A stretch of 32,476 nucleotides of DNA from Spirochaetota bacterium. GTDB lineage: Bacteria; Spirochaetota; JAHITG01; JAFGFC01. The stretch lies in assembly GCA_016931325.1 (NCBI GenBank), contig JAFGFC010000134.1, positions 1 to 32,476 on the forward strand, in the 5' to 3' direction. The notes below the pieces were generated by a model. The model saw only the letters and a list, made by a program, of their open reading frames with translations, did not search any database and had not been told where the DNA came from. This document shows, piece by piece, positions 1 to 32,476 of this stretch (position 1 is the stretch's first letter; each line of letters starts with the position of its first letter). The translations under genes and the position numbers were made by a program.

Positions 1-24
1 ATAAGAGGAACTTTTTTAATATAG

Positions 25-198
25 ATGTTTTCTAAAATAAAATCAATATTTAAAAAAAAAGAGCAACACCATGCCGGGAGAATTCTGGCCATTAAAATAA
101 GGGAATGCTATGACTCGAGATCAAACGTTGCCAGAGGTTTATGGTTTATGAAAGATAATAAATTGTCGACAATAGAAAAAATTCAAAATGAAGCATAA
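25..198 (+). CDS. possible small protein, 57 aa
   Basis: This is an open frame from an ATG just after an in-frame TAG, ending inside the start of the next gene: its TAA at 196-198 overlaps the ATG at 188 by 11 bases. Such an overlap is common between coupled genes and is the main reason to take it seriously. The product would be basic at the N-terminus (SKIKSIFKKK) and without a signal peptide or membrane segment; it matches no family I recognise. AGAGGAA lies about 14 nt upstream, rather far for a ribosome binding site. It may instead be chance, or the remains of a gene that continued from outside the window. Confidence 0.33.
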   Translation: MFSKIKSIFKKKEQHHAGRILAIKIRECYDSRSNVARGLWFMKDNKLSTIEKIQNEA

Positions 199-1411
199 AC
201 TAGTATTTTTTTCATTTATTCTTTTTTTCCTGTTATATCATTGTGCCACCATAGAAAAGGGTATGCTGGACAGAGATTGGTCTATTCGAAAGAACACCCA
301 GATCAAAAATTGTTCGTTTTCCAGCAATACCATCACCATGTGGAGAGGGAACAATACGCATTCATTTTACGGGACGGGAAGCATACCTGAAAAACCAAAG
401 AAATTATGGAAATTCAGGACCGCTCAATATTATGAAAGAAGCAAGGACAGGACATGGGAAGGAACAGGGTGGAGCGGTCAGATGAGTCTGTTCGATGGAT
501 ACCTTTATGCGGGGGCTGTTGATTCTTATCTTTATTGCTTCAATTGCCATACCGGAAAATTGATGTGGAAATATAAAGTGAAAAATTCTATTAAATCATC
601 GGTCTGTCTCTATCAAGACAAGATCATCTTTGGAACAAGAGACAATCATATCTATTGCCTTAACCGGACAAATCAAAAATTGATATGGAAAAAAAAGACC
701 AACGGGGATGTTGATTCTTCGGCCTGTGTTTATCAGAATAAATTATATATAGGGACAGAAGACGGCCGTATCCTTTGCCTGGATCCGGAAACAGGCAAGA
801 TCATCTGGAAAAAGCATACCGAAGGAAGCGTAGAATCATCTCCCACTGTTCTTAGCAATATAGTGCTGATATCATCATTTAAAGGATTTTTGTACTGTTT
901 TGACAAAGATAATGGTAAACTCAATTGGAAGTTTAATACTGGTGATGATACCGACTCTTCCACTGTTATCTACAAAGGCAAAATTTATTTGGGATGTGAA
1001 AACGGCAAAGTCTATTGTCTGACATTAAAAGGAAAGAAGGTCTGGGAATTCAAGGCGCTTAAAGGGGTATGGGGGACACCGGCATTGAAAGATGACAGAC
1101 TCTTTGTTGGCTCGGATGATAAATATTTTTACTGTCTGAACACGGCCAATGGCGATGTGATATGGAAATTTAAAGCGAAGGATGGGATCTGGGGCTCAGC
1201 CAATGTGGTGGGTGAAAAGGTTATTTTCGGGTGTATGGATGGGTATCTGTACTGTCTTGACATAAATGGAAAATTAAAGTGGAAATTCAATACAAAAGGC
1301 GCTATATTTTCATCACCGATAATTGTTGACAGCGTGATCTATATCGGTTCAAGGAATGGTTATATATGGGCCATCGGAGAAGATCCATACAAGAAAGATT
1401 CAGTAAATTGA
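188..1411 (+). CDS. PQQ-like beta-propeller repeat lipoprotein
   Basis: A secreted propeller protein, probably a lipoprotein scaffold rather than an enzyme. Residues 1-18 form a hydrophobic signal segment ending in LLYHC, a loose lipobox that would put the lipidated Cys at about residue 19. The rest is built of repeats of about 40 residues with the PQQ-family pattern Tyr-x-Leu, Asp/Asn, Thr-Gly-Lys and Trp-Lys, followed by a Ser-Ser strand. I count eight Trp-Lys/Glu strands, which would make an eight-bladed propeller closed by the C-terminal GYIWAIG strand. Seven blades read YC(L/F) or LC(L/F), with Cys where Ala is usual. The family is best known from PQQ dehydrogenases and BamB; no quinone site or catalytic residue is visible here. 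No clear Shine-Dalgarno precedes the ATG. The 3' end overlaps the next gene by 46 bases, so coupling with the M23 hydrolase is likely. Confidence 0.85.
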   Translation: MKHKLVFFSFILFFLLYHCATIEKGMLDRDWSIRKNTQIKNCSFSSNTITMWRGNNTHSFYGTGSIPEKPKKLWKFRTAQYYERSKDRTWEGTGWSGQMSLFDGYLYAGAVDSYLYCFNCHTGKLMWKYKVKNSIKSSVCLYQDKIIFGTRDNHIYCLNRTNQKLIWKKKTNGDVDSSACVYQNKLYIGTEDGRILCLDPETGKIIWKKHTEGSVESSPTVLSNIVLISSFKGFLYCFDKDNGKLNWKFNTGDDTDSSTVIYKGKIYLGCENGKVYCLTLKGKKVWEFKALKGVWGTPALKDDRLFVGSDDKYFYCLNTANGDVIWKFKAKDGIWGSANVVGEKVIFGCMDGYLYCLDINGKLKWKFNTKGAIFSSPIIVDSVIYIGSRNGYIWAIGEDPYKKDSVN

Positions 1412-2376
1412 ACTGGGAATCATTTAATCTTAAAAAGAAGAGAGTGAAGAGACATTTCAAGCCTGTCCTTATTATCACAGGATTGATCCTGGGACTTTTT
1501 TTTATCTCGCTTTTGAACAGGTTCAGTAATGAACTCAGGGCGAAAGAGTTTATCAGCCAGCATCAGGATGCTATCATCTGGGATCAGGACATTAATGAGT
1601 TTTTAAAGGCCATACGGGACAGGTTGCTGGCGAAAGACCTTGGAGTAAAAGTCTATACGATAGAAATGGGTGATAACTACTGGAAGATCGCCAATGAGAA
1701 TAACGTCGATATAGATACTATTCTGGGATGTAATCCTCATATAACAAGCCTGTATTCGAGTATTGGAGAAAGGATCGTGGCCATTAATAAAAAAGGCGTG
1801 CTGCACTATGTTCAGGGTGATGAAAATCTTTATATCCTTTCCCGGTGGTATTCCGTGGAGGAATCCGATATTAAAAAACATAACCGGATAGGGTTGTTCC
1901 GAACTCTCAGAAAAGGGGATATTGTGTTTATCCCGAATGCCAGACCCCGTGTTTTTACAGAAAAGATGTATAAAAACGTAAAATTAAGGCGTATGTTCGT
2001 TGTCCCGACAAACGGGTGGGTAGCGGGAAGGGGTTTTGGAATGCAGATGCATCCCATTCTCAAGAAAATGAGATTTCACAAAGGAATTGATATGAAAGCC
2101 CCTAAAGGCACCCCTGTTTTTGCAGCCGCTGATGGTGTTGTTGTGGCGGCCAGCCAGGGTGGAGGCTATGGAAAATTTATCAAGATCGATCATCAGAACG
2201 GATATATGAGTGTTTATGCTCACCTGTCCAAGATCTATGTAAGAACCGGAAGCAAGGTGAAGCAGAGGGAATGTATTGGACGGGTGGGAGATACGGGAAT
2301 GGTCACTGTCGCCCATCTTCATTTTGAGATCCGTAAAAATAACAAGCCTATTAATCCCATGAAATTTTTATGGTAA
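1366..2376 (+). CDS. membrane-anchored LysM-M23 peptidoglycan endopeptidase
   Basis: A predicted zinc metallopeptidase that cuts peptidoglycan cross-bridges, or regulates such cutting, outside the cytoplasmic membrane. The order is a basic N-terminus (KKKRVKRH), one membrane helix (about 33-52), LysM 1 (about 96-141), LysM 2 (about 146-191) and an M23 domain (about 217-334). The zinc ligands look intact: His238 and Asp242 in HKGID, and the HLH pair at 317-319 in VAHLHFE. It should therefore be active, unlike the degenerate EnvC/NlpD class. The chosen ATG has AAGGA ten bases upstream but overlaps the propeller gene by 46 bases. A TTG at 1408, whose TTGA overlaps the upstream stop, and a GTG at 1444 are alternatives; all keep the membrane helix. 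The PilZ gene follows after 18 bases, so cell-wall cutting and c-di-GMP sensing may be co-expressed. Confidence 0.9.
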   Translation: MGHRRRSIQERFSKLNWESFNLKKKRVKRHFKPVLIITGLILGLFFISLLNRFSNELRAKEFISQHQDAIIWDQDINEFLKAIRDRLLAKDLGVKVYTIEMGDNYWKIANENNVDIDTILGCNPHITSLYSSIGERIVAINKKGVLHYVQGDENLYILSRWYSVEESDIKKHNRIGLFRTLRKGDIVFIPNARPRVFTEKMYKNVKLRRMFVVPTNGWVAGRGFGMQMHPILKKMRFHKGIDMKAPKGTPVFAAADGVVVAASQGGGYGKFIKIDHQNGYMSVYAHLSKIYVRTGSKVKQRECIGRVGDTGMVTVAHLHFEIRKNNKPINPMKFLW

Positions 2377-2394
2377 AAAAGAGGACAGCAGGTT

Positions 2395-2655
2395 ATGGAG
2401 CGAAGGAAAAATGTAAGATTTAAACCCGACAGCCATTTTGTTGTCTTAAGTTCAGGCAAGAAAAATAAGGTTGAGGGTTTTATCCGTGATGAATCCTACC
2501 ATGGGTGTGCGGCTGTTTTTAGAAAACCTTTCCCCTTTAAAAAAGGATCAAAAGTAAAAGCCAGCGTTGGAAAATTACAGAATCTTAATGGTGAGATCAA
2601 ATGGGTCAAGAATATGGATGATGTGCTGGTTAAAGTGGGGATCTATCTGGTTTAA
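2395..2655 (+). CDS. single-domain PilZ protein, c-di-GMP receptor
   Basis: A PilZ domain with almost nothing else (86 aa). Both parts of the c-di-GMP signature are present: RxxxR as Arg4-to-Arg8 in ERRKNVRF, and the D/N-x-S-x-x-G loop as DESYHG at about residues 32-37. Binding is therefore expected, and from family knowledge such proteins act as adaptors for motility, exopolysaccharide or envelope machines. CAGGTT lies just before the ATG and AGAGGA a little further up. It is the last gene of the plus-strand block. Its TAA (2653-2655) abuts the TAA of the converging transporter gene (2656-2658) without a single spare base, so any terminator must lie inside the opposite gene. Confidence 0.85.
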   Translation: MERRKNVRFKPDSHFVVLSSGKKNKVEGFIRDESYHGCAAVFRKPFPFKKGSKVKASVGKLQNLNGEIKWVKNMDDVLVKVGIYLV

Positions 2656-3582
2656 TTACTCTGACGGACGGGTTCGGCTGCTCCAGAACTCAGCCAGGAT
2701 CGAAGCGGTGATCACGCACCATGTGGCGAAAAGCGCTGAAGGAATAGCCACTTTTTCAGAAAAATGTTTCAAAGCCAGGACAGCACCTAATCCTGCATTC
2801 TGCATGCCTACTTCAATGGAAAGGGTTCTTCTTCTTTTAATATCAAATTTATATAATAGGCCTGCCCCATAGCCGCCGGCAAGCCCGGCTAAATTCTGTA
2901 AGAAGATACCGGCAAAAAGCACAAAACTCACGCTCAAAAGATAATTTTTATTCAAAGCCACGATCAGGCCGCAAATAAAAGCAATAAAGATGGTTGAAAA
3001 GGCCGGGAATATTTCTTGAACGCCTGTGATGATCTTTTTAAAAATATGCCTGATGGCAAAGCCGATAAAAAGAGGAATAATAACGATCTTGATGATACTG
3101 AAAAACATGGGCCAGAATTGAATTTGAATGATCGTATGAGCAAAAAGATAAGTAAAAGCAGGAGTTAAAATCGGGGACAGAAGAGTTGATGTGGAGGTCA
3201 GCGATATAGAATAAGCCACATCTGCCTTTGCCAGATAGGAAATAACATTACTGGCCATAGCCCCGGGGACGCTACCGGCCAGGATCAGTCCTAAAGCGAG
3301 CTCATCAGGAAAGTTTAGAATACGAGAGATCGCATAAGCCGAAGCCGGCATAATACCAAATTGAGCCATCGTCCCTAAAAGGACCAGGTGTGGTTTTTTA
3401 ATGATAGGCAGAAAATCTTCAAAGTTGAGGACAGCTCCGATTCCCAGCATGGTAAAAGCGAACATCCATTCCAGATAGGGCTGGAACAGGATCAGGCTTT
3501 GCGGCCTGTAATATCCGACAAGTACAGCCAGGACAGTCCAGACGGGCAAAAGACGTGTAAATGTTCGCACTATTTTAGACAT
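2656..3582 (-). CDS. BASS-family (bile acid:Na+ symporter-like) transporter
   Basis: A polytopic membrane protein of 308 residues with about nine to ten hydrophobic helices. The pattern is that of the SBF/BASS family: a GxGAVLNFEDF segment early on, LAGSVPGAMASNVISYLAKAD in the middle, and EVGMQNAGLGAVLA near the C-terminus. Family members move bile acids, keto acids, pantoate or other organic anions with sodium; the substrate cannot be read from this sequence. The ATG overlaps the end of ribBA by 8 bases (ATGTCTAA), so the two are almost certainly co-translated. That makes a riboflavin-related substrate or precursor a possibility, but this is inference from position only. Confidence 0.85.
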   Translation of the reverse strand: MSKIVRTFTRLLPVWTVLAVLVGYYRPQSLILFQPYLEWMFAFTMLGIGAVLNFEDFLPIIKKPHLVLLGTMAQFGIMPASAYAISRILNFPDELALGLILAGSVPGAMASNVISYLAKADVAYSISLTSTSTLLSPILTPAFTYLFAHTIIQIQFWPMFFSIIKIVIIPLFIGFAIRHIFKKIITGVQEIFPAFSTIFIAFICGLIVALNKNYLLSVSFVLFAGIFLQNLAGLAGGYGAGLLYKFDIKRRRTLSIEVGMQNAGLGAVLALKHFSEKVAIPSALFATWCVITASILAEFWSSRTRPSE

Positions 3583-4792
3583 GGGTCAGGGTATGGCCTA
3601 ATTTAGCTTTTTTAGCTGCCAGATATTTTTTATTCATTTTATTGGGTTTGACTTCAATAGGGACCTTCTGAACTATCTCCAGTCCGTATCCTTTAATGCC
3701 TATGATCTTTCGTGGATTATTGGTTAAAAGTTTTATCTTTCCGACTTTCAGATCCACCAGTATCTGGGCTCCGACTCCATAGTCTCTAAGGTCAGCCGGG
3801 AATCCCAAAGCACAATTGGCTTCTACGGTATCCAGGCCTTGCTGTTGAAATTTATAGGCTTTGATCTTATTGACAATACCAATACCACGGCCTTCATGAT
3901 GGCGCATATAGACTATTACACCTTTCCCTTTTTTTTCAATGATCTTCATAGCCTCATCCATTTGCTCTCCGCAATCGCATCTCAGGGAATGAAAAACATC
4001 TCCGGTGAGGCATTCAGAATGGACACGGACCAGGACCGGTTCGTTTTTTTTAATTTTACCTTTTACAAGAGCGATATGGATCGATCTGTCGATTTTATAC
4101 TCATAAACATAAAGATGAAAATTTCCATATTTTGTAGGTAATTCAGCGTCCGCTACTTTCTCAACCAGTTTTTCTGTTTTTCTTCTGTAATGGATCAGAT
4201 CAGCGATACTGATGATCCTGAGATCGAATTTTTTTGCCATAGTAACAAGTTCAGGTAATCTGGCCATGGTTCCGTCATCTTGCATTATTTCACATATAAC
4301 TCCTGAAGGGTCAAGGCCAGCCAATCTCGCTATATCGATGGAAGCTTCAGTATGGCCGGCCCGTTCCAGAACACCACCTGGTTTAGCTTTTAACGGGAAT
4401 ATATGGCCTGGTTTTGTAATATCATCCCCGTGGGTCTGAGGTGATACTAAAAGTTTGATCGTGTGAGCACGGTCATGAGCTGAGATACCGGTCGTTATGC
4501 CGGTTCTGGCATCGACAGAGACAGTAAAGTCAGTACCGTAATAATCGGTATTATCCCGGGTCATAGGCTCCAGTTTTAAAAAATTCACTCTCGCCGGCGT
4601 CAGGGGCACACAGATCAAACCCCTCCCATATTTTGACATAAAATTAATCGCCTCAGGAGTGATCTTTTGGGCTGCCATGATCAAATCCCCTTCATTCTCT
4701 CTGTCAGGGGAATCCACGATAATGATCATCTTGCCTTTTTTGATATCCCGGATGGCTTCTTCGATACTGTCTAATTTGATCTTTTCTGTCAT
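3575..4792 (-). CDS. ribBA: bifunctional riboflavin enzyme RibBA (DHBP synthase / GTP cyclohydrolase II)
   Basis: Catalyses the two committed entry steps of riboflavin synthesis: ribulose 5-phosphate to 3,4-dihydroxy-2-butanone 4-phosphate, and GTP to the diaminopyrimidine precursor. Residues 1 to about 205 are the RibB half, with the acidic metal loop DRENEGD at 30-36 and HIFPLKAKPGGVLERAGHTEAS further on. Residues from about 206 on are the RibA half, with zinc cysteines Cys261, Cys272 and Cys274 (CLTGDVFHSLRCDC). Both halves look complete at 405 aa, the usual length. No other rib gene is in the window. No FMN riboswitch is recognisable in the 140 bases upstream, which instead hold strong hairpins. 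No convincing Shine-Dalgarno precedes the ATG. Confidence 0.97.
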   Translation of the reverse strand: MTEKIKLDSIEEAIRDIKKGKMIIIVDSPDRENEGDLIMAAQKITPEAINFMSKYGRGLICVPLTPARVNFLKLEPMTRDNTDYYGTDFTVSVDARTGITTGISAHDRAHTIKLLVSPQTHGDDITKPGHIFPLKAKPGGVLERAGHTEASIDIARLAGLDPSGVICEIMQDDGTMARLPELVTMAKKFDLRIISIADLIHYRRKTEKLVEKVADAELPTKYGNFHLYVYEYKIDRSIHIALVKGKIKKNEPVLVRVHSECLTGDVFHSLRCDCGEQMDEAMKIIEKKGKGVIVYMRHHEGRGIGIVNKIKAYKFQQQGLDTVEANCALGFPADLRDYGVGAQILVDLKVGKIKLLTNNPRKIIGIKGYGLEIVQKVPIEVKPNKMNKKYLAAKKAKLGHTLTHV

Positions 4793-4810
4793 GATAAATA
4801 CTATAATTCC

Positions 4811-4935
4811 GAGCCTGAAGGCTTCCCGAGAAATTCTTTAAGAATTTCCGGGACCAAATCCCTGAAATCCCTTTGGGATTTCTAGGGACGGCTACTGACT
4901 ACTATACTAACCTACCAGCCGAACGCAGTTTGGCT
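4811..4935. repeat. hairpin-rich intergenic element, copy 1
   Basis: Four consecutive inverted repeats lie between the small membrane gene and ribBA. From low to high coordinate: 4811-4825, a weak stem GCC/GGC around loop TGAA; 4825-4852, a 28-nt hairpin closed by CCCG/CGGG, with stem GAAATTCTT/AAGAATTTC and one bulged A; 4860-4887, a 28-nt hairpin closed by CCCT/AGGG, with stem GAAATCCC/GGGATTTC, loop TTT and one bulged T; 4917-4935, AGCCGAACGCAGTTTGGCT, eight pairs with one G-T, overlapping the stop codon of the upstream gene. The two central hairpins are 7 nt apart and have the same layout as the pair at 6191-6244. None is followed by a clear T-run on the minus strand, so a simple intrinsic terminator is not obvious. 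Confidence 0.75.
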
Positions 4936-5200
4936 AGTGGGGTGTGGCTTTGTGGAATAATTCCAATGATATCATGATACCCAGAATGACAGCCAGTATA
5001 TTGACATCAAAATTACGGATAAAAAATTCTGAAACAGATTTAAGAAGATAATTGAAAAGAACAGCCCCGATAAGGCCAATTAAAAAAGCCCCTATAAAAT
5101 GACCTATAAATTTGTATTTTAGGATATAATAATAAAGAGCACTGACTCCTGCTGTGGCTAAAATGATGACAACAAAGGAAAGGATTACTTTTCCTGTCAT
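4934..5200 (-). CDS. small integral membrane protein, unknown function
   Basis: An 88-residue, very hydrophobic protein with about three membrane helices: near residues 5-27, a glycine-rich one at about 32-52 (GHFIGAFLIGLIGAVLFNYL), and 66-80. I do not recognise the family. A strong AAAGGAG six bases before the ATG fixes the start. It lies 11 bases behind the FnIII-like lipoprotein and is probably in the same transcript. The gene ends inside a short hairpin (4917-4935), followed by the two-hairpin element. Confidence 0.65.
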   Translation of the reverse strand: MTGKVILSFVVIILATAGVSALYYYILKYKFIGHFIGAFLIGLIGAVLFNYLLKSVSEFFIRNFDVNILAVILGIMISLELFHKATPH

Positions 5201-5211
5201 ATTAATCTCCT

Positions 5212-6024
5212 TTATATATCAATATTCCCGACTAATTGCTGAAAAGCCCAGATAAACCGCATGGCCGGATCTGAGGACAGATCGAGACTTTCGATATATA
5301 TTTTAGCATAATGACCTGAAGAGGTTTTCAAAAGGATAACATATCCCTGTTGTACCTGAATAGGTATTTCACTCATCAAATATCCTTCTGTATCAGCCTT
5401 GTTCACTTTTTTCCAGTCATCATAATATCCCTTGGACTGGATCTGAGTATTATTTTTCCCGGTTAAAAAAGCCTTTTTACCTGATACATCCTGCACTGTA
5501 AATATAAAATCAAAAGGGGCAGATTGACTGAATGCAGTGAAACTGAATCCTTCATTCGTATTTAATACAACAGAGGCCGTACTTTCTATACGTGGTGTAG
5601 TAGAGGTTTCGTTACTCGGCTCACTTTTAAAATTCCTTATACTGTGAGCACGACAGATAAAATAATAGGTGATACCGTTTTCTATGGGTTTATCCTCATT
5701 ATCCCTGTTGATCTCGACAAAGAGGGAGGAGTCAGGATTGATTTCCTTACTGGTTTTCACTATTGTGGGTATCCCGCCGGTAGAAGGATTTTGAACAGGC
5801 AGAAGGCTACTCTGACTTTTTAGAGAAGAACTTTTACTGATATAGATATTAAATCCATCAAATTTATCTTCTTTATTATTGCTGAGAAATTCCAGCCGTA
5901 TTGTTCCGTTTCCAGGATAAGCCTTCAGGTTTGAAGGCGCATTCAGATATTCAGGCTGCACGATCTCTTCAACACCACAGCCGGCTAAAAACAGGATCAT
6001 CAAAGGTAAGATCAGTTTTTTCAT
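5212..6024 (-). CDS. lipoprotein with fibronectin type III-like domain
   Basis: An exported lipoprotein of 270 residues. MKKLILPLMILFLAGC is a textbook signal peptide with lipobox LAGC, lipidated at Cys16. Residues about 28-145 look like a fibronectin type III domain: APSNLKAYPGNGTIRLEF, then GFNIYISKS, and ITYYFICRAHSI near the end of the fold. The C-terminal half (about 150-270) is a second beta-rich region that I do not recognise, with a conserved-looking Trp-Lys (YYDDWKKV). No catalytic motif is seen. There is no Shine-Dalgarno: a consensus promoter ends 6 nt before the ATG, so translation may begin at the very 5' end of the mRNA. Confidence 0.8.
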   Translation of the reverse strand: MKKLILPLMILFLAGCGVEEIVQPEYLNAPSNLKAYPGNGTIRLEFLSNNKEDKFDGFNIYISKSSSLKSQSSLLPVQNPSTGGIPTIVKTSKEINPDSSLFVEINRDNEDKPIENGITYYFICRAHSIRNFKSEPSNETSTTPRIESTASVVLNTNEGFSFTAFSQSAPFDFIFTVQDVSGKKAFLTGKNNTQIQSKGYYDDWKKVNKADTEGYLMSEIPIQVQQGYVILLKTSSGHYAKIYIESLDLSSDPAMRFIWAFQQLVGNIDI

Positions 6025-6059
6025 AGGTCAAATTTATGCCAAACTCGGTAAAATGTCAA
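6022..6059 (-). promoter_or_regulatory. sigma-70-type promoter predicting a leaderless mRNA for the FnIII-like lipoprotein
   Basis: On the minus strand TTGACA (6054-6059) is followed by 17 nt, then TAAATT (6031-6036), then TGACCT and the ATG (6022-6024). Transcription normally starts about 7 nt after the -10 box, which is the A of the ATG itself. No ribosome-binding sequence fits in between. The thioredoxin gene at 26218 has the same arrangement. Confidence 0.7.
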
Positions 6060-6190
6060 GGAATTTTAACTCGTTAAAAATAAAGGGAATTAACCACTGG
6101 ATGCACGGAGTTCCCTGAAACTATTTTTATAATACGAAGATAGATATGCTAAAATTCCTGAATATCTAAAAAATTTTCAGCGGATTCAGC

Positions 6191-6244
6191 CCCGGGGAAT
6201 TCCCCGGGAGATAGCCCTTGGAATCATGTAGTGATTCCTAAGGG
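6191..6244. repeat. hairpin-rich intergenic element, copy 2
   Basis: Two inverted repeats lie just downstream of the batDE stop codon. 6191-6208 is the perfect palindrome CCCGGGGAATTCCCCGGG. After 6 nt, 6215-6244 is a 30-nt hairpin closed by CCCTT/AAGGG, with stem GGAATCA/TGATTCC, loop TGTAG and one bulged T. Read on the minus strand the order is a CCCTT hairpin, a short spacer, then a CCCGG hairpin, the same order and closing bases as the pair at 4825-4887. The first hairpin starts about 8 nt after the stop codon, so it may also protect or end the bat transcript; a T-run appears only about 20 nt beyond the second hairpin. Confidence 0.75.
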
Positions 6245-6252
6245 TGATCTCA

Positions 6253-8832
6253 TTATTTTTCGATGCGCTCGATATCCTTCGAATCTATCCAGCCATTGAA
6301 TCCATTAGGAAGTGAGATCTGGGTCCATCTTTGACTATAGTTTCTTTCCCTTACTTTCGTTCCTTCATGCAGAGTGAATATAACAGTAAAATCCTGACCG
6401 GGACCACTTCTCACCTCGCTTTCTGAAGCCAGGACAACACTGTCTATATGATTCTGGGCATGATAGACTTTGATCATAAACAGGATAAGAAAGAAAAGGA
6501 AGGCCATGACGATTGTCGGAAAAATACGGGCGGCCAGGCTTCGGTATAACACATTTTTTACCAGCCATTTGACAGCAAAGATGGCGACCAGAAGCCAGCT
6601 GAGGATAAAGACAAAGATAAAAAGAATATTGACATTGAATAGATCGTATACAAAAAATATGATCTTTGTGAACGGATTGTATTCCATTTCCTGGATACTG
6701 TCTACTTTTAGATTTTCTGCAAATTCCAGGTTGAACTTTACATCTCTGTCACGGGGAAGATATAATCTGGCCCGCTCATAATTTAAAATGGCCTCACCCA
6801 GCTGCGAGTTTTTAAAATAAGCATTCCCCAGGTTGTAATAAAGGTAGCCGTTTTTTACGCCTTTTTGCTTTATCGATTCATAGATCCCTATGGCTTTTTC
6901 ATAGTTGCCTGTTTTATAGTTTTTATTGCCTTGTTGAAATAGTTCGTTGACCGGACTTGGTTCGGAGAGCAAAGGAGAAAACCATAACAGCATGATAAAA
7001 AATATGATCGGTTTTATTTTATTGAACCATTCGATAATCGTTTCTCTCAGAGATCTTTCTTTCAAACTCGATGATTCCATATCATTGAAAAGTCCCTTTA
7101 TTTCATTTAAAAGAGTTTCATATTCTGTTTTTCCTGCTTTAGCCGGGGCATAACGGATCATATTCGCCTTATGGTATAAATCTGTGATAGATGTTACCAG
7201 GGCAAGGGGAACGTTCTCTTTTTCCAGTGATTTTTTAATCTCATCAATGACCAGGCTGGCGGAGGGTATATTCAGTTTGTCCCCGATATAACCGGTTAAA
7301 AGCTTTTCAAAATCATAAGCGATATCTATCAAATGGTGTGACCGTAACTTCTTTTCAATATCCATTATTCTTTTTCGTGCCAGTTTAAACGCACGGGAAG
7401 CCCGTGCAAATTTTATATCTGTTTCCATCTTTAATTTGTAACGGGAATAATAATAGATAAACCCAAGGGCAAAGAAAGGGAAAAGAACAAGGAGAAAAAA
7501 GCCCTTTTTCCTGTGGATATAAGCCCCCTCATTTTTTATACGGGAGACCTCTTTGATAAAACGGATGTCCTTCCCTACCATCTCAACGGGTGTTGAACCT
7601 GACCTGGTGATCGCTATACTGGCCGGCCCGGGTTGGGCATAAAGTTTAATCAGAGATGTTTTTAAAGTCATATACTTTTTTTTCATATAATTAAAATAAG
7701 AGAAACGGAACGGATTGATCCTTATCTCCCCGGCTGTATCGGGGATCAGGATATACTCAAAGGCTTTACTGCCTGTCAGGCCGGCAGGCGTTCGATTGAT
7801 ATTGATGGAGGAAGAAGAATCATAAAGTTTGACCTTCTCCCATGTCGGGGGCAGGGGCTCATTTATGGTCTTAATATTGCCTGTCCCGGAGATAACGACC
7901 TTGAGGACAAAAGGTTGATTCTGTTTGATCTTTGTGGTGGACAGTTTGGTGGATATCGCGAAATGTCCGACACACCCTTTAAAATCTTCAGGCTTGCCTT
8001 TATCGGGAAGGGGAAGGACACGGATTGAAAGGTCGTTCGCTTCCCTGATGACTCTTTTAGAGAAAAGAGAGAATAGATCGTCGATAATGAATTGAAATTT
8101 TGTTTTTCCTATTCTATGGACTCCCGAGGAGGTGGGGAAGAGGATTTTTCTCTCGAGAACCAGGGTCCTGTACTTTTTACTGTTAAGTGTCTCGATGGAG
8201 GATTTGATCTTCTGGGGCGGCGGGATATCCTCCACCCAGAACCCTGTAAAGGGGGGACTTTCTTTCCCATAATTATGACTGAGAGTGGCATTATTGATAT
8301 AGAGCTTGTACTGGAAATTGACCGGCTCATTGATATAGGCTGTACTTTTATTTATCAGCGCTTTGACAAAAACTTCGGATTGCTCTCTCTGACGGAAGAC
8401 CTGTTCTTCAATAGTGGGTGTTTTACCTGGTTTTTTCCCCCTTTCCTTGACCACTTTAATGGTGATGGGTTGTGATTGATAGACCTTTCCCTGATATTCT
8501 ATCTTGGCGGATCCAATGGTAAAGCTGCCCTCCTTTTGAGGGATAACAGCATAATTGTATATGACAGACGAGGAAATGACCCCATTAATGAATTGGAAGG
8601 AGGATGAAGTCCCGGCATTATAAATCTGGAAATCAGCAAAAGAAGGCAATTGAGGTTTGGGTAAATTTCCGGCTTTACCTGATACCGTGATAGAATAGTT
8701 AATGCGTTCTCCAATCGCGGCTTCTGTTTCACTTACAGACGCTTCGATCGAGATGTCCTGGGCCGAAAGGTGAACGGACAGGATATAGAAAAGTAATAGA
8801 AAAAGTATACTACCAATCCTTTTCAATGACAA
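6253..8832 (-). CDS. BatD-BatE fusion protein of the Bat operon
   Basis: One 859-residue frame joins two Bat proteins. The BatD part has a signal peptide (1-24), a long beta-sandwich region (about 25-440; IEASVSETEAAIGERINYSI is a typical BatD opening), a membrane helix (444-462) and a cytoplasmic helical domain containing MIRYAPAKAGKTEYETLL (about 559-574). The BatE part has a helix (about 607-623), a TPR block (about 625-710; YLYYNLGNAYFKNSQLGEAI), two more helices (about 733-755 and 771-789) and a C-terminal SH3-like domain (about 797-857; SEVRSGPGQDFTVIFTLHEG). The two are usually separate genes. The first codon shown is TTG at 8832; another TTG at 8826, six bases after AAGGGGG, fits the binding site better and still leaves a signal peptide (MKRIGSILFLLL). 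It overlaps batC by 23 bases and is the last gene of the operon. Confidence 0.85.
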   Translation of the reverse strand: MSLKRIGSILFLLLFYILSVHLSAQDISIEASVSETEAAIGERINYSITVSGKAGNLPKPQLPSFADFQIYNAGTSSSFQFINGVISSSVIYNYAVIPQKEGSFTIGSAKIEYQGKVYQSQPITIKVVKERGKKPGKTPTIEEQVFRQREQSEVFVKALINKSTAYINEPVNFQYKLYINNATLSHNYGKESPPFTGFWVEDIPPPQKIKSSIETLNSKKYRTLVLERKILFPTSSGVHRIGKTKFQFIIDDLFSLFSKRVIREANDLSIRVLPLPDKGKPEDFKGCVGHFAISTKLSTTKIKQNQPFVLKVVISGTGNIKTINEPLPPTWEKVKLYDSSSSININRTPAGLTGSKAFEYILIPDTAGEIRINPFRFSYFNYMKKKYMTLKTSLIKLYAQPGPASIAITRSGSTPVEMVGKDIRFIKEVSRIKNEGAYIHRKKGFFLLVLFPFFALGFIYYYSRYKLKMETDIKFARASRAFKLARKRIMDIEKKLRSHHLIDIAYDFEKLLTGYIGDKLNIPSASLVIDEIKKSLEKENVPLALVTSITDLYHKANMIRYAPAKAGKTEYETLLNEIKGLFNDMESSSLKERSLRETIIEWFNKIKPIIFFIMLLWFSPLLSEPSPVNELFQQGNKNYKTGNYEKAIGIYESIKQKGVKNGYLYYNLGNAYFKNSQLGEAILNYERARLYLPRDRDVKFNLEFAENLKVDSIQEMEYNPFTKIIFFVYDLFNVNILFIFVFILSWLLVAIFAVKWLVKNVLYRSLAARIFPTIVMAFLFFLILFMIKVYHAQNHIDSVVLASESEVRSGPGQDFTVIFTLHEGTKVRERNYSQRWTQISLPNGFNGWIDSKDIERIEK

Positions 8833-9475
8833 CCCCCTTGATTTTAACTTTTTTTACCTTTTTCTGGGTTTTCTTTTCTTCGTCTTTAAGGGCTTCTAAA
8901 AGCCGCTGAGCTTCTTCTTTTGACATCTTTTTGTTATCTGATTGCTCGGGCCCCTGGTCTTCTCCTTTTTTCTGTTGCCCCTGAGGTGTTTTGGGTTTCT
9001 GATCTTGATCCTGTTCTTTTTTTTCGTGCCGGGATGAGGAGGAAGGTTGCATCATCTGCTGCATTCTTTTCAAAGCGATCTGAATATTATATTTTGCATC
9101 TTCATTGTCAGGATTCAGTTTTAGAACCTGTTTGTAATGGTCAATGGCTTTAGGATAATCATGGAGCCGGAAGTAGGCATTACCCATATTATAGAATGTC
9201 TTTTCCATTATTTTTTTATCCTGTGCATTTACCTTTTGATACTCTTCCAAACTTTTATCATAAAGCCTTTTTTTATAATATACATTTCCCATATTGTAAT
9301 GAAGAATGGGGGAATGCGGGTTTTCCAGCAGAGCCGCCGTATAGGTCTTTAATGCCTTGCTGTATTCTTCTTTTTTATATAAACGGTTAGCCTTATTATT
9401 ATTAAAAGCCGGATTGGCCATGACTGATTTGATAAACAGGAAGGTCATTAAGAACAGAATGATTTTACCCTTCAT
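8810..9475 (-). CDS. batC: BatC, periplasmic TPR protein
   Basis: A 221-residue secreted TPR protein. The ATG at 9475 gives a clean signal peptide (KGKIILFLMTFLFIKSVMA) and has GGGAGAG five bases upstream; the frame is open further up, but that extension lies inside batB. Three to four TPR units occupy about residues 28-130 (ILHYNMGNVYYKKRLYDKSL, FYNMGNAYFRLHDYPKAI). A Gln/Lys/Asp-rich low-complexity linker (PSSSSRHEKKEQDQDQK and on) follows. The C-terminal tail MSKEEAQRLLEALKDEEKKT is the conserved BatC signature. Bat proteins are linked to oxygen or peroxide tolerance in Bacteroides and studied in Leptospira; BatC probably forms part of the periplasmic complex with BatA, BatB and BatD. Its start overlaps batB by 11 bases. 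Confidence 0.9.
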   Translation of the reverse strand: MKGKIILFLMTFLFIKSVMANPAFNNNKANRLYKKEEYSKALKTYTAALLENPHSPILHYNMGNVYYKKRLYDKSLEEYQKVNAQDKKIMEKTFYNMGNAYFRLHDYPKAIDHYKQVLKLNPDNEDAKYNIQIALKRMQQMMQPSSSSRHEKKEQDQDQKPKTPQGQQKKGEDQGPEQSDNKKMSKEEAQRLLEALKDEEKKTQKKVKKVKIKGVVIEKDW

Positions 9476-10469
9476 TTTTTCTCTCCCGTAAAAATATCTC
9501 CCAGATAAGGAAGAGTACAGCGGGCAAAAGAAAATACTGGAATCTATCTTCTTTTTGGGTGAATTGTCTTCCATAGATCTTTTTTCGTTCCATTTTGAGT
9601 ATATCGTCATAAATTTTATTTAGTTCAATCTCTCCTTCGGTGGCCCGGTAATATTTACCCCCTGTTTTTTGAGCGATCTTTTCCAGGGTCATCTCATCCA
9701 ATCGTGATAGAACCGGATTTCCTTTTTTATCTTTTTTATACCCCATGATAACACCCTCATTTTTCAAAGGGATCAGATCACCTGAGGTAGTTCCTATGCC
9801 GATCGTAAAAATAACGACCCCTTCTTTTTCAGCTTCTTCAGCCGCCTGCAGAGCCTCACCCTCATGGTCTTCCCCATCGGTCAAAAGGATCATCACCTTA
9901 TATTTTCGTTCCACTTCAGGATAAGACCTGGTGGCTAACTGGATCGCTTTTCCAATATCAGTTCCGGGAACAGGGATAGAGTCAGGACCGACAATATCCA
10001 TATACATTTTAGCCGCCGCATAATCTATGGTGAGGGGGCATTGCAGAAAGGATGTCCCGGCAAAGATAATGATACCGATTTTATCACCTTTCAGTATATC
10101 AATGAACTCTTCTATCTCGTGTTTGGCTTTTTCCAGACGGTTGGGCACCATATCATTGGCCAGCATGCTCTTGGAGACATCCAGAATAACAAAAAGGTTC
10201 AATCCCTTCCGGGACATTTTTTGTAATTTCGTACCAAATTGAGGACGGGCCAGGGCCATAAAGAGAAAGAACAGAGAAAGGGTTAAAAGGAGGGCCTTGT
10301 GAGTATATCGCTTGAAACTGATATTAGGGGAAAATTTTTTTAAAAGAGCCAGGGAAGCGAATTTGGACAATAATCTCATTTTTAATTTTCTGGCAAAGGA
10401 GAACACAAAGATCAGAGCGGCCAGGATAATGAGCATGAAATAGATGATGTTTTCATGTAAAAATTCCAT
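9465..10469 (-). CDS. batB: BatB, membrane VWA-domain protein
   Basis: A 334-residue membrane protein with a von Willebrand A domain. Two N-terminal helices (about 8-27 and 50-70) come first. The VWA domain has an intact metal-binding MIDAS motif, DVSKS in VILDVSKSMLANDMVPNRLEKAKH, plus LLTDGEDHEG and the late motif ATEGEIELNKIYDDI. A C-terminal helix (FLLPAVLFLIWEIFL) anchors it again. The ATG at 10469 follows the batA stop by 4 bases with AAGGTG just upstream; an earlier in-frame start would add 32 residues inside batA and is less likely. It is a paralogue of the batA product next door, as in other Bat operons. Confidence 0.92.
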   Translation of the reverse strand: MEFLHENIIYFMLIILAALIFVFSFARKLKMRLLSKFASLALLKKFSPNISFKRYTHKALLLTLSLFFLFMALARPQFGTKLQKMSRKGLNLFVILDVSKSMLANDMVPNRLEKAKHEIEEFIDILKGDKIGIIIFAGTSFLQCPLTIDYAAAKMYMDIVGPDSIPVPGTDIGKAIQLATRSYPEVERKYKVMILLTDGEDHEGEALQAAEEAEKEGVVIFTIGIGTTSGDLIPLKNEGVIMGYKKDKKGNPVLSRLDEMTLEKIAQKTGGKYYRATEGEIELNKIYDDILKMERKKIYGRQFTQKEDRFQYFLLPAVLFLIWEIFLRERKNEG

Positions 10470-10473
10470 ATCG

Positions 10474-11487
10474 TTACGGCACCTTGATAAAAATAATATT
10501 TTCCAGAACAATATAACATAAAATGAAAAACAAGGCAATCCATAAAAGAAAACCAAACAGTTCATTATACTGGAAAAATTGTCTTGCCTTTATTTTTGTC
10601 TTTTCCAGAGAATCTATTTTTTGATATATCCTCTTTAGTGATCCGGCGTCAGTAGCCCGGAAATATTTTCCACTGGTGATAAAAGCGATCTCCTTCAATG
10701 TCTTTTCATCCAGTTTTGTCAGAACAAAGGACCCATCTTCATTTCGAAAATACTGTTTACCGAACCGGGGATGAAAGAAGGGGATAGGGGCTCCGCCGAG
10801 TTTACCCACTCCCACCGTATAGATCTTGATATTCATAGCTGAAGCCGCCTGTGCGGCGGTTACGGGATCAATGAGCCCGCTGTTGTTCTCGCCATCTGTT
10901 AAAAGAATAATAACTTTACTTTTCGCCCGGGAAGGCTTTAATCGATTGACACAGTTGGCCAGGGCCATTCCGATAGCCGTACCATCATCGATCATACCGA
11001 AGCGGATCTGCTTTAAATAATCAAGAATAATATTGTAATCAAAAGTGAGAGGACTCTGAGTAAAACTTTCCCCGGCAAAGATAACCAGCCCCATGCGATC
11101 TGTTTTTCTGCCTTTGACAAAATCAGAGAGTACTTTTTTTGCAACGGTCAACCGGTTATTGGGCTTGAAGTCCTCAGCCATCATACTTCCGGAAATATCA
11201 AGGGCCAGCATAATGTCGATCCCTCTCATTTCCGTCTCAAGTGACCGCTGACCAGCCTGAGGTCTGGCCAGGGCCAGGATCATGAAGAAAAGAGCCGCTA
11301 ATTTCAGGATTAAAATGTATTTTCGGTAGGGAAAACGGGAAGGGGTCTTCAATTCTTTTATTTTTTCCAGAGAAGGGTATTTAATGGCAGAAAAATATTT
11401 ATACGATTTGTGAAAAAATATTAACCAGATAAGAAATCCAAGAACAGGCAAAAAGATAAAAAGATAAAAGCCACTATAGAATCTCAT
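10474..11487 (-). CDS. batA: BatA, membrane VWA-domain protein
   Basis: A 337-residue protein with the layout helix (about 5-25), helix (about 53-73), VWA domain, C-terminal helix (about 308-330). The MIDAS is intact: DISGS in LALDISGSMMAEDFKPNNRL; LLTDGENNSG and ATDAGSLKRIYQKIDSLEKT are further family landmarks. From family knowledge VWA proteins of this operon are partners of the MoxR AAA+ ATPase and face the periplasm. The ATG overlaps the stop of the upstream BatD-like gene by 4 bases (ATGA), which points to translational coupling. Confidence 0.93.
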   Translation of the reverse strand: MRFYSGFYLFIFLPVLGFLIWLIFFHKSYKYFSAIKYPSLEKIKELKTPSRFPYRKYILILKLAALFFMILALARPQAGQRSLETEMRGIDIMLALDISGSMMAEDFKPNNRLTVAKKVLSDFVKGRKTDRMGLVIFAGESFTQSPLTFDYNIILDYLKQIRFGMIDDGTAIGMALANCVNRLKPSRAKSKVIILLTDGENNSGLIDPVTAAQAASAMNIKIYTVGVGKLGGAPIPFFHPRFGKQYFRNEDGSFVLTKLDEKTLKEIAFITSGKYFRATDAGSLKRIYQKIDSLEKTKIKARQFFQYNELFGFLLWIALFFILCYIVLENIIFIKVP

Positions 11488-12419
11488 GCTTTGCTTGTGC
11501 TCCCCGATCGTTTGGTCCTGTTAATGATATTTCGAGCCAAAGGGACGATTTGATTGATCTGTGCTTTTGCAGGGATATATTTGGCAAATTTAACCATATC
11601 CGATTCATCAAAAAAATAACAGAGGTTCTTGAATACTTCTTTGGAATAGAGCTGGCTTTTGATTTCCTCCAGGATCTCGTATGAGGTCCTTTCCATTGTA
11701 GGAATGGAATATCTCCTGTGCAGATAGTACCGCAGGATCTCGTTCAGCTCGAAGTAAAACTGTTTTATTTTTCCCTGCGAGAGATAATTTTTCTTTAAAA
11801 GATCATTGATCCTTTCCAGGGCCTGGATATCTTCTTCTATCGATGGAATGAGCGGTTGTTCTGTTCTTTCTTTTCTTTTTGATATTTTTTCCAGCAGACA
11901 GTAGATAAGCCAGGAGGATATTCCAAGGATAAACAGTGAAAAAAGAGCATAAAGCCATTCACGAGCAGGCATATCTTCAGTCCCGGCTATGTCCCGGATG
12001 TCATCTTTGTCATCAGCCCGGGAGGGAACGGGTATTATTTTAATGATGATAGGCTCGGATTGGACCCATCCCTTTTGCCCTTTCCTGTTCAGATAAGTAA
12101 TATCCAGTGGGGGGATCTCGAATTCTCCCAGATTAAAGGCCGATAGGATATACTCGAGTTTTTTTGCAAAGACGCCTTCCTGATCCTCATCAGACACGTT
12201 ATAATCTATTATTTCAAAAGAACCTAATTTTACACCTGAAGGAGGAAGATCGACCTTTATATCTTTTTCATACGTGATGAGGATCCTGTATCTTATCAGA
12301 TCGCCGATATGAGCCACGGATTTATCCACTTCTGTTTTTACTGACAGGGGGCCGGCTCCAAGTTCTATGGCAGACAGAAAAAATAGAAAAAAAAGAAAAC
12401 GCTTCAAAATGTTCATCAT
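11484..12419 (-). CDS. BatD-like membrane protein of the Bat operon
   Basis: A 311-residue protein with a signal peptide (1-22), a beta-sandwich domain (about 24-150; SVKTEVDKSVAHIGDLIRYR), one membrane helix (about 154-175) and a cytoplasmic helical domain (about 190-300). The C-terminal domain resembles the one after the membrane helix of the BatD-BatE protein: here LRYYLHRRYSIP and DMVKFAKYIPAKA, there LTGYIGDKLNIP and NMIRYAPAKA. It therefore looks like a short paralogue of the BatD core, of the sort often found between the DUF58 gene and batA. Its precise role is unknown. An 85-base gap separates it from the DUF58 gene, the only real gap inside the operon; CACAGG precedes the ATG. Confidence 0.8.
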   Translation of the reverse strand: MMNILKRFLFFLFFLSAIELGAGPLSVKTEVDKSVAHIGDLIRYRILITYEKDIKVDLPPSGVKLGSFEIIDYNVSDEDQEGVFAKKLEYILSAFNLGEFEIPPLDITYLNRKGQKGWVQSEPIIIKIIPVPSRADDKDDIRDIAGTEDMPAREWLYALFSLFILGISSWLIYCLLEKISKRKERTEQPLIPSIEEDIQALERINDLLKKNYLSQGKIKQFYFELNEILRYYLHRRYSIPTMERTSYEILEEIKSQLYSKEVFKNLCYFFDESDMVKFAKYIPAKAQINQIVPLARNIINRTKRSGSTSKA

Positions 12420-12504
12420 AAACCTGTGATCTTGATTAAAAAAATTGTCATATATAAAATTTTCAACATCATGGGCCTGAAGGCTCGCTTCTTACCATCC
12501 GGTT
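12420..12504. other. intergenic gap inside the bat operon with a short palindrome
   Basis: This is the only non-coding break in the moxR-bat gene run. It is A/T-rich next to the BatD-like gene. At 12475-12484 it contains GCCTGAAGGC, a GCC-TGAA-GGC hairpin core. The same core, extended by one base to GCCTGAAGGCT, sits at 4813-4823 beside the ribBA hairpins. No convincing internal promoter is seen. Confidence 0.4.
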
Positions 12505-13383
12505 TCATCGGTATCGCTTTTCCCTCATTCTGAAAAAAGAGATCAATGGATTGACATAGGACTGTTCTGTGGTAATAATGACCTCATCACATCTTATGGA
12601 TTGAAAAAATTTTGACCTCTGGTTTGAATAATTTTCATTCATTCCCTGGAATGTGTTTTGAAGCAAGGGATGGGATGAATCGATATAAAGGTCTTCTCCT
12701 GTTTCCGAGTCTTCCAGAACGACAAAGCCACAGGACGGCAGAATTTTTTCCCGTGGATCGACCAATGTGATAACGATAAGATCGTGTTTTTTATTTGTTA
12801 TTGAGATAGACCTGGTAAAATCAGGGGAATGAAGATCCGAAATGAGAAATACGATAGATTTTCTTTTTGTCACCCTGTTCAGATATTCCAATGTCACGTT
12901 AATATCAGTTTTGGTATGGCAGGGCTTGAAATAGAGGATTTCTCTTATCAGCCTTAAGATATGGGAACGACCTTTCTTGGGAGGGATATATTTTTCGATC
13001 TGATCGGTAAATATGATCATACCGACTTTATCATTATTCTTGATGGCAGAAAAAGCCAGCAGAGCGCTGATTTCAGCGGTGATCTCTGATTTTAATTGAT
13101 TCCTGGTTCCGAACCGGGAAGAGGCTGACATATCGATCAGAAGCATAACGGTCAATTCACGCTCTTCAGAAAATTTTTTAATATAGGGAGATCCCATTCT
13201 CGCCGTAACATTCCAGTCTATCATACGGATATCATCCCCGATGCTATATTCCCTTACTTCGGAAAATTCCATTCCCCGCCCTTTAAAGATGGAATGATAT
13301 TCCCCGGCAAAAAGGTCCCGGACCAGCTTTCGGGTTATGATCTCTATTTTTTTAACTTTTTGAAATATTTCCTGCGGGATCAT
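12505..13383 (-). CDS. DUF58 family protein, MoxR partner
   Basis: A soluble 292-residue DUF58 protein. The signature block is complete: FAGEYHSIFKGRGMEFSEVR, then GDDIRMIDWNVTARMGSPYI, then a VWA-like strand with DMSAS (LLIDMSASSRFGTRNQLK). Later landmarks are MIIFTDQIEKYIPPKKGRSH and VFLISDLHSPDF. DUF58 genes regularly follow moxR and precede the Bat VWA genes; the protein probably works with the AAA+ ATPase on the cytoplasmic face. The ATG at 13383 lies one base after the moxR stop (TAA-A-ATG). A TTG eight codons further up, inside moxR, is also open but less likely because the family usually begins close to this Met. Confidence 0.92.
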   Translation of the reverse strand: MIPQEIFQKVKKIEIITRKLVRDLFAGEYHSIFKGRGMEFSEVREYSIGDDIRMIDWNVTARMGSPYIKKFSEERELTVMLLIDMSASSRFGTRNQLKSEITAEISALLAFSAIKNNDKVGMIIFTDQIEKYIPPKKGRSHILRLIREILYFKPCHTKTDINVTLEYLNRVTKRKSIVFLISDLHSPDFTRSISITNKKHDLIVITLVDPREKILPSCGFVVLEDSETGEDLYIDSSHPLLQNTFQGMNENYSNQRSKFFQSIRCDEVIITTEQSYVNPLISFFRMREKRYR

Positions 13384-13384
13384 T

Positions 13385-14374
13385 TTAAGGCACTTCGATC
13401 GTATCAAAGATTTTTTTCACGATATCATCGGATGAGATATTCTCTGCTTCCGCCTCATAGGACAGAAGGACCCTGTGCCTGAGAACATCCGGTCCGATAA
13501 TTCGTACATCTTCAGGGGTAACATATCCCCTGTGTTTTAAAAACGCGTTGGCTTTGGCGGCTGTTGTCAGATAGAGGGAAGCCCGGGGGGAGGCTCCCCA
13601 CTGGATCAGGTCTTTCAGATCTTTCAGCTTGTAGTTTTGAGGCTGGCGTGTGGCAAATACAAGGTCAAGGATGTAACCCACTATCTTTTCATCAATATAA
13701 ATGGAATCAATGATCTGCCGGGCTTTCAGGATCTCCTCAGGTTTTACGATCCCCTTCACCTCGATCTTGTTCCCTACGGTATAGCGGTGGATGATCTCAT
13801 TCTCTTCTTTTTTATCAGGATAGGTTATTTTTAATTTAAGCATAAAACGATCCACCTGAGCCTCAGGCAGCGGGTAGGTCCCTTCCTGTTCAATGGGATT
13901 TTGCGTGGCTAATACTAAAAATGGTTCACTTAACAAAAAGGTGGTTTCCCCGATGGTGACCTGTCTTTCCTGCATGGCCTCCAGAAGGGCCGATTGTACC
14001 TTAGCCGGAGCTCTGTTTATTTCATCAGCCAGAATAAGATTTGTAAAAATGGGTCCTTTTTTTGTAACGAATTGACCGGTCCTCTGGTTAAATACAAGTG
14101 TTCCGATCAGATCAGCCGGTAAAAGGTCAGGAGTGAATTGTATCCTTTGAAAGTTCGTTCTTATTGTTCCGGCCAGTGTTTTAACGGCCAGCGTTTTGGC
14201 CAGTCCGGGGACGCCTTCAAGCAGGATATGTCCTCCGCTCAAAAGACCGACAAGAAGTCTGTCGATCATATAATCCTGACCCACAATGGATTTTTTTATT
14301 TCCGATTTAATATCGTCAACAAATTTGCTGGCTCTGATCACTTTGAGATTCAACTCTTTAATTGCTTTATCCAT
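13385..14374 (-). CDS. moxR: MoxR-type AAA+ ATPase
   Basis: A 329-residue AAA+ ATPase of the MoxR family, the likely motor of the Bat system, thought to remodel or activate the VWA proteins. Visible motifs are Walker A GVPGLAKT, Walker B LADEINRAP, the pore-region stretch SALLEAMQERQVTIGE, sensor 1 LATQNPIEQEGTYPLPEAQ followed by DRFMLK, and a C-terminal helical lid with WGASPRASLYL. Length and motif order are normal. AGGAGG before the ATG is the strongest ribosome binding site seen in the window. It is the first gene of the operon and has a good promoter about 60-80 bases upstream. Confidence 0.95.
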   Translation of the reverse strand: MDKAIKELNLKVIRASKFVDDIKSEIKKSIVGQDYMIDRLLVGLLSGGHILLEGVPGLAKTLAVKTLAGTIRTNFQRIQFTPDLLPADLIGTLVFNQRTGQFVTKKGPIFTNLILADEINRAPAKVQSALLEAMQERQVTIGETTFLLSEPFLVLATQNPIEQEGTYPLPEAQVDRFMLKLKITYPDKKEENEIIHRYTVGNKIEVKGIVKPEEILKARQIIDSIYIDEKIVGYILDLVFATRQPQNYKLKDLKDLIQWGASPRASLYLTTAAKANAFLKHRGYVTPEDVRIIGPDVLRHRVLLSYEAEAENISSDDIVKKIFDTIEVP

Positions 14375-14428
14375 AATCTATCCTCCTAAAGATGTAACGA
14401 CCGCGTATCATTATCCGGATCGCACTAT

Positions 14429-14457
14429 AATGTAATTTTTACATAAAAAAATGTCAA
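14429..14457 (-). promoter_or_regulatory. predicted promoter of the moxR-bat operon
   Basis: On the minus strand TTGACA (14452-14457) is followed by 17 nt and TACATT (14429-14434). The -35 box is perfect and the spacing ideal; the -10 box is weaker. A leader of roughly 50 bases ending in AGGAGG leads to moxR. The plus strand carries TATAAT at 14426-14431, overlapping this -10 box, but without a matching -35 element. Confidence 0.55.
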
Positions 14458-14473
14458 GTATCTAAAAAATATC

Positions 14474-14502
14474 TTGATAGTTTACTTTGGATTATGTTAA
14501 TT
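14474..14502 (+). promoter_or_regulatory. possible promoter of the LysM/M23 lipoprotein gene
   Basis: On the plus strand TTGATA (14474-14479), 17 nt, TTAATT (14497-14502). It matches the consensus only moderately and lies 50 bases before the ATG at 14552. With the moxR promoter it would make this 177-base gap a divergent control region. Confidence 0.35.
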
Positions 14503-14551
14503 AGGTCTTTTCCTTTGCAATAAAAGTCAAAATTGGCCGATAATAAGAACA

Positions 14552-15388
14552 ATGGTACGTAAGATCATTTTATGCCTCTCATGTTGCGCTATAACCGCCT
14601 CATGCTCGATCAAGAATATTTCACGGGTCAATGTCTGTCATACCCTTGTTGAATTAAAAGGAAATTTTAAACTGGTCAATGTAAAAAAAAGGGATTATCT
14701 CATCCAGCAGATCCTGTATAAAAATAAAGCGGGGAATATCTTTCAAAAGCATAACGATCACTTTGGATACTGGTACAGGATAAGAAGGGGCGACAGTCTG
14801 TATCGAATCTCGAAACGAGCGGGAGTCACGATAACACATCTGGCCAAAGTGAACCAGATAAGCCGAAAGGCGAAATTACGCCTGCATGGTTTTCTTTTTA
14901 TTCCGGTGAGTGAAACCTATCTGGAAAAATATACGGAAAAACTTCAAATACAGTTCAAAGCGGGGAAATTCATCTGGCCTTTATGGGGGCGTATAACCTC
15001 TAAATTCGGCCTGAGGTGGAAACGGCTTCATAAGGGGATCGATATAGCCGCTCCCCTTGGCACAAAGATCGTGGCTTCTGATAATGGTCAGGTGACCTTT
15101 TCAGGAAAGAAGAAAAAATACGGATATATTATTATTATTGACCATATTAATGATTTTCAAACACGCTATGCCCATCTGTCAAAGCCCCTGGCAAAACTAG
15201 GTGATACCATTCAAAAAGGTCAGGTGATCGGATTTGTGGGTAAGACCGGAAGGGCTACAGGGTATCATCTTCATTTCGAAATACGCTTCATGGGTCAACC
15301 TGTTGATCCACAGGATTATCTTCCGGACGCTCCTAATGATCTGGTCAAGATCTATTCGAAGGAAGCCTTCGGGGGGTTGCGACCTTGA
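14552..15388 (+). CDS. LysM-M23 peptidase lipoprotein
   Basis: A 278-residue exported zinc endopeptidase-like protein. The signal peptide ends in TASC, a probable lipobox with lipidated Cys18. A single LysM domain (about 74-118) binds glycan strands, and the M23 domain spans about 141-256. Metal and catalytic residues are all present: His160 and Asp164 in HKGID, His208 in RYAH, and His239/His241 in HLHFE, so activity is expected. It resembles NlpD in layout but keeps the zinc site that NlpD has lost. It is a shorter relative of the double-LysM enzyme at 1366-2376. It is transcribed away from moxR and its stop codon lies inside the stem of a terminator-like hairpin. Confidence 0.9.
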   Translation: MVRKIILCLSCCAITASCSIKNISRVNVCHTLVELKGNFKLVNVKKRDYLIQQILYKNKAGNIFQKHNDHFGYWYRIRRGDSLYRISKRAGVTITHLAKVNQISRKAKLRLHGFLFIPVSETYLEKYTEKLQIQFKAGKFIWPLWGRITSKFGLRWKRLHKGIDIAAPLGTKIVASDNGQVTFSGKKKKYGYIIIIDHINDFQTRYAHLSKPLAKLGDTIQKGQVIGFVGKTGRATGYHLHFEIRFMGQPVDPQDYLPDAPNDLVKIYSKEAFGGLRP

Positions 15389-15454
15389 ACACAGAGTTTA
15401 AAGCGAGAACCAAAAATTAATGTTCTGTGATCTCCGGTGTTCAAGATTTTTATT
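15384..15454 (+). terminator. terminator-like hairpin with long loop
   Basis: CTTGAACAC (15384-15392) pairs perfectly with GTGTTCAAG (15437-15445), followed by ATTTTTATT. Inside, GAG/CTC and GAAC/GTTC can extend the structure, giving a branched or bulged stem with a long loop. The stop codon of the M23 gene lies in the 5' arm. The loop is much longer than in typical intrinsic terminators, hence the moderate confidence. Confidence 0.5.
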
Positions 15455-15480
15455 GACTTTCTGCTTTAAATAATTAATTT
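15453..15480 (+). promoter_or_regulatory. possible promoter of the pyr operon
   Basis: TTGACT (15453-15458), 16 nt, TAATTT (15475-15480), 12 bases before the pyrB ATG. It begins within the T-run of the preceding terminator-like structure. No PyrR binding loop or attenuator is recognisable because the leader would be only a few bases long. Confidence 0.4.
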
Positions 15481-15492
15481 GTAGCGGACTTT

Positions 15493-16437
15493 ATGAGTAC
15501 CCGGCGTCTCAGAAGTAAACATCTTCTCGATATTGAATCTTTAACAAAAGAAGAGATCGAATTAATCCTCGATACAGCCGTGCCTTTCAAAGACCTTTTT
15601 ACCAAATCAGTAAAGAAAGTCTCTTTTCTTCGAGGTAAGACCATTGTCAATATCTTTTATGAACCTTCAACCAGGACAAGGACTTCATTTGAGATCGCTG
15701 AGAAGCGGCTCAGCGCTGATGTGGTCAATATTACCGTATCTGAGAGCAGTGTAAAAAAGGGGGAAAGTCTTCTGGATACGATCAGAACACTTCAGGCCAT
15801 GAAGGCGGATATTATGGTGATGAGACACTCCTGCCCCGGAGCATGCCATCTTTTGGCCAGCCGGCTTAACGCTTCTTTTATCAATGCCGGCGACGGGCCT
15901 CATGCTCATCCGACACAGGCCCTGCTTGATATTTTTACCATAAGGGAAAAATTGGGCAGGGTCAAAGGAATCAATGTGGCGTTGATCGGAGATATCACGT
16001 TCAGCCGTGTGGCCCGTTCGAATATCTGGGGTTTGAAAAAACTGGGAGCCAATGTTCGCGTGATTGGCCCGGCCACATTAATTCCCAAAGATATAGAAAA
16101 AATGGGTGTTAAAGTCTATCATAATCTTGAAAAAGGACTGGAAGGAATTGATGTGATCAATATTTTGAGGATCCAGAGAGAAAGACAACAGCAGATGCTT
16201 TTCCCCACGATAAGGGAATATAACCGGTTATTCGGTATAGACGAGACAACACTGCGCAGGACGGATGTTCTGGTTATGCATCCCGGTCCGATGAACCGTG
16301 GAATAGAGATCTCTGATTATATCGCTGATTCTCCTCAGGCTGTTATCTGTCAGCAGGTGACTAATGGGGTGGCTGTCAGAATGGCGGTTCTTTACCTCAT
16401 TGCCGGCGAAGGTGATTTAAATGAAATTAATGATTAA
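15493..16437 (+). CDS. pyrB: aspartate carbamoyltransferase catalytic subunit
   Basis: Joins carbamoyl phosphate to aspartate, the first step unique to pyrimidine synthesis. The 314-residue protein has the carbamoyl-phosphate site FYEPSTRTRTSFE, the conserved HPTQALLD, the aspartate-side loop MHPGPMNRGIEI and a C-terminal VTNGVAVRMAVLYL. Length is normal for the catalytic chain. No regulatory pyrI gene follows, so allosteric control of the class-B kind is not expected. The start has only a weak AGCGGA upstream. The end overlaps pyrC by 17 bases. Confidence 0.97.
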   Translation: MSTRRLRSKHLLDIESLTKEEIELILDTAVPFKDLFTKSVKKVSFLRGKTIVNIFYEPSTRTRTSFEIAEKRLSADVVNITVSESSVKKGESLLDTIRTLQAMKADIMVMRHSCPGACHLLASRLNASFINAGDGPHAHPTQALLDIFTIREKLGRVKGINVALIGDITFSRVARSNIWGLKKLGANVRVIGPATLIPKDIEKMGVKVYHNLEKGLEGIDVINILRIQRERQQQMLFPTIREYNRLFGIDETTLRRTDVLVMHPGPMNRGIEISDYIADSPQAVICQQVTNGVAVRMAVLYLIAGEGDLNEIND

Positions 16438-17707
16438 GAATGGTCGTGTGGTTGATCCCTTTGAAAAACTTGATGAAAAGCTGGATGTCCTTGTTGAAAA
16501 TAATCTGATCAAAAAAATAGGGAAAAATATCAATACAAAAGCAGATCAGGAATATAATGCTTCCGGCAAAATAGTCTGTCCGGGACTCGTGGATATGCAT
16601 ACTCATCTCAGAGAGCCTGGATTTGAAAGCAAGGAAAAGATATCAACAGGTACAAAAAGTGCCGCTCTGGGTGGTTTCACTTCAGTGATATGCATGGCCA
16701 ATACCGACCCTGTGATCGATAATCAGGCTACCGTAAAGCTGGTCCATTATATAGCCGAGAACGAAGGCGTGGTAAAAGTCTTTCCTGTGGCGGCCATAAC
16801 AAAGCAAAGTCTGGGAGAGGAGCTGACAGAATTTGGGGACCTCTATCGTGTGGGTGTGGTTGGTTTTTCGGATGACGGGCATCCGGTGATGAACGCCGAG
16901 ATCATGAGGCGGGCCTTGGAATATGCCCTGATGTTTGATGTTCCAATAATGGATCATTGCGAGGATCTCGACCTTTCATCTCAGGGTATGGTCAATGAGG
17001 GATATTATTCAACAGTCAGAGGTCTAAAGGGGATCCCCACCATTTCGGAAAGTATTATTGTGGGTCGGGATCTGCTTCTGGCAAAGTATACGGGAGGCAA
17101 GATCCACCTTCAGCATGTAACAACAAAAGAATCAGTTAATCAGATAAGAGTGGCTAAAAAAGAAGGTGTCAACGTAACGGCCGAGGTGACGCCGCATCAT
17201 ATCTCTTTAACAGATAAAGAGATCATCAATTATGACACAAATTACAAGATCAATCCCCCTTTACGCAGCGAGGAGGACAGAAAAGCTTTGCTGAAAGGCC
17301 TGAAGGATAACACTATTGATGTTATTGCCACAGACCATGCCCCCCATACAGTTTTTGAGAAAGACCAGGAGTTCAACCATGCTCCCTTTGGGATTATTGG
17401 GCTGGAAACAGCCATCCCCCTCATCTTTATGAACCTGGTAGAAAAAAAAGCCCTGGGTATAAGCCAGGCTCTGGAAAAAGTGACGAAAAACCCCTGCAGG
17501 ATAATGAAAATAAGGAAGAATGGGTTGAGGGAGGGAGAAGTGGCCGATATAACGGTTATCGATCCTGAATTGCAGCTGGTTTACACCAAAAAGATGATCG
17601 TTTCAAAGGGAATGAATTCGCCTTTTATCGGAAAAAAATTAAAAGGATTTCCCACCCTGACTGTTGTAAATGGAAAAATCGTAATGAAGGACAGACGCCT
17701 TTTATAA
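16421..17707 (+). CDS. pyrC: dihydroorotase, type I
   Basis: Cyclises carbamoyl aspartate to dihydroorotate. The 428-residue length and motifs are those of the long (type I) amidohydrolase form: the metal ligands His60 and His62 in VDMHTHLREPGF, then MDHCEDL, LQHVTT, and the catalytic-site Asp in ATDHAPHT. The C-terminal beta-sandwich typical of amidohydrolases is present (GEVADITVIDPELQLVYTKK). The overlap with pyrB suggests co-translation, and in some bacteria these two proteins form a complex. Confidence 0.96.
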   Translation: MKLMIKNGRVVDPFEKLDEKLDVLVENNLIKKIGKNINTKADQEYNASGKIVCPGLVDMHTHLREPGFESKEKISTGTKSAALGGFTSVICMANTDPVIDNQATVKLVHYIAENEGVVKVFPVAAITKQSLGEELTEFGDLYRVGVVGFSDDGHPVMNAEIMRRALEYALMFDVPIMDHCEDLDLSSQGMVNEGYYSTVRGLKGIPTISESIIVGRDLLLAKYTGGKIHLQHVTTKESVNQIRVAKKEGVNVTAEVTPHHISLTDKEIINYDTNYKINPPLRSEEDRKALLKGLKDNTIDVIATDHAPHTVFEKDQEFNHAPFGIIGLETAIPLIFMNLVEKKALGISQALEKVTKNPCRIMKIRKNGLREGEVADITVIDPELQLVYTKKMIVSKGMNSPFIGKKLKGFPTLTVVNGKIVMKDRRLL

Positions 17708-17729
17708 AATTTGACAGGGCTTAAACACA

Positions 17730-18521
17730 GTGGAAAGAAAGATATTTTTTGAAAAAGCAAGATTAAAAGAGAATAGAAAAATAGGCCATAATTTTTATTT
17801 GTTAAAGTTTATCACTTCAGTAAACCCTGTCGTGATAAGTCCCGGGCAGTTTGTCGATCTAAGGATAAGGGATAATCATGATCCCCTATTAAGACGGCCT
17901 TTCTCTATTTTTAACTATGAAAAAGGGATTATGTCTGTTCTTTACAAGATCCAGGGCAGAGGGACAGGCATGCTCAGCTCTTTAAAAAAGGGAGATATGA
18001 TAGATTATATTGGGCCTCTGGGAAACGGATTTCATCCTTTTAAAATCGGAAAAACCTTAAGCGTGGCCGGTGGGATCGGAATGGCCGGTCTTTTTTACCT
18101 GCAGAAAATATTCAACTCTATTCCTCTTCTCATAGGATTAAATGAAAAAAGCGATGCTTTGGCTTTGCTGGATCTGTTAAAGGAAAGCAGGATACAGCAA
18201 AATCGAGTTCATATCGCTGTGATGGAAAAAACTCCGGAATTTTTTACAGGGACAGCCACCGATCTTTTGCAGACTTTTTTGAAACGCACAAAATACGATT
18301 TGATCCTTTCCTGTGGACCTGAAGCCATGATGCATTCTGTTTACAAGATCGCTGTGAAGAAAAATATAGCCACACAATTTTTACTTGAAAGGATCATGGG
18401 CTGCGGTATGGGTGTTTGCCAGGGCTGTACAGTGAAAGTAAAAGAAAAAGGGCGTTTAAATAATAAACTGGTTTGTAAGGATGGCCCTGTTTTCAGTGGC
18501 GAAGAAATAGTATGGACATGA
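17730..18521 (+). CDS. pyrK: dihydroorotate dehydrogenase electron transfer subunit
   Basis: The FAD and [2Fe-2S] subunit that passes electrons from PyrD to NAD+. The N-terminal beta-barrel has PGQFVDLRIRDNHDPLLRRP, where RRPFS marks flavin binding. The nucleotide-binding half has SVAGGIGMAGLFYLQ. The C-terminal cluster motif reads CGMGVCQGCTV with the fourth Cys in KLVCKDGPVF. The length of 263 aa is normal. The start codon is GTG, 22 bases after pyrC, with AGGG a little far upstream. The end overlaps pyrD by 10 bases, as expected for two subunits of one enzyme. Confidence 0.95.
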   Translation: MERKIFFEKARLKENRKIGHNFYLLKFITSVNPVVISPGQFVDLRIRDNHDPLLRRPFSIFNYEKGIMSVLYKIQGRGTGMLSSLKKGDMIDYIGPLGNGFHPFKIGKTLSVAGGIGMAGLFYLQKIFNSIPLLIGLNEKSDALALLDLLKESRIQQNRVHIAVMEKTPEFFTGTATDLLQTFLKRTKYDLILSCGPEAMMHSVYKIAVKKNIATQFLLERIMGCGMGVCQGCTVKVKEKGRLNNKLVCKDGPVFSGEEIVWT

Positions 18522-19408
18522 AGATAAAAATAGGATCCAGTGAGTTTAAAAATCCAATTTTTGCAGCATCGGGAACGTTTGGCTACGGTGAAGAATTCAG
18601 CCGGATCATTGATATCAATAAACTGGGAGCGATCGTGACCAAAGCTGTTACCCTGAAACCCAGGAAAGGGAATGAAGGGCTTCGTATCGCTGAAACACCG
18701 GCGGGCATGATCAACAGGATCGGTCTTGAAAATGTGGGGCTGGATGCCTTTATCAATGAAAAGTTAAAATTCCTTTCCTCCCTGAAAACCGGGATCATTA
18801 TCAATATAGCCGGTGAGACAAAAAATGAGTATGTGGCCCTGGCCAAAGTCCTGGGCGGCCTGGCCGGTATCCATGCTCTGGAAGTCAATGTCTCCTGCCC
18901 CAATGTGGAAAAAGGAGGCATAGAATTTTCTCAGGATCTGATCCAGTTCAAAGAACTGATCAAAGCCGTAAGAAAAGCCACAGAAATGCCATTGATCGTG
19001 AAACTTTCTCCCTCTGCAGGTGATATTTTAACCTTTGCCAAACTGGCCAGGGATGAAGGGGTGGATGCGATTACCGTGAGTAATACCTTTAAGGCTTCTC
19101 TGATCGATACAAAATCACAAAAAATATACATTCAGGGAGGGCTTTCCGGTCCGGCTATATTCCCATTGGCCCTTTCTAATGTTATCCAGGTCTGTAAGAA
19201 TATTGATATCCCTGTTATCGCTTCAGGCGGTATACACAGTGTCGATACGGCTCTGCAATTTTTCATTGCCGGAGCCAAAGCCGTTCAGATAGGAACATTC
19301 AATTTTATCCAGCCGGATATCGCCTTGCAGATCATAAAAGGTATCACAACCTTTATGAGAGAGAAAAAGTTGTCCTCTATCAATCAGATTATAGGAAGCC
19401 TGCCATGA
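18512..19408 (+). CDS. pyrD: dihydroorotate dehydrogenase, class 1B catalytic subunit
   Basis: The FMN subunit that oxidises dihydroorotate to orotate. The 298-residue protein carries the class 1 landmarks: AASGTFGYGEEF near the start, KPRKGNEGLRIAETPAGMINRIGLxN in the substrate loop, and VNVSCPNVEKGG with the catalytic Cys (class 2 enzymes use Ser). IPVIASGGIHSVDTALQFFIAGAKAVQIGT forms the FMN phosphate site. Association with PyrK identifies it as class 1B, which uses NAD+ rather than quinone or fumarate and therefore suits life without oxygen. Its stop overlaps the pyrF start by 4 bases (ATGA). Confidence 0.96.
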   Translation: MDMKIKIGSSEFKNPIFAASGTFGYGEEFSRIIDINKLGAIVTKAVTLKPRKGNEGLRIAETPAGMINRIGLENVGLDAFINEKLKFLSSLKTGIIINIAGETKNEYVALAKVLGGLAGIHALEVNVSCPNVEKGGIEFSQDLIQFKELIKAVRKATEMPLIVKLSPSAGDILTFAKLARDEGVDAITVSNTFKASLIDTKSQKIYIQGGLSGPAIFPLALSNVIQVCKNIDIPVIASGGIHSVDTALQFFIAGAKAVQIGTFNFIQPDIALQIIKGITTFMREKKLSSINQIIGSLP

Positions 19409-20205
19409 ATCAATTCATAGAAAAATTAAACAGGGCTGTTCAGAAGAACAGATCTTATCTGTGTGTCGGTCTGGATACAGATTATAACAAGTTGATGTTT
19501 AAAAGTCACGGTATCGCCGGATCAATCGTTCGTTTTAACAGGCGGATCATTGATGTTACAAATGATCTTGTCTGTTGCTATAAGATCAATTCAGCGTTTT
19601 ATGAGGCCTATGGAGTGCAGGGCATCGAGGCTTTAAAAAGAACCATCGATCATACAAAAGATATCCCTGTGATCCTGGATTTCAAGCGTTCGGATATAGG
19701 ATCCAGTGCCCGGCTTTATACTCAATTTGGGTTTGATTACTTGAAGGCTGATGCTTTGACCGTTATCCCCTATATGGGGATCGACACCATTGATATTTTC
19801 AGAGAATTCAAGGACAGGTTCGTCTTTGTGGTGGCCGCTACCTCCAATCCCGGCTCAAAGGATTTTCAAATGTTCGGGAACAAGAACCCTCTTTATTTAC
19901 AGGTGATGAAGAAATGTAGGTCGACTGACCGGTTTAAGAATACAGGTTACGTTGTGGGAGCGACCTTTCCGGCAAAGATAAAACAATTACGAGAGAAAGG
20001 ATTCAATGAACTGTTTCTTATTCCCGGCATTGGGGCTCAAAAAGGGGATATCAATAAAAGTATCCGTTATGCTTTTTTAAATAAAGGTCGGGCTATTTTT
20101 AATGTCTCACGAATGATCATCTATCAGAAAGAGAAAAAGAGCTATTTTAAAGATGTGAGGCAAAAAGCATTGGAATATTCCGGTCTTTTCAGGTTGATCA
20201 AGTGA
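19405..20205 (+). CDS. pyrF: orotidine 5'-phosphate decarboxylase, type 2 (long form)
   Basis: Makes UMP from OMP. The catalytic Lys/Asp network is in LDFKRSDIGSSARLYTQFGF, and the opening LCVGLDTDYNKL is that of the longer type 2 family. The phosphate-binding end region reads LFLIPGIGAQKGD and GRAIFNVSR. At 266 aa it is in the expected range. It closes an operon that has no pyrE, although the OMP it uses must come from orotate phosphoribosyltransferase, so pyrE must be elsewhere. Its last codons form half of an inverted repeat with the end of the converging thi4 gene. Confidence 0.94.
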   Translation: MNQFIEKLNRAVQKNRSYLCVGLDTDYNKLMFKSHGIAGSIVRFNRRIIDVTNDLVCCYKINSAFYEAYGVQGIEALKRTIDHTKDIPVILDFKRSDIGSSARLYTQFGFDYLKADALTVIPYMGIDTIDIFREFKDRFVFVVAATSNPGSKDFQMFGNKNPLYLQVMKKCRSTDRFKNTGYVVGATFPAKIKQLREKGFNELFLIPGIGAQKGDINKSIRYAFLNKGRAIFNVSRMIIYQKEKKSYFKDVRQKALEYSGLFRLIK

Positions 20206-20240
20206 TCAGACCTCATTTCAATTTTTTGATCAATTGATCA
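20194..20240. repeat. inverted repeat spanning the convergent ends of pyrF and thi4
   Basis: TGATCA-AG-TGATCA (20195-20208) and TGATCA-AT-TGATCA (20227-20240) can pair over 14 positions with one mismatch, leaving an 18-nt loop that contains both stop codons' surroundings and a run of six T. Both arms lie partly in coding sequence, because both proteins end in Leu-Ile-Lys-type codons (TTGATCAA). It may serve as a bidirectional termination or mRNA-end structure. No T-run follows either arm, so classical intrinsic termination is not supported. Confidence 0.4.
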
Positions 20241-21001
20241 GCTAAAAACTTACCTCCCTGAATCATTCCTCCAAACACGGGACCCATCCTGGGTGTGGCC
20301 ATGACATTGTTAGCTGCCATTCCCACCACCCATAATCCTTGAAAGACCTCGGTTGTATTTTTTACAACCGTCTCTTCTCCCAGATCAGCATACATCGATT
20401 GCTCACCGGGAACAGACCCCGTCGGAGAAGCGATCTTTATTCCCAGTTTTTTTGTGACAAGGCCGCAGATCTCGGCAGGATGCCCTGTTCCATCTACCAG
20501 TGCTTTTGAATGAACGGCCAGCGGGTCTACATGCAGGCCGAGATGCTCTATGGGGGAATACTGAATAACCGCCCCGCAGACGAGCTTTTTCCCTTTCTTT
20601 TCACGGAACATGACATCAACCACTTTGACAAGATTAAATATCGTCGTGCCCAGAAGAGTGGTCTTGGCGATCAGCATGGAAGCCAGATGGACACTGTCAG
20701 TTGTGTAATATTCATCCTGATAATGGGAATAGGCTACCCCTATTTCATCTAGAATGGGCAAACAGGATTTTTGAACAACAACCTCATTGAACATCATACC
20801 TCCGCCCCATACTCCACCACCCGGAGCGAGTTTGCTTTCAAATATAACCGCTTTCAACTTGGCTTGAGAAAGATAATAGGAAGCGACCAGATTGGAAGGA
20901 CCGGCTCCTACCAGGATCACGTCTGTATCAATGGCACTTTTTAATTTATTGTAATATTTTTCAATAATAGCCTGAGATATAATTCGTTCATCCAGTTTCA
21001 T
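20213..21001 (-). CDS. thi4: Thi4-like thiazole synthase, sulfide-dependent (His) type
   Basis: Predicted to build the thiamine thiazole phosphate moiety from NAD+, glycine and sulfide, with iron. The 262-residue protein has the dinucleotide-binding motif VGAGPSNLVASYYL (32-37 core), FESKLAPGGGVWGGGMMFN, and a C-terminal GMAANNVMATPRMGPVFGGM. At 154-160 it reads LGLHVDP: His157 stands where yeast Thi4 has the Cys that donates its sulfur, with Asp159 conserved. This is the archaeal, true-catalyst version, which uses free sulfide. The ATG at 21001 is preferred: GAGGAAG precedes it, it lies one base after the pyrG stop (TAA-A-ATG) and gives the usual length; an upstream start would add 17 residues inside pyrG. 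No TPP riboswitch is present directly upstream. An archaeal-type ribose-1,5-bisphosphate isomerase-related role is the main alternative. Confidence 0.88.
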   Translation of the reverse strand: MKLDERIISQAIIEKYYNKLKSAIDTDVILVGAGPSNLVASYYLSQAKLKAVIFESKLAPGGGVWGGGMMFNEVVVQKSCLPILDEIGVAYSHYQDEYYTTDSVHLASMLIAKTTLLGTTIFNLVKVVDVMFREKKGKKLVCGAVIQYSPIEHLGLHVDPLAVHSKALVDGTGHPAEICGLVTKKLGIKIASPTGSVPGEQSMYADLGEETVVKNTTEVFQGLWVVGMAANNVMATPRMGPVFGGMIQGGKFLADQLIKKLK

Positions 21002-21002
21002 T

Positions 21003-22601
21003 TTATTCTTCCTCGCTTTTTTTAAAATCAAGGGATGCTTTAATAAACGCACTGAAAAGAGGATGAGCCCTGTCAGGTCGGGATTGAAACTCGGGGTGAA
21101 ACTGTACCCCTATAAAGAAGGGGTGCCGGGGCAGTTCAATGATCTCAACCAGATCTTTTTCTTTATAAAGACCACTGAAAACCATTCCTGAATCGGAAAA
21201 TATCTTTCTGTATTGATTATTGAATTCATACCTGTGTCGGTGGCGTTCTGTGATCTCATCCTGTTTATAGATACGGTAGGCTTTTGAATCCCTTTTAAGA
21301 TGACAGAGATAACCGCCTTTTCTTAATGTTCCTCCGATCTGTTTGATATTTTTTTTAGTCTCAATGATATCGATAACAGGGTCATGGCAGTCTGTTTTAA
21401 ATTCTGTAGAGTGGGCGTCATGTTTATGCAGGACATGCCTGGCGTATTCTATAATGGCACATTGCATCCCCAGGCACAGGCCTAAAAAAGGTATCCCGTG
21501 CTCTCTGGCCACTTTTATAACCTGGATCTTGCCTTCTATCCCCCGTTCCCCGAATCCACCCGGCACTAAAAGTCCACAAATATCCTTTAAATCGGTTTTA
21601 TCATGGATAAATTCCGACTGGATCCATTTTATCTGCACGAGCACATTATTCTCTATACCGCCGTGAGTCAACGCCTCAATAACGCTTTTATACGCATCAT
21701 GTAACTCGACATATTTTCCCACCAACCCGATGGTGATCCTGTTATGAATCTTATTGATCTTTTCTACCATTTTATCCCACTGTTGATCGTTTTTACTGGC
21801 TTTGATCTGTATTTTATCTAAAAGCACTTTATCCAATCCCACTTTTTTAAAATTAGTAGGAATTTTATAAATATTATCAACATCAACAGCCTGGATCACA
21901 GCTTCTTTCTCGACATTACAAAAAAGGGAAAGTTTTTCTCTGATACTGTCAGGTAAAGGCTTTTCTGTCCGGCATAATAATATATCAGGCTGAAGTCCGA
22001 GTTCATTCAAGGTCTTAACGGAATGCTGAGCGGGTTTGGTTTTCAGCTCCCCGGCTGTTTTTATATAAGGGACCAGGACCAGATGGATATGGAGAACATT
22101 TTTCTTCAGTTTCAATTTCATCTGCCTTATGGCTTCCGTGAAGGGTTGACTTTCAATATCACCAATGGTACCGCCCAGTTCCACCAGAACAGCCTGATAA
22201 CGATTATTCCTGTTGGTTCCCTTGATCCGCAAAATAATCTCTTCAATAACATGAGGGACGACCTGTACTGTTTTTCCCCTGTAATCCCCCATCCTTTCCC
22301 GCTGTATCACGGAATAGTAAATTTGCCCGGTAGTAAAATTATTTATTCGGGTAAGTTTAATCCCCACAAATCGTTCATAATGACCGAGATCCAGATCCGT
22401 TTCGGCTCCATCTTCAGTCACATAGACTTCTCCATGTTGATAGGGACTTAATGTGCCGGGGTCAACATTAATATAAGGGTCGATCTTGAGAAAAGTGACC
22501 TTGATCCCCCTGTTTTTGAGTATCCTTCCAATAGAGGCGGTCGCAATACCTTTCCCCAAAGAGGAAAGCACACCGCCTGTGACAAAGACATATTTTGTCA
22601 T
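21003..22601 (-). CDS. pyrG: CTP synthase
   Basis: Converts UTP to CTP with glutamine as nitrogen source. The 532-residue protein has the complete synthase opening YVFVTGGVLSSLGKGI, the UTP/Mg region DPYINVDPGTLSPYQHGEV and VELGGTIGDIES. The class I glutaminase domain has LVPGGFGERG, the nucleophile Cys in FLGLCLGMQ, and the His/Glu of GVQFHPEF. AGGAGA precedes the ATG. Its promoter is not obvious; a weak TTGAAG (22673-22678), 16 nt, TAGACT (22651-22656) can be drawn on the minus strand. It is separated from the pyr operon by orientation and coupled to thi4. Confidence 0.97.
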   Translation of the reverse strand: MTKYVFVTGGVLSSLGKGIATASIGRILKNRGIKVTFLKIDPYINVDPGTLSPYQHGEVYVTEDGAETDLDLGHYERFVGIKLTRINNFTTGQIYYSVIQRERMGDYRGKTVQVVPHVIEEIILRIKGTNRNNRYQAVLVELGGTIGDIESQPFTEAIRQMKLKLKKNVLHIHLVLVPYIKTAGELKTKPAQHSVKTLNELGLQPDILLCRTEKPLPDSIREKLSLFCNVEKEAVIQAVDVDNIYKIPTNFKKVGLDKVLLDKIQIKASKNDQQWDKMVEKINKIHNRITIGLVGKYVELHDAYKSVIEALTHGGIENNVLVQIKWIQSEFIHDKTDLKDICGLLVPGGFGERGIEGKIQVIKVAREHGIPFLGLCLGMQCAIIEYARHVLHKHDAHSTEFKTDCHDPVIDIIETKKNIKQIGGTLRKGGYLCHLKRDSKAYRIYKQDEITERHRHRYEFNNQYRKIFSDSGMVFSGLYKEKDLVEIIELPRHPFFIGVQFHPEFQSRPDRAHPLFSAFIKASLDFKKSEEE

Positions 22602-22731
22602 TGTCTCTCCTAAAAAATTTTTGTTCTAGTTTAACAGATTTATTTTCAAAAGTCTACAATAATTTCCCGTATCTTCAAATTTTTACTCATATATCAAATC
22701 GAAATGCTTTTTACATAAAAGTTTAAAAAAA

Positions 22732-22768
22732 TTGACCTACTTGACATTTTAAAATATTATGATAAATT
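22732..22768 (+). promoter_or_regulatory. two overlapping promoters for the Pro-rich TPR gene
   Basis: Two sigma-70-like pairs can be read nine bases apart. The first is TTGACC (22732-22737), 17 nt, TATTAT (22755-22760). The second is TTGACA (22741-22746), 16 nt, TAAATT (22763-22768). Both would start transcription 20-30 bases before the ATG at 22796, which has AGAGAGG upstream. Confidence 0.55.
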
Positions 22769-22795
22769 ATCTTTAGAACAAAAGAGAGGTAGTAA

Positions 22796-25201
22796 ATGGG
22801 AGAGGATGAAAAAGTACCGAAAGAGGAAGAAAGCAGTGAAAATATAGAGGAAATAGAAAAAATACTCCACGGTCTTGATACAGATTTTTCACAGCTGTCC
22901 GGAAAAGAGCCAGCTATTCCGGTCACACCTCCTGCGCCATCGCCTCCAAAAGAAAAGAAAAAAGAACCTCCTGTCCCCGTTCCTCCTGCCGTTAAGGACC
23001 AGATCCCTCCACCGGAAGAAGAACCACCAACGCCACAGGAAGTGGCTCCAGTGACAACTCAGGAAGCAGAAGCGTTAACAACCGAACCGCCGCCTCAGCC
23101 TGAGGAAGTGGTTCAAGCTCAACCACCCATTCCCGAAAGTGAGGAAAAATCTTCCATGACAGATGAATTATTATCCGGACTGGAAGAAATGGCGCCGTCC
23201 CCCACCCCCCCCGCTCCTGCTCAGGAAGTCATGCCTCCCCCTGAATCGCCTCCTGAAGAGTTCCCGGCTTTACAGAAAGAGGTCTCTGAACCTTCCGAAG
23301 AAGTGTCACCGCCTGTTCCTGAAGAAAAGGAAAAAGAAGGGATCAGTGAAAAAGAGGCCTTGAAAATACATAAAAGGATCTCTTCTTTATCCCCTCCGTT
23401 AAAGAAAACCATCAAAGATATTATTCTAAAGGACAGGCTGAAAAAGGATGATATCGACTTTCTTATGCATCTGCTTTTACAGGAGGCAACAGAAAGCCAG
23501 ATAAAGAACTATCTGGTAAAGATCGGGGTTCGGATCATACCGTTAAAAGAGCCGGGGTTGCTTAAAAGAAAAAGGATAAAACCCACTATCTTTGATATTA
23601 TAAAACACGATTTTGTGCCTATTGTCCGGCTTGCTCTTTTTGTCATCGCTCTGGCTGTTCTCCTTTATGTGTCTGTTTTCCGGTCCATGATGAAATCACA
23701 GCGAGCGAGATCATTGATCAGTCGAGGCGTGGAATATATCCAGAAAGATGATCCGGAAAATTTTAAAAAAGCGGAAGGTCTTTTTAACGAGGCATTAGAT
23801 CTAAAACAGGATTATTATGAAGCCTATACCCGATACGGGGTGGCTTATCAAAAAGTAAAGAAATATATCCGTTCGGAAGAAAAATTTCAGTCGCTCATCA
23901 AGGAAAATCCGGAATATAAAAATGGCTATTTCGGTTTGGGTCGCCTGTACCGTGAAGAAGGCAAATACCCGGAAGCGATCAAGCAATTCCAGACCGTGCT
24001 GAAAATGGACAGAAATAATGTAATGGCTCTGGATGAGATAGCCCGGACCTATTATTATAAAATGGACAACAAAACAGAAGCCCTCAAGATCTATAAAAGG
24101 ATTATTGAAAAGAGCCCGGAAAACCTCAAGGCTCATTACGGACTACTTTCCATTTATATATGGGACAAGGATCTGGACAATGTGGAGCGTGAGCATTATC
24201 AGGTACTAAAGTTGGGAAAGAAGAAGGAAGATATGGATAAAAGCCGTTTAACGGAGCTGGCCGCTTTCTATCAGGATTATCCCACAGAGAGCACAGCCAA
24301 AAAGGAAGAGTTGTTTTTAAAATCGGAGGATACCATCCAGAGGATCCTTAAAAACGATATTAATTACAGTGATGCTTATTATGAGTATGCGCGGCTTTAT
24401 AAACAAAGAAAGGATTACAGGAAGGGGATCATCAATCTTGAAAAAGCCATCAATATTAATGAAGAAATCCCGCGATATTATAATCTCCTGGGGGAGATCT
24501 ATTCGGAAATGGGAAACGAAAACCTGGCCATAGAGGCTTTTGAGAAATGTATTCAGGTGGATCCTTTGTTTTTCCAGGCCTATTATAACCTTGGAAATAT
24601 CAACTACTATTCTCTGGACAATTATGGCAGGGCCAAGGATGATTATCTGGAAGCGTCCAAAGATCAGGACCTGGCAAAGGAAAAAATTGATCTCCATTAT
24701 AATCTGGGCTGGATCTTTTATAATGAAAATGATTACTTCCAGTCCAATAAATGGTTTACCGGGGCCCTGGAGCAAACATTAAAAGAAAATCCAGTTATCC
24801 ATTACGCTGTGGGAAATACTTATCTTTATTTACAAAAGTATGATCTGGCGGTGAGTGAGTATCTCAGCTCTATTGATGTTTATAAAGAGATCTACGGTGA
24901 ATATCCCAAGATCAATCTGGAAAATAAAGAGATGGTAAAGGACATGGAGACATTATCAGCCATTTATAACAATCTGGGAGTGGCCTATCTGTATCAGGGG
25001 GATGAAAAACAGGCTTTGGTCTATTTCTGGAAAGCCATAGAAAGCGCAAAGAAATTGGGTTATTCCAACGAAAATCCTTCAGCCCGCATTAATATTCAGT
25101 ATGTGTTGAAAAAAACACCCGAGGCAAGCACACCTTCTATCTTTAACGAAATACCAAAAATATTTTCCAGTTTCCTTTATGAAAAAGCAAGGCCGTTATA
25201 A
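22796..25201 (+). CDS. Pro/Glu-rich, single-pass membrane TPR protein
   Basis: An 801-residue protein with three parts. Residues 1-185 are low-complexity, full of Pro and Glu, and probably disordered, with two short helical motifs of related shape: IEKILHGLDTDFSQL (20-34) and TDELLSGLEEM (122-132). Residues about 186-250 are a compact, charged helical domain I do not recognise. A membrane helix follows at about 274-296, preceded by the basic stretch KRKRIK, so by the positive-inside rule the N-terminus is cytoplasmic and the C-terminus outside. The rest (about 305-790) is a series of TPR units such as YNLLGEIYSEMGNENLAIEA and YNLGNINYYSLDNYGRA. A function as an envelope scaffold with a cytoplasmic docking tail is inference. 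It overlaps the next gene by 23 bases. Confidence 0.85.
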   Translation: MGEDEKVPKEEESSENIEEIEKILHGLDTDFSQLSGKEPAIPVTPPAPSPPKEKKKEPPVPVPPAVKDQIPPPEEEPPTPQEVAPVTTQEAEALTTEPPPQPEEVVQAQPPIPESEEKSSMTDELLSGLEEMAPSPTPPAPAQEVMPPPESPPEEFPALQKEVSEPSEEVSPPVPEEKEKEGISEKEALKIHKRISSLSPPLKKTIKDIILKDRLKKDDIDFLMHLLLQEATESQIKNYLVKIGVRIIPLKEPGLLKRKRIKPTIFDIIKHDFVPIVRLALFVIALAVLLYVSVFRSMMKSQRARSLISRGVEYIQKDDPENFKKAEGLFNEALDLKQDYYEAYTRYGVAYQKVKKYIRSEEKFQSLIKENPEYKNGYFGLGRLYREEGKYPEAIKQFQTVLKMDRNNVMALDEIARTYYYKMDNKTEALKIYKRIIEKSPENLKAHYGLLSIYIWDKDLDNVEREHYQVLKLGKKKEDMDKSRLTELAAFYQDYPTESTAKKEELFLKSEDTIQRILKNDINYSDAYYEYARLYKQRKDYRKGIINLEKAININEEIPRYYNLLGEIYSEMGNENLAIEAFEKCIQVDPLFFQAYYNLGNINYYSLDNYGRAKDDYLEASKDQDLAKEKIDLHYNLGWIFYNENDYFQSNKWFTGALEQTLKENPVIHYAVGNTYLYLQKYDLAVSEYLSSIDVYKEIYGEYPKINLENKEMVKDMETLSAIYNNLGVAYLYQGDEKQALVYFWKAIESAKKLGYSNENPSARINIQYVLKKTPEASTPSIFNEIPKIFSSFLYEKARPL

Positions 25202-26177
25202 AGCGTTAGCCCTTCTCAGCGGAGGCCTTGACAGTATTCTTGCCATTCGATTGATCCAGGATCAGGGTATTGACGTACAGGCCGTGACATTTGTATCCCC
25301 TTTTTTCAATGACAGAAAAGCCAGAGAAGCCGCCAGAGCCTTACATGTAAAGGTCATCACAATTGATATCACGGATAAAATAATAAAAACACTGGAAAAA
25401 CCGAAATATGGATTTGGAAAAAATCTGAATCCCTGCATTGACTGCCATCTTTTAATGGTCAGGGAAACAGTCGCTCTTTTAAAGAAATTGAGAGCGGATT
25501 TTATTATTACAGGCGAGGTGGTCGGAGAAAGGCCAAAGTCCCAGAATTATCAGGCTTTAAAGACTATTGAGACAGAAAGCGGCATCAAAGGCAAGTTGTT
25601 ACGTCCCCTTTCAGCCAAACGTCTGGATCCAACCGAAATGGAATTAAAAGGGATTGTCAAAAGAGATAAATTGGAAGGGATCACGGGAAAGAGCCGGACA
25701 AGACAGATCGAACTGGCCGGGAAATTGGGTATCAAAACCTATCCCGCTCCGGCCGGAGGATGCCTTTTAACGGTACCGCGATTCGCTGATAGATTGCGTG
25801 AGAATTTACGAAGAGGTCTTTTAAAAAATAAGGAATTGGAAATGCTTAAATATGGTCGACATTTCCTTACAGGAAAGAACAACAGGGTTATCATCGGGAG
25901 ATGGGAAGATGAAAATTCTATTATCTTTGATCTGGCAGATGATCTGTTCTATATTATGGATTTAAAGGAGGCTCCGGGTCCTGTCACGGTTCTGGAGACG
26001 TCAGAACCCGATAACGATGAGATCCTCAAAGTGGCCTCACTGACAGCCCGTTACAGTAAATCCAGGAATAAGAAAAAAGTGTTGATCAGATACTATCAGA
26101 AAAAAGATCCTGCCAGGGAGAGGGAAGTGGAGGTCAGACCCAGAGATTTTAAAACGGTTGGTTTTACCCTGCTTTAA
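25179..26177 (+). CDS. PP-loop ATP pyrophosphatase, ThiI/MnmA-like tRNA thiolation family
   Basis: A predicted adenylating enzyme for tRNA sulfur modification. The PP-loop SGGLDS is at 14-19. Cys86 and Cys89 in NPCIDCH, followed by Cys195 in APAGGCLLT, are placed like the catalytic or cluster-binding cysteines of thiolases; the TGEVVGERPKSQ block resembles ThiI/MnmA relatives. The C-terminal third (about 200-332) lacks a THUMP domain and looks like the small beta domain that accompanies this ThiI-like group, often annotated by its relation to the NFACT RNA-binding domain. Which tRNA position it modifies is not clear from sequence. The start lies within the end of the TPR gene, so the two are co-translated although no functional link is evident. 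Confidence 0.75.
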   Translation: MKKQGRYKALALLSGGLDSILAIRLIQDQGIDVQAVTFVSPFFNDRKAREAARALHVKVITIDITDKIIKTLEKPKYGFGKNLNPCIDCHLLMVRETVALLKKLRADFIITGEVVGERPKSQNYQALKTIETESGIKGKLLRPLSAKRLDPTEMELKGIVKRDKLEGITGKSRTRQIELAGKLGIKTYPAPAGGCLLTVPRFADRLRENLRRGLLKNKELEMLKYGRHFLTGKNNRVIIGRWEDENSIIFDLADDLFYIMDLKEAPGPVTVLETSEPDNDEILKVASLTARYSKSRNKKKVLIRYYQKKDPAREREVEVRPRDFKTVGFTLL

Positions 26178-26183
26178 TTTTAT

Positions 26184-26220
26184 TTGACATTAAAATTAAA
26201 AACAGTAGAATGGTATTATG
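26184..26220 (+). promoter_or_regulatory. sigma-70-type promoter predicting a leaderless mRNA for the thioredoxin-like gene
   Basis: TTGACA (26184-26189), 16 nt, TAGAAT (26206-26211), then GGTATT and the ATG (26218-26220). The -35 box is perfect and the -10 has five of six consensus bases. Initiation about 7 nt after the -10 box would fall on the A of the start codon, and no ribosome binding site is possible. Confidence 0.75.
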
Positions 26221-26706
26221 AAAAAATTAAAAAAGAGGATATTTATCCTTTTATTAATGTCGGGTTTACTATTTTTACCTCTTTCTGTACCGGCTGAAAA
26301 GGCTTTTAATGTTATGCTCTATAATATGGACAACAAGATGGTTAACCTGAAAAAAGTGATAAAAAAAGAGTATACTATCCTCAGTTTTGGCGCCACGTAT
26401 TGCAAACCCTGCAAGAAAGAGATCAAAGAGCTGATAAATTTAGAAAAAGAGCTGAACCAAAAAGTCGATATCTATCTGATCTTTGTTGATAAAAGCAAGA
26501 CCAAGATAGAAGAATATTTAAAGGATAATGAGATAACCCTTACTGTGCTTCATGACCTTTATCAGATGACCATGAAGCGTTACAGTGTCAAAGCCCTTCC
26601 TTCTATTTTTTTGATAAATAAGAAGATGGAAATCATTTACAAGATCAAAGGTTATCATCCCAAGACAATTGAGAAATTAAAAAAGATCATCGAATCAGGA
26701 CCGTAG
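26218..26706 (+). CDS. exported TlpA/ResA-like thioredoxin-fold protein
   Basis: A 162-residue thiol-disulfide oxidoreductase outside the cytoplasm. A basic start (KKLKKR) and hydrophobic stretch form a signal peptide ending near VPAEKAF; it may stay as an anchor. The thioredoxin fold follows with active-site Cys62 and Cys65 (GATYCKPCKKE), and the cis-Pro loop in VKALPSIFLINKK. CKPC is within the range seen in TlpA/ResA proteins, which reduce c-type cytochrome apoproteins or other exported thiols. No cytochrome maturation genes are nearby, so its partner is unknown. The ATG is preferred over an internal ATG at codon 14, which would remove half the signal peptide. Confidence 0.88.
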   Translation: MKKLKKRIFILLLMSGLLFLPLSVPAEKAFNVMLYNMDNKMVNLKKVIKKEYTILSFGATYCKPCKKEIKELINLEKELNQKVDIYLIFVDKSKTKIEEYLKDNEITLTVLHDLYQMTMKRYSVKALPSIFLINKKMEIIYKIKGYHPKTIEKLKKIIESGP

Positions 26707-26747
26707 ATATTTCTTCACTAAAAAGTTATTAAACGATTAAAAATATA

Positions 26748-28040
26748 ATGTCCATTATCGATTTTGAGAAGATTCGAAGTCTTAATAAAAAAGATTTTGA
26801 ATCAAGATTTTTTCAATATAATGAATTCTTAAAATTTCTGGGAGATCCTCAAAAAAAATTGACCACTGTGATCGTTGCCGGCTCTACGGCCAAGGGGTCA
26901 GTGGCCAGCTATTTGAGCGAGGTCTTGCAATCTCATCATATAAAAGTCGGACTTTTCACATCACCCCATGTTGTTTCTATACAGGAAAGAATAAAGGTGG
27001 ATGGCACCAGGATCAAGAAAGAACGGCTGGATTATTATGAAAAAAAAATTTCAGAGCAGATACAGGTTTATCATAGAAAGAAAAGGGATAAATATATTCC
27101 TTCCTATTTTGAATTATTGACCCTGACCGCCTTTTTCTATTTTTTAGAAAAAAAAGTGGATCTGTCGATCCTGGAAGTCGGCCTGGGCGGCCGGCTCGAT
27201 GCCACCAATGTGAGCTCCCCCGTTCTCAATATCCTTACCTCCATCTGTATGGATCATGCTCCTTTCCTGGGTAATACCCTGCAGAAAATAACAAAAGAGA
27301 AGGCCGAAGTAATCAAAGAAAATTCTTATACCCTGGTGGCGGAAAATAAGGCAGAGATACTTAATATCGTAAGAAAAAAATGCCAGCGTATGAATTCAAC
27401 TCTTTTTATAGAGGGCGAAGATTTCAAAACGCGGGTCATGATCGATCAAAAGAGCAGAGTGATCCGGGGTTTGTACCAGCAGGGGAAGCATAAATTCAAT
27501 GTCACTTTGCCTGTTTCTACAGGTGCTTTTAAAAGCCTGGGACTGGCTCTGTTCGCTGCCGGTGTCCTCCTGAAACATGTTTTCCAAACCCGACTTCAAT
27601 TCTCCTGTTTAAGAACATTGGATCGTGTGGACCTTCCTGCCAGATTTCAGATAGTAAAGTTCAAAAATAAGACTTTTATCATTGACGGCGCTCATAACAG
27701 CAAATCCATGGCCGAGCTGGTAAGGAGCATCCGGGGCTTTCAATATACACCGGGGAATCTGCTTTTTTTAATGCTTCAGGATAAGGATCTTGATGGCTGT
27801 TTGAAGATCCTGGGACAACTGACGGATTCTATTATCCTCACCAGCATCCAGCATCCCCGGGAAATGGCAATGTCCAAAGTTCATTCCCGGGCTGTGTTGT
27901 ATTTTCAACATGTCATAAAGGAATACGATATTCAAAAGGCCTTTCATCGCTGTCTGGGATCTGACCAAAAATATGTCTGGGTTTGCGGATCATTTTATCT
28001 CTGTGCCCGCGTTTTAAAGATCATGGCCGGGGATCGTTAA
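26748..28040 (+). CDS. folC: folylpolyglutamate / dihydrofolate synthase
   Basis: A Mur-ligase-type enzyme that adds glutamate to folates (and possibly makes dihydrofolate). The 430-residue protein has SPHVVSIQERIKVDG, EVGLGGRLDATN, ICMDHAPFLGNTLQKITKEK and DGAHN in the right order. The ATP-binding loop is unusual: residues 44-51 read AGSTAKGS, whereas the family is almost always GTNGKGS; the Lys and following Gly-Ser are kept. No Shine-Dalgarno is visible before the ATG; a TATAAT overlaps the start codon (26744-26749) but lacks a good -35 box. It converges on priA with 6 bases between stop codons. Confidence 0.9.
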   Translation: MSIIDFEKIRSLNKKDFESRFFQYNEFLKFLGDPQKKLTTVIVAGSTAKGSVASYLSEVLQSHHIKVGLFTSPHVVSIQERIKVDGTRIKKERLDYYEKKISEQIQVYHRKKRDKYIPSYFELLTLTAFFYFLEKKVDLSILEVGLGGRLDATNVSSPVLNILTSICMDHAPFLGNTLQKITKEKAEVIKENSYTLVAENKAEILNIVRKKCQRMNSTLFIEGEDFKTRVMIDQKSRVIRGLYQQGKHKFNVTLPVSTGAFKSLGLALFAAGVLLKHVFQTRLQFSCLRTLDRVDLPARFQIVKFKNKTFIIDGAHNSKSMAELVRSIRGFQYTPGNLLFLMLQDKDLDGCLKILGQLTDSIILTSIQHPREMAMSKVHSRAVLYFQHVIKEYDIQKAFHRCLGSDQKYVWVCGSFYLCARVLKIMAGDR

Positions 28041-28046
28041 AATTTT

Positions 28047-30001
28047 TTAAAGGAGGCTATAGGGATCGACATCAATGATCAGATGGACATCTCTGTCCAT
28101 AAAGTTCAGATGTCTTATTCTTTCTTTGATCGAGGCAGGAGACGTGGTCTTGATCAGGATCTGAAAGCGGTATTTCCCTTTCACCCTGTAAAGGGGCGAC
28201 GGTATAGGCCCTAAAAGCTGAGCATCTGTATCAAAGCTTTTTAGTTTTTGATAGATTTCGCCTGCCCTGTTTTGAACGGTTTCTTCATGTTTCCCTTCGA
28301 GCGTGAGTTTTATCAAACGGCAGAAAGGGGGGAAGTTAAGATCCTTTCTCAAGCCCAGTTCTGTTTTATAAAAGGATAGAAAATCATAGTTGACGGCATA
28401 TTTAATGGCATAATGGTCAGGGAGAAAGGTCTGAATGTATACCTGGCCCGGCCATTTGTCTCGTCCTGCCCGGCCGGCTACCTGAACGATCAATTGAAAA
28501 GCATTTTCAGTGTTTCGAAAGTCCGGAAAGTTTAATAGTTCATCGATGAAAAGGATCCCCACCAGAGTAACATCCGGAAAATTATGGCCTTTGGACAGCA
28601 TCTGCGTGCCTGTTAAAAGATGTATATCCCCGGACTCAAATTGCGAGATGATCTCTTTGAGTTTGCCTTTTTTTCTTACCGCATCTGTATCTAAACGTGA
28701 TATATGATACTTTGGAAAAACCCTGGCGATCACACTTTCGATCTTTTGAGTACCGGCTCCCCCATGGACCAGATAATCCTGTCCGCACTGCTCGCAGGTT
28801 TTTCCCGCCTTTCTTGTATAACCGCACCAGTGGCATATAAGTTTGTCGCCTTTATGATATCGCAGGGACACATTACAATGGGGACAGGTATAGAAAAAAC
28901 CGCAGTTCCTGCAGAAAACGAAATGAGAAAATCCCCTTCGGTTCAAAAAAAGAATAACCTGTTGTTTTTGTGACAGAGCCTGGTTTATCTGCCTGATCAG
29001 TGTCTCGCTTATAGGGACTTTTTTAGAAAAGCCCTCATCCATGCTGAGGTCAATCACATTAAACTCTGGCAGAGGTTTTTTATTATATCTTGATTTTAAT
29101 TCAAAGAGATGGAAATTGCCTTTTTTGGCAAAATAAAATGTTTCGATGGAGGGGGTAGCGGTTCCCATCAGCATAAGGGCTTTCTCCTTCTGAGCCCTGA
29201 TGAAAGCCACCTGTCGCGCGTTGTATCGGGGTGTGGAATTAGATTTGTAGCTGGGGTCACTTTCTTCATCCACGATAATAAGGCCCAGGTCCCTCACCGG
29301 AGCGAAAACAGCGCTACGGGCTCCTACAATGATATCGATCTTCTTATCCCGTATTTTTTTCCAATAGTAAAGTTTTTCTTCTTTCTTTATCTGGCTGTGA
29401 ATGATCGCGATACGTTCCGGACCAAAGGTCTGGAAGAATTTATTGATGATCTGTTCGGTTAAAGAGATCTCAGGGACAAGGTAGATGATCTGCTTTTTTT
29501 TTTAATAAAAGATTCGATCAGTTTAAAATACACTTCTGTCTTCCCGCTTCCTGTTATCCCCCAGATCAGGGCACAAGAACGGGGAGGCAGTTTTTTCAAG
29601 CCCTGAAGAACATCCTTCTGTTCGGATGTCAGATTGATGATCGTTGAACGTTTGTCAAAAGAGGGTTTATCAGAAGACCTTTCTTTCACGGCTGTTGGGA
29701 TCATGACTTTCAAGGCTTCCCCGATCGAGCAGATGTAGTATTCACAGATCCATCTGGCCAGATCATATTGAGACGATGTAAAAACAGGCGAGTCATCAAG
29801 AAGAGAAAGAATGGGTTTTATTTTTTCATGGATCTTTTCATTAATTCGATCTACCACATCAAGGACGAATCCTGTAGCCAGCCGGTTATTAAAATTGACC
29901 CTTACCCTGAATCCTTTCCGGATAAGATTTTTCATGTCATCGGGCACAGCATAATAGTACGTTTGATTCACGGGTATAGGGAAAGCCACTCTGGCATACA
30001 T
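28047..30001 (-). CDS. priA: primosomal helicase PriA, interrupted by a one-base frameshift
   Basis: PriA restarts stalled replication forks. The N-terminal part (30001 down to about 29493) contains the DNA-binding domain and Walker A WGITGSGKTEVY, then hits a run of ten A on the coding strand (29494-29503) and stops at 29459. The rest, in the -1 frame relative to it, continues without a break: KQIIYLVPEISLTEQI, IAIIHSQIKKEE, DIIVGARSAVFAPVRDLGLI, then motif II, helicase motifs such as HNFPDVTLVGI and VAGRAGRDKWPGQV, and four CxxC zinc pairs (CRNC, CPHC, CHWC, CEQC). Motif II reads VDEESDPSYK where DEEH is usual. With eleven A the frame would be continuous, about 650 aa. The ATG overlaps the upstream TAA by one base (TAATG). 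A sequencing error, true mutation, or slippage at the A tract are all possible. Confidence 0.9.
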
Positions 30002-30663
30002 TATTTTGTCCTCTTTTTTATGAATGTGTATCCGGTTGAAAGAGCCTGATATTTTTTTCCAAACATCTGCAGATCCTGCCAGGTCTCTTTTTTAAGGGAG
30101 TCGTTCCTTAAAAGAGCCGCCGGGTGAAATGTGGGAATAACAGGAACAGTATGATAGGTGTATTCTTTTCCTCTCAGGTGGGTGATACCCTGCCGGGAAT
30201 GAATAAGGGTCTGGATGGCGAATTTTCCCAATGTGAGGATTATTTTAGGACTGATCAGATCGATCTGCTCTTCCAGAAAAGGGAGGCAATTTTTTATTTC
30301 ATCATCCTGAGGATCTCTGTTCTGAGGAGGACGGCATTTGATAATATTCGTGATATACACATTTTTTCGATCAAGGTTTATCGAGGCCAGCATTTTGGAC
30401 AGGAGATGACCGGCCGGACCGACAAACGGTATACCCTGCCTGTCTTCATGATATCCCGGACCTTCCCCGATCACCATCACCTCGCAGGGAACAGGTCCCT
30501 GCCCTGTTACGACAGTATTCCTGCTCTGGACCAGAGAGGAACAGAGGGCACATTTTTTAATCCTGGTGTAGAGATGGAAATATTGTCTATCCTTTTCTGA
30601 CGCCGATCCTTCCAGGTAGCAGTACAATAAATAAGAAATCTTTTTTATAAAATTCGGTTCCAT
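30001..30663 (-). CDS. family 4 uracil-DNA glycosylase, iron-sulfur type
   Basis: Removes uracil from DNA. The 220-residue protein has motif 1 GEGPGYHEDRQGIPFVGPAG (families 4 usually start GEAPG) and motif 3 HPAALLRN. Four cysteines sit where family 4 enzymes hold a [4Fe-4S] cluster: CALC near residue 39, and the pair spaced 15 apart in KCRPPQNRDPQDDEIKNC. About 40 extra N-terminal residues precede the usual fold. It lies between a DksA/TraR gene and priA and overlaps the priA start by one base, so the two genome-maintenance proteins are likely co-translated. Confidence 0.92.
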   Translation of the reverse strand: MEPNFIKKISYLLYCYLEGSASEKDRQYFHLYTRIKKCALCSSLVQSRNTVVTGQGPVPCEVMVIGEGPGYHEDRQGIPFVGPAGHLLSKMLASINLDRKNVYITNIIKCRPPQNRDPQDDEIKNCLPFLEEQIDLISPKIILTLGKFAIQTLIHSRQGITHLRGKEYTYHTVPVIPTFHPAALLRNDSLKKETWQDLQMFGKKYQALSTGYTFIKKRTK

Positions 30664-30669
30664 TCTTTA

Positions 30670-31065
30670 TTAAGAATGTTCGGCTGTCTCTTCTTCTGCT
30701 TCTTCAGAGTTGAAGATTTTCTTTCTCTCCTGTTTTTCCTGGCATTTTATACAGTATTTTGCATAGGGCTTGACCTTGAGTCGTTGAAGGGGAATTTTAA
30801 TTTTACACAATTCGCATATTCCATAACTGCCGTCATCTATTTTTGATAGGGCTTCATTGATCTCCTCCAATTCGGCTTTTTCAGTTACGCTCAGGTCATA
30901 AGCCAGTTCCCTTTCGATCACATCATACGCTTCATCTGCCAGATCCCCTGTATCAGTCCTTAAATGTTCCACATAGGTTTCATGCTCATCAAGTAGATTG
31001 CTGAGTATTTCAGTTCTCCTTTCTAAAAGTGATTTTTTGATTTCCCTTAATTCAGATTTGTTCAT
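30670..31065 (-). CDS. DksA/TraR-family zinc-finger protein
   Basis: A 131-residue protein of the DksA/TraR family, which binds RNA polymerase through the secondary channel and shapes the response to ppGpp. Residues about 1-75 form a long charged coiled coil whose tip carries DTGDLADEAYD, similar to the acidic tip of DksA. The zinc finger is complete: CELC and CIKC (DGSYGICELCKIKIPLQRLK and AKYCIKCQEKQERK). The ATG at 31065 has a perfect AAAGGAG six bases upstream; a TTG six codons earlier can be read but has no support. It precedes the uracil glycosylase by 6 bases. Whether it acts as DksA or as one of the many paralogues is open. Confidence 0.9.
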   Translation of the reverse strand: MNKSELREIKKSLLERRTEILSNLLDEHETYVEHLRTDTGDLADEAYDVIERELAYDLSVTEKAELEEINEALSKIDDGSYGICELCKIKIPLQRLKVKPYAKYCIKCQEKQERKKIFNSEEAEEETAEHS

Positions 31066-31114
31066 ATCATTCTCCTTTACCAAAAGAATTTTAAATCAGG
31101 ATAATAGAAATAAA

Positions 31115-32467
31115 CTATCCCAAAAATGGCTTTATTTTTAACAGGATCTTTTCCAGATGATCCTTGTCAAAAAGTTCAATGGTCCTGTTCTTGGTATACT
31201 CGATAGCCGCAGGGGTAAAGGAAGAGCTGGACATACATATTCCCCGATAGACCTGTAGGTCCTGCATTTTTGAATTCATCTCACGTAAAGCCAGCTCGCC
31301 GATCTCTGATTCAAAACGAATGATCTCAAGAAGATAATTTTCTCCGCTTTTTTTCTGTTTATTAAAGGCGATAAGATCTAAAACCCCGTCCTTTCTTAAA
31401 CTGTGTTCGACAACATTAAAACCCATGGCTTCCGCCAGGGCTATTCCTATTTTTATGAATTCTTCATTGGTGGCATGTACAAATTTATGATAAAGATCAC
31501 TTTCCTTCAGCTCTTTGTATAAATGTAATTTCTCTCTCACGTCCCTGTACTGGGGATTTCTCCTGAATAATTCTTCCCAGTGTTTAATGGCTTCGTCTAT
31601 TTTCCCTACTTTGGCCAGGGAAATGCCCAGACGGTACTTGATCTCCTGTTCTGCCTCAATGTCCATGCCGGGAAAGGACAGGGCTTTTTTATAAAATGTG
31701 ACAGCATTTTCATACATTTCTTTGGAGAAGAAGATATTTCCCTTTTGATAATTGATTTGAAACCTCATCTGAGTATCAGCCTGAGGAAATTCAAACTCTG
31801 ACAGGGCCTTATCATACATTTTTTTTCTGGTGTATAAAATGCCGAGATAATAATGAGAACTGTTGATGCTGGTGTCGATCTCAAGAGATTTTGAAAATTT
31901 TTCTTCAGCCTCATCATACAAATTCAAGCTAAAGTATGATCTGCCCAGGAAATGATGGGCTAATCCGCTTTCAGGATTTTTGTCAATATATTTTTCGAAA
32001 TACATAATTGCATCTCTTGGCATCTCTTTTTCCAATGATATTTTGCCCAGATCCATATAAACCGGTGTATCTTCGGGTTGAATCTGCGAAACTAAAATAA
32101 GCTCTTTATATGCTTCGTCAAGCTTTTTTTCTTCCCAGTATATTCTGGCCAGCTGTTTACGGGTAACGGCCTCATTGATATCAGAAGTGAATTTCTTCAG
32201 TGCCAGCACTTTCTGACATTCCTGCTCCGCCTGTTCCAGCATTTTTTTCTTGTAGAAAATATCGGCAAGATACCAGTGAACTTCAGCAATATCCTTATGT
32301 TTATGCGCCAGATCATTTAAAATATTAAGGGCCAGGTCCAGATTATCCATTTCCATAAGGGTCAAAGCTTTGTTTATCCGTTCCGGAATACTTTCTCTGA
32401 AGAATAACCCATAGATCAGAAAGCTGATTATGAGGACAATGGGTATGATGAGAGCCAGAATCAACAT
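31115..32467 (-). CDS. membrane-anchored TPR protein with degenerate Mrr-like domain
   Basis: A 450-residue protein. Residues 1-23 are one membrane helix with no charge before it and Arg/Lys soon after, which suggests N-out, C-in topology, placing the rest in the cytoplasm. About nine TPR units fill residues 30-310 (AEVHWYLADIFYKKKMLEQA, GLAHHFLGRSYFSLNLYDEA). The last 127 residues resemble the Mrr catalytic domain: FIKIGIALAEAMGF, DGVLDLIAF, and the late SSSFTPAAIEYTKNRTIELF with DKDHLEKILL. The key QxK is replaced by Glu381-Ile-Ile383, so the nuclease site lacks its lysine and is probably dead. Only nine bases lie upstream in the window and no ribosome binding site is visible, so the true start could lie further upstream. 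Confidence 0.8.
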   Translation of the reverse strand: MLILALIIPIVLIISFLIYGLFFRESIPERINKALTLMEMDNLDLALNILNDLAHKHKDIAEVHWYLADIFYKKKMLEQAEQECQKVLALKKFTSDINEAVTRKQLARIYWEEKKLDEAYKELILVSQIQPEDTPVYMDLGKISLEKEMPRDAIMYFEKYIDKNPESGLAHHFLGRSYFSLNLYDEAEEKFSKSLEIDTSINSSHYYLGILYTRKKMYDKALSEFEFPQADTQMRFQINYQKGNIFFSKEMYENAVTFYKKALSFPGMDIEAEQEIKYRLGISLAKVGKIDEAIKHWEELFRRNPQYRDVREKLHLYKELKESDLYHKFVHATNEEFIKIGIALAEAMGFNVVEHSLRKDGVLDLIAFNKQKKSGENYLLEIIRFESEIGELALREMNSKMQDLQVYRGICMSSSSFTPAAIEYTKNRTIELFDKDHLEKILLKIKPFLG

Positions 32468-32476
32468 AGAGCAAAT

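Follow-up and report, generated by a model that had tools for sequence, protein, structure and literature searches.

Very small mobile repeats usually stay within close relatives and depend on a single transposase. The MITEs and PATEs derived from IS200/IS605 are non-autonomous and have hairpins at both ends, and their transposase class is expected to act without target duplication. In the mitochondria of fungi and algae, double-hairpin elements and GC clusters are small mobile hairpin pairs in non-coding DNA, and the GC clusters nest. PATEs have been mentioned in PMC3119063 and PMC7290912. The REPs, BIMEs/REPINs and TnpA-REP (RAYT) systems are built on short intergenic palindromes that occur in high copy number and as inverted pairs (PMC2817692, PMC3733652, PMC8266576). 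Some REP dimers have been reported within longer palindromes (PMC3733652), and a survey of REPs across phyla leaves the Omnitrophota unmentioned (PMC12306157). REPs are themselves the targets of insertion sequences such as IS1397 and ISPpu9 (PMC1525189, PMC8450116).

Here, we analyse a stretch of 32,476 nucleotides (the window) from a Spirochaetota genome, in which a preliminary description had noticed two copies of an intergenic double hairpin on either side of two genes. We report that this double hairpin is probably a mobile DNA element, about 61-75 bp long and non-autonomous, and that such hairpins likely make up a new family. A search for prior descriptions found none that matches in the searchable literature (open-access papers only).

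Like the GTAG/CGTC-tagged REPs, the double hairpins are short, high-copy intergenic palindromes in inverted pairs and carry a bulge, a feature on which recognition by the enzyme depends strongly in the E. coli REPs. They differ from REP/RAYT systems, however, in that they lack a GTAG or CGTC tag, share their structure and partly their sequence among several phyla, form a discrete unit with precise empty sites, and have no RAYT nearby, none being detected in several carrier genomes. With the IS200/IS605-derived MITEs and PATEs they share non-autonomy, terminal hairpins and insertion without target-site duplication, but no parent insertion sequence sharing their ends was found within 1.0 Mb or around 31 Y1 genes; the lack of a target-site duplication also separates them from classical MITEs, which depend on a DDE transposase. 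The mitochondrial double-hairpin elements and GC clusters are organellar and of other sequence, whereas the present element occurs in bacterial and phage genomes. As with IS1397 and ISPpu9, palindromic repeats serve as insertion targets, but those insertion sequences bear genes, whereas the double hairpin is a gene-less unit of 61-75 bp that also targets itself.

Two double hairpins in the window

The two-hairpin layout that had been described on the minus strand, with stems differing between the two sites, proved accurate in both sequence and fold, and the single bulged base beside the closing CCC/GGG is present in three of the four hairpins, as claimed. At site 1 (minus strand, 4888-4824), hairpin 1 reads TCCCT-A-GAAATCCC-AAA-GGGATTTC-AGGGA and is followed by the spacer TTTGG and by hairpin 2, TCCCGG-AAATTCTT..AAGAATTTC-T-CGGGA; site 2 (minus strand, 6244-6190) reads CCCTT-A-GGAATCA-..-TGATTCC-AAGGG, then a spacer and CCCGGGGAATTCCCCGGGG. 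The z-scores of the folds are -5.00 (site 1) and -5.15 (site 2), and each site beats 200 of 200 dinucleotide shuffles. Two covariance models were used: R1, from eight copies of the composite (double hairpin with its REP) in the window's genome, with site 2 left out, and R2, from the core. R1 recovered site 2, which was absent from its training set, with 29.7 bits (E 2e-5 in 267 kb); the two sites are therefore related, and a chance resemblance is out. The features are as follows.

4809..4823, minus strand: 3' part of the interrupted REP, AGCCTTCAGGCTCGG (pattern with 66 matches per strand; reversed control 0 and 3)
4824..4853, minus strand: hairpin 2, the inverted partner, with a bulged T on its 3' (outer) side (fold; R2 match)
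4854..4858, minus strand: inter-hairpin spacer TTTGG, GGGATTTGGTCCC junction (sequence; alignment A2)
4859..4888, minus strand: hairpin 1, with a bulged A at 4883 on its 5' (outer) side (fold; R2 match 4888-4824, 77.1 bits)
4889..4895, minus strand: 5' part of the interrupted REP, GTAGCCG, with GTAG at 4895-4892 (sequence; bare GTAGCCGAGCCTTYAGGCTCGG copies elsewhere in the genome)
4934..5200, minus strand: gene for a small membrane protein of 88 aa, outside the element (ORF; position and order as in G001; adjacent to the lipoprotein gene in G004)
5212..6024, minus strand: gene for an FnIII-like lipoprotein of 270 aa, outside the element (ORF; homologues 56% identical in G001 and 38% in G004)
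6190..6244, minus strand: second double-hairpin copy, its CCCGGGGAATTCCCCGGGG hairpin without a bulge (fold; R1 29.7 bits at 6251-6180)

Site 1 is a split REP, in which GTAGCCG (4895-4889) and AGCCTTCAGGCTCGG (4823-4809) enclose the 65-bp double hairpin (4888-4824). The core pattern of the GTAGCCGAGCCTTYAGGCTCGG repeats has 66 matches per strand in the window's genome (0 and 3 in the control), and the interrupted host repeat qualifies as a REP by its GTAG tag, its palindrome, its high copy number and the presence of a RAYT in the genome. Site 1 is a double hairpin inserted into a GTAG-tagged REP. The same junction recurs in other copies and in both REP subtypes, GTAGCCG...CGG and GTAGGCG...CGC, which points either to more than one insertion or to a composite that spread and changed later. 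No REP surrounds the second window copy.

A RAYT-type transposase, which the preliminary description had proposed to look for, was found in the genome together with its own GTAG-tagged REPs. It is a protein of 164 aa on contig C120 (1759-2253 of stretch L060) that matches the REP-associated tyrosine transposase family NCBIfam NF047646 with 129.7 bits (cut-off 80), and it is surrounded by fully symmetric GTAG...CTAC palindromes. Six palindromes of this type lie within 1.6 kb, and the arrangement resembles a complete REP/RAYT system in a spirochaete MAG. A second RAYT-family protein, of 306 aa, is encoded on contig C124 (728-1648 of stretch L061); it is flanked by inverted repeats, GGGGACGGACTTAAGTTCTTAAGT, and looks like a mobile element of its own.

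The two genes between the sites (4934-6024) had been thought to have possibly moved as a cassette. In G001, which belongs to the same spirochaete order but to a different family, the lipoprotein and small membrane protein genes stand as a pair followed by ribBA, in the order of the window, and in G004 the two genes are also adjacent; the neighbourhoods of the pair fetched from both genomes contain no double hairpin, nor does the homologous ribBA spacer of G001. The cassette idea thus fails because the gene pair is conserved without the hairpins, and the two genes are ordinary neighbours. Upstream of the lipoprotein gene, the window carries a run of BatD, TPR and VWA genes (6253-12419) of the type of a Bat aerotolerance operon; in G001, the upstream neighbour of the lipoprotein gene looks like deoC.

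Copies, structure and distribution

Searches supplied the counts for whole genomes; individual stretches were used for the finer analyses. With site 1 as the query, 45 DNA matches were found in the 2.88-Mb genome, and R1 gave 71 matches; model matches are counted on both strands, so that the places are fewer than the matches. Further copies therefore exist across the genome, and the finding that had been named as telling against a family, a search without further copies, did not come about. The core measures about 61-75 bp and is made up of two inverted hairpins joined by a spacer that resembles GGGAYTNNRTCCC; the stems vary with compensation, and each hairpin has a 1-nt bulge on its outer side. 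The copies are intergenic: 6 of 57 centres fall within an ORF of at least 120 aa, as against 78% of random positions. Several stretches of the window's genome (L008, L012, L015, L017, L027 and L067) hold long nested arrays of a few hundred bp, with hairpins within hairpins, and some of its arrays are bounded by GGTCGAATCC / TTCGACG palindromes. Several copies lie at or near contig ends (L002, L004, L009, L018-L022 and L025), so the repeats probably break the assembly.

In 25 aligned copies, 97.6% of the cells are paired (88.9% after shuffling) and the covariation score is 0.271 (0.108 after shuffling); most of the pairing and covariation signal is lost when the partners are slid by one base. 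The pair beside the bulge occurs as GC, UA and CG, and in a set of copies found by the model the bulge lies on the outer side in 23 of 25 and 24 of 25 hairpins. Covariation and the kept bulge speak for a function of the structure, although replication, too, can perfect palindromes. The selection for structure that had been suggested earlier is thus plausible, but palindrome-correcting replication could explain part of the covariation.

A scan of 84,980 genomes with the junction pattern returned 50 stretches, and 33 unique double hairpins, from 32 of these stretches, passed an explicit hairpin test. The carrier MAGs are labelled mostly Omnitrophota, and further NPL-UPA2, UBP3, Ratteibacteria, Elusimicrobia, Nitrospirota, Scalindua, Spirochaetes and unnamed bacteria; all carrier genomes are MAGs with phylum labels taken from their records, some of which may reflect binning errors, especially in two-copy cases. 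R2 gave 113 and 110 matches in the Omnitrophota MAGs G075 and G222, 72 in the spirochaete G071, 58 in NPL-UPA2 (G064), 12 in UBP3 (G065) and 10 in Nitrospirota (G072), and R1 gave 47 in G001. The Scalindua MAGs have two matches each, and such low-copy cases could be binning errors. In the phylum of G075, four of the seven genomes examined carry 18-110 R2 matches, and among 198 Spirochaetota genomes only two have the element, the window's own (G000) and G001. The pattern hits in Bacteroidales (two MAGs), Chloroflexi, Lachnospiraceae and Bacillota were dismissed as chance, with no model match; of the six genomes caught by chance pattern hits only, five had no R2 match and G081 had two weak ones.

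Two tailed-phage contigs from IMG/VR, with genes for terminase, portal and major head protein, carry one copy each, and blastn found no copy in named phage and plasmid records. On these contigs (L250 and L251) the identical copy sits within a further outer stem (CCCCCCTACATTTC...GAAATGTGGCAGGGGGG). In several Omnitrophota and Scalindua MAGs (L227, L231, L167 and L155/L177) there is a host palindrome, AATGAG-stem-GAACGAAGTG-stem-CGAATTNAACCCC, which is a cross-phylum repeat too, its stems changing yet compensating. The conserved right flank in NPL-UPA2 was considered as the coding part of a larger element and rejected, since it has no open frame.

Empty and occupied sites

The element inserts as a discrete unit and duplicates no target sequence; its targets are often palindromes, REPs or its own copies, and such insertions produce the nested hairpin arrays. 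In the NPL-UPA2 stretches L232 and L239, occupancy is reciprocal: site A (AATCCACC|CGAAGGGCC) is empty in one and occupied in the other, and at site B (GTAGCCCGCC|CTGTTCC) the situation is reversed. No target-site duplication was seen at these two sites or in the other empty/occupied pairs. When the unit was excised in silico, an empty counterpart of at least 80% identity was found for 34 sites; some of these counterparts prove less, being repeat arrays themselves instead of genuine empty targets. The best counterpart (98.4% over 61 nt) is in the window's own genome, and its target is another double hairpin. Insertion into the loop of another copy's hairpin is also seen (94.9% over 59 nt in G075; hairpin 2 of a second copy, L220 against L221). 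Several genomes have identical cores in different flanks. The two flanks of a copy are complementary to each other beyond permutation, both in the window's genome (0 of 5000) and in a mixed set (0 of 5000), as in an earlier set (1 of 2000); in G071, G064, G063 and G075 taken singly, the complementarity was not significant by permutation.

How the double hairpin may move

One explanation is that the double hairpins are typical inverted REP pairs, which would make them a REP/BIME (REPIN) family mobilised by the RAYT that the genome encodes. This enzyme is present and ringed by GTAG...CTAC palindromes, the composite at site 1 begins with GTAG, and the inverted pairs of bulged hairpins resemble BIMEs. 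We nevertheless regard the explanation as unlikely, because the core of none of the 25 aligned copies has a GTAG or CGTC tag, and insertion into a REP already in place accounts for the composite, bare REPs of both subtypes being present. Moreover, the surroundings of the 31 Y1_Tnp genes checked contain neither double nor bulged hairpins out to about 1.5 kb (positive controls of the bulged-hairpin search, 10 of 10), and Y1_Tnp was not detected in G075, G221 and G064, which have many copies and, as MAGs, may be incomplete. The neighbours of the RAYT on C120 are GTAG palindromes, not double hairpins, and this RAYT was rejected as the linked mobiliser for want of proximity and for its absence from some carrier genomes. 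Of the REP-like dispersed family that had been proposed, the dispersed and structure-conserving family stands, but the double hairpin does not itself qualify as a REP, and nothing ties it to the RAYT.

It has also to be considered that no transposition takes place, and that template switching at replication forks lets palindromes grow, correct themselves and copy into one another, while recombination spreads them. Such a process could yield perfectly compensating stems, outer stems that vary with compensation, nested arrays and duplication-free joining. Correction, however, should erase a single-base bulge, yet this is kept at one place in nearly every copy, and identical cores in different flanks, as well as one architecture and spacer in several phyla and phages, also make the explanation improbable. 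Intergenic placement, strong folds and covariation would also suit a structured RNA or transcript-end element (an mRNA stabiliser, attenuator or terminator) selected at the 3' ends of genes. We think this very improbable: the element is nearly symmetric under reverse complement, inserts into repeats in a nested manner, is found in so few Spirochaetota genomes and is missing from the homologous ribBA spacer of G001. A known RNA family was rejected as its identity, as Rfam gave no match above the gathering score, and so was a terminator, as neither window site is among the terminator-like sites found.

If the double hairpin is a non-autonomous mobile element, as we think probable, its folded single strand with the bulges would be what a hairpin-binding transposase of HUH/Y1-like style recognises when it acts in trans. 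The bulges, the hairpin targets and the lack of duplication suggest single-strand transposition by an HUH/Y1 enzyme; since the E. coli TnpA-REP recognises folded single strands in a bulge-dependent manner (PMC8266576), an HUH-like enzyme is a sensible model. Insertion may occur at palindromes that extrude hairpins as single strands, as could happen on the lagging strand, and phages are possible carriers between phyla. A longer autonomous form of the element was rejected, none being found in the 1.0 Mb fetched. It is possible, though we hold it tentatively and would not yet lean towards it, that the double hairpin represents a new class of mobile DNA, in which a gene-less pair of bulged hairpins of 61-75 bp recognises and enters hairpins, nests and crosses phyla, possibly by phage, the enzyme that moves it being neither a known REP transposase nor a known IS200/IS605 one.

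At about 63 bp, a unit that shares one bulged-hairpin architecture among Spirochaetota, Omnitrophota and other candidate phyla, leaves precise empty sites and favours palindromes would be very small natural mobile DNA. Double hairpins at contig ends may explain breaks in the assembly of MAGs. The double hairpin makes it testable how hairpins by themselves come to be recognised and inserted, what lies behind the compensating changes in the stems of DNA palindromes, and by what means uncultivated bacteria of different phyla exchange DNA.
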